From: Thioalkalivibrio sp. AKL19 | GTDB taxonomy: Bacteria > Pseudomonadota > Gammaproteobacteria > Ectothiorhodospirales > Ectothiorhodospiraceae | Direction of reading: 5' to 3' | Length of the DNA stretch: 64,000 bases | NCBI RefSeq assembly: GCF_000420165.1 | Contig: NZ_ATUK01000016.1 | Location: 62,001 to 126,000 of the forward strand | Shown: piece by piece, positions 1-64,000 of the stretch | Position numbering within the stretch: the first letter of the stretch is position 1 | Layout of the letters: every line of letters begins with the position of its first letter | The notes under the pieces: generated by a model | The model's database searches: none | Seen by the model: the letters and a program-made list of their open reading frames with translations, nothing else | Told to the model about the DNA's origin: nothing | Position numbers and translations under genes: made by a program

Positions 1-1522
1 TCCGACCTCCAGCGCCGCGCGCACGGTCTTCCTGACCGAGGCGGAATCCCTGGCCGAGCGTTTTGCCTCCATCGACCGGCGCATCGAGGAGCAGCGCGAC
101 ATCATCAACGGGCAGATCCGCACCAACGTCGAGGAGATCAACTCCCTGACCGAGGCGGTCGCCGGGCTCAACCGCGAGATCGTATCCAAGTCCACCCAGG
201 GCACCCCGAACGACCTGCTGGACCAGCGCGACCGCGTGCTGAACCAGCTGGCGGAGAAAGTGAACGTCCGCATTACCGAGCAAGATGACGGGGCGGTCAA
301 TGTGTTCGTCGGCAATGGCCAGGCGCTGGTACTGGGCGGCAACAACCGTGAATTGGTCGCCGAGTCGCTCACGGGCGACCCGCGCTCCCCGGACATCGGG
401 CTGGCCACCAGTGGTGACCCGGTGAACATCTCCCGCTTCATCCAGGGCGGCGAGCTGGGTGCGTTGCTGGAGACTCGCACCGGGATCATCGACGAGGCCC
501 AGAACACCCTGGGTCGGCTCGCGATCAGCATCGGGGCGGAGTACAACCAGCAGAACAACCTGGGGCTGGATCTGAACGACGAGCTGGGCGCGGATATCTT
601 CGGGATCGGTGATCCGGCGGTGCGCAGTTTCCCCGGCAATGAGTCTGACGATGTTCCGTCTGTCGAATTCGGCGAAGTGCGCGACCTGACCACGTCCGAT
701 TACCGCCTAAGTTATAACGGTACGGACTATGAACTGCGGAAGCTGTCGGATGGTGAGGTCGTGGCGAGTGGCAATGGAGTCCTTGAGGCGGACGGGATCG
801 TTGTGGATACAGACACGATTACCGGACCAGTGGAAGGGGATGGCTGGCTGATCCAGCCGACACGCAACGGCGCACGGGATCTGTCGGTGGACATGACCGA
901 TCCCTCGGGGATTGCAGCCGCTGCTGCCGTGCGGGCGGATCTCGGTGAGGGCAATAGCCAATCAGCCACGATCAGTTCCGTACAAGCGGTTGATAGTGAT
1001 CTTGGTGATCCTTGGGATTCTGATGACCCGGTCACGGTGGAGTATGACGCTGCTGATGAAAGGTTTCTTATAAATGGTAATCAGGTCGCCGATTTGGGAC
1101 CGGACGGGGTGACCACGATCGAATTCAATGGCTGGGAGATGGAGATCCGTGGGACGCCAGCGGATGGAGATACCTTCGAGGTCAGCAGCAACGAAGGTTA
1201 TCCGGGCGACAACCGCAACATGCTGGCGATGAACGAGCTTTCAGACGAACGCCTGGTGGGTGGTGACCGGACCTTCGGGGATGGCTACAACAGCCTGCTG
1301 GCGAACGTCGGCACGCGCACCCGCCAGGCCCAGGTCGCGCAGGAATCGGCCGATGCGCAACTGGAGCAGGCTCGGGCGCAGCGCGAGGCCGTGTCCGGCG
1401 TCAACCTGGACGAAGAGGCGGCGGACCTGATCCGCTATCAGCAGGCCTACCAGGCGGCGGCCCAGGTTATTTCGGTCAGCAATTCGCTGTTCGATTCACT
1501 GCTCGGTGCGGTCCGCCGCTAG
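1..1522 (+). CDS. flgK: Flagellar hook-associated protein 1 (FlgK), 5' end outside window
   Basis: The frame is open from the left edge of the window, so about 507 C-terminal residues are seen and the start is missing. FlgK forms the first hook-filament junction ring outside the cell. The visible part starts in the helical D1 region (alternating heptads with EEINSLTEAVAGLN and NDLLDQRDRVL, typical of FlgK) and runs through a variable acidic middle domain. It ends in the conserved C-terminal helix (NLDEEAADLIRYQQAYQAAA followed by Q-V-I), which packs in the filament core and carries the export-chaperone site in this family. flgL follows after 10 bases, the usual flgK-flgL order. The many Asp/Glu residues in the exposed middle domain fit a salt-adapted host. 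Identification is firm. Confidence 0.95.
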   Translation, partial: PTSSAARTVFLTEAESLAERFASIDRRIEEQRDIINGQIRTNVEEINSLTEAVAGLNREIVSKSTQGTPNDLLDQRDRVLNQLAEKVNVRITEQDDGAVNVFVGNGQALVLGGNNRELVAESLTGDPRSPDIGLATSGDPVNISRFIQGGELGALLETRTGIIDEAQNTLGRLAISIGAEYNQQNNLGLDLNDELGADIFGIGDPAVRSFPGNESDDVPSVEFGEVRDLTTSDYRLSYNGTDYELRKLSDGEVVASGNGVLEADGIVVDTDTITGPVEGDGWLIQPTRNGARDLSVDMTDPSGIAAAAAVRADLGEGNSQSATISSVQAVDSDLGDPWDSDDPVTVEYDAADERFLINGNQVADLGPDGVTTIEFNGWEMEIRGTPADGDTFEVSSNEGYPGDNRNMLAMNELSDERLVGGDRTFGDGYNSLLANVGTRTRQAQVAQESADAQLEQARAQREAVSGVNLDEEAADLIRYQQAYQAAAQVISVSNSLFDSLLGAVRR

Positions 1523-1532
1523 GGATACGATG

Positions 1533-2777
1533 ATGCGCATTTCGACCACCCAGATTTTCCAGACCGGGATCGACCAGATCCAGCGCGGCCAGACGGAGCT
1601 CAACCGGACCTCGCTGCAGATGGGGCGGGGGGAGCGCATCCTGTCGCCATCGGATGACCCGAGCGGTGCCACCCAGGTCAACCAGTTCGAACGCATCATC
1701 CAGGCCACCAAACAGTACCAGCGCAACATCGACAACACCCAGCCGCGCCTGCAGCAGGAGGAATCGGCCCTGCAAAGCGGAACCGACCTGCTGCAGCGTG
1801 CGCGCGAGCTGGTGGTGGCCGGCAATAACGATTCCCAGACCAACGAGACCCGTAGTTATCTCGCCGGCGAACTGCGTCAACTGCGCGACGGGATGTTCGA
1901 TATCGCGAACACTAAGGATCCCAATGGCGAATACCTGTTCGCCGGTACGAAGTCTCTGGATCAGCCCTTCCGCCAGAATGGCGACGGGGAAGTCATCTAC
2001 GACGGGGCCAAGGGAACGGGCAGCGTTCGTGAGGTCGCAATCTCCCCGAACCGGAAGGTTGCGGTGGGTGACACCGGCGAACGAGTGTTCATGGCCATCC
2101 CCGAGAACGACGGACGGGTTGGGGCCGCCGCGCATCCCGAAAACACCGGTCGGCTGGTTGTGGAGCAGACTGGGGTAAGTGACCAGGCCGCCCTGAACAC
2201 CACTGATAACTTTCTGATTCGGTTCGAGGGAAACGAAGATGGCAGTTTTAGCTATGGCGTGTACCAGGCGGACGAGAATGGCGAGGTGGCGGACGAAGAC
2301 GATGTAGTTGTAGAAGGCAATTATGTCCCGGGAGCGGCGATCGAGTTTGAAGGCCGTTCCGTCACGGTGAGTGGCACGCCTGATGAGCTGGACATGGTCC
2401 TGTCCAGGCCGGCGCAGGACAAGAGTGTCTTCGATACCCTGGATGCGATCATCTACGCCCTGGAGCAGGGCGGAGCCGATGGTGCCAGCCGGGCGAATCT
2501 GGCCACGGCCAGTAACACCGCGCTGGCGGATCTGGATGCCGTGCTTGGGAATTTCAGTGACATCCGCGCCGAGGTGGGGTCGCGCCTGAAGACCTTTGAC
2601 CAGCAAAAGGATCTGAACGAGGACCGGCTGGTGGACCTGAACAGCGCGGTGTCCGAGATCCGCGATCTGGACTATGCCGAGGCGATCAGCCGCTTCAACC
2701 AGCAGCAGGTGGCCCTGCAGGCCGCGCAGCAGACCTATACCCAGGTCAATCGCCTGTCGCTGTTCGACTTCCTCTGA
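1533..2777 (+). CDS. flgL: Flagellar hook-associated protein 3 (FlgL)
   Basis: Second hook-filament junction protein, 414 residues, secreted by the flagellar export apparatus. The N-terminus MRISTTQIFQTGIDQIQRGQ and the motif LSPSDDPSGA are classic flagellin/FlgL D0-D1 sequences. The C-terminal helix ends QAAQQTYTQVNRLSLFDFL, where other FlgL proteins also end. I chose the ATG at 1533 because AGGGA at 1521-1525 is well spaced and the family begins with this Met. An ATG directly before it (1530) is equally possible. The middle part is acidic and variable, as in the upstream FlgK. The two genes probably share one transcript, and no terminator is visible after the stop. Confidence 0.95.
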   Translation: MRISTTQIFQTGIDQIQRGQTELNRTSLQMGRGERILSPSDDPSGATQVNQFERIIQATKQYQRNIDNTQPRLQQEESALQSGTDLLQRARELVVAGNNDSQTNETRSYLAGELRQLRDGMFDIANTKDPNGEYLFAGTKSLDQPFRQNGDGEVIYDGAKGTGSVREVAISPNRKVAVGDTGERVFMAIPENDGRVGAAAHPENTGRLVVEQTGVSDQAALNTTDNFLIRFEGNEDGSFSYGVYQADENGEVADEDDVVVEGNYVPGAAIEFEGRSVTVSGTPDELDMVLSRPAQDKSVFDTLDAIIYALEQGGADGASRANLATASNTALADLDAVLGNFSDIRAEVGSRLKTFDQQKDLNEDRLVDLNSAVSEIRDLDYAEAISRFNQQQVALQAAQQTYTQVNRLSLFDFL

Positions 2778-2854
2778 TCCGCGTCCCTAGCCGGGCGGGC
2801 CATGGTTGCGCCTTTGTGCGACCATGACGCCGTCCTGATCTGCGAGAGTCCGGC

Positions 2855-3544
2855 ATGGCCAAGAACAACGAACCCTCCGCGCCCATCCAGTATCGCTCCA
2901 CCGGGCGGCCCCCGCGCTATCTGATCGTCCTGCTGATCCTGGCTGCACTGTGGGCAGGATTCTGGGGCGTGATCCACCTGCAGTCGGGCGAGCCCGAGGC
3001 GGTGACGCTGGACGTCGAGGAGCAGGCGGAGCTGGAGGCCAAGTTGCAGGCATTGGGGCCGCGCGATGCCGAGCCCCGCCCGGATCAGGCGCCCGGAGAC
3101 CCGATCATCGATCTCGATGCCGAGGCCGAGCCGCTGGTCCCCGAGCTTTACGAGGAACGGGCCGAGGCGCGCGAGGTGCGCTTCAGCGAGCGCGAACTGA
3201 ACGCCCTCATTGCCCGGGACCCGGACCTGGCGGGACGGGTGGCCATCCGGCTGACGCCGGGGCAGGTCAGCACCCGGGTGCGCATCGATGTGCCGGCGGA
3301 TGTCCCCCTGCTGGGCGGGCGCGTCGTGAATGTGCGCTCGGGCGTTCGCTTTGAGACCGACGCGGGGCGGGTGCACGCGCGCCTGGTGGGTGTCAGTGTG
3401 GCTGGAATCCCGCTTCCGGATGCCTGGCTGGGTGGCCTGAAGGACGAGGATCTGCTGGCGCTGGAGCCCTTCCAGCAGCTGCGCGCGGGCATTGAGTCGG
3501 TCGAGGTGCGTGATGGCGAACTGGTGCTGGCACTGGCCCGCTGA
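2855..3544 (+). CDS. Membrane-anchored protein of unknown function
   Basis: A 229-residue protein I do not recognise. A short cytoplasmic N-terminus is followed by one strong membrane segment (about residues 27-48, YLIVLLILAALWAGFWGVIH). An acidic linker follows (to about residue 100), then a compact domain beginning VRFSERELNALIARDPDLAG that should lie in the periplasm. The phrase 'ERELNALIA' followed by an alternating beta-rich stretch recalls lipid- or ligand-binding domains that start with such a helix, but that is only a resemblance. It follows flgL by 77 bases on the same strand and may be co-transcribed, although nothing else ties it to flagella. Confidence 0.7.
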   Translation: MAKNNEPSAPIQYRSTGRPPRYLIVLLILAALWAGFWGVIHLQSGEPEAVTLDVEEQAELEAKLQALGPRDAEPRPDQAPGDPIIDLDAEAEPLVPELYEERAEAREVRFSERELNALIARDPDLAGRVAIRLTPGQVSTRVRIDVPADVPLLGGRVVNVRSGVRFETDAGRVHARLVGVSVAGIPLPDAWLGGLKDEDLLALEPFQQLRAGIESVEVRDGELVLALAR

Positions 3545-3598
3545 GGGGCGTTTTCGCGAACTCTGATGTCCAGGGGCTATCCCACGATGATGAACAAT

Positions 3599-3707
3599 GT
3601 AGGGTGCCAATGAGCGCAGCGAATTGCACCGATGGGCGCTTGGGGCGCTTGGGGCCGAGGCCGGCATAATACCGGTGCGGTTCGGCTGGCGCCTCACAGC
3701 ACCCTAC
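3599..3707. repeat. Imperfect palindromic intergenic repeat (REP-like)
   Basis: About 109 bases between convergent genes. The left end GTAGGGTGC and right end GCACCCTAC are exact inverted copies, and the matching continues inwards with GAGCGC/GCGCCTC and GCACCG/CGGTGC blocks. It can form one long imperfect hairpin. Elements with GTAGGGTGC ends are common in proteobacterial gaps. I see no second copy in this window. Confidence 0.6.
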
Positions 3708-3723
3708 GGGTTCGGTTTTCGCG

Positions 3724-4479
3724 CTAACGCGGCGTGACGCGCAGCGTCTCGGCGCCCAGGGCCTGCAGGCGCCCGCGCAGGCTGAGGCTCAGGGTCGAAT
3801 GGCCGGCTTCCAGCGACGGCTGGCTGGCCGATTCGTCCATCGCGCGCATGGCCATCATCGGTTGTGGGCGGTCGTAGTGCTCATCCGGCAGTTCCACGTC
3901 CAGTGTGCGCAGATGCGTGGCCCCCAGTGAACGGGCGATGACCCGCGCCTGTTCCTTCAGGTCCTCCATGGCTTCTTCGATCATCGCCTCGCGGTGTTCC
4001 TGGCGTGCCTCGGGGCTCAGCGAAAAGCGGATCTGGCTGACGGTCAATTCGTGTTGCTGGAGATTGCCGACCAGCTCGCCCAGTCCGTCGAAGTCGCCGC
4101 TGTTCAATTCCAGGTTCTGCTGTACCTGCCAGGCGTTGATCCGGCTTCGATCATCGGAGTCGTGGATGGCGCGGGTCGAATAGCCAATGGTGCGCGCCTC
4201 GACCGCGTCGTGTTCTGCCGCGCGTGCCAGTGCGGCCTCCATGTTGCGGTTCACGGCAGCGGCCGCGGTGGCCGCCTCCGGCGCGCGGGCTTCGGTCGTC
4301 ATCAGTACGGTCATGTGGTCGTTGGCGACCTGGCGTTCGGTCTTGCCGGTCAGGGTCAGCGTCGTGCTGCCATCGCTGGAGATCGCGCTCCCCGGGAGCG
4401 CCAGCGCCAGTGCGGCAAGACCAGTGAGGAGCCAGGACCGGACGGGTACGGGGCGGCTGTGGCGGGTTTGCATCATCAT
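3724..4479 (-). CDS. SIMPL-domain (DUF541) periplasmic protein
   Basis: A 251-residue exported protein. It has a signal peptide (positive N-terminus, then LLTGLAALALALPGSAIS) followed by a SIMPL domain. The family signatures seen are LTLTGKTERQVANDHMTVLM near the mature N-terminus, the AAAVNRNMEAAL helix and GYSTRAIHDSDDRSRINAWQ in the middle. SIMPL proteins are oligomeric periplasmic or outer-membrane-associated proteins of poorly known function, linked to oxidative or envelope stress in some species. Three consecutive ATG codons (4479, 4476, 4473) compete as the start. GAGG lies just upstream, and the first is listed. The upstream gap is filled by palindromic element A1, whose end lies only 8 bases from the start codon. 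Confidence 0.8.
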   Translation of the reverse strand: MMMQTRHSRPVPVRSWLLTGLAALALALPGSAISSDGSTTLTLTGKTERQVANDHMTVLMTTEARAPEAATAAAAVNRNMEAALARAAEHDAVEARTIGYSTRAIHDSDDRSRINAWQVQQNLELNSGDFDGLGELVGNLQQHELTVSQIRFSLSPEARQEHREAMIEEAMEDLKEQARVIARSLGATHLRTLDVELPDEHYDRPQPMMAMRAMDESASQPSLEAGHSTLSLSLRGRLQALGAETLRVTPR

Positions 4480-4487
4480 GAGCCTCG

Positions 4488-4801
4488 AGGGAAATCCTGT
4501 TGTGTGTACACGCCCGTTGCTGCGTCGCTCTAGCACGCCACAAGGCACTTGGGTCGCCGTGCAGTCATGCGGTTACCGGTGAGGCGCAACGCTGTGCGCG
4601 CGCCCGTTTTTGTCAACAACGGGCGGCCGAGCCCTTGCCTTCAATTGCTTGTGCGACTGGTATCCCAGGGCCGCCGCTTCTGCGTTGCGGCCCGAACCGG
4701 TCAAAAATGGGCCGGTAGAACCCCTTCCGGCCACGGGCCGTGCCTGGTCCCGGAATATCTGGGCTACCAGCGCGTATGGATACATTAGTGCGTGTTTCCC
4801 T
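4488..4801. repeat. Palindromic element A, copy 1 (most diverged)
   Basis: About 314 bases filling the whole gap between egtB and the SIMPL gene. It aligns along its length with copies at 12676, 46971 and 63140. It lies in the same orientation as copy 2 and opposite to copies 3 and 4. The right end (rev. comp. AGGGAAACACGCACTAATG) is well preserved. The left end starts AGGGAAAT and is degraded. Internal landmarks are GCGCGCGCCCGTTTTTGTC and GGCGGCCGAGCCC, and the inverted pair around 4660 and 4750 (GGTATCCCAG / CTGGGCTACC). Its right end supplies the last codons and the TAA stop of egtB. Confidence 0.8.
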
Positions 4802-5990
4802 GGAGGTCGCGTGCAAGCCGTACACCGGCGAACACGTGGCGTTTGTCGGGGGTGAAGAAGTTGCGCAGCGTGGAACGCGTAAGTAGCGCGTCGCTCCAGG
4901 TGCTGCCGCCCCGCAGGACGTAATGCTCGCCGTCGAACCAGGGCAGGGAGTATTCCTCGTAGGGGTAGGGCCGGAACCCGGGGTAGGGCTGAAAGGTGTT
5001 CGCGCACCATTCCCATACCTGCCCCGTGCCCCGTAGCCGGCCGGCCTGGGCGGCGTGTTCCCATTCGTGTTCGTGGGGGAGGCGGCCCCCCACCCAGCGC
5101 GCGTAGGCGCTGGCCTCGAACCAGGAGAGCCCGACGGCAGGTGCATGGGGGTCCAGCAGCCGGGTGCCGTCCGGCAGGGTCTGGACCCGCGTCCCGTCGG
5201 CCAGGCAGCCCCAGCCCAGGGGGGCCGTGACCCCCGTTTGTTCCAGCCAGGCCCGGCCGGCAGCGTCCCAGTGGGGGCCGGGGCGATAGCCCCCCGCGTC
5301 GACGAACGTCGCGATCTCGGCGTTGGAGACGGGATGCGAGCGGATGGCGTGGGGCGCCATCCGGATGGTGTGACATCCGCGTTCGTTGTCGAAGGCGGTG
5401 ATCGCTTCGCTTCCGGCGACGTGGTCGCCCCCCGGGTGCTCGATCCAGTCGCTGCTGGTGCCGGGGGTGGGCGTCGGCTTTTGGATGCTGGGTCGTTCGG
5501 GGCGCCGCAGGCGGGCGAACCAGCGGACCTGCTCGAGGCTTTCCAGGTGCATCGCGTGGTGTTGCGCGAGAAAGCCGGCCAGATAGCCGTTCTCGAGCAG
5601 GCGGTGCCGCCGCACGTCCGGGTGGCTGTGCAGCAGATCCAGGTGGTGTTGCTGGCAGGCCTGCCCCCATTCCAGCAGCGATGCGCGTGGCGGGAGCCTG
5701 CCGCCACGACGCCATTTCGGGCTTCGCTCCGGACAATAGAGGTCATGCCAGTTGCGTCGGGCGGGCGGCGGCTCGCCCAGGATGCGTTCGTGCAGCCATA
5801 CCGCCTCGATGAAATGGCAGTGGGCGTAATGCCAGCCAATGGGGCTCAGGTCCGGGTGGTACTGATTGCGCCATTCATTCCCCGGCGTGGATTCCAGTGC
5901 TGCGTTCAGGCGGTCGTGCTGGGAGGCCAGACAGTCCAGGAGGTCGGATGGGTGCGGGTTTGCACCGGGCTGCGGATGGACGGCATTCAT
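4785..5990 (-). CDS. egtB: Ergothioneine biosynthesis sulfoxide synthase EgtB
   Basis: 401 residues. EgtB is a non-haem iron enzyme that couples a thiol (gamma-glutamylcysteine or cysteine) to trimethylhistidine with oxygen. The N-terminal DinB-like part holds the likely iron ligands His54 (in GWHYAHCHFIE) and His144/His148 of the HxxxHxE motif (HHAMHLE). The C-terminal half is a formylglycine-generating-enzyme fold with GGRLPHEHEWEHAA, GQVWEWCANTF and the end HVFAGVRLARD. egtC lies 15 bases upstream on the same strand and egtD is divergent, which supports the ergothioneine assignment over the related selenoneine synthase SenA. The last five codons and the stop lie inside element A1, so the C-terminus was probably reshaped by that insertion. 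Confidence 0.88.
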   Translation of the reverse strand: MNAVHPQPGANPHPSDLLDCLASQHDRLNAALESTPGNEWRNQYHPDLSPIGWHYAHCHFIEAVWLHERILGEPPPARRNWHDLYCPERSPKWRRGGRLPPRASLLEWGQACQQHHLDLLHSHPDVRRHRLLENGYLAGFLAQHHAMHLESLEQVRWFARLRRPERPSIQKPTPTPGTSSDWIEHPGGDHVAGSEAITAFDNERGCHTIRMAPHAIRSHPVSNAEIATFVDAGGYRPGPHWDAAGRAWLEQTGVTAPLGWGCLADGTRVQTLPDGTRLLDPHAPAVGLSWFEASAYARWVGGRLPHEHEWEHAAQAGRLRGTGQVWEWCANTFQPYPGFRPYPYEEYSLPWFDGEHYVLRGGSTWSDALLTRSTLRNFFTPDKRHVFAGVRLARDLQGNTH

Positions 5991-6005
5991 ATCTGGTGGA
6001 GCGGG

Positions 6006-6788
6006 TTACAGCGCCAGGAGTTCCGGCGGTTCGTCGGGGTCCAGGATCAGCAGATGGCCGGGCGGAACCGGGCGCCAGCGTTCGCGATCGGTGAGCGGCT
6101 CGGAGGCGACGACCACGCCCCCGTCGGGGAAGGTCTCGTCGTCCGTGGTGTAGTAGAGGCTGGGGCAGGGCGCATTGATCGCGTGACGACTGGCGATGAC
6201 ACGGCGCCCATCGGACAGGATCACGTTCAGCAGCGCGGTTTCCTCGCCCATCCAGGCCTCCAGCGTCGAAAAGGCCTCACCCAGCGCCCCTTCCAGCGTG
6301 GCGTTGTCGTCGTCAGCCAGGTATTGCCGTATCAGTGCGAACAAGTGCTCGGAGTCGGTGGTGCCCTCGATGCTTGCCTCGATCTCCTGGCTGAGGATGT
6401 TCTGGATCTGACGCCGGATATCCGGGCGGAAACGCCCGATCAGGCCGTTGTGGCTGTACAGCAGACCGTCGCGCGCAAAGGGCTGGGCGTTGACCGTGTC
6501 ACCGCCGAAGCCGGGGGTGGCGCTGCGGATGGCCGCGATCCACAGCGGCTGGGCCATGTCGCTGGCGAGATCCTCCAGGTTCGGATCCTGCCAGAGTGGA
6601 TCGGCGCGACGGTAATGACGCGGGACCCCGCCCTGGCCGAACCAGCCGAAGCCGAACCCATCGACGTTGACCCGCGCGTACACCAGCTCCTGCGGTGCCA
6701 TGGCCTGTTCGATCAGGTTATGCGGCGGGTCCAGGATCAGGCTGCGCAGCGCGATCGGCGGACCCAGATAAGCGAGATGTCGGCACAT
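6006..6788 (-). CDS. egtC: EgtC-like class II glutamine amidotransferase
   Basis: 260 residues. It begins MCRHLAYLG, so removal of Met exposes the catalytic N-terminal Cys2 of class II (Ntn) amidotransferases. Further family motifs are VNVDGFGFGWF, SHNGLIGRF (oxyanion/glutamine pocket) and DSEHLFALI. In ergothioneine synthesis EgtC removes the gamma-glutamyl group from the EgtB product, so its presence suggests the pathway here uses gamma-glutamylcysteine. It is the first gene of an egtC-egtB operon divergent from egtD, and the 83-base gap between them must hold both promoters. No clear promoter can be read there. Confidence 0.85.
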   Translation of the reverse strand: MCRHLAYLGPPIALRSLILDPPHNLIEQAMAPQELVYARVNVDGFGFGWFGQGGVPRHYRRADPLWQDPNLEDLASDMAQPLWIAAIRSATPGFGGDTVNAQPFARDGLLYSHNGLIGRFRPDIRRQIQNILSQEIEASIEGTTDSEHLFALIRQYLADDDNATLEGALGEAFSTLEAWMGEETALLNVILSDGRRVIASRHAINAPCPSLYYTTDDETFPDGGVVVASEPLTDRERWRPVPPGHLLILDPDEPPELLAL

Positions 6789-6871
6789 TGGTCAGCGCTT
6801 CCCTGGGGGCAGTTGGGGCGTCCGGGGTTTCATGCTAGCGTGCCGCAAACCCTCTCGATACGGAAGCCCGC

Positions 6872-7894
6872 ATGTTCGCCGACCCCAGCGCTGCCCGCAT
6901 GACTCCCCGTTACAGCCGCCGGGTGGTGGAGGAGCGCGACGCCCACGCCGAGCTGCTGGCCGATTTCCGCGCGGGAATGCTGGAACCCCCGCGGTCCCTG
7001 CCGCCCAAGTATTTCTACGATGCACGGGGGTCGCAGCTGTTCGACGCAATCTGTGACACCCCGGAGTACTACCCCACGCGCCTGGAGGCGGAGCTGCTGG
7101 AGCATCACGCCGGCGCGATCATGGAGGCGTCCGGGGCGCGCACGCTGTTCGAGCTGGGCAGCGGCACCTCGCGCAAGACCGAGTATCTGCTGGAGGCCCT
7201 GGCCGCACGGGTCGCACAGCCGCACTACGTCGCGAACGATGTCTGTGGCGAGATCCTGGACGAGGCGGGCGTACGTCTGTTGCAGCGCTTCGAGCAGTTG
7301 CAGGTGGACAGCCTGTGCGGGGACTACACGGCAGCGCTGGCGCATTTGGGGGAGGTCTCCGGGGCGCTGGCCGATGGTCCACGGTTGTTCGCGTTTCTCG
7401 GCAGCAGCCTGGGCAATTTCGAGGATGCCGAGGCGGGGGACCTGCTGCGGCGAATCCGCGAGACCATGAAGCCGGAAGACCGGTTGCTGCTGGGGCTGGA
7501 CCGAATCAAGCCGCGCCCGGTGCTCGAGGCGGCCTACAACGATGCGGCGGGGGTGACCGCGGCGTTCAACCTGAACCTGCTGGCGGTGCTGAATACCGAG
7601 CTCGGAGCGGACTTCGATCCGGAGGGGTTCGAACATCGCGCACCCTTCGTGGAGGACCAGTCGCGGATCGAGATGCATCTGGTGTCGCGCCGCGATCAGG
7701 TGGTGCACGTGTCGGAACCGGAGGCCCGGCTCGAAATCGCGGAAGACGAGGCGATTCGTACGGAGATCTCGCGCAAGTTCAGTCGCGCGGCGATTGACCG
7801 GCTGCTGGCGATCGCGGGGCTCGAACACGAGTCCGAATGGTCCGCCCCCGAGGACTGGTACTCCCTGTTCCTGCTGCGCCCGGGTGTGGCCTGA
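6872..7894 (+). CDS. egtD: L-histidine N-alpha-methyltransferase EgtD
   Basis: 340 residues, the usual size. EgtD transfers three methyl groups from S-adenosylmethionine to histidine to make hercynine, the first step to ergothioneine. It contains LPPKYFYDARGSQLFDAICD followed by TPEYYPTR, the SAM-binding LFELGSGTSRKTEYLL and FLGSSLGNFEDAEA, all diagnostic of this family. The ATG at 6872 fits the length and leaves an 83-base divergent gap to egtC. The stop is 5 bases before sixA, so egtD, sixA and ppx look like one operon. Confidence 0.93.
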   Translation: MFADPSAARMTPRYSRRVVEERDAHAELLADFRAGMLEPPRSLPPKYFYDARGSQLFDAICDTPEYYPTRLEAELLEHHAGAIMEASGARTLFELGSGTSRKTEYLLEALAARVAQPHYVANDVCGEILDEAGVRLLQRFEQLQVDSLCGDYTAALAHLGEVSGALADGPRLFAFLGSSLGNFEDAEAGDLLRRIRETMKPEDRLLLGLDRIKPRPVLEAAYNDAAGVTAAFNLNLLAVLNTELGADFDPEGFEHRAPFVEDQSRIEMHLVSRRDQVVHVSEPEARLEIAEDEAIRTEISRKFSRAAIDRLLAIAGLEHESEWSAPEDWYSLFLLRPGVA

Positions 7895-7899
7895 GCAAT

Positions 7900-8412
7900 A
7901 TGCGAGCACCGCGCCTGGTGCTGATCCGGCACGCGCAGGCCGGGAACCCCGGTGACTGGGAGGGGACGGACCGCGACCGTCCGCTGACCGCGAAGGGCCA
8001 GGTCAGCGCGGTGCGCATGGCGCAGGCGCTCGGCGAGATGCTGCCGGAATCGGTGGAGCTCCTTTGCAGCCCGTATCTGCGTGCCCGGCAGACGGCGATT
8101 CCGCTGTCGCAGGCGCTGGATGTCCCGATACGACAGAAGAAATGGCTCGCCCCGGGGCAGCCCGCGGGGCTGGAGGTCGAATCCCTGGCGCGCAACCTTC
8201 CGGCGGATGGCGGGCTGGTGCTGGTGGGCCATGAACCCGATCTTTCGCTGCTGGCGAGCTGCCTTCTGGGCGCCGCCGGCGGTCGGAGTCTCGTACACAT
8301 GGGCAAGGGCGATGCCTGCGGTCTGACGGGCCAGTTGCCGGGGCCGATGCAGCTGGACTGGCATCTGCCCCGGAAGGTTCTGGAACGGATGGCCGGGGGG
8401 GCGGCCAGTTGA
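7900..8412 (+). CDS. sixA: Phosphohistidine phosphatase SixA-like protein
   Basis: 170 residues of the histidine-phosphatase superfamily. The catalytic RHG-type motif is LVLIRHAQAG near the N-terminus. The second conserved blocks are SPYLRARQTAIPL and the histidine in LVLVGHEPDLSLL. Short RHG phosphatases of this type (SixA) act on phosphohistidine, for example in the PTS(Ntr) phosphotransfer protein. The ATG at 7900 was taken because the superfamily core begins a few residues later. It follows egtD by 5 bases and its end touches the start of ppx, so the three are probably translated together. Confidence 0.8.
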   Translation: MRAPRLVLIRHAQAGNPGDWEGTDRDRPLTAKGQVSAVRMAQALGEMLPESVELLCSPYLRARQTAIPLSQALDVPIRQKKWLAPGQPAGLEVESLARNLPADGGLVLVGHEPDLSLLASCLLGAAGGRSLVHMGKGDACGLTGQLPGPMQLDWHLPRKVLERMAGGAAS

Positions 8413-8414
8413 AT

Positions 8415-9914
8415 ATGCAGCCGGGGAATGACGCGCAGACGGTCGCGGCGGTGGATCTGGGGTCCAACAGTTTTCACATGATCGTCTCCCGGCGTCAGGA
8501 GGGCGAGGTCCTGAAGGTCGACCGGCTCAAGGAGATGGTGCGTCTCGCCAGTGGTCTCGCCCCGGATGGCCAGCTGGATCCGGAGGTCGCGCAGCGGGCC
8601 CTGGATTGTCTGGACCGCTTTGGCCAGCGCCTGCGTCAACTCCCGCGCGGGCATGTCCGTGTGGTCGGGACCAACACCCTGCGCCAGATGCGCGACAGCC
8701 GGGCCTTTCTGCGGGCGGCCGAGGAAGCGCTCGGACATCCGGTGGAGATCATCGCCGGGCGCGAGGAGGCGCGGCTGATCTATCTCGGCGTGGCGCACAC
8801 GCTGGCGGATGACAGTGGACGCCGGCTGGTGATGGATATCGGGGGCGGCAGCACCGAGTTCATCATCGGCGAGCGCTTCGAACCGGTCCTGGCCGAGAGC
8901 CTGGAGATGGGCTGCGTGACGTTCACGCGGCGTTTTTTCGCGGAGGGCCGGTTGACCCGCAAGGCCTTTGCCGCGGCACAGCTTCGGGCGGAACAGGAGC
9001 TGCAGCCGATCGCGACGGCCTACCGCGAACAGGGCTGGGATCAGGCGCTGGGGGCCTCCGGTACGATCCTGGCGCTCGACCGCATGGTGCACGAGGCGGG
9101 GCTGGACGTGCCGCCCGGTGTAAGCCGCAAGAACCTGGAGGCGCTGCGCGATGCGTTGATCGAGCAGGGGGCGATCGAGGGCCTGAAGTTTCCCGGGCTG
9201 GCCGAGGACCGGGCCCCGGTGATTGCCGGCGGCCTGGCCGTGCTTCTGGGCTCGTTCGAGGCCCTGGGAATCGAACGCCTGCATCCCTCGGAAGGGGCCC
9301 TGCGCGAGGGCGTGGTGCATGATCTCCTGGGGCGGTTCCGGCACGAGGACGTGCGCGGTCGCACCATCCACACCCTGCGCCGGCGTTTCGCGGTGGATGC
9401 GGCGCAGGCCGATCGGGTCCAGGCGACGGTGGCGCGCTTGGTGACGGCCGCGCGCGCGGCCTGGGGACTCGACGAGGATGATGCCGAGCGGCTGGACTGG
9501 GCGGCGGAATTGCACGAGATCGGCCTGGCGCTGGCGCACAGTAAGTACCACAAGCACGGGGAATACATCCTCGCCTGGGCCGACCTCCCGGGCTTTTCGC
9601 AGCCCGAGCAGGCTGAACTGGCGCTGCTGGTGCGGCTGCACCGACGCTCGCTGAAGCCCAAGCTGTTGTCCGGCGTGCGCGAGGGCCGTGCCCGGCCCTT
9701 GCTGTCCATGGCGGCATTGTTGCGCCTGGCGGTGCTGTTGCATCGCTCGCGGGCGCCGGACCCCGTCCCGCTGGAACGGATCGAGGCGACGCAGGAGGGT
9801 CTGACGCTGACCTTCGCGCCCGACTGGCTGGATACCCACCCGCTAACGCGCGCCGATCTGGAAACGGAACGCGAGGAGTGGGCGCGCAACAAGCTGGTGC
9901 TGGAGTTCGAGTGA
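8415..9914 (+). CDS. ppx: Exopolyphosphatase / guanosine pentaphosphatase (Ppx/GppA family)
   Basis: 499 residues. The actin-like ATPase fold shows the phosphate-binding loops AAVDLGSNSFHM at the N-terminus and MDIGGGSTEFI near residue 140. The C-terminal part has HD-like helices (LHEIGLALAHSKYHKHGEYI). It removes phosphate from polyphosphate ends and, in some members, from pppGpp. I chose the ATG at 8415. A TTG at 8409 in frame would overlap the sixA stop. The polyphosphate kinase gene ppk1 lies 0.6 kb downstream on the other strand, so synthesis and degradation genes are convergent neighbours. Confidence 0.9.
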   Translation: MQPGNDAQTVAAVDLGSNSFHMIVSRRQEGEVLKVDRLKEMVRLASGLAPDGQLDPEVAQRALDCLDRFGQRLRQLPRGHVRVVGTNTLRQMRDSRAFLRAAEEALGHPVEIIAGREEARLIYLGVAHTLADDSGRRLVMDIGGGSTEFIIGERFEPVLAESLEMGCVTFTRRFFAEGRLTRKAFAAAQLRAEQELQPIATAYREQGWDQALGASGTILALDRMVHEAGLDVPPGVSRKNLEALRDALIEQGAIEGLKFPGLAEDRAPVIAGGLAVLLGSFEALGIERLHPSEGALREGVVHDLLGRFRHEDVRGRTIHTLRRRFAVDAAQADRVQATVARLVTAARAAWGLDEDDAERLDWAAELHEIGLALAHSKYHKHGEYILAWADLPGFSQPEQAELALLVRLHRRSLKPKLLSGVREGRARPLLSMAALLRLAVLLHRSRAPDPVPLERIEATQEGLTLTFAPDWLDTHPLTRADLETEREEWARNKLVLEFE

Positions 9915-9948
9915 GCCCCTATTCCGAACCTGACACAAAGAACGCAGG

Positions 9949-10666
9949 ATGCTGACATTGGTGGTCTGGATCTACGTACTCGCGGTGCCACTGTGGATCG
10001 GCATCTGGTGGTCGGCGACCGGGTTCCGGCTGATGCGTCACAACCCGCTGCTGGGCTGCCCTTCTTCTTGAGCCTGGCCTACGTGATCGGCAACGCGATC
10101 CTGGTGGCAGGGTTCGGCGGGCTGAGCGAGGCCACCGACGAGGAGAGCCGCACGATCTTCATCACCGACCGCGCGATGATTGCGGTCCAGGCGACGGCAA
10201 GCGTCCTGATCGTGGCGACCATCGTGTACGGGCTGAGCATCCGGCGGGTTCCCGTCCACTTCATCCGGTTCATGGTGTACGCATTCGTGGCGCTGCTGGG
10301 GGTGATGGCGCCGATCCTGTGGATTCCGGTGCAGGAGGCGGAATTCTTCTTTGTGCTCCGCCATGTGCAGTCTCGATCGGCCTGAATTTCGGGCTGTTCC
10401 TGTGCGTGGCGGGGATCGTGGTCCTGCTGCAGGACCTGCTGCGCCACGGCGACGCCGAGGTTAGCCTGCTGGGCGGGATGCACGATGCCCCACGGTCGGA
10501 GGCGCAGTCGCCGAATCGAGACCGCGATGGGTCCTGGAGCCGACGGGGAACGGCTGTGTCAGCCGCTGGGGGAGCCTGCCAGCCGGGCGGAAAGGGATTC
10601 CTGTGCCGAGTACGGTTCCTGCCCGTCGGCTGGCCGGATGCGGGTGTAGCTGCCGTCGGGTTGTAG
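9949..10666 (+). pseudogene. Frameshifted multi-spanning membrane protein
   Basis: One continuous membrane protein can be read only by changing frame twice. It starts at an ATG at 9949 after AGGA (MLTLVVWIYVLAVPLWIGIW and on to HNPLLG). After about 10058 it continues in a second frame (LPFFLSLAYVIGNAILVAGF, two more membrane segments, ending near VQEAEFFFVLRHVQ). After about 10370 it continues in a third frame (SIGLNFGLFLCVAGIVVLLQ). Each change is explained by loss of one base. The pieces together would give about five membrane helices. The last frame stops at 10664-10666, overlapping the end of ppk1 in antisense, so the true end is uncertain. It could be a decaying gene or two sequence errors. 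The family is not recognised. Confidence 0.6.
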
Positions 10667-12643
10667 TGCCCAGGCGGTGGTGGTGTCGCGCAGGTAGTTG
10701 AACAACGACTCCTCCGCCACGCGCTCGCGCAGTTCCGGGTCGCGCACGGGGAAGGCCACCTCGACGCGGCGGAAGAAGTTGCGCGGCATCCAGTCGGCGC
10801 TGGAGAGGAACACCTCGGGTTCGCCGCCGTTCTCGAAATAGAACACGCGGGAGTGTTCCAGGAACCGCCCCAGGACCGAGCGCACCTCGATGGTTTCCGA
10901 GACGCCGGGCACCCCGGGGCGCAGGCTGCAGATGCCGCGCACGACCAGCTGGATAGGGACGCCCGCCTGCGAAGCCTTGTAGAGGGCCTGGATGATCTTC
11001 GCCTCGTTGAGCGAGTTCATGCGCGCGATGATGCGGGCGGGCTTCCCGGCCTGGTGGTTGTCGATCTCGCGCTGGATCTTTTCGAGCATCGCGTCGTGCA
11101 GGCGGAACGGCGCCTGGAGCAGCTGGCGCAGCCGGGTCACCTTGCCCAGGCCGGTGAGCTGGAGGAACACGCGGTGGACGTCCTCGGTAAGCACGGGGTC
11201 GGCGGTCAGCAGGCCGAAGTCGGTATAGGCCTTGGCGGTGCCGGAGTGATAGTTCCCGGTACCCAGGTGGGCGTAGCGGGTGATGCGGTCGCCATCGCGG
11301 CGCACGACCAGCGCCAGCTTGGCGTGGGTCTTGTAGCCGACCACGCCGTAGGTGACGTGGACCCCGGCGTCCTGCATGCGGTTGGCCAGTTCGATGTTGT
11401 CGGCCTCGTCGAAGCGCGCCCGCAGCTCGATCACGACGGTGACCTCCTTGCCGGCCTGCGCCGCCTCGATCAGGATCTCGACCAGCGGCGAGCGGGTGCC
11501 GGTGCGGTAGAGCGTCTGCTTGATGGCCAGCACCCGCGGATCCGCCGCCGCCTGGCGCAGGAAGTCGACCACCGGCATGAACGACTGGTAGGGGTGATGC
11601 AGCAGCAACTCCTGGTCGCGGATGCAGGCAAAGATGCCGCTGCCGCTCGTGTCACTGCGGGGCAGGGCCGGGACCAGCGGGGGAAACTTGAGGTCCGGCC
11701 GGTCCACCAGTTCGTGCACGGCCATCAGACGGTTCAGGTTGACCAGGCCCGTGACCTGATACAGGTCGTCCGGCTCCAGGTGGAATTGCTGCAGCAGGAA
11801 CTCCGCGACCTCCTGCGGGCAGTTGTCCGCGACCTCGAGGCGCACGCCGGCACCGTAGTTGCGCTGAGGTAGCTCGCCCTCCAGGGCGTTTAACAGGTCG
11901 TCGATCTCCTCTTCCTGGACGAACAGGTCCGAGTTGCGGGTCAGCCGGAACTGGTAGCAGCCGGTGACCTTCATGCCCTGGAACAGCTCGTCCACGTGCG
12001 CATGCAGGATGGACGACAGCAGCACGAAGTCGTTGTCGCCGCTGGCGACCTCGCGCGGCAGTCGTACCAGGCGCGGCAGGGAACGCGGCGCCTGGACCAC
12101 GGCGCGGCCGGATTCACGCCCGAAGGCATCCTTGCCCTTGAGGGTGACGATGAAGTTCAGGCTCTTGTTGAGGATGCGCGGGAACGGATGAGCCGGGTCC
12201 AGGCCGATCGGGCTGAGGACCGGCTGGAGTTGTTCGCGGAAGTATTCCCGCACCCATTCCTGCTGGGCCGCGTCCCAGTGGGTGCGGCGCACGAAGTGGA
12301 CGCCTTCGGCGGCCAGCGCCGGGATCAGTTCATCGTTGAGGGTGCGGTACTGTGCCTCGACCAGTTCGTGGGCGAGCGGCGCGATCTGGCGCAGCTGTTC
12401 GGCGGCCGACAGGCCATCCGGTCCCGGGGCTTGTACGTTCAGTTCGACCTGCTGGCGCAGGGAGCCCACGCGCACCTCGAAGAACTCGTCCAGGTTGGTG
12501 GAGGAGATGCTGAGATAGCGCAGGCGTTCCAGCAGCGGGAAGGTCGGGTCCTGGGCGATGGCGAGCACCCGGCGATTGAATTCCAGCAGGGACAGTTCGC
12601 GATTGAGGAACAGATCGGTTTGGGTCACGTCGGCATCCGGCAT
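10559..12643 (-). CDS. ppk1: Polyphosphate kinase (PPK1)
   Basis: 694 residues, typical for PPK1, which polymerises the terminal phosphate of ATP into polyphosphate. The N-terminus LFLNRELSLLEFNRRVLAIA and the second domain ILNKSLNFIVTLKGKD are standard. The phospholipase-D-like catalytic part includes IELRARFDEADNIELANRM, the phosphohistidine motif RYAHLGTGNYHSGTAKAYTD, and FLSSADWMPRNFFRRVEVAF. The start at 12643 (MPDADVTQTDLF) gives the family length; the frame stays open further upstream but that part is not conserved. Palindromic element A2 ends 33 bases before this start codon and thus occupies the promoter or leader. Confidence 0.95.
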   Translation of the reverse strand: MPDADVTQTDLFLNRELSLLEFNRRVLAIAQDPTFPLLERLRYLSISSTNLDEFFEVRVGSLRQQVELNVQAPGPDGLSAAEQLRQIAPLAHELVEAQYRTLNDELIPALAAEGVHFVRRTHWDAAQQEWVREYFREQLQPVLSPIGLDPAHPFPRILNKSLNFIVTLKGKDAFGRESGRAVVQAPRSLPRLVRLPREVASGDNDFVLLSSILHAHVDELFQGMKVTGCYQFRLTRNSDLFVQEEEIDDLLNALEGELPQRNYGAGVRLEVADNCPQEVAEFLLQQFHLEPDDLYQVTGLVNLNRLMAVHELVDRPDLKFPPLVPALPRSDTSGSGIFACIRDQELLLHHPYQSFMPVVDFLRQAAADPRVLAIKQTLYRTGTRSPLVEILIEAAQAGKEVTVVIELRARFDEADNIELANRMQDAGVHVTYGVVGYKTHAKLALVVRRDGDRITRYAHLGTGNYHSGTAKAYTDFGLLTADPVLTEDVHRVFLQLTGLGKVTRLRQLLQAPFRLHDAMLEKIQREIDNHQAGKPARIIARMNSLNEAKIIQALYKASQAGVPIQLVVRGICSLRPGVPGVSETIEVRSVLGRFLEHSRVFYFENGGEPEVFLSSADWMPRNFFRRVEVAFPVRDPELRERVAEESLFNYLRDTTTAWALQPDGSYTRIRPADGQEPYSAQESLSARLAGSPSG

Positions 12644-12675
12644 GCACGACTCGCGGCAGAAGTGGGACCGAGAGT

Positions 12676-12960
12676 CTAGGGGAACACTGGTTAATCTACA
12701 CGTTCGCGCTCGAGTCGATTTTGCGTGCGAACAAGGCGCGGTGACTGCCGTGCAGCATTCTGCACAAGGGAACCGCAACGCCGTGCGCGCGCAAAATCGG
12801 CCGAGCCCCTGCGTTCAATAGTTTGTGGGGTTGGTGCCCCATGTTCCCCGATGCAGCGTTGCGGCGCTTACCGGTAGCCCCACTACCGGCTGCGCACCGC
12901 GCCTTGTCTCGGGAAACATGGGGCACCAACGCGAACGTGTAGATTAACCAGTGTTTCCCT
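12676..12960. repeat. Palindromic element A, copy 2
   Basis: 285 bases. The left end CTAGGGGAACACTGG and the right end (rev. comp. AGGGAAACACTGG) continue inwards with the same TTAATCTACACGTTCGCG in both arms, about 31 matching bases. An inner inverted pair GTTGGTGCCCCATGTT / AACATGGGGCACCAAC flanks a small hairpin CCGGTAG-CCCCA-CTACCGG. The central GCGC-rich hairpin loop seen in the other copies is shortened here. It lies in the gap between ppk1 and the gene at 13110, 33 bases from the ppk1 start. Only the left end keeps CTAG. Confidence 0.9.
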
Positions 12961-13053
12961 CCGGCATTATGTCAGTTCCGTGAACGGGGTTGGCGGCCGG
13001 GATCGATGTCCCCGGGCCGCGTGTCTGAACTGCGGCATATGCACCGGGGCGGC

Positions 13054-13059
13054 TATAAT
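13054..13059 (+). promoter_or_regulatory. Possible -10 element (TATAAT) for the gene at 13110
   Basis: A perfect TATAAT lies 50 bases before the start codon in otherwise GC-rich DNA. No convincing -35 box is seen 17 bases upstream (TGCGGC), so this is a weak call. Confidence 0.35.
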
Positions 13060-13109
13060 TCAGTGCTTGATCATGCAGCGCAAAACCCGCTGCCGTAAGG
13101 AGAAGTCCG

Positions 13110-13727
13110 TTGGCCGAATTTTCCCTGACACTGCATGCCCGCGATGATGCGAACCCGGAGCTGCGCAAGGTCTCGGTGTCCGCCGAGGGCGAGCTGCCCG
13201 AGTACGGCCAGGTCTGGGTCTGGGACATCCTCTATGCCCAGCAGTTGTTCGCCCTCGGCGAGGTCCAGGCCGCCCAGGACCTCAAGGAGACCCTGGAGCT
13301 CTGGGCGGTGAATATGTCCAGCAAGGTGTTCCAGCCCCACGGTCACATCCTGTCGAAGGGTTACCTGGACCTGTCGGAGAACCTGCAGCTGGTGAGTGGC
13401 GACGCGGTGCCGGCCGCAGCCGACGGGGACCGTCAGGTGGTGGTATCGGTCGATGGGCAGGCCGGACAGCTCCCCGATGTGCGCGTATCCCCGGAGAGCC
13501 TGGACGCCGACGAGCGCCAGGATCTTGTGCTGGGGCTGGGACAGTACTTCAACTTCGAGAATCCGATGTTCGCGCGCGAGCTGCCGATCCACGTGCTGGC
13601 GATGCGCAAATACCACGCGGACATCAATCTGCCGCACACCCGGACCGCCCTGGACGAGGCCCCGTTCTTCGCCATCCAGAAGGCGATGGAGTACTTCCAG
13701 GCTGCCAACGAGGGCACCGTGCAGTAG
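13110..13727 (+). CDS. Conserved-looking soluble protein of unknown function
   Basis: 205 residues that I do not recognise. There is no signal peptide or membrane segment and the protein is acidic. It opens with a beta-rich stretch (FSLTLHARDDANPELRKVSV), then an aromatic helix pair (YGQVWVWDILYAQQLFALGE) and ends with FAIQKAMEYFQAAN. The start is a TTG: AAGGAG at 13097-13102 sits at proper spacing before it and no ATG or GTG is better placed. The gene stands alone between element A2 and the DUF2007 gene. Smooth codon use and the strong ribosome-binding site support a real gene. Confidence 0.7.
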   Translation: MAEFSLTLHARDDANPELRKVSVSAEGELPEYGQVWVWDILYAQQLFALGEVQAAQDLKETLELWAVNMSSKVFQPHGHILSKGYLDLSENLQLVSGDAVPAAADGDRQVVVSVDGQAGQLPDVRVSPESLDADERQDLVLGLGQYFNFENPMFARELPIHVLAMRKYHADINLPHTRTALDEAPFFAIQKAMEYFQAANEGTVQ

Positions 13728-13776
13728 ACACGTCCGCCGCTGCGCCGGGTCCGGGCCGCGTGCTACGGTTTCCCTT

Positions 13777-14097
13777 ATGAGGACCGTCTATTCCGCCGCC
13801 GACCCGGTGATGGCCGGGTTCATCGAGACCCTGCTGCAGGAGGCCGGGATCCCGGCCTATGTTAACCAGGCCGGACTGTACGGCGCGGTCGGGGAAGTCC
13901 CGCCGACCGAGACCTGGGCCCGCATCATGGTGGTGCACGAAGAACAGGCGGAGGAGGCCCGCGCCATCATCCTGGAATACCTCGAAGGCGAGCCGGAACA
14001 CGACGGCCGCGACTGGAAGTGTCCGCGCTGCGGCGAGGTGATCGAGCCCCAGTTCACCCAGTGCTGGAACTGCGGGCGGGAGAAGCCCCGGACCTGA
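13777..14097 (+). CDS. DUF2007-type small protein with C-terminal zinc ribbon
   Basis: 106 residues. The N-terminal part (MRTVYSAADPVMAGFIETLL, then QEAGIPAYVNQAGLYGAVGE) matches the DUF2007 'putative signal transducing' fold, a ferredoxin-like domain of unknown role. The C-terminus carries two CxxC pairs (WKCPRCGEVIEPQFTQCWNC), a likely zinc ribbon. This pairing is known in the family. The ATG at 13777 has no strong ribosome-binding site. The gene converges with the lytic transglycosylase gene, with only 6 bases between their stops. Confidence 0.75.
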   Translation: MRTVYSAADPVMAGFIETLLQEAGIPAYVNQAGLYGAVGEVPPTETWARIMVVHEEQAEEARAIILEYLEGEPEHDGRDWKCPRCGEVIEPQFTQCWNCGREKPRT

Positions 14098-14103
14098 GCC
14101 CGG

Positions 14104-14892
14104 TCAGTGGGCCCGTCCGTTGCCGGTGTACTGTGCACGGATGCGCTGGATGTAGGTCTGGGTCTCGCGAAACGGGGGTACGCCGCCATGGCGTTCCACC
14201 GCGCCGGGGCCCGCATTGTAGGCGGCCAGCGCGAGATCCAGGTTACCCCCGAAGCGATCGAGCATGGCCGCGAGGTAGCGGGTCCCGCCATCGATGTTCT
14301 GGGCGGGATCGAAGCGGTCGGTGACTCCGAGGTCGGCGGCGGTCGCGGGCATCAGCTGCATCAGGCCATGCGCGCCCACCCGCGACACCGCCTGCGGATC
14401 GAAGCAGGACTCCACGTGTATGACCGATTGCACCAGCGCCGGGTCGACACCCTGGCGGGTGGCCGCCGTGTGGATGAGATCCGCGAACTCGCCACCCCCG
14501 GTGGCCAGGGCATGGCGTGCCCGCTCGCCGCAGCGGGCGCGCGCGGTGGGACGCCCGTAGGTGGCGATCAGCTCCATGCCGTTGTCCTGCCGGTGCTGGT
14601 TGGTGACGAGGCGCTCGCCCCCCGGGCCCTGGAACACGAAGATCTGGCTGGGGGACCAGTCGCCACCACCCGGCGCCGGGGTGGCCGTGCCGGTGCGCGC
14701 GGGCGAGCGGATGGTCTCGTAGGGGACGCCTTGCGGGCGTTCGTCGGTCAGGACCCGGGCGCCGGAGGCATCACGGTAGGTGTAGAGTTCGGCGGCGCTG
14801 CTCCCGGCCAGCACCAGACCTGCCAGCAGTACGAGCAGGCGCAGCGGCGCCCGGCCGGAATGCTTACCATGGTGCCTTGTGTACAACCCCAC
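14104..14892 (-). CDS. Lytic transglycosylase (SLT domain) with DUF4124-like N-terminus
   Basis: 262 residues. A signal peptide (LRLLVLLAGLVLAGSSAAEL) is followed by a short DUF4124-like segment (LYTYRDASGARVLTDERPQG). The C-terminal SLT domain contains the catalytic glutamate in SVIHVESCFDPQAVSRVGAH, then GLMQLMPATAADLGV, and ends with LALAAYNAGPGAVERHGGVP. It cleaves peptidoglycan glycan strands in the periplasm. The start is probably the GTG at 14892, seven bases after AGGGAG; the open frame reaches back into birA but without a ribosome-binding site. It is divergent from birA. Confidence 0.85.
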   Translation of the reverse strand: MGLYTRHHGKHSGRAPLRLLVLLAGLVLAGSSAAELYTYRDASGARVLTDERPQGVPYETIRSPARTGTATPAPGGGDWSPSQIFVFQGPGGERLVTNQHRQDNGMELIATYGRPTARARCGERARHALATGGGEFADLIHTAATRQGVDPALVQSVIHVESCFDPQAVSRVGAHGLMQLMPATAADLGVTDRFDPAQNIDGGTRYLAAMLDRFGGNLDLALAAYNAGPGAVERHGGVPPFRETQTYIQRIRAQYTGNGRAH

Positions 14893-14935
14893 CCCTGTTC
14901 TCCCTGGCCCCGCTGCGAGCCGAGTACCGATCCCG

Positions 14936-15772
14936 ATGACCGAGACCCCGTTCACAGTCTGCATTATGGCCGCTGAAAGCGCACGGCTTAAAGAGTGGGT
15001 GGACGGCCTGCTCGCGGGCGGCGCGGTGGCGGTTCCGACGGTCGAGGTGCTGGAGTCGGTCGACTCGACCAATCGTTATCTGCTGGAGACGGCCGCCGCA
15101 GCCGGGGATGTGCCACGCGCTTGCCTGGCAAGGAGCCAGACGGCGGGGCGCGGCCGGCGCGGCCGGATCTGGCATGCGCGACCCGGCGCGAGCCTGGCCC
15201 TGTCGCTGGCATGGCCGATCCCGCACGGACGGGTTCCGCCATCCTACCCAGTCGGTGTGGGCATCGGGGTTGTCCAGGCCCTGGAGGGCCTGGGTCTGGA
15301 AGGCGTGCGGCTCAAATGGCCGAACGACCTGATGGTGGATGGTGCCAAGCTGGGCGGGATCCTGGTGGAGCAGCGGATGCCGGGACCTGACCGTCCGGGC
15401 TGGCTTATCGTGGGCATTGGGATCAACCGTGAGTCCGCGGATACGCTGGGGCTGGAGCGCGCGGTGACCGATCTCGCCAGCCACTTCCCCGGAGGGGCGC
15501 CGGAGTGGCTGGAACTGGCCGCCCGGGTGATCGAGCGGCAATGTCGTCTGCATCCGGTATTGTTGCGTGAGGGGATTGCGCCGCTGGAGGCCGAGCTGGA
15601 ACGGATCGACCTGCTGAGGGGGCATGCCATCGAGGTGCTGGGCGATGGCGCGCATGCGCGGGCACTCGGGATTGATCCAGCCAGTGGCTGTCTGGTCGCG
15701 GTCTTCGATGATGGGGCGGTGCGGCACCTGCATTCGGGCGAGGTTTCGGTACGGGGATGTGAACATGGGTGA
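14936..15772 (+). CDS. birA: Biotin-protein ligase BirA lacking the DNA-binding domain
   Basis: 278 residues. It activates biotin with ATP and attaches it to the carrier protein of acetyl-CoA carboxylase. Motifs: VLESVDSTNRYLLE, the biotinyl-AMP loop QTAGRGRRGRIWHA, VRLKWPNDLMVDGAKLGGIL and VGIGINRE. E. coli BirA carries about 60 extra N-terminal residues forming a winged helix that represses bio genes. No such domain fits here, because the ligase core begins within 40 residues of the start. It is therefore probably a pure enzyme. The ATG at 14936 is listed, and an ATG at 14966 is possible. Its end overlaps coaX by 8 bases. Confidence 0.9.
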   Translation: MTETPFTVCIMAAESARLKEWVDGLLAGGAVAVPTVEVLESVDSTNRYLLETAAAAGDVPRACLARSQTAGRGRRGRIWHARPGASLALSLAWPIPHGRVPPSYPVGVGIGVVQALEGLGLEGVRLKWPNDLMVDGAKLGGILVEQRMPGPDRPGWLIVGIGINRESADTLGLERAVTDLASHFPGGAPEWLELAARVIERQCRLHPVLLREGIAPLEAELERIDLLRGHAIEVLGDGAHARALGIDPASGCLVAVFDDGAVRHLHSGEVSVRGCEHG

Positions 15773-16544
15773 CATCGCACTGGTGGATATCGGCAGTAGC
15801 CGCGTCAAATGGCAGGTGCGCAGCCCGGATGGCGACGTGACGGGGTCCGGGGCGACCCGGGAGCCCGCGGGTTGTGTCCGCGCGCTGGCCTCCATGGCGC
15901 AGGCGTCGCCGCTCACGGCCGTGTGGGTTTCGCGGGTGACAGGAGACCGGGGATTGGAGTTTTCCGGGGAACTCGCGGCCGCCGGTCTTGGCGCGGCGGT
16001 GCATGCGGTCCAGGCGGTGGCCGTCGGGCCGAACGGCCTGCATAGTGACTATGCCGTAGGGCAACTGGGCGTGGATCGGTACTGCGCGCTGGTGGCCGCG
16101 CGCGCCTGTGGTGATACGCCGGTTATCGTGGTCGATGCGGGGACCGCGGTGACCGTGGACGTCCTGCATGCCGACGGACAGCACGCCGGTGGGTACTTGC
16201 TGCCGGGGCGACAGCTCGGCTGGGAGGCGCTACAGCCGCGTCTGGCCGATCGTATTGCGCCGCGCGAGGCCTCCCAGTGGCCGGAAGACCTGGATCCAGC
16301 GCCGGGGCTGAACAGCGCGGATGCGCTCGAGCGAGGGTGGGGCCTGGGACTCGCGGGTGCGCTGGACGGGCTGATTGCCCGATCGCGCACCGACCTCGGG
16401 GAACCCGCCGCCTGCTGGCTGACTGGGGGCGATGCCTACTGGCTTGCGCCGCTGTTGCGCGAGGAGGCGCGAATCGTCCCCAACCTGGTGCTCGACGGGC
16501 TCTGGGAGTTGTCGCGCTGGGACGATGCCGTATGCGCTGGCTGA
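15765..16544 (+). CDS. coaX: Type III pantothenate kinase
   Basis: 259 residues. It catalyses the first step of coenzyme A synthesis. The actin-like fold is shown by ALVDIGSSRVKWQV at the start, LGVDRYCALVAA in the middle, VVDAGTAVTVDVL and GGYLLPGRQLGWEAL. The birA-coaX order with overlapping ends is widespread in gammaproteobacteria and beta-proteobacteria. The ATG at 15765 lies inside the birA end, implying coupled translation. The downstream small gene starts inside the coaX end in the same way. Confidence 0.92.
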   Translation: MGDIALVDIGSSRVKWQVRSPDGDVTGSGATREPAGCVRALASMAQASPLTAVWVSRVTGDRGLEFSGELAAAGLGAAVHAVQAVAVGPNGLHSDYAVGQLGVDRYCALVAARACGDTPVIVVDAGTAVTVDVLHADGQHAGGYLLPGRQLGWEALQPRLADRIAPREASQWPEDLDPAPGLNSADALERGWGLGLAGALDGLIARSRTDLGEPAACWLTGGDAYWLAPLLREEARIVPNLVLDGLWELSRWDDAVCAG

Positions 16545-16744
16545 TCCTGTCGCTCGCACTGGTGAACCTCGGGTATTTCGCCTGGACCTGGCACGACGGG
16601 CGCCTGGATCCGGACCCGTATGCGGGTGTGCCGCCCGTGGAACGCGATCGAGGCAGGGTCGAACTGCTCGATGTGCGAGTGGAACGGCCGGTGACGGAAG
16701 GGGCCGTTTCGGGCGACGCGGTGGCGGAGGAATCGCGCTGGTAA
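16532..16744 (+). CDS. Short membrane-anchored protein, likely remnant of a SPOR-domain protein
   Basis: 70 residues. The N-terminus MRWLILSLALVNLGYFAWTW is a single membrane anchor identical in style to the SPOR-domain (peptidoglycan-binding) proteins often encoded directly after coaX. Here the proline/acidic linker stops at residue 70 and no SPOR domain follows, because the convergent gene begins 7 bases later. It overlaps coaX by 13 bases. It could be a truncated relic or a working short protein. The family link is an inference from the anchor and gene order. Confidence 0.6.
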   Translation: MRWLILSLALVNLGYFAWTWHDGRLDPDPYAGVPPVERDRGRVELLDVRVERPVTEGAVSGDAVAEESRW

Positions 16745-16750
16745 CAGCGT

Positions 16751-17287
16751 TCAGCGGTCACGGCGGTCACGGCGGGCAGCGCGTTCGGCCCGGCGCCGGT
16801 CACGGTGGCGTTGCCAGGCGGCCGAAAGTTGGCGGGAAGCCCAGTAGCCGGCCATGGCCGTGGGCGTGGCGATCAACAGGCTGCCCAGCAGGGTATAGGT
16901 GATCTCGTCCCCGATCCCCTGCAGATACCAGGCGTCCATATCCTGGGCGAGGAGCGGGATATAGCGGAAGACCGCTTCCCCGAGTTCATGGAAGACCCAG
17001 TACAGGGGCGCCGCGGTGAAGGGGTTGCTGACGAACGAGGCCACGAAGGCCGTTGGAAAATTCCCGGCCAGCGCGATGCAGAGGATGATGATCAACACGG
17101 TCTGAAACCCGACCGTCGGCGTCAGTCCAATGAACAGACCGATGGCGACCCCGCGGGCCATCGCCTCCGGGCCGCTCTTCATGCTCCCGGCGGCATGTAG
17201 CCCGGAATGCAGGCGCGGATGACGGGCCAGCCAGTTGTGGGCGCGCCAGCGCAAGGCCCGCCAGCGGATGCTGGCCCGCCTCAGCAT
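16751..17287 (-). CDS. DUF2062 membrane protein
   Basis: 178 residues. The DUF2062 signature is visible as GLFIGLTPTVGFQTVLIIIL followed by the NPFTAAPLYWVFHELGEAVF region. There are three or four hydrophobic segments and a very basic C-terminal tail (RHRDRRRAERAARRDRRDR). The function of the family is unknown; it is an inner-membrane protein. The start is set at the ATG at 17287, just after the stop of the upstream YffB-like gene (17301). It is the last gene of a dapC-dapD-yffB-DUF2062 row on the minus strand. Confidence 0.8.
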   Translation of the reverse strand: MLRRASIRWRALRWRAHNWLARHPRLHSGLHAAGSMKSGPEAMARGVAIGLFIGLTPTVGFQTVLIIILCIALAGNFPTAFVASFVSNPFTAAPLYWVFHELGEAVFRYIPLLAQDMDAWYLQGIGDEITYTLLGSLLIATPTAMAGYWASRQLSAAWQRHRDRRRAERAARRDRRDR

Positions 17288-17300
17288 GGCTGCGGGGGGC

Positions 17301-17646
17301 TCAGGCCGCTCCCCACCGGGCCGCGGTCTCGGGCGTCCAGCCGACGGTGATCGCGATGTCCTGCTCAATGACGGGCCGCTTGATGAGCGCCGAGTGTTCG
17401 AGCATCAGCGCGATGGCGCGTTCCGCATCCATTCCCTCGCGCTCCTCCTCGGATAGTTGGCGCCACGTCGTCCCGCGCCGGTTGACCAGGGTCTCCCAGC
17501 CGACGGCGTCGACCCAGCCGCGCAGCCGATCCGCCTCCAGCCCGTCCCTGCGAACGTCCACGAAGCGATAGCCCACGCCGGCCGCATCCAGCGACCGGCG
17601 AGCCTTGCGGACGGTATCGCAGTTGGCGATGCCGTAGAGCGCGATC

Positions 17647-17654
<8 letters not shown>
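17301..17654 (-). CDS. yffB: ArsC/Spx-family protein (YffB type)
   Basis: 117 residues, thioredoxin-like ArsC family. The N-terminal motif is [16 protein letters not shown], as in YffB/Spx relatives. The Cys-Gly-Thr-Ser signature of true glutaredoxin-dependent arsenate reductases is absent. Further family sequences are [11 protein letters not shown] and [10 protein letters not shown]. In many gammaproteobacteria yffB sits beside lysine-pathway genes (dapE, dapD), as it does here, and it overlaps dapD by 8 bases. A thiol-dependent reductase role is guessed for the family. I do not count it as part of the arsenic system in this window. Confidence 0.82.
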
Positions 17655-18468
<814 letters not shown>

Positions 18469-18513
18469 TAGGTATTCCCTTTAAGGCAATGAAAAATAAA
18501 TTGATGAGTGGCG

Positions 18514-19707
18514 TTAACGATAAAGCGCAGTGATTCGCTCGGCCGCCTCGATGCAGGCGGCGGGCGCGGCGACCAGCGCCATGCGCACGTGTCCGGCCCC
18601 GGGATTGTGCCCGGTCTCCGGGTCGGTCCGGGAGAGGTAGCGCCCCGGCAGGACCGTGACCCCCGCCTCGCCGTAGAGGCGTCGGGCAAAGCCCTCGTCG
18701 TCACCATCCGGCACGCGCGGCCACAGGTAGAAGCCGGCGGCCGGCGTCTGCACGTCGAGGACCGGTTCCAGGATGGGGATCACCGCGGCGAATTTCTCGG
18801 CGTAGAGGGCACGATTCTCGGTCACGTGGGCCTCGTCTGACCAGGCGGCGCGGCTGACGGCCTGGGTCGGCGGCGGCAGGGTGCAGCCGTGGTAGGTCCG
18901 GTACAGCGCGAAGCGCTCGAGCAGGGCCGCATCGCCGGCCACGAAACCAGAGCGTAGCCCCGGCAGGTTGGAGCGCTTGGACAGGCTGTGGAAGACGATG
19001 CAGCGCTCGAATGCGGCGTTGCCCATGCGCGCCGCGGCCCCCAGCAGGCCGGCCGGCGGCTCGCCATCGGGGTGGTAGATCTCGGAGTAGCATTCGTCCG
19101 CCGCGATGATGAAGTCATGGCGCTCGGCCAGGCGGATCAGATCCTGCATCGCGGCCTCGGACATGCAGGCCCCGGCGGGGTTGCCCGGGTTGCAGATGTA
19201 GACGAGCTGCACGTCTTCCCAGGTGGCCGGGTCGACCGCCGAGAAGTCGGGCAGGTAGCCGTTCTCCGGCGCCAGGTCGTAGAAGGCCGGCGCGGCCCCG
19301 GCGAGCAGCGCCGCGCCCTCGTAGATCTGGTAGAACGGATTCGGCATCAGCACGCGGGCACCGGGCTTCTCCGCCACGACCGCCTGGGCAATCGCGAACA
19401 GGGCCTCGCGGGTTCCGCTGACCGGAAGCACCTGCCGTTCCGCGTCCACATTGCCCAGGTCAAACCGCCGTTGCAGCCACGCCGCGATGGACTCGCGCAG
19501 GGCCGGTTCGCCGCGTGTGGTCGGGTAGTGGTTGAAGCCCTGGAGGGAGGCCCGCAGGACGGGTTCGACGAAATCGGGCAGTGCGTGACGCGGCTCGCCA
19601 ATCGACAACGCGATGGGCTCCCGGTCCGCAGGCGGTTGCAGGTCCGCGAACAGCCGGCGCAGGCGTTCGAACGGATAGGGCTGTAGCCGGTCCAGGCGCG
19701 GGTTCAT
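18514..19707 (-). CDS. dapC: Succinyldiaminopimelate transaminase
   Basis: 397 residues of the class I/II PLP aminotransferases. It begins MNPRLDRLQPYPFERLRRLF, a start shared by proteobacterial DapC. Visible motifs are SIGEPRHALPDFV, VSGTREALFAIAQAV, NPFYQIYEGAALLAGA, the PLP-contact ICNPGNPAGACMSE and the lysine loop FHSLSKRSNLPGLRSGFVAG. It transfers an amino group to the keto-succinyl intermediate made after DapD. The frame is open further upstream, but no conserved sequence lies there. First gene of the dapC-dapD-yffB-DUF2062 row. Confidence 0.92.
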   Translation of the reverse strand: MNPRLDRLQPYPFERLRRLFADLQPPADREPIALSIGEPRHALPDFVEPVLRASLQGFNHYPTTRGEPALRESIAAWLQRRFDLGNVDAERQVLPVSGTREALFAIAQAVVAEKPGARVLMPNPFYQIYEGAALLAGAAPAFYDLAPENGYLPDFSAVDPATWEDVQLVYICNPGNPAGACMSEAAMQDLIRLAERHDFIIAADECYSEIYHPDGEPPAGLLGAAARMGNAAFERCIVFHSLSKRSNLPGLRSGFVAGDAALLERFALYRTYHGCTLPPPTQAVSRAAWSDEAHVTENRALYAEKFAAVIPILEPVLDVQTPAAGFYLWPRVPDGDDEGFARRLYGEAGVTVLPGRYLSRTDPETGHNPGAGHVRMALVAAPAACIEAAERITALYR

Positions 19708-20018
19708 GGCGGCTCGGGCGTCGTGGTCGGAGTTGAACGGAAGACCGCGCAGTATACCGGGCCTCGATGCCCCGCGGAAAAACCCCGACAGACCAGCGAC
19801 GACCGGGCCAATTTCCATCGAAAGTACATCTCGCCGTGACTGGTGTTTGCCGGCCGGGTTTCCTAAAGTACGATGCAAAGCCCTGCCATTTGAGTGGAAA
19901 TCCGACGCCAACAAGAACAAGCGCAAGGGCAGCTTCGACGTGGGTGGTTCGACTGCATCGTTCCGGAATGATGAATGGAACCCCGGGGAAGGTTCCGCAA
20001 GCGCGAGGAGTGTTGGAG
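19708..20018. other. Divergent gap of 311 bases without a gene
   Basis: Lies between dapC (minus) and the DsrE-like gene (plus), so it should contain both promoters. The base composition is less GC-rich than the genes. I find no convincing -35/-10 pair, hairpin or repeat. Confidence 0.5.
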
Positions 20019-20540
20019 ATGAACAGAGCCCGTCTTTCCCGTTATTTCACCGTACCCCTTCCGGCCTTGGTGCTGGCGTCCCTGCTGATGGCGCTGGCAT
20101 CGTCACAGGCGCTGGCGTTCGAGGAGCGCAAGATCGCCTGGCACGTGGGGTTTGAAGACCCTTCCCAGTACAGCTCGATGCTCGGCAGCATCAACAGCAT
20201 GGTGGAGGCTTACGAAGGTCGACTGATCGACTACGACATCCGCCTCGTGTTCCGCGCACAGGGCATCCGTTTTGTCACCGATGACAACATGGAGGGAACG
20301 CCGTTCGAGGTTGATCCCGACGGCGAATTCGCCGAACAGCGCGGCGAACTTCGGTCACGTCTGATGCAACTGGTGAATCTGCATAACGTAAGCCTGGAGT
20401 TGTGCGATAGCACGCGCGCAGCCGTAGGCCTGGACATGGACGCCTTCTACCAGCCGATTGAACGGGTCGATTCAGGCATCGTTCAGCTGGGTGACTTGCA
20501 TCATGAGGGGTATGCCGTAATGCATGCCTACCGCAACTGA
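20019..20540 (+). CDS. Periplasmic DsrE-family protein
   Basis: 173 residues. A signal peptide (LSRYFTVPLPALVLASLLMA, cleavage after ALA near residue 33) precedes a DsrE/F-like domain. The conserved pattern is KIAWHVGFEDPSQYSSMLGS, a long helix, LVFRAQGIRFV, and LHNVSLELCDSTRAAVGLDM with one cysteine in the usual place. Cytoplasmic DsrE proteins carry sulfur; exported single-cysteine forms are common in sulfur oxidisers but their role is unknown. The start at 20019 follows GAGGAG at 8-base spacing. The histidine-phosphatase gene follows after 13 bases and shares the same terminator. Confidence 0.75.
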   Translation: MNRARLSRYFTVPLPALVLASLLMALASSQALAFEERKIAWHVGFEDPSQYSSMLGSINSMVEAYEGRLIDYDIRLVFRAQGIRFVTDDNMEGTPFEVDPDGEFAEQRGELRSRLMQLVNLHNVSLELCDSTRAAVGLDMDAFYQPIERVDSGIVQLGDLHHEGYAVMHAYRN

Positions 20541-20553
20541 GGAGATGTCATAC

Positions 20554-21177
20554 GTGAATATCGTGAACTTCGCTCGATCCGTGTTGCTCCGTTCGCGCGT
20601 GCTGTTTGCCAGCACCGTTTTGGGGGCCGCGATGTTCGGTGTTTCGACCACCGCGATTGCCGACGAGGCCCTGTGGGAAGCCCTGGCGGAAGGGGGCAAG
20701 GTCGTGCTGTTGCGCCACACCAAATCCGAGGAGGCCGAGGCCGAACGATCCATGCACCTGGACGCGGGCGGCGATTGCAGCCAAGAGGTACAACTGACAG
20801 ACGAGGGCCGGGCCCAGGCCGAAGCGCTCGGCAGGGCGCTGAAGGAGCGCGGGATAGAAGTCGACGGGGTGCTGAGCAGTGAATTCTGTCGGGCCCGGCA
20901 AACGGCCGAGGCGGTGTTTGGCGAATACGAGCGCTGGGATGCACTGAACCTGATTGCCGCGATGCCGGAAGGCGAATCCGAGTGGTTGATCGAGGATGTG
21001 CGTGATCGGATGAGTGAATTCGAGGGTGCGGGCAACCTGTTCCTGGTTTCGCACCGGCCCAACATCAACACCATCGTGTTCGAGAATGTGGAAGCGGGAA
21101 GCCTGGTGGTGATGCGTCCGGAGGGTATGGGCAGCGTCGAGGTGCTGGGCGTGATCCCGGTGGAGAGCTATCACTAG
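20554..21177 (+). CDS. Exported histidine-phosphatase-family protein
   Basis: 207 residues. A signal peptide (ARSVLLRSRVLFASTVLGAA, with TTAIADEA at the cleavage point) precedes a histidine-phosphatase fold. Catalytic motif: VVLLRHTKSEEAE (RHT instead of the common RHG). Second block: SSEFCRARQTAEAVF. Catalytic histidine: LFLVSHRPNINTIV. The GTG at 20554 is preferred because GAGGAG at 20539-20544 has proper spacing to it, whereas the ATG at 20545 directly abuts that sequence. The substrate is unknown. It is paired with the DsrE-like gene and followed by a clear terminator. Confidence 0.75.
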   Translation: MNIVNFARSVLLRSRVLFASTVLGAAMFGVSTTAIADEALWEALAEGGKVVLLRHTKSEEAEAERSMHLDAGGDCSQEVQLTDEGRAQAEALGRALKERGIEVDGVLSSEFCRARQTAEAVFGEYERWDALNLIAAMPEGESEWLIEDVRDRMSEFEGAGNLFLVSHRPNINTIVFENVEAGSLVVMRPEGMGSVEVLGVIPVESYH

Positions 21178-21230
21178 CAGGGCTGGACCGCGCGGCCAGC
21201 GGTGACCCCCGTAGCGCCGCGAAGTCTGCC

Positions 21231-21258
21231 GGGGCCCTTCCGGGCCCCGTTCTTTTTT
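21231..21258 (+). terminator. Rho-independent terminator after the DsrE/phosphatase pair
   Basis: GGGGCCC-TTCC-GGGCCCC hairpin followed at once by GTTCTTTTTT. It ends the plus-strand transcript before the convergent VOC gene. Confidence 0.9.
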
Positions 21259-21276
21259 CGGACTGGCCGTCGGACG

Positions 21277-22008
21277 TTATTCCTGAACCAGAAACACGGG
21301 TTCCTGGTCTGGCGGCATCTGTTCCAGTTCCTCCTGCGTGAGCATGGCGTAGATCTCGATCAGCGTGCCGTCCGGGTCCTTGAGCCACAATTCGTGCAGG
21401 GGCGTGCCACGCCAGGTTGTGCGCGGTGGTTTCTCGACGTGGAAGTCGTTGTTGCGCGCGGATTGCCAGGCGCGCACGACCGTGTGCTTGTCCGCGACGC
21501 CCATCCCCAGATGGAACAGCGTGTCGTGATTCAGGGTCATGCCGTCATTCACCAGCAGCACGAAGTTGGTGCGGGTGTCCGGGCGCAGGAAGGTCACGTA
21601 ACGGTGCGTCCATTCGGCGGGCTCGACTCCGAACAGCCAGGTGTAGAAGCGGGCCGATGTGGCGAGGTCATGGACGCGGATGCTCCCGTGGAACTCCCGC
21701 GAGGCGAAGCCCGGGTCGAGCTCGCGTACGGCCTGCAGGATGCGCACGCGCTCGCGCAGCTTGGGTTCGATCTCGCCATCGACGTCGTCCGGACCGAGAT
21801 TGTCAAACAGCAAATCCCAGTTGTAGAAGGCCGTGCCGGCCTCGCGCAGGGCCCGTGAGGCGGTCTTGTTTAGCGAAACGGGCTTACCGGTCCCCGGTTC
21901 ATCCACGGTGACTGGGTCGGGGCGCAGGTCGAACTCGCCCAGGACGCGCTCGAGTACTTGCTGGAAGCGGGGCTCCAGCGATCCGATCACGGGCAGGATC
22001 TGGGCCAT
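21277..22008 (-). CDS. VOC (glyoxalase/dioxygenase) superfamily protein, divergent from arsR
   Basis: 243 residues. The C-terminal half (from about residue 105) is a VOC fold: FHGSIRVHDLATSARFYTWL, LFHLGMGVADKHTV, and HELWLKDPDGTLIEIYAMLT, with metal-binding His/His/Glu positions. The first 100 residues are an additional helical region I do not recognise (SLEPRFQQVLERVLGEFDLR and on). The ATG at 22008 is preferred because GGAGGAA lies 5 bases upstream. It faces arsR across 56 bases that contain a dyad, so it may be controlled by ArsR and take part in organoarsenic or thiol chemistry. That link is inferred from position only. Confidence 0.75.
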   Translation of the reverse strand: MAQILPVIGSLEPRFQQVLERVLGEFDLRPDPVTVDEPGTGKPVSLNKTASRALREAGTAFYNWDLLFDNLGPDDVDGEIEPKLRERVRILQAVRELDPGFASREFHGSIRVHDLATSARFYTWLFGVEPAEWTHRYVTFLRPDTRTNFVLLVNDGMTLNHDTLFHLGMGVADKHTVVRAWQSARNNDFHVEKPPRTTWRGTPLHELWLKDPDGTLIEIYAMLTQEELEQMPPDQEPVFLVQE

Positions 22009-22028
22009 GGCGTTCCTCCGGAAAATGG

Positions 22029-22043
22029 TTGACAATAGTTCAA
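22029..22043. promoter_or_regulatory. Candidate ArsR operator in the divergent gap
   Basis: TTGACAATAGTTCAA is an imperfect dyad (TTGAC/TTCAA) between the VOC gene and arsR. It contains a good -35 box TTGACA, so repressor binding would block transcription. ArsR sites often have TTGA...TCAA symmetry; no binding data are implied. Confidence 0.45.
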
Positions 22044-22064
22044 GGATAATTGACGCTTTGGCAT

Positions 22065-22442
22065 ATGGACAAGGGCACCGCCACCAACATGTTCGAGTCG
22101 CTGGCCTCCGGCATTCGCCTGGACATCGTGCGCTTGCTGGTGCGTCACGGCCATGACGGGCTGGTCGCCGGCGAGATCGCCAAAACCCTGGAACTGCCGC
22201 GCACGAACCTCTCGTTTCACCTCAAGACCCTGACGCAGGCGGGTCTGCTGACGGTCACGCAGGAAGGGCGCTACCAGCGCTATCGGGTGAATCTCGACGC
22301 GATGCAGGACCTGGTCGCCTACCTGACCGAAAACTGCTGCGCGGCCGACTCTGACGGCTGCGCGTTGCCTGCGGCCCTGGGCTGTGCAGGGGAGACGGAA
22401 GCCACAGCGGCTCTGCGAGTGCCGGGTCGGCAAGTCCGATAG
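22065..22442 (+). CDS. arsR: ArsR-family arsenic-responsive repressor
   Basis: 125 residues, winged-helix ArsR/SmtB family: MFESLASGIRLDIVRLLVRH, then the recognition helix LPRTNLSFHLKTLTQAGLL and wing TVTQEGRYQRYRV. Near the C-terminus come adjacent cysteines Cys91-Cys92 and Cys99, with another at 107. This resembles the C-terminal Cys-Cys...Cys As(III) site known in the Acidithiobacillus ferrooxidans ArsR (Cys95, 96, 102), rather than the site in the recognition helix of E. coli ArsR. The start is uncertain: ATG at 22065 (listed) or TTG at 22050. It leads an operon with an ArsI-like gene and acr3. Confidence 0.88.
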   Translation: MDKGTATNMFESLASGIRLDIVRLLVRHGHDGLVAGEIAKTLELPRTNLSFHLKTLTQAGLLTVTQEGRYQRYRVNLDAMQDLVAYLTENCCAADSDGCALPAALGCAGETEATAALRVPGRQVR

Positions 22443-22543
22443 ACCGCGCGCCCCGCGTGGGGACCGCAACAACCGAGCCGGGCCGGGTTCACCCGGGAAG
22501 GCCAGTGGGACCCCGGGCCGATCCGCGAGAGGAGTCATGATCC

Positions 22544-23017
22544 ATGAAGCGCATGCACCTGCACGTTTCCGTGCCGGAACTGGGCCCGGCGATCCGCTTT
22601 TATTCGCAGCTGTTCGCGGCCGAGCCGAGCGTGGTCAAGGGCGACTACGCGAAATGGATGCTGGAGGACCCGCGGGTCAATTTCGCGGTGTCGGCGCGCG
22701 GTGCGCCGGTGGGTCTGAACCACCTGGGCATCCAGGCCGAAGAGGCGGGCGAGCTCGCGGAGCTGGGCCGGCGTCTGGACGACATCGACGCGGACGTGCG
22801 CGAGGAGATGGGCACGCATTGCTGCTACGCGCAATCCGACAAGTACTGGACCACCGATCCGGCCGGGATCGCCTGGGAGAGCTATCACACGCTCGGGAGC
22901 ATCCCGATGTTCGGCGCACAGGATGAAGAAGGGATGGGTGACTGCTGTGTACCGGAAGGGACGTCAAGCGGCGCGTGCCAGCCAGACCGTGACGATGAAG
23001 CCAAGGGTTGCGGCTGA
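22544..23017 (+). CDS. arsI: ArsI/CadI-type VOC metalloprotein
   Basis: 157 residues. ArsI is an Fe(II) dioxygenase that cleaves the C-As bond of trivalent organoarsenicals. Likely metal ligands are His5 or His7 (KRMHLHVSV), His60 (GLNHLGIQ) and Glu112 (WESYHTL). The substrate-thiol pair Cys93-Cys94 lies in GTHCCYAQSDKYWTTDPAGI, the hallmark of the ArsI/CadI family. The tail after residue 130 is rich in cysteine (four in the last 25 residues), which may bind arsenic or merely be variable. CadI proteins with the same motif respond to cadmium, so the substrate is inferred from the arsR-acr3 context. acr3 follows after 30 bases. Confidence 0.85.
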   Translation: MKRMHLHVSVPELGPAIRFYSQLFAAEPSVVKGDYAKWMLEDPRVNFAVSARGAPVGLNHLGIQAEEAGELAELGRRLDDIDADVREEMGTHCCYAQSDKYWTTDPAGIAWESYHTLGSIPMFGAQDEEGMGDCCVPEGTSSGACQPDRDDEAKGCG

Positions 23018-23047
23018 CGCTTCACCCCGGCAGATACGGAGAAAGCA

Positions 23048-24139
23048 ATGACCGACCGGAACGCCTCCGTCGAGGAGATCTCGACGAAGGAAGGCATGGG
23101 CATCTTCGAGCGCTACCTGAGCGTGTGGGTGGCGCTGTGCATCGTGGCGGGCGTCGCCCTGGGGCAGTTCCTGCCGGTGGTGCCGGAAACGCTGTCGCAG
23201 TGGGAATATGCCCAGGTCTCCATCCCGGTGGCCATCCTGATCTGGGCGATGATCTACCCGATGATGGTGCAGATCGACTTCTCCGCCATCCTCGGCGTGC
23301 GCCGGGAGCCGAAGGGCCTGGCCATTACCACCTCGGTGAACTGGCTGATCAAGCCGTTCACCATGTTCGCGATCGCCTGGTTCTTCTTCATGGTGGTGTA
23401 TGCCGCCTGGATCCCGGAAGACCTGGGGCGCGAGTACCTGGCCGGGGCGATCCTGCTGGGCGCGGCGCCGTGTACCGCGATGGTGTTCGTCTGGAGCTAC
23501 CTGACCCGCGGGGATGCCCCCTACACGCTGGTGCAGGTGGCGGTGAACGACATCATCATGCTGTTCGCCTTTGCCCCCATCGTGGTGCTCCTGCTGGGCG
23601 TGTCGAACATCCACGTGCCCTGGGACACCGTCGCGCTGTCGGTGCTGCTGTACATCGTCATTCCGTTCGTCGCCGGCTACCTGACGCGCATCTGGCTGAT
23701 CCGCAAAAAGGGCATCGAGTGGTTCGACAACGTGTTCATGAAGCGTCTGGGCCCGGTCACGCCGATCGGCCTGCTGGTGACGCTGGTCCTGCTGTTCGCC
23801 TTCCAGGGCGAGCGCATCCTGGAGAACCCGGGGCATATCGTGCTGATCGCGATCCCGCTGATCATCCAGACCTTCCTGGTGTTCTACATCGCCTATTACT
23901 GGGCGAAGGCGTGGCGCGTGCGGCACGCGGTGGCCGCCCCCGGCGCGATGATCGGCGCGAGCAACTTCTTCGAGCTGGCGGTGGCCGCGGCGATCGCGAT
24001 GTTCGGCCTGCAGTCGGGGGCGGCGTTGGTGACCGTGGTGGGTGTGCTGGTCGAGGTGCCGCTGATGCTGGCGCTGGTGCGCATCGCCAATCGCACCCGC
24101 CACTGGTTCCCGGCGGACACCGAGGCGAGATCGGCATGA
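23048..24139 (+). CDS. acr3: Arsenite efflux permease ACR3
   Basis: 363 residues, about ten membrane helices. It expels As(III) as arsenite, driven by the proton-motive force. Family sequences: the essential cysteine in GAILLGAAPCTAMVFVWSYL, LIWAMIYPMMVQIDF near the N-terminus, VNDIIMLFAFAPIV, and GAMIGASNFFELAVAAAIAM. The size and start (MTDRNASVEEISTKEGMGIF) fit. It lies between arsI and a small CC-motif gene that starts 4 bases before the acr3 stop, so the operon is compact. Good ribosome-binding site (GGAGAAAGC). Confidence 0.95.
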   Translation: MTDRNASVEEISTKEGMGIFERYLSVWVALCIVAGVALGQFLPVVPETLSQWEYAQVSIPVAILIWAMIYPMMVQIDFSAILGVRREPKGLAITTSVNWLIKPFTMFAIAWFFFMVVYAAWIPEDLGREYLAGAILLGAAPCTAMVFVWSYLTRGDAPYTLVQVAVNDIIMLFAFAPIVVLLLGVSNIHVPWDTVALSVLLYIVIPFVAGYLTRIWLIRKKGIEWFDNVFMKRLGPVTPIGLLVTLVLLFAFQGERILENPGHIVLIAIPLIIQTFLVFYIAYYWAKAWRVRHAVAAPGAMIGASNFFELAVAAAIAMFGLQSGAALVTVVGVLVEVPLMLALVRIANRTRHWFPADTEARSA

Positions 24140-24429
24140 CCGCGATCACCCTGACCGACGCCGCGCGCGAGTGGCTGGCCGGGCAGGGCGGCGAGGTGGT
24201 GCTGCGATGGTCCACGCGCCACGGTTGTTGTGGCGGCCAGGCGGCGGTTCCAGTGGCCGAGCCCGGCGCGCCCCGCCGGGCCGACGGCTACACGGTGCGT
24301 GAGATCGAGGGAGTCCGGGTCCATGTGGCCGAGGGTCTGGGTCCGGGGCCCTACCGAATTGACATCGACGGCCTGTTTCGCTGGCGCCGTTTGGTGGTGG
24401 AAGGCGAAATGGGGCAAAGGCACGATTGA
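24136..24429 (+). CDS. Small CC-motif protein of arsenic operons
   Basis: 97 residues, soluble. It contains WSTRHGCCGGQAAVPVAE near residue 25-42, a vicinal cysteine pair in a glycine-rich turn. It resembles a family of short 'CC/Se motif' (seleno)proteins found beside acr3. The remainder is beta-rich (YTVREIEGVRVHVAEGLGPG). Vicinal cysteines suggest As(III) or other soft-metal binding, but the activity is unknown. The start codon overlaps the acr3 stop (ATGA), which implies translational coupling and a shared function with the pump. Confidence 0.7.
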   Translation: MTAITLTDAAREWLAGQGGEVVLRWSTRHGCCGGQAAVPVAEPGAPRRADGYTVREIEGVRVHVAEGLGPGPYRIDIDGLFRWRRLVVEGEMGQRHD

Positions 24430-24445
24430 ATGCCGGGGGCGAACG

Positions 24446-25270
24446 ATGTTTGAACACATTCTGGTGGCGGTGGACTTCTCGCCGGCCTGGGCCCGGCTGG
24501 AGAACCAACTCGATCGTCTGCGGGCCCTGGGTTGCCGGCGCCTGACCCTGGCTCATGTCCTGGCCGAGGGATATACCCAGGCACCCGAGGTGGGGCATGG
24601 GCCCTACTACGAAGAGCGTCTGGACAGGATCGCGGCGACCGTTCGCGAGCAGGGCTTGGATGCGGACACGGCGGTCGGGGTCGGGAATGTGGTGACCGAG
24701 CTGGAACGCATCGCCGCAGAACGCGGCGCCGGCGTGATCCTGGCGGGCAGCCACGGGCACGGCACACTGCGTGACCTGTTCCTCGGCAGTACGGTGCTGG
24801 ATCTGGCGCGTCGCGCGCGGCGCCCCTTGCTGCTGGCGCCCACCGATGGGGATGTCGAGCTGGATTGCGCGCCGGTGTGTCGGCCGCTCCTGGCGACCGA
24901 TGGTTCCAGGGCCGCTGCCGCGGCGACGGCCGCATTTCTCCAGGTGTTGCCCCGGTGTCGGCGCGGGGTGGTCGTCTGCGTCGGGCGCTGGGATGCTGAG
25001 CCGGAGCGCGAGAGCGAGCGTGCGACGATCGAGGCCCATTTGGCGCAGCTGGCGAAACAGGTCGGCGAGCCCGGGTTTGACACCGTACTCCTGGGCCAGG
25101 GCAAGCCTTCGGTCGAGATCGGGCGGGTCGCGGAGGAAAAGGGCGCCGACCTGCTGATTATCGGCAAGCGCGGGCGCAACCCGGTTACCGATCGGTTGCT
25201 GGGCAGTACCGCCGAGGCCGTGTGCCGCCAGGCCCGGCGCCTGACGCTACTGGTACCGAGCCACGATTGA
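24446..25270 (+). CDS. Tandem universal stress protein (UspA family)
   Basis: 274 residues with two Usp domains. First: MFEHILVAVDFSPAWARLEN to the nucleotide-loop GVILAGSHGHGTLRDLFLGS. Second: LLATDGSRAAAAATAAFLQV to ADLLIIGKRGRNPVTDRLLG, then STAEAVCRQARRLTLLV. Both carry the G-x2-G-x9-G(S/T) ATP-binding pattern. The gene is 16 bases after the CC-motif gene and 19 before hemerythrin, so it belongs to the ars transcript. The specific role is unknown; Usp proteins aid survival under stress. Confidence 0.88.
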   Translation: MFEHILVAVDFSPAWARLENQLDRLRALGCRRLTLAHVLAEGYTQAPEVGHGPYYEERLDRIAATVREQGLDADTAVGVGNVVTELERIAAERGAGVILAGSHGHGTLRDLFLGSTVLDLARRARRPLLLAPTDGDVELDCAPVCRPLLATDGSRAAAAATAAFLQVLPRCRRGVVVCVGRWDAEPERESERATIEAHLAQLAKQVGEPGFDTVLLGQGKPSVEIGRVAEEKGADLLIIGKRGRNPVTDRLLGSTAEAVCRQARRLTLLVPSHD

Positions 25271-25289
25271 ACGCAAGGAGGACAGGACC

Positions 25290-25703
25290 ATGACGGATGC
25301 ACAACGCCCGCTGAAGGTGCCCGAGCTGGAACAGGCCTTCATGAACGAGGATCACCAGGAGGCGGCAAGGTTGCTGGAGCGGGTGGGCGAGGCCCGGGCG
25401 GCGGGGGACGACGCCCGCCTGCGCGAGGCGTTTGCGGCCTTTGTCGAGTGTAACCGCGAACACTTCGCCCGCGAGGACGCGCTGATGGAGCGGATCGGTT
25501 TTCCGCAGACCGACTACCACCGTCAGGAGCATGCCGCCCATCTGGCTCGCTGGGAGGCGCTTCTGGCCGGGCTGGAGGACGGCTCGGTTCAGGGCGCCGA
25601 AGTCGCATCCGCGCTGGATGACGAGATCATCCCCTGGTACCAGCGCCACTTCACCACCATGGACGCGCTGCTGGCGCAGTTTGCCCAAAGGGCCAACGCG
25701 TAG
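25290..25703 (+). CDS. Hemerythrin-like protein
   Basis: 137 residues, a four-helix di-iron oxygen-binding fold. The ligand pattern is complete: His in MNEDHQEAARLL, the HxxxE of NREHFAREDALM, HxxxH of TDYHRQEHAAHL, and the last HxxxxD of YQRHFTTMDALL. Bacterial hemerythrins sense or carry oxygen. A strong ribosome-binding site (AAGGAGGA) precedes it. It is the last gene of the row starting at arsR. A palindromic repeat, not a T-rich terminator, follows. Confidence 0.85.
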   Translation: MTDAQRPLKVPELEQAFMNEDHQEAARLLERVGEARAAGDDARLREAFAAFVECNREHFAREDALMERIGFPQTDYHRQEHAAHLARWEALLAGLEDGSVQGAEVASALDDEIIPWYQRHFTTMDALLAQFAQRANA

Positions 25704-25715
25704 GCGTTTTTCCTC

Positions 25716-25890
25716 GTCATTGCGAGGAGCGCAGCGACGAAGCAATCTCCGTCCGACACCACGGGCGTTTGCGAACAAGCGTATCGCCCGCTTGGAGGGT
25801 GTTTGCTCGCTCGCCCTTCGGGCTGGTCGTCGGCCATTCAACGCGCTTCGCGCTCGGATGCTTCGGCGCCTTTGGATCCTCGCCATGACG
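25716..25890. repeat. REP-like palindromic repeat
   Basis: Left end CGTCATTGCGAGGAGCGCAG with GACGAAGCAATC, right end GATGCTTCGGCGCC with GGATCCTCGCCATGACG: inverted relatives about 170 bases apart. The CGTCATTGCGAG...GAAGCAATC ends are typical of a widespread intergenic repeat in proteobacteria. It lies between convergent genes and could act as a transcript end. Confidence 0.65.
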
Positions 25891-25945
25891 GGGGAGCGAT
25901 GGACCCCGGACGTGGGGAGAAGGCGTTGGTGCCAGCGCCTGGGAG

Positions 25946-26434
25946 CTAGTCGACGGTCGCCGTGCGGTGGGGCGGGCTGTCGTCGGCGTCCCCCACTTGC
26001 AGGATCTGGTACTGCACGCGCAGGGTTCGCCCGGCCAGCGGGTGATTTCCATCCAGTATCGCGCCCTTTTCGGTAAGGCGAACGACCTTCAGTTGAAAGA
26101 CATTCTGTTCGCCACGACTGTAGAGCCGCTGGCCGGGTTCCAGTGCGACGTTGTCGGGCAGATTCTCGCGTACCGCTTCGAAGACCAATTCGGGCCGGTG
26201 TTCGCCGTAGGCAAGTACCGGCGGAATGGTGAGTTCACCACGCTCTCCCGCCTGCATCCCCTGTAAAGCGGGCGCCAGACCGGGCAGCCCGGCGTCCTCC
26301 TGGCCATGCACATAGCGTATCGGCTCGTCTGCGGGATGTTTCAGCCATTCGTCCAGCGGTGTGCCGTCGGCATCGTCGTGAACCGTGTACAGCAGCGTCA
26401 CGACCTGGCCGCGCGTAATGGTTGCCGGTATCAC
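25946..26434 (-). CDS. slyD: FKBP-type peptidyl-prolyl isomerase, SlyD-like
   Basis: 162 residues. FKBP core: GQVVTLLYTVHDDADGTPLD, IRYVHGQEDAGLPGLAPALQ and GERGELTIPPVLAYGEHRPE. An inserted chaperone flap ends in GAILDGNHPLAGRTLRVQYQ, the SlyD signature GNHPLAGxxL. There is no histidine-rich metal-binding tail. The start is a GTG at 26434 behind GGGAGAGAG. An in-frame ATG far upstream lies beyond a terminator hairpin and is not used. The gene faces away from the arx locus. Confidence 0.85.
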   Translation of the reverse strand: MIPATITRGQVVTLLYTVHDDADGTPLDEWLKHPADEPIRYVHGQEDAGLPGLAPALQGMQAGERGELTIPPVLAYGEHRPELVFEAVRENLPDNVALEPGQRLYSRGEQNVFQLKVVRLTEKGAILDGNHPLAGRTLRVQYQILQVGDADDSPPHRTATVD

Positions 26435-26542
26435 GTTATCTCTCTCCCATGCGAACAATAGTCTGGAGTTTCTCGGCGTCTCGCCCACAGCTTTCCGTGT
26501 GCACCTTTGGCAAGAACGTCCCGCCTTCCCAACAAGGCCAAT

Positions 26543-26569
26543 AAAAAAGGGCCGGCGCAAGGCCGGCCC
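26543..26569 (-). terminator. Minus-strand terminator with no gene in front of it
   Basis: Read on the minus strand: GGGCCGGC-CTTGC-GCCGGCCC followed by TTTTTT. It lies 109 bases before the slyD-like start. No coding sequence on the minus strand lies between it and the arx promoter region, so it either ends a small RNA or shields slyD from read-through. Confidence 0.7.
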
Positions 26570-26796
26570 AACAGAGGTGGCGTTGGAAGCACGCCTGAGA
26601 TGCACGGTCGCGTGCGGACCTCGAGTCCTACGCCTGTATTCCTTGCTAGCAACCATCGGGCCATGAAGGACGACCGGGGTGTTTCCCACGGGCGCTGTGG
26701 GGGCCTCAAGGCCTCATGCGGTGGGTATGGAGGCGCCGGCCGGGACGGGGATTTCCGGGATGGGCTTGTCGGGGACGTGAGGGTGACCGGATCCAT

Positions 26797-26812
26797 GTTA
26801 CCCACCGGTAAC
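26797..26812. promoter_or_regulatory. Upstream dyad 1, proposed ArxR site
   Basis: GTTACC-CACC-GGTAAC, a perfect 6-bp dyad. It shares ATGTTACCSAYSGGTAAC with dyad 2. The centre lies 42 bp (four helical turns) from the centre of dyad 2 and about 150 bp before the predicted transcription start. Confidence 0.6.
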
Positions 26813-26830
26813 CCTTTCCGAGTCTGGCGC

Positions 26831-26862
26831 GGGAAGATGTTACCGATGGGTAACATCTTCCC
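26831..26862. promoter_or_regulatory. Upstream dyad 2, proposed ArxR site (long palindrome)
   Basis: A perfect 14-bp inverted repeat with a 4-base centre: GGGAAGATGTTACC, GATG, then its exact complement. The core GTTACC-N4-GGTAAC is the same as in dyad 1. The centre is about 110 bp upstream of the predicted start, the usual place for a sigma-54 activator. Confidence 0.65.
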
Positions 26863-26930
26863 GCCTCGCGGGCTCGACGATGGCTCGGAGTGGCGCGCCA
26901 TGGGGCCAACACGCGGCGTTGTATGTGCGC

Positions 26931-26946
26931 TGGCACACCCCTTGCT
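26931..26946 (+). promoter_or_regulatory. Sigma-54 (-24/-12) promoter of the arx operon
   Basis: TGGCACACCCCTTGCT matches the consensus TGGCAC-N5-TTGCW at every fixed position, and the GG and GC pairs have the required 10-base spacing. Predicted start near 26957, leaving a leader of about 83 bases before arxB'. ArxR (36350-37696) is a sigma-54 activator with the GAFTGA loop, so this is its likely target. Confidence 0.85.
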
Positions 26947-27039
26947 CAAGGATTCAAAAAAGCCGTAATGCGGGCCCTGAACCGGCTTGCATGGGGCGCC
27001 GCGATTCTGCGGCGCCGGTTTCGTCCAGCGGGGGATTGA

Positions 27040-28317
27040 ATGCGGGAAACCGCCACACCACAGCTTGCCTACGAGCGCCTGCATCCGGATGTGCCGGAGG
27101 TCGCGTTTCTGGCTTCCGATTGCCTCCCGGGTCGTTCGCCATTGTCGCGGTGCGGCGAGTGCGCCGAAGCCTGTCCGGTGGACGCGTTGCAAGCCGCAAG
27201 GGGAACACTTTCGCTTGCGGACACCTGCCTGCGCTGTGGCCAGTGCGCCGCGGCCTGCCCCACGGGGGCCCTGCGTGTGAGCGGATTCCCGCGTTCCGAG
27301 ACCCTGGACGGTCCGGTGGAGGACAGCGCCGCGGAGTTGCCCGTCGAATGCTGGCGTGTGCCGCGCGAAGCCATGGACAGCGGGTCATTGCGTGTCCCCT
27401 GTCTCGCGGGCCTGGACAGCGGCACCCTGGCCGAGTTGTCGGCCCTGCGTGATGCACCCCTCGTACTGGTCAATCGCGGGTGGTGCGAGTCCTGTCCCGC
27501 CGGGGGCAAGACTGCCCCGATGGCGGCGTCGGTGGCGGTAGCCGCGTCTGCCCTGGAGTCGGCCGGGGCACCGCCGCAGCGCTGGCCCCGGGTAGAGGAT
27601 CGGCCGTTGCCGGCGCGTCGGGCGGCGAGCAAGTCGATCCCGCTGCCCGAATGCGAGACCCGCCTCGGCCGACGTGAGTTGTTCCGGCAGATGGCGGGCC
27701 GTTCCGCGGGTGGGGCACTGGGCGGCGCCGGTCTGGATTCCCCCGCGGAGGGCGCAGCGGAAACGCGTCCCCTCGTGGACAAGATCGCGGCGCTGCCGCG
27801 CCAGCGACTGTCGCGGGCGGTACAGACGTTCGCCAACACGGTTCCGGCGTCGCTTTCTCCCCGCCTCGGTATGGACGAATCGCGTTGCTGCAACCAGCGC
27901 GTATGCGCGTCGCTTTGTCCGACCGGTGCGCTCCGGGTGGTCAACGACGGGAACGGGAGTGGACTCGATTTCGATCCCGCCGATTGCATCGCGTGCGAGT
28001 TGTGCGTCCGGGTCTGCCCGGAACGGGCGCTGGAACTGGCACCCCGGGACGGTGTGTCCGGGCCGCTGATCCGGCATGCGCATCAGTACTGCCGCGAATG
28101 CCGGGCGTTCTGCCCCGGTAATCGGGAAGAGGGGCTCTGCGCGTCCTGTGCGAAGAAATACGGGCTACTGGCGGATGGCGGGTATGAACTGCTGTTCGGA
28201 AAGCCCGCCGAGCACCCCCGGGACGACGCGGTCGCCCCGGGTCGCGATGAAACATCTCCGGGCCGCGCCGGCACGGGGCCACGAGAAGAGCTGAAGGGAG
28301 TGGAGGAGAATCTATGA
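27040..28317 (+). CDS. arxB': Multi-cluster ferredoxin-like protein ArxB'
   Basis: 425 residues. The N-terminal half has two [4Fe-4S] motifs (SRCGECAEACPVDAL and CLRCGQCAAACPTGAL). A second pair follows after residue 280 (CCNQRVCASLCPTGAL and CIACELCVRVCPERAL). The C-terminal end has another cysteine-rich block (YCRECRAFCPGN, LCASCAKKYG). It has no signal peptide, unlike the catalytic subunit. In arx loci of Alkalilimnicola/Ectothiorhodospira a gene of this kind (arxB') precedes arxA; its role is unclear and could be electron transfer or cofactor loading. First gene after the sigma-54 promoter, overlapping arxA by 4 bases (ATGA). Confidence 0.85.
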   Translation: MRETATPQLAYERLHPDVPEVAFLASDCLPGRSPLSRCGECAEACPVDALQAARGTLSLADTCLRCGQCAAACPTGALRVSGFPRSETLDGPVEDSAAELPVECWRVPREAMDSGSLRVPCLAGLDSGTLAELSALRDAPLVLVNRGWCESCPAGGKTAPMAASVAVAASALESAGAPPQRWPRVEDRPLPARRAASKSIPLPECETRLGRRELFRQMAGRSAGGALGGAGLDSPAEGAAETRPLVDKIAALPRQRLSRAVQTFANTVPASLSPRLGMDESRCCNQRVCASLCPTGALRVVNDGNGSGLDFDPADCIACELCVRVCPERALELAPRDGVSGPLIRHAHQYCRECRAFCPGNREEGLCASCAKKYGLLADGGYELLFGKPAEHPRDDAVAPGRDETSPGRAGTGPREELKGVEENL

Positions 28318-30824
28318 AAGCCATCCTGGAAAAGATGCTGAACCGCAGGCGATTTCTGCAGGCCACCGGGGCGACCGGGGCCGTGGCGGGGGTTGCCGGC
28401 ATGGGCAAACTGGCCGGATTCACGGCCGCCGCGGGATCGGCGGGTGTGACCAGTACCGCGAGCGCGGCGACCTTTGCGGACGCCCGCATGACCAAGAACA
28501 TTTGTCACCAGTGCCCGGCGCGGTGCGGAATCAACGTGTACACCCATAACGGGCGTGTGACCTCGATCTACGGCGATCCGGGCAATCCGATCGCGAACGG
28601 GAAGCTCTGCCCCAAGGGGCATCTCGGCACCTATTTCCTGTATGACCCCGACCGCTTCAAGGGCCCGATGCGGCGTACCAACCCGCAAAAGGGTCGTAAC
28701 GAGGATCCTGGCTGGGAACCGATCTCCTGGGACGAGGCGTATGACGAGATCGCCAGGCGCATCAATGAACTGCGCGAGAACGGGGAGGCGCACAAGATCG
28801 CGCATTTCTACGGGCGTGGCTGGGGACCGAGTGATGCGGGGCTGTACGGCGCGTTCGGGCAGCTGGTCGGTACGCCGAACTCCGCCATCGGGCATGCCTC
28901 GATGTGCGCGGAGGGGTCCAAGCGGGCCAAGGCTGCCACTGACGGCAACAACTCGTACAACGCCTACGATTACAAGAATGCCAACTACCTGCTGACCTTC
29001 GGGGCCAGTTTCCTGGAGGCCTTCCGTCCCTACAACTACCTGATGCAGGTATGGGGACATATGCGCAGCAAGAGCCCGCGTACCCAGGTGACCGCGATCG
29101 ATGTGCGGATGAACCCGACCATGGCGGCCGCCGATCGGTACCTGATGGTGAAGCCGGGCACGGACGGAGCCCTGGCGCTGGCGATTGCCCATGTGATGCT
29201 GACCGAAGGTCTCTGGGATCGCGAATTCGTGGGCGACTTTGGCGATGGGGGCAACCGCTTCCGTGCGGGGCAGACGGTGAGTCCTCACCTGTTCAACGAG
29301 AAGTGGACGCGCGGTCTGGTCGAATGGTGGAACGCGGAGCTGAAGGATCGCACCCCCGAATGGGCGGAAGGCATCACCAGCATTCCTGCCGGTGACATCG
29401 TCAAGACCGCGCGCGAATTTGGCACGACCCGGCCGGCGATGGCGATCTTCGAACGCGGCCCGACTTCGCATACCAATGGTGTGTACAACGGGATGGCCAT
29501 TCATGCCCTGAATGCCTTGTCTGGATCGATGTTCGCCGAAGGGGGGCTGTTCTACCAGATGGGGCCGTCCTACGGCTCCGGCCCGGCGGATGCGGACGAT
29601 TACATGGACGATATCGCGCGCGATATGGCCGGCAAGCATCCGCGGATCGACATGGCGGGGACCGAACGCTGGCCGTTCGCGGGAACCATGATGCAGGAAA
29701 CGGCGAGGAACCATAACGCCGGTGACCCCTACAAGCTGAAGATGGCGATGTTCTACACCACCAATCCCATCTGGACCGCGCCGGATGCGCCGGAATGGGA
29801 AAAGATGATGAGCGAGATCTTCGTGGTGGATACCTCGCCCTATCCGGGGGAAACGGCGAAGTTCGCGGATCTGATCCTGCCCGAATCCACCTACCTGGAG
29901 CGCTTGCAGGACTCGCCGACCTATCCGTTCGAGGGTTGGCCGATGACCGCGCTGCGGGTGCCGGCGGTGGAGAAGCTCTACGACACCACCGAGTTCGGCA
30001 ACATGATGATCGAAATCGGCAAGCGCATTAACGGGCCGACCGGCGATTATTACCGCCAGATCGACAGCGTCGAGAACCTGCTGCGGCACCTGGCGCGGGG
30101 CTTCGAGGACGACCCGGGCGATAACGGCGTGGACAGCTACGAGTCCTGGGTCGAGAAGGGGGTCTGGTACAAGAAGCCCTATCACTGGAAACAGCACCGG
30201 GGCGTATTTCTCGAGTGGGATGGCCAGGGTTACAACCGCGAGATGTCCGAAGAGGAGGTCGGGGAAAAGCTCCTGCGCACCCAGTCCGGCAAGTTCGAGT
30301 TCAAGTCCTCGCATCTCGAGGAAAAGGCCGACTACATCACGCAGCATCTGGCGGTGGAACGTGACCGCGTCGGCTTCCCGCAATGGGTGGCGCCCGAACA
30401 TACGGGTGGCAATCGCGACCTCTATTTCGTCACGCCCAAGACCCCGATGACCGCAGAAGGGCGTAGCGGCAATATCCCGCATGCCATTGCCCTGCAGCAG
30501 CCCAGCGTCGGGGGCAACGATCGCACCTACGTGGAGATGCACCCGAGTACGGCACGTGAACGCGGGATCCGGGATGGCGACCGAGTCCGCATCACCGCGG
30601 ATCTCGGGACCATCGAGGGCTATGTCCGCTACATGCCTCAATCCCGCCCGGACACCATTGTGCTGCCGTACGAACACGGACACTGGGCGCAGGGTCGTTG
30701 GGCCGAGGCACAGGAGCGCTCGGTGGCGCCCGGGAACCCCAACGAGATTACCGCCAACGTGTCGGATCCGATCTCCGGCCTGGCCGCCTACTACACCGGC
30801 AAGGTGGACGTGGAACGGGTCTAG
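28314..30824 (+). CDS. arxA: Anaerobic arsenite oxidase catalytic subunit ArxA
   Basis: 836 residues, molybdopterin (DMSO-reductase family) enzyme. A Tat signal (RRRFLQATGA, residues 11-20, cleavage after ASA near 51) directs the folded protein to the periplasm. One [4Fe-4S] site: Cys64, Cys67, Cys71, Cys99 (C-x2-C-x3-C-x27-C). Cys198 in GHASMCAEGSK is the likely Mo ligand. Arg168, His194, Lys203 and Tyr215 sit where arsenate-binding residues occur in the related respiratory arsenate reductase ArrA. The choice of ArxA (As(III) to As(V)) over ArrA rests on the gene set arxB'ABCD-XSR, which matches known arx loci, and on the nearby ars genes. ArrA cannot be excluded from sequence reading alone. 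The leader overlaps arxB' by four bases. Confidence 0.88.
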   Translation: MKAILEKMLNRRRFLQATGATGAVAGVAGMGKLAGFTAAAGSAGVTSTASAATFADARMTKNICHQCPARCGINVYTHNGRVTSIYGDPGNPIANGKLCPKGHLGTYFLYDPDRFKGPMRRTNPQKGRNEDPGWEPISWDEAYDEIARRINELRENGEAHKIAHFYGRGWGPSDAGLYGAFGQLVGTPNSAIGHASMCAEGSKRAKAATDGNNSYNAYDYKNANYLLTFGASFLEAFRPYNYLMQVWGHMRSKSPRTQVTAIDVRMNPTMAAADRYLMVKPGTDGALALAIAHVMLTEGLWDREFVGDFGDGGNRFRAGQTVSPHLFNEKWTRGLVEWWNAELKDRTPEWAEGITSIPAGDIVKTAREFGTTRPAMAIFERGPTSHTNGVYNGMAIHALNALSGSMFAEGGLFYQMGPSYGSGPADADDYMDDIARDMAGKHPRIDMAGTERWPFAGTMMQETARNHNAGDPYKLKMAMFYTTNPIWTAPDAPEWEKMMSEIFVVDTSPYPGETAKFADLILPESTYLERLQDSPTYPFEGWPMTALRVPAVEKLYDTTEFGNMMIEIGKRINGPTGDYYRQIDSVENLLRHLARGFEDDPGDNGVDSYESWVEKGVWYKKPYHWKQHRGVFLEWDGQGYNREMSEEEVGEKLLRTQSGKFEFKSSHLEEKADYITQHLAVERDRVGFPQWVAPEHTGGNRDLYFVTPKTPMTAEGRSGNIPHAIALQQPSVGGNDRTYVEMHPSTARERGIRDGDRVRITADLGTIEGYVRYMPQSRPDTIVLPYEHGHWAQGRWAEAQERSVAPGNPNEITANVSDPISGLAAYYTGKVDVERV

Positions 30825-30864
30825 GCCCGACACCTTGATGCGAACGATTTCAGGAGACTAGAAG

Positions 30865-31611
30865 ATGGCAAAGTGGGGAATGGTCATTGACCTCGACAAG
30901 TGTACGGGCTGCCAGGCCTGTACCACCGCTTGCGGCATGGAGAACGACACCCTGCCCGGCGAGAACTGGCAGGACGTGCTGTTTTACACCGAAGGGGAGT
31001 ACCCGAGCGGCCAGATGAAGTGGCTGCCCCGGCCGTGCATGCAGTGCGAGGACCCGTCCTGCGTGCACGTCTGTCCGACCCGGGCAACCTACAAGGATCC
31101 CGATGCCGGCGGCATCGTGTTCATCGACTGGGACAAGTGCATCGGTTGCAAGTACTGCATGATTGCTTGCCCTTATGGCGTGCGTTTCTTCGCCGACGAG
31201 GCCCCCCTGGTGGAGCCGGACCTCAAGGAGATCTTTCCCGGCAGTGGCGGGCAGCTCTGGGACCCGCCGGGCCAGAGTCCGGATCAGGACCGCAAGCGCG
31301 GCATCGGCGTCCAGCCGAAAGGCGTGGTGTCGAAGTGCACCTTCTGCTACCACCGCGTGAGCAAGGCACCCGAGGGTGTTCCGGACCTCGACGAGGACGA
31401 TCCGGAGCTGGTCGATTACGTGCCGGCCTGCGTGCGGACCTGCCCCCCCAAGGCACGGTTCTTTGGCGACCTGGATAACCCGGAAAGCAACGTGAACAAG
31501 CTGATCGCGAACAAGAACGGGATTCGGTTGAAGGATCACACCGGCAACCGTCCGCAGGTCTGCTACCTCGGTGCCGGTGCCGGTATCCCCGCGTTCCAGC
31601 CGAAATCCTAA
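30865..31611 (+). CDS. arxB: Arsenite oxidase iron-sulfur subunit ArxB
   Basis: 248 residues with four [4Fe-4S] sites in the order usual for DMSO-reductase-family beta subunits: CTGCQACTTAC, CMQCEDPSCVHVCPT, CIGCKYCMIACPYG, and the split last site CTFCYH ... CVRTCPP. It passes electrons between ArxA and the membrane subunit ArxC. It has no signal peptide; such subunits are exported together with the Tat-bearing partner. Good ribosome-binding site (AGGAGA) 40 bases after arxA. It ends 12 bases before arxC. Confidence 0.92.
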   Translation: MAKWGMVIDLDKCTGCQACTTACGMENDTLPGENWQDVLFYTEGEYPSGQMKWLPRPCMQCEDPSCVHVCPTRATYKDPDAGGIVFIDWDKCIGCKYCMIACPYGVRFFADEAPLVEPDLKEIFPGSGGQLWDPPGQSPDQDRKRGIGVQPKGVVSKCTFCYHRVSKAPEGVPDLDEDDPELVDYVPACVRTCPPKARFFGDLDNPESNVNKLIANKNGIRLKDHTGNRPQVCYLGAGAGIPAFQPKS

Positions 31612-31623
31612 GGGAGAGATGTC

Positions 31624-32832
31624 ATGAGTGCAGATACCATTGATCGCAACAACACGGGGTTGATGACGGGCATGCTGGTCGTCGGGGCCGTCATCGCGAT
31701 CGTGACATTCGCGATCGTCGCGTTCGCGCTGGTTACGCAGGGCCACGCGGCCTTCAATATGGACGCCAATGTCGCATGGGGGCTGCCGATCGCCACCTAT
31801 GTCTATTTCGCCCTGATGTCCTCGGGCCTGACCCTGGTTGCGGCACTGGCCATGGTGTTCGGCTTCAAGCAGTACTATCCGCTGATCAAGCGGGCCATCT
31901 GGCTGGCGATTATCACGCTGGTCGCGGGCCTCGCGGTGCTGGCGATGGAACTCGGCCACACCTTCCGCATGCTCTGGGCGATCCCGCTGAACCTGCAGAT
32001 CGAGTCCGCGATGTTCTGGATGGGGGTGTTCTACCTGCTCGACTTGATCTTCATGGCCTGGAAGTTCCAGATGATGGAGCGGGGCGACTGGACCAGTCGG
32101 CTCAGTCGCCAGGTCGGGGTCGCGTCGTTCATCGCCGTACTGCTGGCGGCCGGAACACTTGCCCTGGTATTCGGAATGATGAGCATGCGGCCGTTCTGGT
32201 TCGATCCGACCCTGCCGGTCTGGTTCTACGCCACGGCGGCGTTCTCGGGTGTCGCGGCTCTGGTGTTCTTCACCTATCTGTCCTACGGCATGAATCGCTC
32301 GCGTATGCCCGAAGGTCTGCGCATGGATCTCGAGGGGCCCCTGCCGAAGCTGTTTCTGGCGCTGGCCGGGATCACGCTGGTGCTGTTCCTGTCACGGCTG
32401 ACGACCGGCTTGTACGCGAATGCACCCGAGGTCAATGTCGTTTGGAGTGACTACCTGCTGGCTTCCGGCTGGTTCCACTTCGCCATGTGGGGCGGCATTC
32501 TTCTCCCGTTCGTACTGCTGCTGGGGCGGGGTATGCGCAACGCGCCGGGTGTGCAGATGCTGGCCGCCATCCTGGTGCTGGTCGGGATCTTCATCGAGCG
32601 GATCTACTTCGTCGTCGGTGGCCAGGTGGTCCCGCTATTCAAGGGGACCTGGGAGCGCGGCCTGGTTGAATATGCCCCGTCGTCCACGGAATGGGTGCTG
32701 ACCGTGATGGGTATCGCACTGGTCTTCGCGCTGTATGGCCTGGGCGAGCGTCTGTTCAATCTCTCCGACAGCCCGATGGTGACCGCGGGGGACGAGGCCG
32801 CGAGCGGCCGTCAGGCGACCGCCAGTTCCTGA
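31624..32832 (+). CDS. arxC: NrfD/PsrC-family membrane subunit ArxC
   Basis: 402 residues with eight to ten membrane helices and no haem-binding motif expected for a quinol/quinone-interacting NrfD-type anchor. The N-terminal helix pair (LMTGMLVVGAVIAIVTFAIV), WGLPIATYVYFALMSSGLTL, and the later FHFAMWGGILLPFVLLLGRG and GIFIERIYFVVGGQVVPLFK stretches match the family. It would take electrons from ArxB into the quinone pool during As(III) oxidation. GAGAGATGTC precedes the ATG. A hairpin terminator follows the stop at 25 bases. Confidence 0.88.
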   Translation: MSADTIDRNNTGLMTGMLVVGAVIAIVTFAIVAFALVTQGHAAFNMDANVAWGLPIATYVYFALMSSGLTLVAALAMVFGFKQYYPLIKRAIWLAIITLVAGLAVLAMELGHTFRMLWAIPLNLQIESAMFWMGVFYLLDLIFMAWKFQMMERGDWTSRLSRQVGVASFIAVLLAAGTLALVFGMMSMRPFWFDPTLPVWFYATAAFSGVAALVFFTYLSYGMNRSRMPEGLRMDLEGPLPKLFLALAGITLVLFLSRLTTGLYANAPEVNVVWSDYLLASGWFHFAMWGGILLPFVLLLGRGMRNAPGVQMLAAILVLVGIFIERIYFVVGGQVVPLFKGTWERGLVEYAPSSTEWVLTVMGIALVFALYGLGERLFNLSDSPMVTAGDEAASGRQATASS

Positions 32833-32856
32833 CGCCCATGCGGCTTGCCGAAAGAC

Positions 32857-32895
32857 CCGGAGGCCGGGATTGTCCCGGGCCTCCGGTGTTTGTTT
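32857..32895 (+). terminator. Hairpin terminator between arxC and arxD
   Basis: CCGGAGGC-CGGGA-TTG-TCCCG-GGCCTCCGG with one bulged base, followed by TGTTTGTTT. It would reduce or stop transcription before arxD, so the enzyme subunits can be made in excess over the chaperone. Confidence 0.7.
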
Positions 32896-32971
32896 GCTGT
32901 CGTCCGGATGAGGCATCCCCGATGGTGAATCCGCTCGCGGGAAGTCGTACCGGCGCGACCGAGGAGTCGAC

Positions 32972-33910
32972 ATGAACAAGACCGAGAATCAATCCCTGCT
33001 GCCGCTTGGCGAGGCCATGCTTTGTCTGGGGCAAGCCTTCTTGCCCCCTCGGGATCGCACTCGAGTAGAGGCGATGCAGGGGCCCTTGATCGAAGATCTG
33101 CAGGCGCTGAACAGCGAACTCGAATTCGCCAAGGAGCGTGATCTGCAGGGGCTGCAAGACGCCCTGCGCGAGACAGGCGACGCGGAGGGAGGACTGTTGC
33201 GGATCTACAGCCGGTTGTTTCTCTCCCCGCCGTTTCCTGCGCCGCTGAATGCCGGGATCCAGCTCCAGGGCAGCCTGATGGGCTCGTCTACAGTGGAGAT
33301 GGAGGCGTTCTATCAGCGCTACGGGTTGGCACGGGATCCGGATTTCCGCGACTTGCCCGACCATCTGGCCCTGCAATTGCAGTTCGTGGGTTACCTGCTG
33401 GGGCTTGCGGCCGCTGCCGAAGACCCACGGGAGCGCGAACGGATCGCTACGGACGCGGGCGAGTTTGTCGGTCGCTTTCTGAGTCCGTGGTTACCGAACT
33501 TCCAGCGGCAACTGGACGAGGCAGTGGGGCACGCCCCTGCCGCCGAGGTGTATCGACGACTGGCCATTGTGCTCCGCGCGCTGGTATCGCGTGTGGTGGC
33601 GTGCCTGGATGAAATCACGCCCGTAAACACGCAGCCGTTGGAGGCGGGAGCATCCACCCCGTCCGAGGACGAGGAGGTACGTGTGCGCATGCTCGTGCGT
33701 GACAGGGAGAGTGATATCCCCCCTGCCGAATGTCGGGTATGCGGCGCCGAGTTCGTTCCCGGCGGCGACCTGGCCGTGATGGTGCGGCAGCTGGAAGAGC
33801 GGGGTCTCGCGACGGATCATATGTATGTTTGTACGGATTGCCGGGACGGTGAGATGGGCCTGGGTCGGATGGAGGTGAAACTCCCCGAGAATGCCCGCAA
33901 GCTGATGTAG
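32972..33910 (+). CDS. arxD: TorD-family maturation chaperone ArxD with C-terminal zinc ribbon
   Basis: 312 residues. Residues 1-215 are the all-helical TorD/DmsD chaperone domain that guards the Tat-exported Mo enzyme until cofactor insertion (GGLLRIYSRLFLSPPFPAPL, AFYQRYGLARDPDFRDLPDH, FLSPWLPNFQRQL). After an acidic linker (about 220-245) comes an added domain with Cys254-x2-Cys257 and Cys287-x2-Cys290, a likely zinc ribbon. Typical TorD proteins are near 200 residues and lack it. GAGGAG precedes the ATG. It lies after the arxC terminator, so its expression may be lower than that of the enzyme. Confidence 0.82.
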   Translation: MNKTENQSLLPLGEAMLCLGQAFLPPRDRTRVEAMQGPLIEDLQALNSELEFAKERDLQGLQDALRETGDAEGGLLRIYSRLFLSPPFPAPLNAGIQLQGSLMGSSTVEMEAFYQRYGLARDPDFRDLPDHLALQLQFVGYLLGLAAAAEDPRERERIATDAGEFVGRFLSPWLPNFQRQLDEAVGHAPAAEVYRRLAIVLRALVSRVVACLDEITPVNTQPLEAGASTPSEDEEVRVRMLVRDRESDIPPAECRVCGAEFVPGGDLAVMVRQLEERGLATDHMYVCTDCRDGEMGLGRMEVKLPENARKLM

Positions 33911-33919
33911 AAGGAGGGG

Positions 33920-33946
33920 CCGGTACCCGGGCGGCAAGGGTACCGG
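33920..33946. other. Perfect hairpin between arxD and arxX
   Basis: CCGGTACCC, a 9-base loop, and GGGTACCGG. There is no T-run after it. It could be an mRNA stabiliser, a weak terminator or a binding site ahead of arxX. A TATACT at 33958-33963 lies just downstream. Confidence 0.45.
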
Positions 33947-34003
33947 TTGAGCCGTTGATATACTGCTGTTGACCACGGTGACGTCGGAGGCTGGGTACGT
34001 CGT

Positions 34004-34843
34004 ATGAAGCGCCGCAACTTCCTTGGGTTGATCACCCTTGCACCGGCTTTCCCGCGATCGGCATCTGCGCGCTCGACCGTGCGTATCGGTTTGACCCCGG
34101 TCTTCCTTGACGATCAGACCTTCCTGAACCGCTGGCGGGCGTATCTGGAGCAGGTGTTGGGTCGCGAGGTCGTGTTCGTTCAACGCGGAACGTATCGCGA
34201 GATTACCGAACTGGTCCTGAACGGGCGCGTGGATTTTGCCTGGCTTTGCGGATATCCGTTCGTGCGCTACCGGCAGCAGCTGGAGATTCTGCTGGTGCCG
34301 GTTTACGAGGGGCGCCCCTTGTACCAGTCGTATCTGATTGCCTCGGCGGAGGATGACTGGACACGCGGTCTGGAGGATCTCGAGGGGCGGGTGTTTGCCT
34401 ATTCGGATCCCCTTTCGAATTCCGGCTGGCTGGTCACCCAGGCGCAGCTACTGGATGCCGGACACGATCCCGAGATGTTTTTCCGTCGCAGTTTTTTCGC
34501 CGGGGCCCATCGCAATGTGGTCGAGGCCGTCGCTGTAGGTCTGGCCCAGGGTGGCGCGGTGGACGGTTATGTCTATGACGCCCTGGCACGCTTGCATCCG
34601 GAGCTCATCGCCCGGACGCGTGTGGTCTGGCGTTCCGACACCTACGGTTTCCCGCCCGTGGTGGCCTATCCGGAGGTGGACTACGCCCTGCGCGACGCGT
34701 TCAGGACGGCCCTCAAGGAGATGGCGGATTCGCAGGCCGGGCAGGAACTGCTCGGCCAGTTCTACCTGGACGGCTTCCGTGACCCGGAAGAGGGCCTGTA
34801 CGCGGGGATAGAACGGCTCCAGCAGCGCGTGGAGCGTGCCTGA
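34004..34843 (+). CDS. arxX: Periplasmic PhnD-like binding protein ArxX
   Basis: 279 residues. The N-terminus MKRRNFLGLITLAPAFPRSA is a short Tat-type signal. The rest is a phosphonate/phosphate-type periplasmic binding protein (VRIGLTPVFLDDQTFLNRWR, YREITELVLNGRVDFAWLCG, GRVFAYSDPLSNSGWLVTQA). Proteins of this type next to ArxS are thought to bind arsenic oxyanions and present the signal to the kinase. Together X, S and R form the regulatory trio of arx loci. It overlaps arxS by 8 bases, so the three are co-translated. Confidence 0.85.
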   Translation: MKRRNFLGLITLAPAFPRSASARSTVRIGLTPVFLDDQTFLNRWRAYLEQVLGREVVFVQRGTYREITELVLNGRVDFAWLCGYPFVRYRQQLEILLVPVYEGRPLYQSYLIASAEDDWTRGLEDLEGRVFAYSDPLSNSGWLVTQAQLLDAGHDPEMFFRRSFFAGAHRNVVEAVAVGLAQGGAVDGYVYDALARLHPELIARTRVVWRSDTYGFPPVVAYPEVDYALRDAFRTALKEMADSQAGQELLGQFYLDGFRDPEEGLYAGIERLQQRVERA

Positions 34844-36353
34844 GGTGCGTCTGCGTGATCTCAGCTATCGTGTCAAGACGCCGCTCAGCGTCACGCTGGT
34901 CATCGTACTGACGGCGATCATTCTGTCGATCACGCTCCTGGCACGCGCCTATCAGGACAATCGGGAAGAGATGATCGACAACGCGCTCAGCCTGGGGAGT
35001 GTCCTGGCCCGCACCCTGGCCCCGGCCCTGACCCGCGACGATGTCTGGCAGGCCTACGAGACGATCATGACCCCGCTGGAACGCGAGGCCCGTGCAGCCG
35101 GGGGGCCCGCTCCGGTGACCTCGTCCAATGGTGACCGGGGTGCAGCGGATCCCTCCCAGCGCGAGATCCTGGTGCTGGATACGGGACAGTCGATTTACGT
35201 GGCCTCGCGCCCGCGCCGTTACCCCATGCTGGTCCAGCTTGGACAGATGGGCGGCGAGTATGCGGATCTAGCCGGACGGATCGCGGAGCACAATGCTGGA
35301 GAGCCCTTTGTGGCGCGGGACATCTGGCCGGATCGCTATGCGATGGTCGTGCCCATCCTCGCCGAGGACGGCGCGCAGCTGGGCACGCTGGTGCTGAACT
35401 ATTCGAACGACCTGCTGTTTCCCCGCTTTCTCAACACTGTCGAGCAGGTGATCCTGGCCACGCTCCTGGTGCTGCTGGCGTTGCTGCCCCTCGGCTGGTA
35501 CTGGGGCAAGCGCCTGACCGATCCGCTCAGCCATCTGTCCGCCTGCATGCAGCGGGTGGGCAGCGAGGTCCCCAGCGACATCCAGTGCGATCTGTACGAC
35601 GGCCGCGACGAGATCGGACAGGTCTCCATGCGCTTTCGTCGCATGCTGGACGAGTTGCGCGAGAAGCAGGAACTTGAACGCAGCATGGTGGCCTCCGAAC
35701 GGCTGGCGGCCGTGGGCCGGTTGACCGCAGGGATCGCGCACGAGATCAACAACCCGCTGGGTGGAATGCTGAACGCGATCAGCACCTACAAGCGCCACGG
35801 GGAGGACCGCGACCCGGTCGCGGACCGCACGATCTCGCTGCTGGAGCGCGGGCTTGTGCAGATCAAGGGTACGGTGGGGGCATTGCTGGTCGAGGCGCGC
35901 CTGGAAAGTCACGCCCTGACACTGGAGGACCTGCAGGATATCCGCACTCTGGTCCAGCCCGATATCCAGCGCAAGGGGCTCCGTCTGGTCTGGGACAATA
36001 CGATCGACGCGCCGATCCCGTTGCCTTCGTCCCAGGTGCGCCAGGTGTTGCTGAACCTGCTATTGAATGCGGTGCAGGCCAGCGAGGAGGGCGGCGAGGT
36101 GGCCTGCACGCTGCGCGCGGACGATCGCTACTTTTTCGCCGCCATCTCGAACGGAGGTGAGTACATCAGCCGCGACCGAATGGCTCATTTGTTCGAACCG
36201 TTCGCGAACAGCAGCGGCGAGGGTCATGGGCTCGGGTTGTGGGTGACCTATCAGATGATCCAGCAACTGGACGGACAGATCGAGGTGACAAGCAACGAGA
36301 CGGCGACGCTCTTCGAGGTGACGCTGCCACTGTCGGAAGGGGATGCCACATGA
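34836..36353 (+). CDS. arxS: Sensor histidine kinase ArxS
   Basis: 505 residues. A first membrane helix (LSVTLVIVLTAIILSITLLA, about residues 18-37) and a second near 205-225 enclose a periplasmic sensor domain. A HAMP linker follows, then the dimerisation helix with phospho-acceptor His302 in GIAHEINNPLGG. The ATPase domain has VLLNLLLNAVQASEEGG (N box) and GEGHGLGLWVTYQMI (G2). It resembles NtrB-type kinases that pair with sigma-54 activators. GTG start inside the end of arxX. Its stop overlaps the ATG of arxR (ATGA). The signal is presumably As(III) delivered by ArxX. Confidence 0.88.
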   Translation: MPEVRLRDLSYRVKTPLSVTLVIVLTAIILSITLLARAYQDNREEMIDNALSLGSVLARTLAPALTRDDVWQAYETIMTPLEREARAAGGPAPVTSSNGDRGAADPSQREILVLDTGQSIYVASRPRRYPMLVQLGQMGGEYADLAGRIAEHNAGEPFVARDIWPDRYAMVVPILAEDGAQLGTLVLNYSNDLLFPRFLNTVEQVILATLLVLLALLPLGWYWGKRLTDPLSHLSACMQRVGSEVPSDIQCDLYDGRDEIGQVSMRFRRMLDELREKQELERSMVASERLAAVGRLTAGIAHEINNPLGGMLNAISTYKRHGEDRDPVADRTISLLERGLVQIKGTVGALLVEARLESHALTLEDLQDIRTLVQPDIQRKGLRLVWDNTIDAPIPLPSSQVRQVLLNLLLNAVQASEEGGEVACTLRADDRYFFAAISNGGEYISRDRMAHLFEPFANSSGEGHGLGLWVTYQMIQQLDGQIEVTSNETATLFEVTLPLSEGDAT

Positions 36354-37696
36354 ACGAACGTCCGCGCCTGTGCCTGATCGAGGACGATGCGATCATGGGC
36401 GAGTCGCTGTGTGATCGCTTCGAACTGGAGGGCTATGCGGTGGACTGGGCCAGGAGCATTGCCGAGGCCCGGGAACGACTGGCGGGGGGCGGCTATGCGG
36501 TTGTGCTGAGCGATATCCGCCTGGGCGACGGCTATGGCGATGCGCTCTTCCTGGAGTGGCAGGAGACCCACGGCGTCGCGGCGCCCTGGCTGTTCATCAC
36601 GGCCTACGGCGCGGTGGACCGCGCCGTAGAGTTGCTCAAGCGCGGGGCGGCCGACTACATCACCAAGCCGTTTGATCTCGACGCCCTGGTGGACAAGGTC
36701 GCCGCGTTGACGACCGGCCAGGGTGAGGATGCCTCGGGCGCGACCACGCTGGGGACCTCGGCCGCAATGCGCCGGATCTCCTCGCTTCTGGGGCGGCTCG
36801 CGGAACAGGCGAGCACCGTGTTGATTACGGGTGAATCGGGAACGGGCAAGGAAGCCGTCGCACGCGAGCTGCATCGCCTTGATCCGGTGCGTTCGGATCA
36901 GCCTTTTGTGCCGGTGAATTGCGGTGGGCTGACCGAAACCCTGCTGGAGGCCGAATTGTTCGGTCACGAAAAGGGGGCCTTCACCGGAGCGGTGCGGGCT
37001 CGCCCGGGGGTTTTCGAGCAGGCGCACGGGGGGACGTTGTTCCTGGACGAGGTCGGTGACATGCCGCCGGTCATGCAGGTCAAGCTCCTGCGTGCGATCC
37101 AGGAGCGTCAAATCGTGCGCGTTGGAGGCGAAAAGCCGATTCCGGTGGAGCTGCGTCTGATCTGCGCGACCCATCGCGATCTGCTGCAGATGGTCCGGGA
37201 AGGCAGCTTCCGCGAGGACCTGTACTACCGTATCCACGTGATTCACCTGCGCATTCCGCCGTTGCGCGAGCGGCCCGAGGATATCCCGTGGCTGGTGCGG
37301 CGCTTCCTCGAGGGCTATGCGCGGGAACACGGCGAGCCGGTCAAGACGCTCACGCCCACCGCGGAAAATGCACTCCTGCGTCACCCCTGGCCCGGCAATA
37401 TTCGCGAGCTGAAGCACGCGATCGAGCGGGCCTGCATCATGAGCCCCGGCCCGGGCTTGCAGGCCGATACCCTGTTCGATGAGCCGGGCGACGAGCCCGC
37501 CCCGGGACCCGACGTCGAAGGTGCCCGGCTCAGTCAGTACCTTCAGGCCTGCGAGGAGAGCTATATCCAGCGGGCACTGGAACTGCACGACGGACACATT
37601 GGCAACACGGCGGCCAACCTGGGCATCAGCCGCAAGAATCTCTGGGAACGCATGAAGCGCCTGGGACTGTCCGCGGATGGCGGACGCCAGGCCTGA
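36350..37696 (+). CDS. arxR: Sigma-54-dependent response regulator ArxR
   Basis: 448 residues, NtrC class. The receiver domain has acidic pocket EDD (11-13), phospho-acceptor Asp55 (VVLSDIRLGDGYG) and Lys in DYITKPFD. The AAA+ domain has Walker A GESGTGKE (161-168), the sigma-54-contacting GAFTGA loop (209-214) and Walker B GGTLFLDEVGDM. The C-terminal Fis-type helix-turn-helix ends NTAANLGISRKNLWERMKRL. All parts needed for sigma-54 activation are intact. Its likely targets are the two dyads at 26797 and 26831 before the sigma-54 promoter of arxB'. It converges with the glycosyltransferase gene. Confidence 0.92.
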   Translation: MNERPRLCLIEDDAIMGESLCDRFELEGYAVDWARSIAEARERLAGGGYAVVLSDIRLGDGYGDALFLEWQETHGVAAPWLFITAYGAVDRAVELLKRGAADYITKPFDLDALVDKVAALTTGQGEDASGATTLGTSAAMRRISSLLGRLAEQASTVLITGESGTGKEAVARELHRLDPVRSDQPFVPVNCGGLTETLLEAELFGHEKGAFTGAVRARPGVFEQAHGGTLFLDEVGDMPPVMQVKLLRAIQERQIVRVGGEKPIPVELRLICATHRDLLQMVREGSFREDLYYRIHVIHLRIPPLRERPEDIPWLVRRFLEGYAREHGEPVKTLTPTAENALLRHPWPGNIRELKHAIERACIMSPGPGLQADTLFDEPGDEPAPGPDVEGARLSQYLQACEESYIQRALELHDGHIGNTAANLGISRKNLWERMKRLGLSADGGRQA

Positions 37697-37717
37697 GGGC
37701 CGGCCATCCGCGGCGTA

Positions 37718-38446
37718 TCAGCGCCGCGGCCGGGTGTACCAGAACCAGCTGAGATGGCGGGAGCGCAGGCTCCAGGGGAACAGCAGGACCTGGAGCACGA
37801 CCAGGATGTGGCGCCCGGGGTTGAACCAGTCCGCCTTGCGGCCGGAGGTCAGGACGGGCGTGTCCAGGATCTCGACGTGCTGGCCGTGCCTGCGGCCCCA
37901 GCGGCGCAAGGCGCGGGACAGGAAGACCTCCTCCCCGGCGTACACGGCCTCGCTGAAGCCGCCGACCGCCGCGAAGGCCTCGCGGGTGCAGAAGACGTAG
38001 CAGCCCGCGGCCAGCCCCAGGCGCGCGGAGAGCGCATTCCATGTACGCGCGCCCCAGCGGTAGATGCGGTGATTGAGGTGGTCGAAGTCCACCCGTGCGC
38101 CACCCCCGCAGACCTGGCCGCTGTCCAGGGCGGTCAGCGTGGCCTGCAGCAGGTCACGGTCTGGCCAGGTGTCGGCGTCCACGAACAGCAGGTAGCCCCC
38201 GTTGGCCGCCTCCGCGCCGGCATTGCGGGCGCGGCTGATCCTGCGTTCCGGCTCGAAGACAACGCGACAGCCCGCGCGCTGTGCAATCTTCGGGGTCGCG
38301 TCGGTGGAGGCGTTGTCCACCACGATGATCTCGCTGGCGCGGCCGAGGCCGGAGAGGGCGTTCTGAACCGCCGTCAGGGTTCGTGGCAGCCACGCGGCCT
38401 CGTTCCAGGCCGGGATGACGACCGAAAGGGCGGGAGCGCGGGCCAC
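37718..38446 (-). CDS. Family 2 glycosyltransferase
   Basis: 242 residues. The GT2 fold begins LSVVIPAWNEAAWLPRTLTA, with the nucleotide-sugar DxD-type motif LLFVDADTWPDRDLLQATL and acceptor-side AVYAGEEVFLSRALRRWG. A C-terminal hydrophobic stretch (HILVVLQVLLFPWSL) may attach it to the membrane. The donor and acceptor are unknown. The start is uncertain. GTG at 38446, after the rhodanese stop, is preferred over longer forms that overlap that gene. Same strand as the rhodanese gene, 13 bases apart. Confidence 0.8.
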   Translation of the reverse strand: MARAPALSVVIPAWNEAAWLPRTLTAVQNALSGLGRASEIIVVDNASTDATPKIAQRAGCRVVFEPERRISRARNAGAEAANGGYLLFVDADTWPDRDLLQATLTALDSGQVCGGGARVDFDHLNHRIYRWGARTWNALSARLGLAAGCYVFCTREAFAAVGGFSEAVYAGEEVFLSRALRRWGRRHGQHVEILDTPVLTSGRKADWFNPGRHILVVLQVLLFPWSLRSRHLSWFWYTRPRR

Positions 38447-38459
38447 GCAGCGGCCCGGA

Positions 38460-38780
38460 TCAGTAGGTCGGCATGTGGGGGTCGACCTCGCGTGCCCAGG
38501 CGTCGATGCCACCGGAAAGATTGATGACGTTCTTGAACCCGACGCGGGCCAGGAACCCGCAGACCTGCTGGCTGCGGACCCCGTGGTGACAGATCACCAC
38601 GATCTCGTCCTCCGGGTTCAGATCCTGGTATGCCGTCGGGATCTGGCCCATCGGAAGCAGCTGCGAGCCGTCGATGTGGCAGTGCTGGTATTCCCAGGGT
38701 TCGCGTACATCCAGCAGCGTCGGGGCCGTGGCCGCCTGGGTGAGGTAGTCCCGCAATTCGCTGGGAGACATCTGCTGCAT
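38460..38780 (-). CDS. Rhodanese-like sulfurtransferase, single domain
   Basis: 106 residues. The rhodanese fold carries the active-site loop VVICHHGVRSQQV, with catalytic Cys and following cation-binding residues, LLDVREPWEYQHCHIDGSQL before it, and a C-terminal NLSGGIDAWAREVDP. Single-domain rhodaneses transfer sulfane sulfur between carriers, which fits a sulfur-oxidising host. There is no signal peptide, so it is cytoplasmic. It is probably co-transcribed with the glycosyltransferase that follows. Confidence 0.88.
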   Translation of the reverse strand: MQQMSPSELRDYLTQAATAPTLLDVREPWEYQHCHIDGSQLLPMGQIPTAYQDLNPEDEIVVICHHGVRSQQVCGFLARVGFKNVINLSGGIDAWAREVDPHMPTY

Positions 38781-39023
38781 CGGTCAATCCGGGCCGGAGT
38801 GAAAGGGACACGCTAGGGCTTGGTGGGTCTCGGTGCAAGAAGGACGGCGGCTGGGGGGCCAAGGGGGAGGCGGATTATTGGGATGGATGCCCCAGATGTA
38901 TGTCCCCGTGGCAGGCGGGAGTGTGCGCGGCTGGCGCGCATGAACCTCGTGGCCTCTTGCGCTGTTTGGAGCGGGTTGTTCGGAAAAGGGCGGTGCGGTT
39001 CAGCGGTTCGACTCGCTTCCAGG

Positions 39024-39737
39024 TCAGGATGGCATCGAAAGCAGGCGGCCGTATTCCGCGCGGACCGCCGTATAGCACTCGCAGGCGCATGCCTCCAGCC
39101 CTGGCCGGTCGAGAACGGTGATATGTCCCCGGTGATATTCGATCAGGCCCGCTTTTTGCAGTTTTCCGGCCGCGCAGGTGATGCCTTCCCGGCGCACGCC
39201 CATAAGGTGAGCAATCAGTTCCTGGGTCATTTCGAGCTTGTTCGTGTGCAGGCGGTCGAGATTCAGCAGCAGCCAGCGGGAGAGCTGCTGGTCCACCGTG
39301 TGGTGGCGATTGCACACGGCTGTTTGCGCCATCTGCGTGAGCAGGGCCTGGGTGTAGCGCAATAGCAGCAGCTGCATGGCGCCGCCGTGCGCGAACCCCT
39401 CTTTCAGGATCTGCGCCTTGATCCGGAATCCTTGCCCGGCGCTATGCACGACAGCGCGGCTGGAGGTGCTCTCGCCGCCCATGAACAACGAGATCCCGAC
39501 CATGCCCTCGTATCCGACGACCGCGACCTCGGTTGTTGCGCCGTCCTGCATGACGTTGAGGAGGGACACGATGGCCGTGGTGGGAAAGTAGGCGTAACGC
39601 ATCGGGTGGCCGGGCTCGGCGAGGACTTCTCCCAGCGGCATGGGCACCGCCTCCAGGTGCGGGGAGAATTGTGCGCAGGCATCTGGCGGAAGTGCTGCGA
39701 GCAGCTGGTTCTCGCGAGATTCACTGGCGAACGGCAT
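39024..39737 (-). CDS. Crp/Fnr-family transcription regulator
   Basis: 237 residues. An N-terminal cyclic-nucleotide-binding-like beta roll (GEVLAEPGHPMRYAYFPTTA, EVAVVGYEGMVGISLFMGGE) joins a C-terminal winged helix with LEMTQELIAHLMGVRREGIT as the recognition region. No N-terminal cysteine cluster of Fnr is present. Members with this F-P-T/GYEG pattern are common near stress and envelope genes and their ligand is unknown. The ATG at 39737 has AGGAGG at 7-base spacing. A longer form from 39764 is possible. Confidence 0.82.
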   Translation of the reverse strand: MPFASESRENQLLAALPPDACAQFSPHLEAVPMPLGEVLAEPGHPMRYAYFPTTAIVSLLNVMQDGATTEVAVVGYEGMVGISLFMGGESTSSRAVVHSAGQGFRIKAQILKEGFAHGGAMQLLLLRYTQALLTQMAQTAVCNRHHTVDQQLSRWLLLNLDRLHTNKLEMTQELIAHLMGVRREGITCAAGKLQKAGLIEYHRGHITVLDRPGLEACACECYTAVRAEYGRLLSMPS

Positions 39738-40331
39738 TCCGGGCCTCCTGCCTTGAGGTTCCATCGGCACATAGACGCCCCCCGGTTGCCGCGATCGCAA
39801 CGGTTCTGAATCGCGGACTGACGTGTGCATGGTTCCAATTGATGCACCGCGTGTCCCTTTTAATAGACGGACAGATGCCAGCAGTCAATGCGCGGTTTAC
39901 AGGAAACGTGAGTTCGAACGCGGTTCTCAGGCGGGTATTGGCCCTGATGCGGGTCGCCCCGGGTCGCGGGTGGGTGCGCACCCGAGCCTGCACGGCGGGC
40001 CGGTCGCGGAAATCCCCGGCGTAACAGCCGGTTCGAGGTTCCATGGTCAAGGTGTGTGTCCGATGGGCGCGATGAAGGCGGCTGAACGCCGCCTCGGCGG
40101 TGCATGGGCGGCGCGATTCGCGATCGGGAGGCCGCAAGGCGGCATGGGATCGCGGGGGCTTTGTGTGGGACCGAACATACGGTGAACGCGCCTGGCTCCA
40201 GTATAGGTGGCAAGTGAGCGGCTTTCGGACACCGGGGTGTCGAGACCGAAGGCCGCGTGTCATCAACCGGCTCGCCGGCGCTGGGTGTCGAACCCGGAGG
40301 CTGGATGTCGAGCCCAGTACGGAGCCCCAGC
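39738..40331. other. Gene-free 594-base region between regulator and desaturase
   Basis: Divergent gap. Short palindromes such as GGGTGCGCACCC are present but no clear promoter, terminator, RNA gene or coding sequence. Repeated GGTGTCGA/GTGTCGAACC phrases occur near 40230-40310. Confidence 0.4.
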
Positions 40332-41372
40332 ATGGAGCCACAAGCAGCCATTGTCGAACCCGCCGATGATCCGCGGGCGTTACAGCGTGCCCTGTACGCC
40401 TATCGTACGCCGCTTCTCGCGCGCAGCGTGTTTGAACTGGTCGTTACCGTGATCCCGTTCGGCTTTTTCTGGTTTCTGGCCTGGGCAAGCGTGAGTGCCG
40501 GCTACTGGCTCGGGCTGGTGCTGGTCATTCCCGCCGCGGCGTTTCTCGTGCGCCTGTTCATGATCCAGCATGACTGCGGGCACGGGTCGTTCTTCCCGTC
40601 CCGCCGCGCCAACACCTGGATCGGCCGGGCCCTGGGCGTAGTGACGCTGACGCCCTACGACTTCTGGCGCCACACGCATGCTCTACACCATGCGCACTCC
40701 GGCAACCTGGACCGCGCGGACGAGGGCAGCATCGAGACCTTGAGCGTGCGTGAATACCAGGCCCTTTCTCCGGCGCAACGCCTGCGTTACCGGCTGTACC
40801 GGCACCCGTTGATCCTGTTTGGCCTGGGGCCGGTCTACCTCTTCTTGTTGCACAACCGCATGCCCGTCGGGTTCATGCGCGCCGGATGGATGCCCTGGCT
40901 GAGCACCATGGGTACCAATGTGGGCATTGCGCTGGTCGTGGTTGCGATGATGTGGCTGGTGGGTGCGGGCACCTTTCTCCTGGTGCATCTGCCGATCGCG
41001 GTTCTGGCGGGCGCGATCGGCGTCTGGCTGTTCTATGTCCAGCACCAGTTCGAGAAGACGCGCTGGGCGCGCGATCCGGAGTGGTCTTTCCAGGAAACGG
41101 CGCTCTACGGCAGCTCCTATTATGATCTGCCCGCCCCGCTGCGCTGGATGACCGCGAATATCGGGATCCACCACGTCCATCATCTCGCCAGCCGCATCCC
41201 CTTTTACCGGTTGCCCGAGGTGCTGAAGGATTATCCGCAGCTTCGCACGATCAGTCGTGTGACGCTGAAGGAAAGCCTCCATGGCGCCCGGCTCGCCCTG
41301 TGGGACGAGCAACGGCAGCGCCTGATCCCCTTCGAGCACGCGAACAAGCCGACGGCGCCGGTACGTGCCTGA
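40332..41372 (+). CDS. Membrane fatty acid desaturase
   Basis: 346 residues. The three histidine boxes of di-iron membrane desaturases are seen: HDCGHGSFF, HTHALHHAH and HHVHH (in IGIHHVHHLASRIPFYRLPE). Four membrane helices lie in pairs between them. It would insert a double bond into acyl lipids, adjusting membrane fluidity. The ATG at 40332 has GGAG at proper spacing. The frame upstream is open but not conserved. The regiospecificity cannot be told from sequence alone. Confidence 0.88.
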   Translation: MEPQAAIVEPADDPRALQRALYAYRTPLLARSVFELVVTVIPFGFFWFLAWASVSAGYWLGLVLVIPAAAFLVRLFMIQHDCGHGSFFPSRRANTWIGRALGVVTLTPYDFWRHTHALHHAHSGNLDRADEGSIETLSVREYQALSPAQRLRYRLYRHPLILFGLGPVYLFLLHNRMPVGFMRAGWMPWLSTMGTNVGIALVVVAMMWLVGAGTFLLVHLPIAVLAGAIGVWLFYVQHQFEKTRWARDPEWSFQETALYGSSYYDLPAPLRWMTANIGIHHVHHLASRIPFYRLPEVLKDYPQLRTISRVTLKESLHGARLALWDEQRQRLIPFEHANKPTAPVRA

Positions 41373-41571
41373 AGGGTCAGCGCGAGTGTTGCGGCAGGGT
41401 GCGGGCCTGGTCGGTGGGGGCGGGACGGGCGGTCCTGCGACTCGGAGAGGGCATCCAGGCGGCGAAACCCGCGCAGCGACCGACCAGGCAGTGCTTCCGT
41501 GTTGGGGCCCGGGGTTTTTTGGCTGCCAGGGAAGGCCGCAGGCGGCACCTCCGCGGCGACGATGGGGGGAC

Positions 41572-41646
41572 CTATCGGAGCCCGAAGAAGCCCAGTATGA
41601 ACAAAACGATAACGATGGCGCCGACGATGTAGATGATCTGGTTCAT
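41572..41646 (-). CDS. Tiny single-helix membrane protein
   Basis: 24 residues, MNQIIYIVGAIVIVLFILGF followed by FGLR. It is one membrane helix with a short charged end. GGAGAG sits upstream of the ATG. Similar 'IIYIVGxIVIVLxILxFFGLR' peptides occur widely in proteobacteria near envelope-stress genes. It overlaps no other gene. Confidence 0.65.
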   Translation of the reverse strand: MNQIIYIVGAIVIVLFILGFFGLR

Positions 41647-41941
41647 GACACTCTCCATTGGGTTGGGGCGGGTTCCGCGACGGATGGGTCCGAACCCGGT
41701 GATTCGCCTACCACGTTATGGGGGTCTCGGTCTCGCGTCGGTGCGCCACCGCACAGGGAATGCCGGGTCACTTTCAGCCATGACCACTGGCCAGGGAGAC
41801 GGCTGCGGGCAAGGCTCGGTGGCCACTGTCGTGCCGCGGCGGTTTGTTCGGTAACAGACCGACACGCGCCCGGGGTCTTCGTAATGTGAAACGAGCGAAC
41901 GGGCCGGCTTCCAGCCGGGCAAGGCGCTTGAGGAGGGAACG

Positions 41942-42133
41942 ATGACAAATCTTCGAACCGCGACGGGCAACGGCCTGGTTTTCGTTCTGATGCTCGTCGC
42001 CCTTTCCGGCTTCGAGGTCGGTTCCACGCCGGAGACGGGCGAGAAGGTCGAAGCCGCCGTAGAACCCGCCTGGGAATCCTTCGCCAATATCGGAGAAAGC
42101 ACCGCGAATGCGGAGCGCGCCCCTCGCGAATGA
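41942..42133 (+). CDS. Small exported protein, entericidin-like but lacking the lipobox cysteine
   Basis: 63 residues. A hydrophobic signal (GLVFVLMLVALSGF) is followed by a short acidic tail (ETGEKVEAAVEPAWESFANI). Position and length resemble small entericidin-like lipoproteins, but the expected cysteine after LSG is phenylalanine. A strong ribosome-binding site (GAGGAGGGA) argues for translation. It is followed at once by a broken csbD-like gene. Confidence 0.5.
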   Translation: MTNLRTATGNGLVFVLMLVALSGFEVGSTPETGEKVEAAVEPAWESFANIGESTANAERAPRE

Positions 42134-42177
42134 CCAGCGGGTCGGTAACGCTGAAGGAGATGGCTTGAGGAGGAAAC

Positions 42178-42354
42178 ATGAACAAGGATCCCATCAAGGC
42201 TGTGTCGAAGAGGCGAAGACTCACGTGAAGCAGGCGGCCGGAAAGGCCTTTGGAAACCGGGCGATGGAACAGAAAGACCGGGCTCGGAAGGTGGGTGAAA
42301 CAGGCCCGGGCGAGATACGGTGACCTGAAGACGGACATCAAGGGTCGCACCTGA
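42178..42354 (+). pseudogene. CsbD-family stress protein gene with two compensating frameshifts
   Basis: AGGAGG precedes an ATG that reads MNKDPIKA and then stops after 16 codons. In the next frame the CsbD body is clear (CVEEAKTHVKQAAGKAFGNR then AMEQKDRARKV). The end returns to the first frame (KQARARYGDLKTDIKGRT). One G appears lost near 42206 and one G gained near 42297, both in G runs, so total length stays at 59 codons. This is either a decayed gene or two homopolymer sequence errors. Confidence 0.7.
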
Positions 42355-42491
42355 TCCGGGCTTCGCGCCGGCTCCATCGGCCACCGGATTCGATGGCGGA
42401 TGCGGCCCTGGCACAGCAGCACGACCGGGGACCGGGCTATGATGGGGGGATCAGTGGCGGTGGCCACTGGACGGATTGGAATGGAGGACCC

Positions 42492-43100
42492 ATGCAGAAA
42501 CTGAGCCCGGAGTTCGAAAGGCAGTTGCGTTTGCGCCAGGACGCCGAGAGCCGGTTGCGCGAGGGTTCGGCTCCGCGCAATGGGGGCTGGACGGTAGGAC
42601 CGGATTCGCTGACGCTCCTGTACCGGCTGGCGAGCGACCCGGATACCGCGGCGGACGCGCTCAGGCTGCTGAGCGAGTTGCAGACCCACCAGGTCGAGCT
42701 CGACCTGCAGCATGCCCAGCTGCGAAGCGACCAGGAGGAGCTGGACCAGGCCCTGGCGCGTTACCGGGGCCTTTACGAGTTTGCCCCGGTGGGGTACCTG
42801 GTCGTCGGGCTCGATGGAATCATCCGCGAAGGCAACCGTGCCGGAGCCGAGCTGCTTGGCACCGAACCGGATGGGCTGGAGGGGCAGCCCCTCGCGTCGT
42901 GGTTCGCGCCGGGTAGCCAGCCGGCCGTCCAGGGAGTGGTCGATGCCTGCCGTGAAGGCGCCGCGGGTGTCTGCTGCTCGGTTGCATCCGGCGGCCGAGG
43001 GAGCGGCGACGCCGAGCCGTTCCAGTTGACTGCGACCCTGGGCCCGGGGGGCGAGGAGGTATTGCTGGTCGTCGCGAGGTCCGAGCCATCGCCGCGCTGA
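42492..43100 (+). CDS. Coiled-coil/PAS protein without output domain
   Basis: 202 residues. A helical N-terminus (QLRLRQDAESRLREG) leads to a coiled-coil segment (LLSELQTHQVELDLQHAQLR), then a PAS domain (YRGLYEFAPVGYLVVGLDGI). The same helix-PAS arrangement starts the GGDEF-EAL protein at 47367. Here nothing follows the PAS domain. GGAGG is well spaced before the ATG at 42492. Lying 22 bases before the CheB-CheR-PAS gene, it may be a detached sensor for that protein. Confidence 0.72.
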   Translation: MQKLSPEFERQLRLRQDAESRLREGSAPRNGGWTVGPDSLTLLYRLASDPDTAADALRLLSELQTHQVELDLQHAQLRSDQEELDQALARYRGLYEFAPVGYLVVGLDGIIREGNRAGAELLGTEPDGLEGQPLASWFAPGSQPAVQGVVDACREGAAGVCCSVASGGRGSGDAEPFQLTATLGPGGEEVLLVVARSEPSPR

Positions 43101-43122
43101 GCCTGGCCGGGAGGGGCTGAGC

Positions 43123-45678
43123 ATGGGTCATCGTTCCCCTGTCGATGCCTCTGAGGCGTTGCGCATTGTCGGTATCGGGGCGTCCGCCGGGGGGCTGGTC
43201 GCGCTGGAGGAGTTCCTGCACCGGATACCGGCCGATGGCGGTATGGCGTGTATCGTGGTGCAGCACCTTGATCCCACGCAAAAGGGTCTGCTGCCCGAGC
43301 TGTTGCAACGGGTCACCGACATGCCGGTGTGCGCGGCGGAACAGGGCATGCGCATCGAGCCGGGTCACGTGTATGTGATTCCGCCGAACACGGAACTAAC
43401 GCTGGTCGGTACCACGCTGCATCTGGCGGAACCCGCCGAGCCGCGGGGCATGCGTTTGCCGGTCAATATCCTGTTCTCGTCCCTCGCCAGTGGTCAGGGC
43501 GAACGGGCCATCGGGGTGGTGCTCTCCGGCATGGGTTCGGACGGTACGGCGGGGCTGCAGGCCATCAAGGCCGTAGGCGGCCTGACGGCGGTGCAGGACC
43601 CCGAATCGGCCCAGTTCGATTCCATGCCCAGAAGCGCGATCAAGGCGGGCTGTGCCGATATCGTGGCAACGCCGAGCGAGCTGCCGGGACGGATCCTGGC
43701 CGTCATGGCACACCCGAGCGAGACGGGCGCCGGTTCCGATGAAACGCCACCACCGGAGGCCGCCTCGCCTCTGGAACGGATCGTGACCCTGTTGCAACAA
43801 CGTATCCGCCATGACTTTTCGCTGTACAAGCCGAGCACGTTGAAGCGGCGGGCGGAGCGGCGCATGGCCATCCATGGCCTCGCCTCACTGGAGCAATACG
43901 CGGAGTTTGTTGAACACAATTCGCAGGAGGGCGAATTGCTGTTCAAGGAGCTGCTGATCGGCGTGACCAGCTTCTTTCGCGATGCCGCAACCTGGGAGTA
44001 TCTGGCCGGGACCGCGCTGCCCGAGCTCCTGGAACGGCGCAAGGGGGAAGACAAGCTGCGGGCCTGGGTGATTGGCTGTTCGACTGGCGAGGAGGCCTAT
44101 TCGCTGGCCATGGTGTTCACGGAGGTCATGGAGCGGGCCCCGGACCCGCATGGCGTCACGCTTCAGATCTTCGCATCGGATTTGAGCCCGGATGGCATTG
44201 CGACGGCGCGCAGAGGCCAGTATCCGCTGTCGATCGCGGACGATGTGTCGCCGGAGCGGCTGGCCCGCTTCTTTACCGCGCACGAACGCTACTATCAGAT
44301 CAACCAGGACATCCGGGACATGGTGCTGTTCGCGCAGCATGACGTGATCCTGGATCCGCCCTTCACCAAGCTCGACCTGATTGCCTGCCGCAACCTGCTG
44401 ATCTATTTCGGGCCGGTGCTGCAGCGGAGGCTGCTGCCCCTGTTCCATTACATCCTGCGCCCGGGGGGCGTGCTGTTTCTGGGGACTTCCGAGACCGTCG
44501 GGCAATTCAACCATCTTTTCACCCCGATCGAGTCGCGCCTGCGGTTCTACCAGCGCCAGGATCACGCCCCCATGGGCGGGCGTGATTTCCTCCTGCGTGC
44601 GTTCCCGCCGCTGTCCGGCCCGAACAAGGAGCATCCCGTGTCTTCCACCGAGGTTTCTTCGCGACCCACCGATGAGCTACAGGCGGCGGCCGACCAGGTC
44701 CTGCTCCAGGTGTACGCGCCCGCCGCGGTCGTGCTCAACGGCGACGGGGATATCGTGTACATCAGCGGCCACACCGGAAAATACCTCGAGCCGGCGGCCG
44801 GAAAGGCCAACTGGAATATCTTCGCGATGGCCCGCGAAGGCCTGGGCGGCCCCCTGGCCAGTGCGCTGAAGAAGGCCGCCACGGGCGATCGGCCCGTGCA
44901 CCTGCACAGCCTGGAGGTGCCCACGCACGCTGGGGTGCAGCGTGTCGACGTGACCGTGCACGCCTTTCATGACCCATCCCCCTTGCGCGGCATGACCATG
45001 GTCATATTCCGCGATCTGGCACCCAGTAGCGCCGGACACGGGGGGCGCAGTCCCAAGGGCAAGGGCGGCAGGCCGGCAGCGCATGCGGCCGAGCTGCAGC
45101 AGTACCGGGCCGAGATCGAGTCCTTGCGCGAGGAGGCCCGCACATCCCGGCAAGAGTCGCAGGCGGCCAACGAGGAACTGCAATCGGCCAACGAGGAACT
45201 GCAATCGACCAACGAGGAGCTCAACAGCTCCAAGGAAGAGATGCAGTCCATGAACGAGGAACTGCAGACGATCAATGCCGAGCTGCAGGCCAAGCTGGAC
45301 GATCTCGCGCTCGCGCAGAGTGACATGCAGAACGTGCTCAACAGTATCGAGATCGCCATCCTGTTCCTGGATCAGAACCTGGATGTACGGCGTTATACCG
45401 ATCAGGCGGCCAAGATTTTTCGTCTTCGGGAAAGCGATGTCGGCCGGCCACTCAGCGATCTCACCACCAGCCTGGAATACCCGGAGTTGCAGGAGGACGC
45501 ACGCCACACCCTGCGCACCCTGGCCTCCACGGAGAAACAGGTCACCACCGACGACAGCCGCTGGTTCACGGTGCGCATCATGCCCTATCGGCGGGTGGAC
45601 AACGTGATCGACGGGGTCGTGATCACCATGGTCGATATCACCGAGACCAAGCGGCTGGAAGCCGCGCTACGCGATTGA
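43123..45678 (+). CDS. CheB-CheR-PAS fusion protein
   Basis: 851 residues. Residues 1-200 are a CheB methylesterase domain with Ser (GIGASAGGLVALEEF), His (VVQHLDPTQKGLL) and Asp (VLSGMGSDGTAGLQA) of its triad but no receiver domain. Residues 220-490 are a CheR methyltransferase (STLKRRAERRMAIHGL, SAM site GCSTGEEAYSLAMVF, DLIACRNLLIYFGPVLQ). A PAS-like part follows (530-650). A strict coiled coil comes next (680-730, repeated NEELQSxNEELQ), and then a last PAS domain ending VVITMVDITETKRLEAAL. Such fusions exist in many proteobacteria. They may set receptor methylation in sensory pathways outside classic chemotaxis. A hairpin follows the stop. Confidence 0.9.
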   Translation: MGHRSPVDASEALRIVGIGASAGGLVALEEFLHRIPADGGMACIVVQHLDPTQKGLLPELLQRVTDMPVCAAEQGMRIEPGHVYVIPPNTELTLVGTTLHLAEPAEPRGMRLPVNILFSSLASGQGERAIGVVLSGMGSDGTAGLQAIKAVGGLTAVQDPESAQFDSMPRSAIKAGCADIVATPSELPGRILAVMAHPSETGAGSDETPPPEAASPLERIVTLLQQRIRHDFSLYKPSTLKRRAERRMAIHGLASLEQYAEFVEHNSQEGELLFKELLIGVTSFFRDAATWEYLAGTALPELLERRKGEDKLRAWVIGCSTGEEAYSLAMVFTEVMERAPDPHGVTLQIFASDLSPDGIATARRGQYPLSIADDVSPERLARFFTAHERYYQINQDIRDMVLFAQHDVILDPPFTKLDLIACRNLLIYFGPVLQRRLLPLFHYILRPGGVLFLGTSETVGQFNHLFTPIESRLRFYQRQDHAPMGGRDFLLRAFPPLSGPNKEHPVSSTEVSSRPTDELQAAADQVLLQVYAPAAVVLNGDGDIVYISGHTGKYLEPAAGKANWNIFAMAREGLGGPLASALKKAATGDRPVHLHSLEVPTHAGVQRVDVTVHAFHDPSPLRGMTMVIFRDLAPSSAGHGGRSPKGKGGRPAAHAAELQQYRAEIESLREEARTSRQESQAANEELQSANEELQSTNEELNSSKEEMQSMNEELQTINAELQAKLDDLALAQSDMQNVLNSIEIAILFLDQNLDVRRYTDQAAKIFRLRESDVGRPLSDLTTSLEYPELQEDARHTLRTLASTEKQVTTDDSRWFTVRIMPYRRVDNVIDGVVITMVDITETKRLEAALRD

Positions 45679-45688
45679 AACGCAAGCC

Positions 45689-45720
45689 ATGAAGGCCCGC
45701 CCAGATGGGCGGGCCTTCAT
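45689..45720 (+). terminator. Hairpin after the CheB-CheR gene
   Basis: A 14-bp perfect stem (ATGAAGGCCCGCCC and its complement) with a 4-base loop, 11 bases after the stop. No T-run follows, so it may also serve the convergent BON gene or act by Rho. Confidence 0.6.
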
Positions 45721-45811
45721 GGGGCATGGACGAGTGGAGGCGGGTTACCGCGATCACGGTCTCGGCGGTAGCCGCGCGTGCACATCGCGGCCGACCTGTC
45801 GCGTCCGGTCG

Positions 45812-46126
45812 CTATTTGAGCTGCATGTCGTTGTCGACTGACCTTACGCCCTCGACGCCGCGTGCAATCTCGACGGCCTTGTTGATGTCCTCCTGGGAAC
45901 TGACGAAGCCGCTCAACTGCACCCGCCCCTCGTAGGTCTCGACGCTGACTTCGAAGCCGCTCAGGGACGGCTCGTTGAACAACGCCGTCTTCACCTTGGT
46001 GGTGATCACGCTGTCGTCGATGTACTCGCCGGCAGTCTGTCTTTCACCCGATCCAGCGCAACCCGCGAGGAGCAGGGCCAGCAAGAGGGTCAGGAAGATC
46101 GGGGGCAGATATCGCAACTGTCTCAT
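45812..46126 (-). CDS. BON-domain lipoprotein
   Basis: 104 residues. The lipoprotein signal ends in LLLAGCAG (Cys22 lipidated). One BON domain follows: EYIDDSVITTKVKTALFNEP, VETYEGRVQLSGFVSSQEDI and VEGVRSVDNDMQLK. BON domains bind membranes and are found in OsmY-type osmotic-stress proteins. The protein should sit in the periplasm or outer membrane. Strong match in size and motifs. Confidence 0.88.
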   Translation of the reverse strand: MRQLRYLPPIFLTLLLALLLAGCAGSGERQTAGEYIDDSVITTKVKTALFNEPSLSGFEVSVETYEGRVQLSGFVSSQEDINKAVEIARGVEGVRSVDNDMQLK

Positions 46127-46238
46127 TTCTTGTACTCCAGATGGGTATGGACCCAGTCACCATGGACTGTCTCGGTCAGGAGCCGCCCTGGGTTCGGGGT
46201 GTCGGTGGTTGCGTGTCCGTGGGCAGGAACGACTGGAT

Positions 46239-46397
46239 CTATATCCGGCCGGTGAGTAGCAGGATGAGAAGGATGATCAGTACGACTCCGATCACCCCGC
46301 CCGGGGCATAGCCCCAGTTCCGGCTGTGCGGCCACGTGGGGATCACGCCGATTAACAGAAGGACAAGGACGATGAGCAGGATGGTTCCCAGTGACAT
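46239..46397 (-). CDS. DUF3309 small membrane protein
   Basis: 52 residues: MSLGTILLIVLVLLLIGVIP, then TWPHSRNWGYAPGGVIGVVL and a second membrane helix ending LLTGRI. The TWPHSRxWGYxPxG turn between two helices is diagnostic of DUF3309. GGAGGG is 7 bases before the ATG. The function is unknown; such genes are common in stress-induced groups with BON and CsbD proteins, as here. Confidence 0.85.
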   Translation of the reverse strand: MSLGTILLIVLVLLLIGVIPTWPHSRNWGYAPGGVIGVVLIILLILLLTGRI

Positions 46398-46788
46398 GGC
46401 GTTTCCCTCCGGGTAACGGGCCTTTGCGGCCGGGTATTCGTGACTAGCACTGTCGGAAAGTCTGGCTCGCGGGCGCGCCAGCGTCTGTACGATGCCGCAC
46501 AGATCGCGTCCCGCCGCGGCTTCCGGCGTTGTCCGGCAGGGGATTGAATGCGGGTTCTCCGGGGTGATCGACGGAGATGTTTGGGGGCGACATTCGCACG
46601 CCCGTTTGTTCGGCGGCGCACAGAGTCACCACGGGTGGGATGGCAATCTGCTCCTGTACCGTGGTCCGGACCGCGGATCGACACGGTCCGGGGAGCAGGC
46701 CGTCGGCCTTCTGTCGGGGAGAACCCGGACGAGAGGGTGGCGAGCGCGCTCCCCGGAACTCGCATCCCGTCCGGAGACAGGAGAGATC
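46398..46788. other. Gene-free 391-base region
   Basis: Lies between the divergent DUF3309 gene and the small gene at 46789. No credible coding sequence, hairpin terminator or promoter stands out. Confidence 0.4.
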
Positions 46789-46974
46789 ATGAGCGCCAAC
46801 GAGTTCGGAGACGCCGCGGGGGATGACGCCGACCGCATGGGCCCCCGCGCAAACGGGCCACCTGACCCTGTCTTTTCCAGGGCGGCCCTTGCCAGAATCT
46901 GGGCCGGGCAGCACCGCCTGCGAGAGAGACTGCGCAACGCCGGTACGGCGAGCGGCGATCGCCGCAACGGCTAG
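46789..46974 (+). CDS. Small protein of unknown function, ended by element A3
   Basis: 61 residues: MSANEFGDAAGDDADRMGPR, then RAALARIWAGQHRLRERLRN in a basic helix. GGAGAG lies 3-4 bases before the ATG, a little close. The TAG stop is part of the CTAG that begins palindromic element A3, so the original reading frame may have continued and been cut by the insertion. Not recognised. Confidence 0.5.
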   Translation: MSANEFGDAAGDDADRMGPRANGPPDPVFSRAALARIWAGQHRLRERLRNAGTASGDRRNG

Positions 46975-47273
46975 GGAAACACTGATCAATGTACGCACTC
47001 GCGTTGGTACCCCAGGTTTTCCGAGACAAGCCGTGTCGTGCAGCGGGTAGTGGTTCTACCCGCAAGCGGCGCAACGCAGGATCGGGGAACCTGGGGTACC
47101 AACCCCACAAACCATTCAATGCAGGGGCTCGGCCGCCCGTGCTTATCAAAAACGGGCGCGCGCACGGCGTTGCGGCTCCCTTGTGCAGAATGACTGCAGG
47201 GCGGTCACCGCGCCTTGTTCGCACGCAAAAGCGACTCGAGCGCGAGCGTGTACATTGATCAGTGTTTCCCTAG
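46971..47273. repeat. Palindromic element A, copy 3
   Basis: 303 bases with CTAG at both ends. Outer arms: CTAGGGAAACACTGATCAAT then GTAC on both sides, continuing with small differences to about 33 bases. Inner arm: GTTGGTACCCCAGGTT with the exact complement 70 bases on, enclosing GCGGGTAG-TGGTT-CTACCCGC. A further stem GCCCGT/ACGGGC surrounds GCTTATCAAAA. It lies between a small plus-strand gene, whose stop it supplies, and the end of the minus-strand GGDEF-EAL gene. Confidence 0.92.
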
Positions 47274-47366
47274 GGAAAGGGCTGCCTTAAACGTGTGCTC
47301 GCCGCGCTGTGTCAGCGAGCAAGAAGCGGGACGAAGCAGCGAGCGCGTCGAGCGGCTCGCTTCACT

Positions 47367-49238
47367 CTAAAGGCACGGCCTCGCGTCGCGCAGGAACCGC
47401 TGGAAATCGGCGGGCGACAATGGCGCGCCAAACAGGAAACCCTGAAAGGTGTCGCAGTTCTGGTCGGCAAGGAAGCGACGCTGTGCTTCCGTCTCCACGC
47501 CCTCCGCGACGATCGTCAGACCGAGGCTTCCGGCCAGATTGATAATCGCCGAAACCAGGATCGCGTCGGTCTCGGGCTGTCCGATTTTCGCCACCAGTGA
47601 CTGATCGATCTTGATCTCCTGCAGTCGTAGCCGGGTCAGGCGGGACAGGGATGACCACCCGCGTCCGAAGTCATCCACGGACAGGCGAACACCCAGGTCC
47701 TGCAGTTCTTGCGCCCGGGACAAGGTCTCTTCATTGCAATCCAGAGTGGCGCCTTCGGTGAGCTCCAGCGTCAGCTGCTCCGGATTGGTGTGATAGGAAT
47801 CCAGCGCGCGGCGGACGTGCTCGACGAAATCCGACTGCTGGAACTCCAGCGCGCTGATATTGACCGCCAGGGTGAGGTTGCGGGTCGCGGGATCCTGCGA
47901 CCAGGCGGCGAGCTGGGCGCATGCGATGTCCAGCACCCAGCGCCCGATGGGCAGGATCAGACCGGTCTGTCCGGCGATTCCGAGGAAGTCGCGGGGCGCC
48001 ATCAATCCGTGTTTCGGATGTCGCCAGCGCAGGAGGGATTCGGCCCCGACCAGGCGTCCTTCTCCATTGAATCGGGGCTGGTAGTGCAGTTCCATCTGGC
48101 CGTCGCGCAGGGCGTTGCCCAGTGCATCTTCCAGCCGGCCCCGCGCATCCAGCACGGCCTGCATGGATGGGTCGAAAAAGATTACCCGGTTGCGCCCGGC
48201 CGATTTCGCCTTGTACAGCGCCAGATCGGCATGCTGGAGCAATTCGGCCTCGGTCTCGCCCGGGCCGAACAGGCGCACGCCGATGCTGGTGGTGCAGTGG
48301 AACGAGAACCCGCCCAGGTCGGCGGGCTCGGCAATGCTTTGGCGCAGCTTTTCGCCGATGCTCTGGGCGAGCAGGGCTGCGCTGTCCCGGGTCGAGCCGA
48401 GGCTGTCCAGGAGCACCACGAACTCGTCGCCCCCCATGCGCGCCACGGTATCGACTTCGCGCAGCGCGGCACGCAGGCGCCGTCCCACTTCGGCAAGCAG
48501 TCGGTCGCCGGCGTCATGGCCCCGGGTATCGTTGAGCACCTTGAAATCGTCGAGGTCGAGGAACACGATCGCGCCGTAGAGGCCCTTGCGCTCGGATGCC
48601 GCCAGCGTCTGGGCGAGGCGGTCCAGCAGGAGACGGCGGTTGGGAAGGCCGGTCAGGGCATCGAAGTACGCCAGGCGGTGGATCTCCGCCGCGGCTTCGG
48701 CGCGTTCGGTGATGTCGAAGAACGCGATCCGCATGGTGGGCCCCGTGTTGGATGGGGCCAGGGCGACGCATTGAAGTTGGGCCGGGAACTGCTTGCCCTC
48801 CACGTCCTGGAGCAGAAGCTCGTGCTCCCGGGGTTCACCCAGATGGGTCGTCCAGACCGCCGAGACTTGTTCCTGCCATCGCTCGCGGTCGCAGGGTGCG
48901 ATGAACTGGTCGAAGGAATAGTCCCGCAGCTGTTCGGGGGACAGGCCCAGGAGCTGACTGGCGAGTTGATTGGCCTGCGTCAATTGGCCATCGCCCGCAA
49001 TGATGGCGTAGGCCACCGGGGCCGACTCGAACAGATCGACATAGCGGTTCCGTGACTCCTCCAGTTCGTTCTGTGCCTGGCGCAGGGCATCGTTCTGCAT
49101 CTCCAGTTCCAGCTGGTGGACCTGGAGTTCATGCAGGATGGCCTGGGAGGATTCGGGGGACTCCTCGGACGTGGCCTCGTCGAGGCGGGCCTCCGCCGCG
49201 AGCCGCAAGGCACTCCTCGTCTCGTGCTTATGCGCCAT
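47367..49238 (-). CDS. PAS-GGDEF-EAL cyclic-di-GMP enzyme
   Basis: 623 residues, no membrane segment. The N-terminal coiled coil (ILHELQVHQLELEMQNDALR) and PAS domain (YVDLFESAPVAYAIIAGDGQ) precede a GGDEF domain with intact ARMGGDEFVVLL and an inhibitory RxxD site (REVD) five residues before it. The EAL domain has ESL instead of EAL (GAESLLRWRHP) and DDFGRGWSSL in the loop normally DDFGTGYSSL, but keeps the metal ligands (N in VNIS, E in ELTE, DD, K in IKIDQS, EGVE). Both activities are therefore possible. ATG at 49238 after AGGGAC. Confidence 0.9.
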   Translation of the reverse strand: MAHKHETRSALRLAAEARLDEATSEESPESSQAILHELQVHQLELEMQNDALRQAQNELEESRNRYVDLFESAPVAYAIIAGDGQLTQANQLASQLLGLSPEQLRDYSFDQFIAPCDRERWQEQVSAVWTTHLGEPREHELLLQDVEGKQFPAQLQCVALAPSNTGPTMRIAFFDITERAEAAAEIHRLAYFDALTGLPNRRLLLDRLAQTLAASERKGLYGAIVFLDLDDFKVLNDTRGHDAGDRLLAEVGRRLRAALREVDTVARMGGDEFVVLLDSLGSTRDSAALLAQSIGEKLRQSIAEPADLGGFSFHCTTSIGVRLFGPGETEAELLQHADLALYKAKSAGRNRVIFFDPSMQAVLDARGRLEDALGNALRDGQMELHYQPRFNGEGRLVGAESLLRWRHPKHGLMAPRDFLGIAGQTGLILPIGRWVLDIACAQLAAWSQDPATRNLTLAVNISALEFQQSDFVEHVRRALDSYHTNPEQLTLELTEGATLDCNEETLSRAQELQDLGVRLSVDDFGRGWSSLSRLTRLRLQEIKIDQSLVAKIGQPETDAILVSAIINLAGSLGLTIVAEGVETEAQRRFLADQNCDTFQGFLFGAPLSPADFQRFLRDARPCL

Positions 49239-49469
49239 GCTGTTGTCCCTGTTGTGTTCCAGGCCTGAAGCCCTTTGTGTTCGCATGCATGCACCACCGT
49301 ATCGAATCGCGTATTCGGCTCGGCCGGGCGCATGATGCTGGCAGGGTCATACCAACACCACGCCGGGTCGAGCGCCTATGCATCACCCTGTCACCGGCAC
49401 CCCGGGGGGTCTGTGCGGTACCGTACACGCCACCGTTGCTCGCTCCGATGCTGGCGCGGCCGGGCGCGA

Positions 49470-52400
49470 TCACGTCTTTGAAACGAGATGGAGTTCGACA
49501 TGATGCTCCTGGTGGTCGTCCACCAATGGGATGCGTGAATCCGGGCACTCGGCACCGTCCACCGTCATGCGGGTCGCCTGACCTTCGCGTTCCGCGGTCG
49601 GCCGGATGGTGATGTGGTAGACCGTCTCGCGGTAGCGATAGTGGATGCGGTAGGCGTCCCAGTCCGCGGGGACGCAGGGCGCGATGCGCAGATGGTCGGC
49701 TTCCAGGTGCAGGCCCAGCAGGGTCTCGACCGACAGCCGGTACATCCAGCCGGCCGCCCCGGTGTACCAGGTCCAGCCGCCGCGGCCGGTGTGCGGTGGG
49801 GCGCCGTAGATATCCGCGCACATCACGTAGGGCTCGACCCGGTAGCGTTCGATGGCCTCCGGGGTACTGCCCTGGTGAATGGGATTGAGCATGGCGAAGA
49901 ACTCCCAGGCGCGTTCCGTGTCGCCCATCCTGGCGAACGCCATCGTGGTCCAGATGGCGGCATGGGTGTACTGGCCGCCGTTTTCGCGCACACCGGGTAT
50001 ATAGCCCTTGATGTACCCCGGTTCCAGGTCGGAATGGTCGAAGGGCGGGTCGAGCAGCTGGATGATCCGCGCGTCGCGTCGCACCAGGCGCGTGTCCACC
50101 GCCGCCATGGCCTGGCGGGCGCGCAGCGGGTCGCCAGCCCCGGAGAGGATCGCCCAGCTCTGGCTGATCGAATCGATCTGGCATTCCTCGTTGCTGGACG
50201 AACCCAGCGGAGTCCCATTGTCGAACCAGGCGCGCCGGTACCAGGCACCATCCCAGGCTTCGGCTTCGATGTTGTCGCGAAGTGCTTCGCCCTGCGCGGT
50301 GCACAACTCGGCAAAGTCCGCGTCGCCGTACTTGCGCGCGAGGTCGGCGAATCGCTCGAGATTCTCGAACAGGAACCACGCGAGCCATACGCTCTCGCCC
50401 TTGCCCTCGTTGCCGACCAGATTCATGCTGTCGTTCCAGTCGCCGCAACCCATCAGCGGCAGGTGGTGCGCGCCGAAACGCAGTCCGTGCCGGAGGGCGC
50501 GCACGCAGTGTTCATAGAGGCTGGCCGATTCCGACGAGGTCTGCGGCTGGTCGTAGTAGGCCTCCTCGTCCGCATGGAGTTCGCGGCCTTCCAGGAACGC
50601 GATGGACTCGTCGAGAACGCCGGTGTCCCCGGTGGCTGCCACGTAACGACAGGCGGCATAGGGCAGCCACAGGTAGTCGTCGGAGAACCGGGTGCGCACG
50701 CCCTGGCCGTAGGGCGGGTGCCACCAGTGCTGCACGTCGCCCTGCGGGAACTGGCGTCCGGCACAGCGAAGCAGCTGTTCGCGGGCCAGCCAGGGCGTGG
50801 CATGGACGAGCGCCATGGTGTCCTGCAACTGATCCCGGAACCCGTAGGCACCGCCGGACTGGTAATAGCCGCTGCGGCCCCACAGCCGGCACGATATCGT
50901 CTGATATACCAGCCAGCCGTTGGCCAGCACGTTCAGGGCGGGGTCGGGCGTGTCCACATGCACCGCGCCCAGCGTGTGATTCCAGTATTCCCAGACCGCT
51001 TCGAGTGCGTGGCGCGCGCCGGCGCGGCCGCCGAATCGCTGGATGTACTGGCGCGCCTCGTCGGCGTTGGCGGCCGCACCGAACACGAACACGATCTCTT
51101 GTTCCTCTCCTGCAGCCAGTTCGATCCGGGTCTGGAGCGCGGCGCACGGGTCGAGGCCGGGCCCGGTCTTGCCGGACAGCCGCTTACGGCGCATCGCCTC
51201 CGGGCTGGCCAGCGAGCGGTTGCGGCCAATGAATTCGTTGCGACTCCCGCTGATCCAGCGCTCGCGTCCGCCAACATGGGCAAACACCACCCGGTTGGCG
51301 CATTCGCGGCCGTAGGCATTGCGGGCCAGCAGCGCCCCGGTTTGCGCATCGGCTTCGGTGACGATGTGCATCATGTTCGCGTGCCGCCACTCGCCGAGCA
51401 CCAGTTCCCAGTACCCGGTCAGCGACAGGCTGCGTGGCCGCTGCGATGTGTTGCTCAGTTTGACCCGCACGATCTTCACCGGAGCGTCCATGGCGACGTA
51501 GGTATGCAGCTCCGAGGCGATCTCCGATTCGGCGTGCTCGAACACGCTGTAGCCAAACCCGTGCCGGCATACGTAGCCGGATTGGCCGCGGGCGGGCAGC
51601 GGCGTGGGTGACCAGAATATCCCGGTCTCCTCGTCGCGGATGTAGAAGGCCTCGCCGCTGGCGTCGGAGAGCGGATCGTTGTGCCAGGTGGTGAGGCGGA
51701 ACTCGTGCGCGTTCTCGACCCAGGTGTAGGCACTGCCGCTCTCGCTGACGACCGTGCCAATGTGGGGGCTGGCGATGACGTTGACCCACGGCGCCGGGGT
51801 CGTCTGGCCGGGCTCCAGGGTGACCACGTATTCATGCCCGTCGGGGGTGAAGCCGCCCAGCCCGTTGCTGAATACCCGCTCGCGTGACGCCAGCGGATGA
51901 ACCGCCTCGGGGCTGGCGGGCTTGGCGGGTTCCAGGAGGTCGGAGGCACGCGTTGCAGTCACGCGCCGGTCCACCGATCGGCCCGGCTTCGAGCGGCGCC
52001 GATCCACCGATCGTCCCTTGTTCGAGACCCGCCGATCCAGCGACTTGGCCGACAGCCTCCGGTCCATCTCTTCGCTCAGGGTCTTGGCCGTGTCGCTGAA
52101 GACGATCCGCGCCACCGTCTGCAGCAGGACCCGTTCGTCCTCGGTCAGTTCTTCGGCACGCCGTACGAAGACGCCGCCGGGGTGGTCGACGACCTGCGCC
52201 TCGGGGCCGGCGTGGATCAGCCCCATGATTTGATCCTGGAGCAGGGCGCGGTAGCCGGAGAAGTCCTCGTTCACGATCACCAGGTCCGCGGCCAGGCCCT
52301 TCAGACGCCAGTAGGTGTGGGCCTGCAGGATCTGTCTGACCAGGCCGATGCGATCCAGGTTGCGGATGTGCAACAGGACAATGGGCAGGTCCCCCGAGAT

Positions 52401-55400
52401 GCCGAAGCGCCACAGCCCGGACTGGCCCAGCCGGTTGCGCGCGATGGTGGCGGGGTCGGTGCGGCGCAGGGCGTTGCCGAAGACGACGGAACTGGCCAGG
52501 CGACCGAAGAGCTGGGCATCGACTTCGGTGGCATTGATGTGGCGCAGCACCTCCTGGCTCTGGAACCAGGCCATCTCGAATGCCCGCTCGACAAAGTAGC
52601 GGTCGCAATACTTCTCCAGCACGGCGAGTGCGACGTCGCGGGTGTCCACGGCCCCGGAGATGATCTGCACGCTGGCCGACTCGTCGGGCGCCAGGGTCAG
52701 GGTGCGGCGGATCGCCACCACGGGGTCGAGCACCGGCCCATCCGTATTGGAAAGGGTCGCCTCGCTGTCCGGCTTGTCGAGCACCAGCGGGTTGGCGGCG
52801 CTGCGCCCGCGGCCGATGAAGCGGGCACGGTCGGTCTCGTAGGAGGGTTCGTCGGTTGTCGCACCCGGGGCCGCCATCAGGTGGAACATCCAGGGCGGCT
52901 GTTCGCCCGGCGTGCGCGGGCGCCGCGTGCAGAGGATCGCCTGGCGCTCCGGCAGGATCTCGGTCTGCACGAACAGATTGCTGAACGAGCGGTGCGCGAG
53001 GTCGTTGTTCAACGGCGCCAGCACCACCTCCGCGTAGCTGGTCACCTCGATGTGGCGGGTACTGGACGACTGGTTGGTGAGGGTGACGCGGCGGATCTCG
53101 ACATCGTCCTCGGGCGCGACACAGATCTCGGTGTGGGCCTCGATCGCGTGGTCGCGGCGGCGGTATTCCGCCCGCCCCTGGACGAAGATCGCCTCGTAGT
53201 GGTCGGCGGGGCGCAGGGTGGGCTGGTGGGCCGTCGACCAGTAGGTGCCGCTGTCGCGGTCGCGCAGGTAGATAAACGTGCCCCAGCCATCGGTAGTGGC
53301 ATCCTCGCGCCAGCGGGTGACAGCGAGGTCGCGCCAGCGGCTGGCGCTGCCGCCGGCATGCGTCGCCACGACGTGGTAACGCCCGTTCGACAGCAGATGA
53401 ACCTCGGGCATCGGCGTGTCCGGGTCGGTGAACACGCGCATGATCGAACCGGTGTCCGCGCCGGAGGGGCGAGCGGCGGCACTGACCTCCGCAGCGTGCG
53501 GGTGCACGGTGGCGCCCTTCTTTGGCACCCGTTCCTGGAGCAGCAATTCGGTCGCCCGCACCAGCGGATCGGACATGAAACGGCGCTGCATTGGCTGGTC
53601 GAGCAGGACATGGGCAAAGGCGAGCAGGCTCATGCCCTGGTGATGCGCCATGAAGGAGCGGACAACGGCATGCGGATTGCCGTGCGGCACCCGGGTCGCC
53701 GTATAGTCGATCGCCTCGTAGAACCCGTAGGCGCCGAGGAATCCCTGATCCGCCAGGTTCTGGAGGTTACGGCAGGCGTCCTGCGGTGCCACGGTCAGGG
53801 CCAGGGCGCTGGCGTAGGGTGCGATCACCAGGTCATCGCCCAGCCCCCGCTTGAGCCCGAGGCCGGGAACGCCGAAGGCGCGGTACTGGTACACCTGATG
53901 GAGATCCGTGGCGCTGTAACAGGACTCGGATATACCCCAGGGCACTGCCCGTTGACGGCCGTATTCGATCTGCCGCGCCACGGCCGCCTTGCCGGTCTGG
54001 TCCAGCAGGGTATGGGTGTAGCTCGGCATGATGAGCTGCGGCATCAGGTATTCGAACATCGAGCCGCTCCACGAGATCAGGCTGACGTCCCCTCCATGGC
54101 GGGTCAGCAGGCGGCCGAGCGTGAACCAGTGCTTCTGCGGCACCTGCCCCTGCGCGATGAGCAGGAAACTGGCCAGACGGGCCTCCGATGCCAGCAGGTC
54201 GTAGCAGGATGGGTCACGCCGACGTTCGGTCACGTCATAGCCGATGGCCAGCAGGTCGCGCGGCACGTCGTAGAGAAATTCGAAATCCATCGTCGCCAGT
54301 GCGCCGCAACGACCGATCAGGTCGTCGATGCGGTCGATCTGTTCCCGGGCGGCGCCACCTCCGGAATCCGCCCGGGCCAGTTCCGCCACTGTGGGGAGGC
54401 CGTTGTCCGGCCACGTGGCGGGAACCAGCGTTGCGAACGCTTCCTGAAGGGCCTGGGCCTGGCGCTGGAATGCCTGCGTCCAGGCCTCCAGTTCAGGGTC
54501 GATTTCGGTACCTGGCGACGGCTCCTCGAGGAGCATGCCTCCGAGGCGGTGAAGCTCGCCGAGCGCACGGGTGGCGGCCTCCAGGGTCTGCGGGGGGCCG
54601 TTCAGTATCAGGGTGCGCAGGGTCTCCTGCAGCCGGCCGACGGTTTTCGTCAACTCGGGCGCGGAAGCAGGGGGCAAGTGTTCGGCGAGCACCTCCAGGG
54701 TGTCCTGTAGGCCCTGCCACGCGTTCGCAGTCAGAATCGGCTGGTGCTTCAGTTCCTCCAGGCCGGCTTGCAGGGTCAGCAGGCTGCCGGCCAGGTTGCC
54801 GCTGTCCACGGTCGATACGTATTGCGGCTGGAGGGGTTGCAGCGTGCGGGTGTCGTACCAGTTGTAGAAATGCCCGCGGTAGCGTTCCAGCTGCTCCATC
54901 GAGCCCAGGGTATTGCCGATGCGCTCCAGGCATTCCCCGGTCGTGAGATAGCCGAAATCGACCGCCGCCAGATCGGCCAGTAACGCCATGCCCATGTTGG
55001 TCGGCGAGGTTCGCGTGGCGATGGCCGGGGCAGGGGATTCCTGAAAATTGTCGGGTGGGAGCCAGTGGTCTTCGGGGCCGACGAAGTCCAGGAAGTAACG
55101 CCAGGTGCGTCGGGCCACGGCCCGCAGGAAGGCCCGCTGATCGGCGCTCAGGTCCGGAGTGGAAACGCTCAGCGGCCGGCTGATCCACCAGCCGATCACC
55201 GGCGAGACCAGCCACAGCAGCAGGATCGGGGCGGCGGCAAGCCAGACCGCCGCCGGGCTGCCGGTCAGGGCCAGTAGCACGCCCAGCACGACGGCAAGGC
55301 CGGGTGCGCTCGCCATCTCCCGGAAAAAGCCGGCCGGCGTCTGGAGGGCATTGCGGCGCGCGTACGAAGGCAGGTACCACAGCAGCAGACCGCTGCGCGT

Positions 55401-58247
55401 GTACAACATGCGGATGCCCGAGTGCAGGATCGCACCCACGCTGATCCGCGCGTCGTAGGGCAGGAAGGCCAGGGTCAGCAGGGCGAGCAGCAGCGGCCGG
55501 CCGGTCGACCGTCCGGTCAGGTTCAAGTGTGGCGCCCAGTCGCGTCCGGTGGGCTTGTCGATCAGCTCGATGATGCTGGACAGCAGGGTGGGCAGGAGCA
55601 CCACGGCCACGACCAGCAGGGTCCACAGCCACGCCGGTCCCAGCAGCCAGCCCCCTGCAAGCAGGAGCACCAGCGCGGGCGCGACCAGGCTGCGCCGCAG
55701 GTTGTCGAACAGTTTCCAGCGCGACAGGGCCGAGAGCGGGTTCGGCTGGCGCGGTCCCATGGATCCGTCCGGGCCGGGCGGCCCCGGTACCCGCGGGCGC
55801 AGCCAGCCTGCCAGTTGCCAGTCACCGCGTATCCAGCGGTGGCGCCGACTGGCGTCGATGGCAACACTGGCCGGGTGTTCCTCGATCAGTTCGATATCGG
55901 TCACCAGGGCCGACCGCGCATAGCCACTTTCGAGCAGGTCGTGACTGAGGATGAGATTTTCCGGAAAGCGTCCGTCGACGGCCTGGCGGAACGCATCCAC
56001 GTCGTAGATCCCCTTGCCGATAAATGAGCCTTCGCAGAAGACATCCTGGTAGACGTCCGACACTTCGCGGGTATACGGGTCGAGGCCGGACTCACCGGCA
56101 AACAACCGGCTGAAGTGCGACTGCTCGGCGCTGGTCAGGCTGATCGTCGCGCGTGGCTGGAGGATCGCATAGCCCTCCACCACGCGGCCCTTGTCGGGGT
56201 CGTAGACCGGGCGGTTGAGCGGATGCGCCAGATTGCCGATCAGGGCGCGGGCGGCGTCGCGCGGTAGCTGTGTATCGGTATCCAGGGTGATGACATACTG
56301 GATCGACGCGAGCACGGACGGATCGCCAACAAGATCGGAGAAGGCGGTCAGGGCTTCGCCTCGCAGCCGCGCATTGAACTGCTCCAGCTTGCCGCGCTTG
56401 CGCTCGTGGCCCATCCAACACTGCTCGAACGGATTCCACACCCGGGGCCGGTGGAACAAGTAAAAGATGCAGGGACGGTCGTCGCTGTAGGTCTGGTTGA
56501 GTTGTTCGACTGCACTGCGCGCATGGGCGAGCAGGGCCTCATCCCCGGGCATGGTTTGTTCGGGCGCGTCGCGGAAGTCCGTCAGCAGGGCGAAAAACAG
56601 GTTGGGATCGCGATTCCCGAGATAGCGGATCTCCATGGCTTCGAGTAGATCATCGACGTCCTGCGGACTTCCCAGCAGGGTGGGTACGACCACCATGGTT
56701 CGGTGGCAGTCGGGGATCCCGTGGGAAAAATCCATGCGGGGCAAGGCCCGTGGTGGCAGAACGCGCGTGTACAGCAGGTTTACCAGGGCGATCGCCAGCG
56801 CCGAGGCGGCGATCAAGAGCGGAAGCGCAAGCAGCCAGTTCCATCCGGAACCGGCGCCGAAGAGGCCACCAAGGGCTGCCGCACCCCCTGCGATGAGGAG
56901 CGTGAGCAACCCAATGGGCCCCAGATACAGGGGCAGGCTGTGTTCCCGGAACACCCCGCGGATGCGGGATCTCCACGAGGGCCGGTAGCCCACTGCATGC
57001 TCCAGGTCCGGACGTCCCCGGTCGCCCAGGTAGTAGCCCACATGCACACCGCGGTCGCGGTGGTTCCGGTGAGTGGCTGCCGCTTGCGCCAGACCGATGG
57101 CTTCGTGCGCGACGCTCGGTTCGCTGCGACCGCTGTGGCGCGCCACTTCCTCGATGACGTGGCGGTACCGGTCGCGGGTCGCGAAGTCCTGGCCGGCGTA
57201 GCTGCCCATTGGATCCTCGCTCAGGATCCGTTCCACCACGCTGAGTGACTCGACATACTGCTTCCAGTCCATCGAGGAGATGAAACGCAGGCTGCCGATG
57301 CAGTTGGCGATGGAAATCTGGTTGGCTGCCGCCGTGCGTCCATACGCCTCGGACAACCCGGTAGTGGTGACCCCCTGTTCCTGCAACCGTTGCTCGACCC
57401 AGGTCTGCACGAAGGCCATGGACGGCCCCTGCGCCTGGAGCCGGCCGTAAAACTCCTCCACGAACGGCGCCGTCAACGGGACGTCGGCACTGGCAAACTC
57501 GGCCAGCAACTGGATCAGCTGCGCGGGTTCGCGTTCGGCGGCCATGAGCATGCGGTCCGCCCAGGTAATGGCCGCGTCACGCTCCACGCGGCGCTGGGCG
57601 ATGCGTACCCCGACGCGGCGCAGGTTCTCCAGCAAGGCCAGCTGGAGCATAATCGGGAACGCCCACAGCTCACCCAGTTTCAGGGGCTCGACGGTCTGAT
57701 AGGCGGCGATCAACTCGGTGGCGTTGTCGCGATCGACCCGGCCATCCATGTGCGAGATCAGTCCCAGCGCCAGGTCGTAGATGCGCGGGAAGCCCGCCGA
57801 CGGGCCATCGGCCAGGTGCGGCAGCTGCCGGCTGTAGCCGTCGGGCAGATGGCGTCGTGCCATCGCGATCTGCTGCTCGATCAGGTAGAAGTTGTCGAGC
57901 AGCCACGCCTCGTCCGGCACGATTCGCTGGCCCGGTACTTCGGCACGGGTCGCGGTGATGACGTCGTAGGCCGCGATCAGGACCCGTTCATTGTCCGCCA
58001 GCCGCGGCAGCAGCCGGTCCGGCCCGGGGCGGGAATCGATACGGTGCTGCTCGGCCAGCGTGACCGCATGCCGCTTGAGCTGCTCGACGCTCAGGAGTTC
58101 CGAACGCAGCAACTCGGTGTCGCGGTCGTGGCGAAGCGCCTCGCGCGTACGCGAGGAAGATCCAAACGCCTTGATATCGATGACCCTCTCCTTGTCCGAA
58201 CGCAGGTGGGTCTGGTCTGGACTGGCCGACCCGTCGTGGACACCCAT
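49470..58247 (-). CDS. cgs: Cyclic beta-1,2-glucan synthase (NdvB/Cgs type)
   Basis: 2,925 residues, a giant inner-membrane enzyme that builds and cyclises periplasmic beta-1,2-glucans, an osmotic protectant. Order: a helical N-terminal region (1-430); two membrane helices (about 432-496); the GT84 glucosyltransferase (about 500-830) with NARLRG preceded by CWMGHERKRGKLEQF, ITLDTDTQLPRD and RHRWIRGDWQ; further membrane helices (about 850-1020); a glycoamylase-like domain (about 1045-1560); and two GH94 phosphorylase-like parts. The last GH94 part holds the catalytic-type motif GCGDWNDSMN near residue 2603 and sets chain length. Residues 2061-2099 are an unusual DRR-rich repeat. The ATG at 58247 has a weak ribosome-binding site. 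A strong AAGGAGAGG lies about 60 bases downstream. Confidence 0.93.
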   Translation of the reverse strand: MGVHDGSASPDQTHLRSDKERVIDIKAFGSSSRTREALRHDRDTELLRSELLSVEQLKRHAVTLAEQHRIDSRPGPDRLLPRLADNERVLIAAYDVITATRAEVPGQRIVPDEAWLLDNFYLIEQQIAMARRHLPDGYSRQLPHLADGPSAGFPRIYDLALGLISHMDGRVDRDNATELIAAYQTVEPLKLGELWAFPIMLQLALLENLRRVGVRIAQRRVERDAAITWADRMLMAAEREPAQLIQLLAEFASADVPLTAPFVEEFYGRLQAQGPSMAFVQTWVEQRLQEQGVTTTGLSEAYGRTAAANQISIANCIGSLRFISSMDWKQYVESLSVVERILSEDPMGSYAGQDFATRDRYRHVIEEVARHSGRSEPSVAHEAIGLAQAAATHRNHRDRGVHVGYYLGDRGRPDLEHAVGYRPSWRSRIRGVFREHSLPLYLGPIGLLTLLIAGGAAALGGLFGAGSGWNWLLALPLLIAASALAIALVNLLYTRVLPPRALPRMDFSHGIPDCHRTMVVVPTLLGSPQDVDDLLEAMEIRYLGNRDPNLFFALLTDFRDAPEQTMPGDEALLAHARSAVEQLNQTYSDDRPCIFYLFHRPRVWNPFEQCWMGHERKRGKLEQFNARLRGEALTAFSDLVGDPSVLASIQYVITLDTDTQLPRDAARALIGNLAHPLNRPVYDPDKGRVVEGYAILQPRATISLTSAEQSHFSRLFAGESGLDPYTREVSDVYQDVFCEGSFIGKGIYDVDAFRQAVDGRFPENLILSHDLLESGYARSALVTDIELIEEHPASVAIDASRRHRWIRGDWQLAGWLRPRVPGPPGPDGSMGPRQPNPLSALSRWKLFDNLRRSLVAPALVLLLAGGWLLGPAWLWTLLVVAVVLLPTLLSSIIELIDKPTGRDWAPHLNLTGRSTGRPLLLALLTLAFLPYDARISVGAILHSGIRMLYTRSGLLLWYLPSYARRNALQTPAGFFREMASAPGLAVVLGVLLALTGSPAAVWLAAAPILLLWLVSPVIGWWISRPLSVSTPDLSADQRAFLRAVARRTWRYFLDFVGPEDHWLPPDNFQESPAPAIATRTSPTNMGMALLADLAAVDFGYLTTGECLERIGNTLGSMEQLERYRGHFYNWYDTRTLQPLQPQYVSTVDSGNLAGSLLTLQAGLEELKHQPILTANAWQGLQDTLEVLAEHLPPASAPELTKTVGRLQETLRTLILNGPPQTLEAATRALGELHRLGGMLLEEPSPGTEIDPELEAWTQAFQRQAQALQEAFATLVPATWPDNGLPTVAELARADSGGGAAREQIDRIDDLIGRCGALATMDFEFLYDVPRDLLAIGYDVTERRRDPSCYDLLASEARLASFLLIAQGQVPQKHWFTLGRLLTRHGGDVSLISWSGSMFEYLMPQLIMPSYTHTLLDQTGKAAVARQIEYGRQRAVPWGISESCYSATDLHQVYQYRAFGVPGLGLKRGLGDDLVIAPYASALALTVAPQDACRNLQNLADQGFLGAYGFYEAIDYTATRVPHGNPHAVVRSFMAHHQGMSLLAFAHVLLDQPMQRRFMSDPLVRATELLLQERVPKKGATVHPHAAEVSAAARPSGADTGSIMRVFTDPDTPMPEVHLLSNGRYHVVATHAGGSASRWRDLAVTRWREDATTDGWGTFIYLRDRDSGTYWSTAHQPTLRPADHYEAIFVQGRAEYRRRDHAIEAHTEICVAPEDDVEIRRVTLTNQSSSTRHIEVTSYAEVVLAPLNNDLAHRSFSNLFVQTEILPERQAILCTRRPRTPGEQPPWMFHLMAAPGATTDEPSYETDRARFIGRGRSAANPLVLDKPDSEATLSNTDGPVLDPVVAIRRTLTLAPDESASVQIISGAVDTRDVALAVLEKYCDRYFVERAFEMAWFQSQEVLRHINATEVDAQLFGRLASSVVFGNALRRTDPATIARNRLGQSGLWRFGISGDLPIVLLHIRNLDRIGLVRQILQAHTYWRLKGLAADLVIVNEDFSGYRALLQDQIMGLIHAGPEAQVVDHPGGVFVRRAEELTEDERVLLQTVARIVFSDTAKTLSEEMDRRLSAKSLDRRVSNKGRSVDRRRSKPGRSVDRRVTATRASDLLEPAKPASPEAVHPLASRERVFSNGLGGFTPDGHEYVVTLEPGQTTPAPWVNVIASPHIGTVVSESGSAYTWVENAHEFRLTTWHNDPLSDASGEAFYIRDEETGIFWSPTPLPARGQSGYVCRHGFGYSVFEHAESEIASELHTYVAMDAPVKIVRVKLSNTSQRPRSLSLTGYWELVLGEWRHANMMHIVTEADAQTGALLARNAYGRECANRVVFAHVGGRERWISGSRNEFIGRNRSLASPEAMRRKRLSGKTGPGLDPCAALQTRIELAAGEEQEIVFVFGAAANADEARQYIQRFGGRAGARHALEAVWEYWNHTLGAVHVDTPDPALNVLANGWLVYQTISCRLWGRSGYYQSGGAYGFRDQLQDTMALVHATPWLAREQLLRCAGRQFPQGDVQHWWHPPYGQGVRTRFSDDYLWLPYAACRYVAATGDTGVLDESIAFLEGRELHADEEAYYDQPQTSSESASLYEHCVRALRHGLRFGAHHLPLMGCGDWNDSMNLVGNEGKGESVWLAWFLFENLERFADLARKYGDADFAELCTAQGEALRDNIEAEAWDGAWYRRAWFDNGTPLGSSSNEECQIDSISQSWAILSGAGDPLRARQAMAAVDTRLVRRDARIIQLLDPPFDHSDLEPGYIKGYIPGVRENGGQYTHAAIWTTMAFARMGDTERAWEFFAMLNPIHQGSTPEAIERYRVEPYVMCADIYGAPPHTGRGGWTWYTGAAGWMYRLSVETLLGLHLEADHLRIAPCVPADWDAYRIHYRYRETVYHITIRPTAEREGQATRMTVDGAECPDSRIPLVDDHQEHHVELHLVSKT
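51960..52070 (-). repeat. 33-base tandem repeat inside cgs
   Basis: About three and a half units of 33 bases coding for SxDRRxSxxGR-like units (SLDRRVSNKGR, SVDRRRSKPGR, SVDRRVTATRA). It lies in a linker between the two GH94-type regions. Confidence 0.75.
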
Positions 58248-58916
58248 TTCAGGATTGCACTTGGAACGCCTCCCGTATGTTCGCTAGCACACCGTCGCTC
58301 TGCGCTACATGTGGCTTATCGAGAGCGGGGGACGCCGGCCGGGCCCGGAACAAGAGGCATGCCGGGATGACCACAGGCGGGTGGTCGCCGCGTTCAGGGA
58401 CCTGATTCGCAAGGAGGGTCAGCCGGTCACGGGGAGCGTCCGGGGGCATAAATAGCCCGCCGCGGGTCGCCTTGCGCCGTGCCTTTCTGGAATCGATCCA
58501 TCCTCGGCCCTTGCCCCTGGACTGTCGTCCTGGCCAGAGCGAAGCGAGGAGCCGGGAGCTCCCCCGTCGCGACAACCTCGGTCGCCGAGATCCTGGATCA
58601 CCGCAACGCGGTTTCCGGGATGACGAAGCAGGAGGTGTGTGGAGCCCCAAGGCGCGTGCCGCTGCGCTCCAGGGGCACTTTCGGCCGCCGGGTGCAGTAC
58701 ACGCCGGGCCCGCACGGTCCTTGGGCCTGGCTGACCCTCGTGGCTAATCGGGTTCAGGAATGGGGTGGGCCCTCGTGGGGAGATCGCGGCTGCGGTGGCG
58801 CGGAAGGCGTCCCTTCGGCGTCGGGTGCAGGATGGGCCTGGACCGTTTGCAAACCTTCAGCGCAGGCGGGTGATCCGGCTGGACTGCCTTTCACGCGGCG
58901 CGCAACGCGCTGAGCG
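58248..58916. other. Gene-free 669-base region upstream of cgs
   Basis: Holds repeat B copy 1 (58506-58751) and, nearer cgs, a short inverted relative of its end (CTGATTCGCAAGGAGGGTCA at 58401). No coding sequence, promoter or T-rich terminator could be supported. Confidence 0.5.
58506..58751 (+). repeat. Dispersed repeat B, copy 1
   Basis: About 246 bases that align, in inverted orientation, with 62843-63083. Shared landmarks are AGAGCGAAGCGAGGAGCCGG (with one mismatch), CGGTTTCCGGGATGACGA, CCGCTGCGCTCCAGG, TTCGGCCGCCGGG and TGACCCTCGTGGC. It lies 165 bases after the end of the Kai operon. Confidence 0.85.
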
Positions 58917-60959
58917 CTATCGCGGCGCGGAGTCGGTAAGATCCGGGAGGGAAAACGGATGTTGCAGGAGTGCGGGGATCGCCTCCGGCTGGACCGGTCG
59001 GCTGAAGAAATACCCCTGAATTTCATCGCAACAATGACAGTGGCGCAAAAAAGCGACCTGCTCTGCGGTTTCGACGCCTTCCGCGACGACGCGAAACCCC
59101 AGTTTCTGGCCTAGCAGGGCAATCGAGGTCACGATTTCGGCCCCTGCCATCTGTTCGTCATCGCTGGAGATGTCGTCGACGAAGCTCTTGTCGATCTTGA
59201 TTGTCTCGGCGGGCAGGCGACGCAGGTAGGTCAGCGAAGAATAGCCGGTGCCGAAGTCGTCCAGGGCGAGGCTGACGCCCAGTTCCCGAAGTGACTGCAA
59301 GACGGACTGCTCCTCCTGCGCCAGTGTCATCAGGGTGTTTTCGGTTACCTCCAACTCGAGCCGGTCAGCAGGCAGACCGGTCTCGTGCAACGTCTGTTGC
59401 ACGAATTCCGCAAGATCTTCTTTGCGAACCTGGGCGGGCGCCATGTTGACGGCAACCCGTTCGAAGTCCAGGCCGGCGTCCAGCCATTGCTTCGCCTGTT
59501 GGCACGCATGCACGAGGACCCAGCGTCCCAGGTCGTCGATCAGGCCGGACGTTTCTGCCACCGGGATAAACCGTGCCGGCGACAGCATGCCCTCGTCGGG
59601 ATGCTGCCAGCGCACGAGGGCCTCCATTCCGGTGACGCGGCCGTCGTGTACCGAAACCTTTGGCTGATACAAAAGCCGAAGTTCATTCTGGGTGATCGCC
59701 TGGCCCAGGCGCCCTGCCAGGAGCACGCTATCGCGGATAGCCAGGTCCAGGTCCTGAGTGAAGAGTTGATAGCCAACTCCGCCATCGGCCTTGACACGGT
59801 GCATGGCGACATCAGCCTCGCGCAGCATCTCACTGATCCCGTGCGAGCCGTGATGGCTGGAGACCGAAATCCCCAGGCTGCAACCCACCAGTACTTCAGC
59901 CCCGCTGACGTTAAACGGCTCGCTCAGGTTCTCTTGAATAGCCTCGGCAAACCCGACCGCGCGCAACGCGGCGCGGTCTCCGCGGAAAAGGACCCCGAAC
60001 TCGTCGCCGCCCATGCGCGCGAGCGTTTCATCCTCGTCAAGGTAGCCGCTGAGGCGCTCGGCGACCAGGCGGAGTATCTGGTCGCCAGTCTCCATGCCCA
60101 ACGTGCCGTTGATGATATTGAAGCGATCGACTCCGACCAGCGCAACGGCCGTGGCCCCATGTTTCGGTTCGTTCAGTGCCGCTTCCAGGCGGGAGCGAAA
60201 CAGCAGTCGGTTGGGAAGCTCGGTGAGGGCATCGTAATGGAGCAATTTTTCGATCTGCTCCTCGGTTTGCTTGACATGGGTGATGTCTGAAAACAACGCG
60301 ACGTAACGATCGACTTGCCCGACTTCATTGGTCAGCGCGTTGATCTCGAGAAGCTCGGGATAGATTTCGCCGTTCTTGCGTCGGTTCCACATCTCCCCCT
60401 TCCAGTGACCCTTTTCCTGCAAGACCGCCCACATGGATCGATAGAAGTCGGGCCCCTGGCGGCCGGATTTGAGTATTGTCGGGGTCTGGCCCAGCACTTC
60501 GTCACGGCTGTAACCGGTGATCCGCGAGAAGGCGGGGTTCAAATCGATGATGGTGCCGTCGGTGCGCGTGACCAGGACGGCCTCGCTTACCCCGAGAAAG
60601 ATCGCCTCGTAGAGCTGGAGGCGATTCTCTTCGCGCTTGTGTTCCGTGAGGTCGTGGAGAACCAGTGCCCAGGCCCCGGGTTCCCACCCCGTACTCGGGC
60701 CATCCAGCTTGATCGCGCGCGCTGCTACGGAGAGGGGTGTACCGCCCTTGGGGTTGGGCAGGCGCAATTCCGTTGTTCCCGCGCCGGCCCCGGCCAAACC
60801 GAACTCGCTTCCGACCAGCCCATCCGCAGTGCGGCCGAACAGGGACTCGGAGGCGGGATTGGCGTACAGAATCACTCCCTCTGCATCCAGGATCAGAACA
60901 CCGTTGGTGCATCGCTCGACCAGCCGGCGGAAGAGTTCAGGGGACAAGGTGTCAGCCAT
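58917..60959 (-). CDS. PAS-PAS-GGDEF-EAL protein of the Kai operon
   Basis: 680 residues, soluble. PAS 1 (about 8-115, VERCTNGVLILDAEGVILYA), PAS 2 (about 125-240, VSEAVLVTRTDGTIIDLNPA), GGDEF (about 250-410; ARMGGDEFGVLF intact) and EAL (about 420-665; MEALVRWQHP, VNMAPAQV, LEVTENTLM, LALDDFGTGYSSL, IKIDKSFV, VAEGVET). The residues for both c-di-GMP synthesis and breakdown are present. The RxxD inhibitory site is absent (DEDE in that place), so product inhibition is not expected. The ATG at 60959 overlaps the kaiB stop by 8 bases, a strong sign of coupled translation with kaiB and kaiC. Confidence 0.92.
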   Translation of the reverse strand: MADTLSPELFRRLVERCTNGVLILDAEGVILYANPASESLFGRTADGLVGSEFGLAGAGAGTTELRLPNPKGGTPLSVAARAIKLDGPSTGWEPGAWALVLHDLTEHKREENRLQLYEAIFLGVSEAVLVTRTDGTIIDLNPAFSRITGYSRDEVLGQTPTILKSGRQGPDFYRSMWAVLQEKGHWKGEMWNRRKNGEIYPELLEINALTNEVGQVDRYVALFSDITHVKQTEEQIEKLLHYDALTELPNRLLFRSRLEAALNEPKHGATAVALVGVDRFNIINGTLGMETGDQILRLVAERLSGYLDEDETLARMGGDEFGVLFRGDRAALRAVGFAEAIQENLSEPFNVSGAEVLVGCSLGISVSSHHGSHGISEMLREADVAMHRVKADGGVGYQLFTQDLDLAIRDSVLLAGRLGQAITQNELRLLYQPKVSVHDGRVTGMEALVRWQHPDEGMLSPARFIPVAETSGLIDDLGRWVLVHACQQAKQWLDAGLDFERVAVNMAPAQVRKEDLAEFVQQTLHETGLPADRLELEVTENTLMTLAQEEQSVLQSLRELGVSLALDDFGTGYSSLTYLRRLPAETIKIDKSFVDDISSDDEQMAGAEIVTSIALLGQKLGFRVVAEGVETAEQVAFLRHCHCCDEIQGYFFSRPVQPEAIPALLQHPFSLPDLTDSAPR

Positions 60960-61230
60960 CACGCAGATCGAGGCCGATGAGGACCCGTTCACGGTCCGAG
61001 AGATCCCCCACCAGGCGACGAATCGGCACGGGCAGTCGGCGAATCAGCAGCGGGGTGGCCAGAATTCGTTCATCCTCCGCCAGTTGGGGGTTCTCGAGGA
61101 CGTCGATCACTTCCAGATCGATTTTGGGCTGGTCGGGAGCGCCTGACAGATCGGCGACGATCGCCTCCATGTTTTCGATGGCGCGGCGTGCCCCGGGGGT
61201 AAAGCCGGCAATGTACAGACGCAATAACAT
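60952..61230 (-). CDS. kaiB: KaiB clock-family protein
   Basis: 92 residues. LLRLYIAGFTPGARRAIENM at the start, then EVIDVLENPQLAEDERILAT, PLLIRRLPVPIRRLVGDLSD and REKV-like RERVLIGLDL match cyanobacterial KaiB nearly throughout, including the fold-switch region. KaiB binds the KaiC CI ring in the cyanobacterial clock. The ATG at 61230 is listed. A TTG at 61239 would overlap the kaiC stop. It sits between kaiC and the PAS-GGDEF-EAL gene with overlapping or near-touching ends. Confidence 0.93.
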   Translation of the reverse strand: MLLRLYIAGFTPGARRAIENMEAIVADLSGAPDQPKIDLEVIDVLENPQLAEDERILATPLLIRRLPVPIRRLVGDLSDRERVLIGLDLRDG

Positions 61231-61235
61231 CTCGA

Positions 61236-62693
61236 TCAATCGCCTCCCATCTTGGTTTGCACGCCGCCGGAGTTGTCGATCGTCACGCCGTCCGCCGACA
61301 ATTCAAATTCGCACACCCGATCTGAAGTCGGCAGGCCTCGAGCCTTGGCCAAGGTGATCCGGCGGTAGAGCCGGTTTGCCACCTCGTCGCGCCGCAGCTT
61401 GACCCAGACATCCAGCATCGACGAGACATTCAGACGGCTGGAGCTCTCGTGATCGTCCGTTAGAAGTTCCGTGGCCACGGTCGTGACGCCCTTTTCCTTC
61501 AGCAGGGAAAAGAGCCGGAGCAGCATTTCCGGGCCTTCGTCCATCGCGGTATTCCGTAGCAGTGCATTCACGGGGTCCAGGATCACGACGTCCGGGCCGT
61601 GGGCCTCGACGGTGCGTACCACCCGCAGCAAGTGTTCTTCCTGCCCCAGTTCGCTGGCCATCACCGGTTGCATCTGCAGGAGGGGCTGGTCGCCTTGGGT
61701 GAAGGGTTCGAGGTCTAGCCCGACACTGCGCTGGTTGCGCAACAGCTCCGCCGCGCCTTCCTCGAAGCTGAGCACCAGCACCCGGCGTCCCGCAGCGCAA
61801 GCCGCCCCGGCAAACGCGGCTGCAAAGGTCGTCTTGCCGGTGCCGGAGGGTCCGGAAAACATCAGCGCCGAGCCGAGATAGGGGCCGGAACCGCCCAACA
61901 TGGCATCCAGCCCGCTGATACCGGTAGAAATATGTTCCGAAGATGGCTCCCGTCCCAGGCGCCAGCGCGTTACCGGGGCCGCGTAAAAACCTTGCTCGTC
62001 GATCAGATAGGGAAACGCGTTGCTGTCGTGAGGGTGTCCGCGGCGCTTCACCACACGCAGGAGGCGGGTCATCCGGCGGTTGCTGAGCGCCTGCTCCAGA
62101 TGGATCACGCAGTCCGCAATGTAGTCCTCGATATAGACATCCATGCCCTCGCTTCGATTCGACTGAGAGTTTCCGCAGCCGGCGGTGAGGATGGTGGTCA
62201 CACCCCGTTCGCGGATCCAGTCGAACACCCGTACCAGTTGCGACCGCAAGGAGACCGCGGATACCCCGCCGAAATCCAGCGCCTGCAGGGCATCCACCGC
62301 ATCCACCATCATGTGCTGTGCCCCCGTTACCTGGAGTGCGTGTTCGAGGCGCGCCAGGATCACGGATAAATCCAGGTCGCCCCCGGAATGGTCTTCCGAA
62401 TGATCAGGTCGCAGATCCACGATCCGAAGGCGCCCATCAGCCAGTCCCGAATCGAGATCCAGACCCAGGCTGCGCGCATGCAACTTCAGGGAGTCGGGTG
62501 ATTCGTCACAGGTTGCGAGTACGGCTCCGTGGCCGCTTTGCAGCACAGAGGTGAGGAAGGTCGTCGCGAGGACGGTCTTGCCAGTGCCGGGTCCGCCGCG
62601 GACGAGCGTAGGGCGGCGGGCGGGGATGCCCCCTTGCAGAACGAAATCAAGACCTTCAACACCGGTCGCCACAGTGCTCGGTTCTTCTTCCAT
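61236..62693 (-). CDS. kaiC: KaiC double-domain ATPase
   Basis: 485 residues with two RecA-like domains. CI: Walker A GGPGTGKT (33-40), catalytic acidic pair Asp63-Glu64, Walker B in MMVDAVDAL. CII: Walker A GPSGTGKT (281-288), Glu311-Glu312, Walker B VVILDPVNALL. The positions of the autophosphorylated Ser431/Thr432 of Synechococcus KaiC correspond to Ser424-Ser425 here (NVSSMLDVW), a Ser-Ser version. The protein ends about 34 residues sooner than cyanobacterial KaiC, so the KaiA-binding tail is missing, in line with no kaiA. ATG at 62693 with GAGG upstream. First gene of the operon. Confidence 0.93.
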   Translation of the reverse strand: MEEEPSTVATGVEGLDFVLQGGIPARRPTLVRGGPGTGKTVLATTFLTSVLQSGHGAVLATCDESPDSLKLHARSLGLDLDSGLADGRLRIVDLRPDHSEDHSGGDLDLSVILARLEHALQVTGAQHMMVDAVDALQALDFGGVSAVSLRSQLVRVFDWIRERGVTTILTAGCGNSQSNRSEGMDVYIEDYIADCVIHLEQALSNRRMTRLLRVVKRRGHPHDSNAFPYLIDEQGFYAAPVTRWRLGREPSSEHISTGISGLDAMLGGSGPYLGSALMFSGPSGTGKTTFAAAFAGAACAAGRRVLVLSFEEGAAELLRNQRSVGLDLEPFTQGDQPLLQMQPVMASELGQEEHLLRVVRTVEAHGPDVVILDPVNALLRNTAMDEGPEMLLRLFSLLKEKGVTTVATELLTDDHESSSRLNVSSMLDVWVKLRRDEVANRLYRRITLAKARGLPTSDRVCEFELSADGVTIDNSGGVQTKMGGD

Positions 62694-62842
62694 TTCATTG
62701 CCTCATGTCGATCACTGCAGCACGCCGAATCTACGGTCTGCGGCGGCCGGTCATGCCCAGGCCAGCAAAGCAGTCTATCGAATCCGCCTCCGTCTTGTCT
62801 TTTTTTGCGGGTGCGCGAGCTGCTCGATTGCAGGAAGTGACC

Positions 62843-63083
62843 TGATTGGCCACGAGGGTCAAGCCAGGTTCAGGGACCGTGTGGTCCCGGGTGTGTACAG
62901 CCCCCGGCGGCCGAAGGTGGTCCTGGAGCGCAGCGGTACCCGCCCCAGGGCTCCACGCGCCTCCTTCGTCGTCATCCCGGAAACCGCCTAGCGGTGACCC
63001 GGGAGCCCGGGGGCCTTGGTTGCCCCGTCGGCGGAGCCCCCGGCTCCTCGCTTCGCTCCGGCCGGAATGACAGGGCAGGGGCC
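62843..63083 (-). repeat. Dispersed repeat B, copy 2 (inverted relative to copy 1)
   Basis: 241 bases, inverted copy of 58506-58751. It begins CTGATTGGCCACGAGGGTCA and ends with CGGAATGACAGGGCAGGGGC. With copy 1 it brackets the kaiC-kaiB-GGDEF/EAL operon. No terminal CTAG or transposase is present. Confidence 0.85.
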
Positions 63084-63139
63084 CTGGACGCGCGGCAGGG
63101 GGCGATGGAGGAGTGGCAGCAGCAGGCCGTCCTTCCGTT

Positions 63140-63443
63140 CTAGGGAGACGCTGATTTAATCGCGCGTTCGCGTTGGTGCCCCCTGTTTCCCGAGCCAAGG
63201 CGCGTCGCGCAGCGGGTAGTGGTTCTACCCGCAAGTGGCGCAACGCAGGATCGGGGAACAGGGGGCCCTAACCCGACAAATCATTGAAAGAGCGGGCTCG
63301 GCCGCCCGTTATTGATCAAAAACGGGCGCGCGAACAGCGTTGCGGTTCCCTTGTGCAGAGTGACTGCACGGCAGTCACCACGCCTTGTTCGCACGCAAAA
63401 GCGACTCGAGCGCGAACGCGCGATTAAATCAGCGTCTCCCTAG
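63140..63443. repeat. Palindromic element A, copy 4
   Basis: 304 bases with CTAG at both ends. The outer arms are perfect over 33 bases (CTAGGGAGACGCTGATTTAA, then TCGCGCGTTCGCG). This sequence differs at many positions from copies 2 and 3. Inner arms GTTGGTGCCCCCTGTT / AACAGGGGGCCCTAAC enclose GCGGGTAG-TGGTT-CTACCCGC. Its right CTAG is the apparent target of the IS481-family element that follows. Confidence 0.92.
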
Positions 63444-64000
63444 TTGTGGAGTCTCACAAGGTTGTCCTCAGGTAGACCGAGGACGCTGATGGGTGGCTGC
63501 TTGTTCAGGCTACCGTGTGGGCGGTGCCAGTTGTAGTCGTGGATCCACCGAGGCAGGTGGCGTTTGCGTTCCTCCGACGTAGCATACGTGAAGGCATAGG
63601 CCCACTCGCGCAGGGCGGTCTGGATGAAGCGCTCGGCCTTGCCATTGGTTCTCGGCGTGTAGGGCCGCGTCCGGCGATGGCGGATGCCCAGCCGTCGGCA
63701 GGCTTGGCTGAACGCCCGGGCGTGGTAGCAGGGCCCGTTATCGGTCAGGACGCGCCGGATGGTGATGCCCAGGGTCGCGTAGTAGCGCACGGCCGCCTCC
63801 AGATGCGCGATCGCATCCTGGGCCCGCTCGGCGGGATGGATCTCACTGTAGGCGATGCGAGAGCGGTCATCGATCGCCACATGCACGTACTCGTAGCCCG
63901 CCCCGATGGAGTCCTTGGCGCGAACCCCGGTCACGCGGTGCCCCGGGTGACGGAAGCGCGCCAGTTTCTTGATGTCGAGGTGGAGCAGATCACCGGGGTG
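63440..64000 (-). CDS. IS481-family transposase, N-terminus outside window
   Basis: About 186 C-terminal residues; the frame is open to the right edge. DDE integrase core: the first Asp in the edge sequence DLLHLDIKKLARF, the second in RRVLTDNGPCYHARAF, and Glu in NGKAERFIQTALREWAY, with TRPYTPRTNGKAERF typical of IS481. It ends LPEDNLVRLHN. The TAG stop lies in the CTAG target sequence, outside the IS body. It is likely a working element, as far as can be seen. Confidence 0.88.
   Translation of the reverse strand, partial: HPGDLLHLDIKKLARFRHPGHRVTGVRAKDSIGAGYEYVHVAIDDRSRIAYSEIHPAERAQDAIAHLEAAVRYYATLGITIRRVLTDNGPCYHARAFSQACRRLGIRHRRTRPYTPRTNGKAERFIQTALREWAYAFTYATSEERKRHLPRWIHDYNWHRPHGSLNKQPPISVLGLPEDNLVRLHN
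63445..64000 (-). mobile_element. IS481-family insertion sequence, one end only
   Basis: The end begins TGTGGAGTCTCACAAGG, resembling the TGTGAAG terminus of Bordetella IS481. It abuts CCTAGT, which fits the NCTAGN target preference known for IS481. The other end and the second copy of the target lie outside the window. Confidence 0.78.

Follow-up and report, generated by a model that had tools for sequence, protein, structure and literature searches.

The window analysed here, a stretch of 64,000 nucleotides from Thioalkalivibrio sp. AKL19, carries homologs of KaiC and KaiB, the two oldest parts of the known protein clock, next to a gene for a c-di-GMP turnover enzyme. All three genes are encoded on the minus strand, a point absent from the earlier note on this DNA. 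The kaiC gene (61236-62693) encodes a protein of 485 amino acids with CI and CII ATPase domains. It is followed by kaiB (60952-61230), which most likely starts at the ATG at 61230-61228 and then encodes 92 amino acids, while an alternative TTG start at 61239 is also open and would give 95; a GGAGG motif at 61243-61247 (minus strand), 12 nt before the ATG, reads as the probable kaiB ribosome-binding site. The third gene (58917-60959, minus strand) encodes a PAS-PAS-GGDEF-EAL protein of 680 amino acids from the ATG at 60959, the longest frame running from a GTG at 60992 (691 amino acids). Its first PAS domain spans approximately 60648-60959 and the second 60270-60614 (both by Pfam), followed by the GGDEF domain (59781-60239) and the EAL domain (58995-59711). 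The stop codon of kaiC (61236) and the ATG of kaiB are separated by 5 bases, and kaiB overlaps the GGDEF-EAL gene by 8 bases, in agreement with the earlier note, which had described the genes as overlapping or nearly touching. Judged from this spacing, kaiC, kaiB and the GGDEF-EAL gene are predicted to be co-transcribed; a promoter scan found nothing.

The domain assignments are supported by Pfam matches to KaiC/ATPase (E-value 3e-79), KaiB (3e-21), GGDEF (1e-32) and EAL (7e-71), and the PAS domains were also matched. KaiC passes the cut-off of NCBIfam NF006799 (417 bits, cut-off 408) and falls below that of TIGR02655, and KaiB lies above the Pfam cut-off and below the NCBIfam clock-KaiB cut-offs (93 vs 110 bits). 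The host genome (2.88 Mb, 99.9% complete) has one full kaiC and one kaiB. No KaiA was detected anywhere in it by a search that was positive in the Synechococcus elongatus control.

Both P-loops of KaiC (Walker A motifs starting at residues 33 and 281) and the Walker B aspartates are intact, as is the catalytic pair of the CII domain, Glu311-Glu312. The corresponding CI pair is Asp63-Glu64 instead of Glu-Glu, a variant that the earlier note did not mention and that is shared with the sister clade. The earlier note had reported a Ser-Ser pair at the phosphorylation site, and the pair was located at Ser424-Ser425. Adjacent serines are the norm for KaiC2 (PMC5520375), and the protein combines them with two fused KaiC ATPase domains that retain both P-loops. 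In a KaiC tree built from a set without verified cyanobacterial KaiC1, KaiC2 or KaiC3 references, it falls on the side of the KaiC of Rhodobacter (Cereibacter) sphaeroides.

The C-terminus of this KaiC is short. The protein ends just 13 residues after the last aligned strand, vs 92 in the sister KaiCs and 95-110 in most relatives on its side of the tree, which bears out the earlier statement that the KaiA-binding tail is missing. The coiled-coil tail of KaiA-less KaiCs is missing too, which had escaped the earlier note. Since kaiB starts 5 bases past the kaiC stop, there is no space for a frameshifted tail. A connection between loss of the coil and linkage to a GGDEF-EAL gene was considered and rejected, because many linked KaiCs retain the tail. 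Neither KaiA nor a KaiA-binding tail, the hallmarks of a self-sustained KaiABC clock, is present here; with the coiled coil also lacking, a simple switch or hourglass is more likely than a self-sustained clock.

The nearest relatives do not have the operon, and their collinearity with the window stops at 58299: G040 (96% DNA identity) and G023 (88%) follow the window up to this point, which lies 5' of a GH94-type glucan synthase gene, and KaiB is absent from both. Beyond the breakpoint G040 has a gene, apparently for a PAS-histidine-kinase-receiver protein, with no counterpart in the window genome. Synteny does break off here, but the operon did not simply insert into an empty site, since the window genome lacks the far flank seen in both relatives; the segment was instead replaced or rearranged. 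Two copies of a dispersed repeat of 196 bp, inverted relative to each other and 81% alike, flank the operon at 58513-58708 and 62887-63082, and six strong copies of it occur in the host genome. Among 30 genomes of the genus, the window's is the only one with this type of kaiBC. The glucan-synthase-like gene (49470-58247, minus strand) encodes a GH94-type, cyclic-glucan-synthase-like protein of 2925 amino acids whose N-terminal part occurs in just 4 of the 30 genus genomes. On the other side, an IS481-type transposase extends from 63440 to the window end, close to the contig end, beside perfect 33-bp inverted repeats (63140-63172 and 63411-63443).

For comparison, about 100 kaiC loci were collected from the window's family, from class and phylum draws, from named genome contigs and from plasmids; the class and phylum draws were picked by KaiC or KaiB only, blind to neighbouring genes. 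A single-protein scan recovered no KaiC relatives in genome contigs, so an alignment-based search was required; in phage records no relative was found. The order and partner genes of kai clusters vary widely, and many loci carry histidine kinase genes. The 54 loci from genome draws include 14 with a GGDEF-EAL gene in the cluster and nine with a GGDEF-only gene. These 23 loci compare with 2.9 expected from flanking DNA, an enrichment of about 8-fold with a p of ~1e-14 that serves only as a guide, because the draws are not strictly random and related genomes are not independent. Besides the window, the order kaiC-kaiB-GGDEF/EAL was found at six loci (L059, L061, L064, L071, L164, L181), whereas in half of the linked loci the GGDEF-EAL gene lies upstream of the kai pair (L056, L060, L068, L073, L074, L177, L178). 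A kaiB is present at L059, L061 and L062; at L066 (genome G111) the KaiB frame adjoining kaiC contains an internal stop. The search for such triplets had been suggested in the earlier note, which counted an order unique to this strain against its own reading. The order is not unique, as it recurs in other lineages; conservation does not extend to the window's own family, where the closest kaiC-kaiB operons are without a c-di-GMP gene.

Phylogenetic analysis suggests how the association came about. The window KaiC is sister to KaiCs of a sister genus (SH-aLRT 96-98), whose operons consist of kaiC-kaiB only. The GGDEF-EAL protein, in a quick tree, clusters with enzymes from its own family that lie outside kai loci (SH-aLRT 92). 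A single clade was rejected for all linked GGDEF-EAL proteins (AU p 0.005), for all linked KaiCs (AU p 3e-5) and for the downstream-linked KaiCs only (1e-10); the trees come from fast searches and contain some long branches, and they were inspected before the AU tests, which makes these p-values somewhat optimistic. With a single origin rejected on both sides, the phylogenies argue that linkage between kaiBC and c-di-GMP enzymes arose several separate times. As the nearest operons of the same family carry no c-di-GMP gene, the GGDEF-EAL partner in the window was probably acquired by recruiting a local enzyme and is not part of a conserved triplet.

In the GGDEF-EAL protein of the window, the GGDEF motif and the metal- and substrate-binding residues of the EAL domain proved intact and the RxxD inhibitory site absent, just as the earlier note had read them. 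All 14 kai-linked GGDEF-EAL proteins keep their EAL catalytic residues, whereas four of them, mutually related, have a degenerate GGDEF motif (GADQF, GADQF, DADHF and GADHF). This points to phosphodiesterase as the retained activity of such proteins. A branch of KaiCs, mostly linked to GGDEF-EAL genes, departs from the Glu-Glu pair in CII (DE, DS or SS instead) and has P-loops of forms like GxPGTAKT (L056, L059, L060, L061, L068, L071, L072, L073, L074, L078, L136, L182). The alterations suggest that some kai units may not depend on a normal CII kinase; the window KaiC lies outside this branch.

On these grounds we give about an even chance to the proposal that the operon encodes a KaiA-less, KaiC2-type KaiBC switch with a c-di-GMP turnover enzyme as its output. 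The three proteins would be made from one shared message. KaiC would form a hexamer, both ATPase and autokinase, that responds to ATP/ADP and can be phosphorylated on two serines; KaiB would bind it in a state-dependent manner and accelerate its reset. Depending on the state of KaiC and KaiB, the PAS-GGDEF-EAL protein would be switched, most probably in its phosphodiesterase activity. The energy or stress state sensed by KaiBC might in this way set the c-di-GMP level and thereby the choice between motile and attached life. We infer the cycling of the KaiC kinase, the binding of KaiB, a contact with the GGDEF-EAL protein, be it physical or functional, and the net direction of that enzyme. The proposal is consistent with the intact motifs, the absence of KaiA, a closest solved relative that is itself KaiA-less, the enrichment of c-di-GMP genes, their repeated linkage, the retention of the EAL residues in all 14 linked proteins and an influence of c-di-GMP levels on the Kai clock of S. 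elongatus (PMC13001216). The KaiA-free c-di-GMP switch proposed in the earlier note fits the anatomy of the locus and is strengthened by the same gene order in other lineages; within the window's own family the triplet is not conserved. Several observations weigh against an output role: the nearest KaiB-KaiC pairs lack a linked c-di-GMP gene, no KaiB-like or KaiC-like docking domain was found in ten linked GGDEF-EAL/GGDEF proteins scanned, and, as the host genome has about 20 proteins that strongly match this enzyme, a single one of them may have little global effect. In Legionella, moreover, KaiB and KaiC reportedly did not interact.

The lack of a docking domain would suit a stress or starvation operon in which KaiBC and the GGDEF-EAL protein are co-expressed and act separately. 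The Legionella kai operon is said to be under RpoS control. It has also been cited as involved in the stress response (PMC5520375), and the widely varying order and partners of kai clusters also favour shared regulation only. That the neighbour of kai genes is often a signalling enzyme, with c-di-GMP enzymes enriched about 8-fold, makes us consider this explanation unlikely. The direction of control might also be reversed, with the PAS domains responding to redox or some other cue and KaiC being adjusted through the c-di-GMP that the protein makes or degrades. Two N-terminal PAS domains, the upstream position of the gene in half of the linked loci and the recent finding that changing c-di-GMP shifts the period and phase of the S. 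elongatus clock (PMC13001216, 2026) all agree with an input role, which we nevertheless hold to be quite improbable, since histidine kinases at this position tend to be interpreted as outputs or partners. We do not know of any c-di-GMP-binding site in KaiC or KaiB, which also counts against it.

The genomic setting also suggests a further reading. The occurrence of this kaiBC type in a single genus genome, the break in synteny, the inverted repeats with the nearby transposase and the long branch of the window KaiC could be those of a passenger in a variable, repeat-bounded segment, with little function in the strain. Three open frames with intact catalytic residues and tight spacing make this very unlikely in our view. 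A bolder version of the switch with a c-di-GMP output, in which KaiBC units took on c-di-GMP enzymes as dedicated, directly contacted outputs in repeated, independent events and the coil-less KaiC evolved here together with its partner, is tentative and we lean against it. If it were true, simple bacterial timers would in general have c-di-GMP as a second output alongside histidine kinases. Repeated separate linkage makes c-di-GMP a good candidate output for simple KaiBC timers and fits the 2026 report on S. elongatus. It also makes the role of KaiBC outside cyanobacteria a testable question, as the neighbour, gained in several lineages, has a measurable product. A literature search covering few subscription papers found no paper testing a KaiBC-c-di-GMP operon.

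Among known systems, the operon found in the sister genus (G001-G006, G009, G010), made up of kaiC and kaiB only, is nearest in sequence, with 50-53% identity in KaiC and 63-69% in KaiB. It shares the CI Asp-Glu variant and differs in the long tail of its KaiC and in the missing c-di-GMP gene; at one locus, the gene after kaiB is a glutamate-cysteine ligase by Pfam. The operon of Legionella pneumophila reportedly also has kaiB and kaiC with a third co-transcribed gene; its KaiB is Lpp1115 (PDB 4KUN). The closest PDB relative of the window KaiC is the KaiA-less KaiC of R. sphaeroides (PDB 8DBA, 8DB3, 8FWJ), about 38% identical, likewise with a Ser-Ser pair and with kaiB directly downstream, for which an hourglass mechanism has been published (PMC10076222). 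There a C-terminal coiled coil joins two hexamers into a dodecamer (PMC10076222) and an HWE histidine kinase lies downstream, both of which are missing here, so that the window shares with that hourglass the kaiB adjoining kaiC without kaiA and not the double hexamer. A coil-less truncation of the R. sphaeroides protein still phosphorylated at a similar rate (PMC10076222), although it was cut at residue 490 and has a longer A-loop than the window KaiC. The closest match in gene context is the 'orange group' of De Luca et al. (2011; PMC3164672), in which a gene for a histidine kinase or a GGDEF/EAL protein comes after kaiC-kaiB and the phosphosites are ST or SS. The window agrees with it in gene order, with the GGDEF/EAL gene immediately 3' of kaiB on the same strand, and in the PAS-GGDEF-EAL partner, the Ser-Ser site and the non-cyanobacterial host. 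The context is therefore already on record and not new, and the contrast drawn in the earlier note, with histidine kinases as the usual neighbours and c-di-GMP as the novelty, had been described before. That work listed contexts only; what is added here is the evidence for repeated recruitment of c-di-GMP enzymes and a KaiC without the coiled-coil tail.
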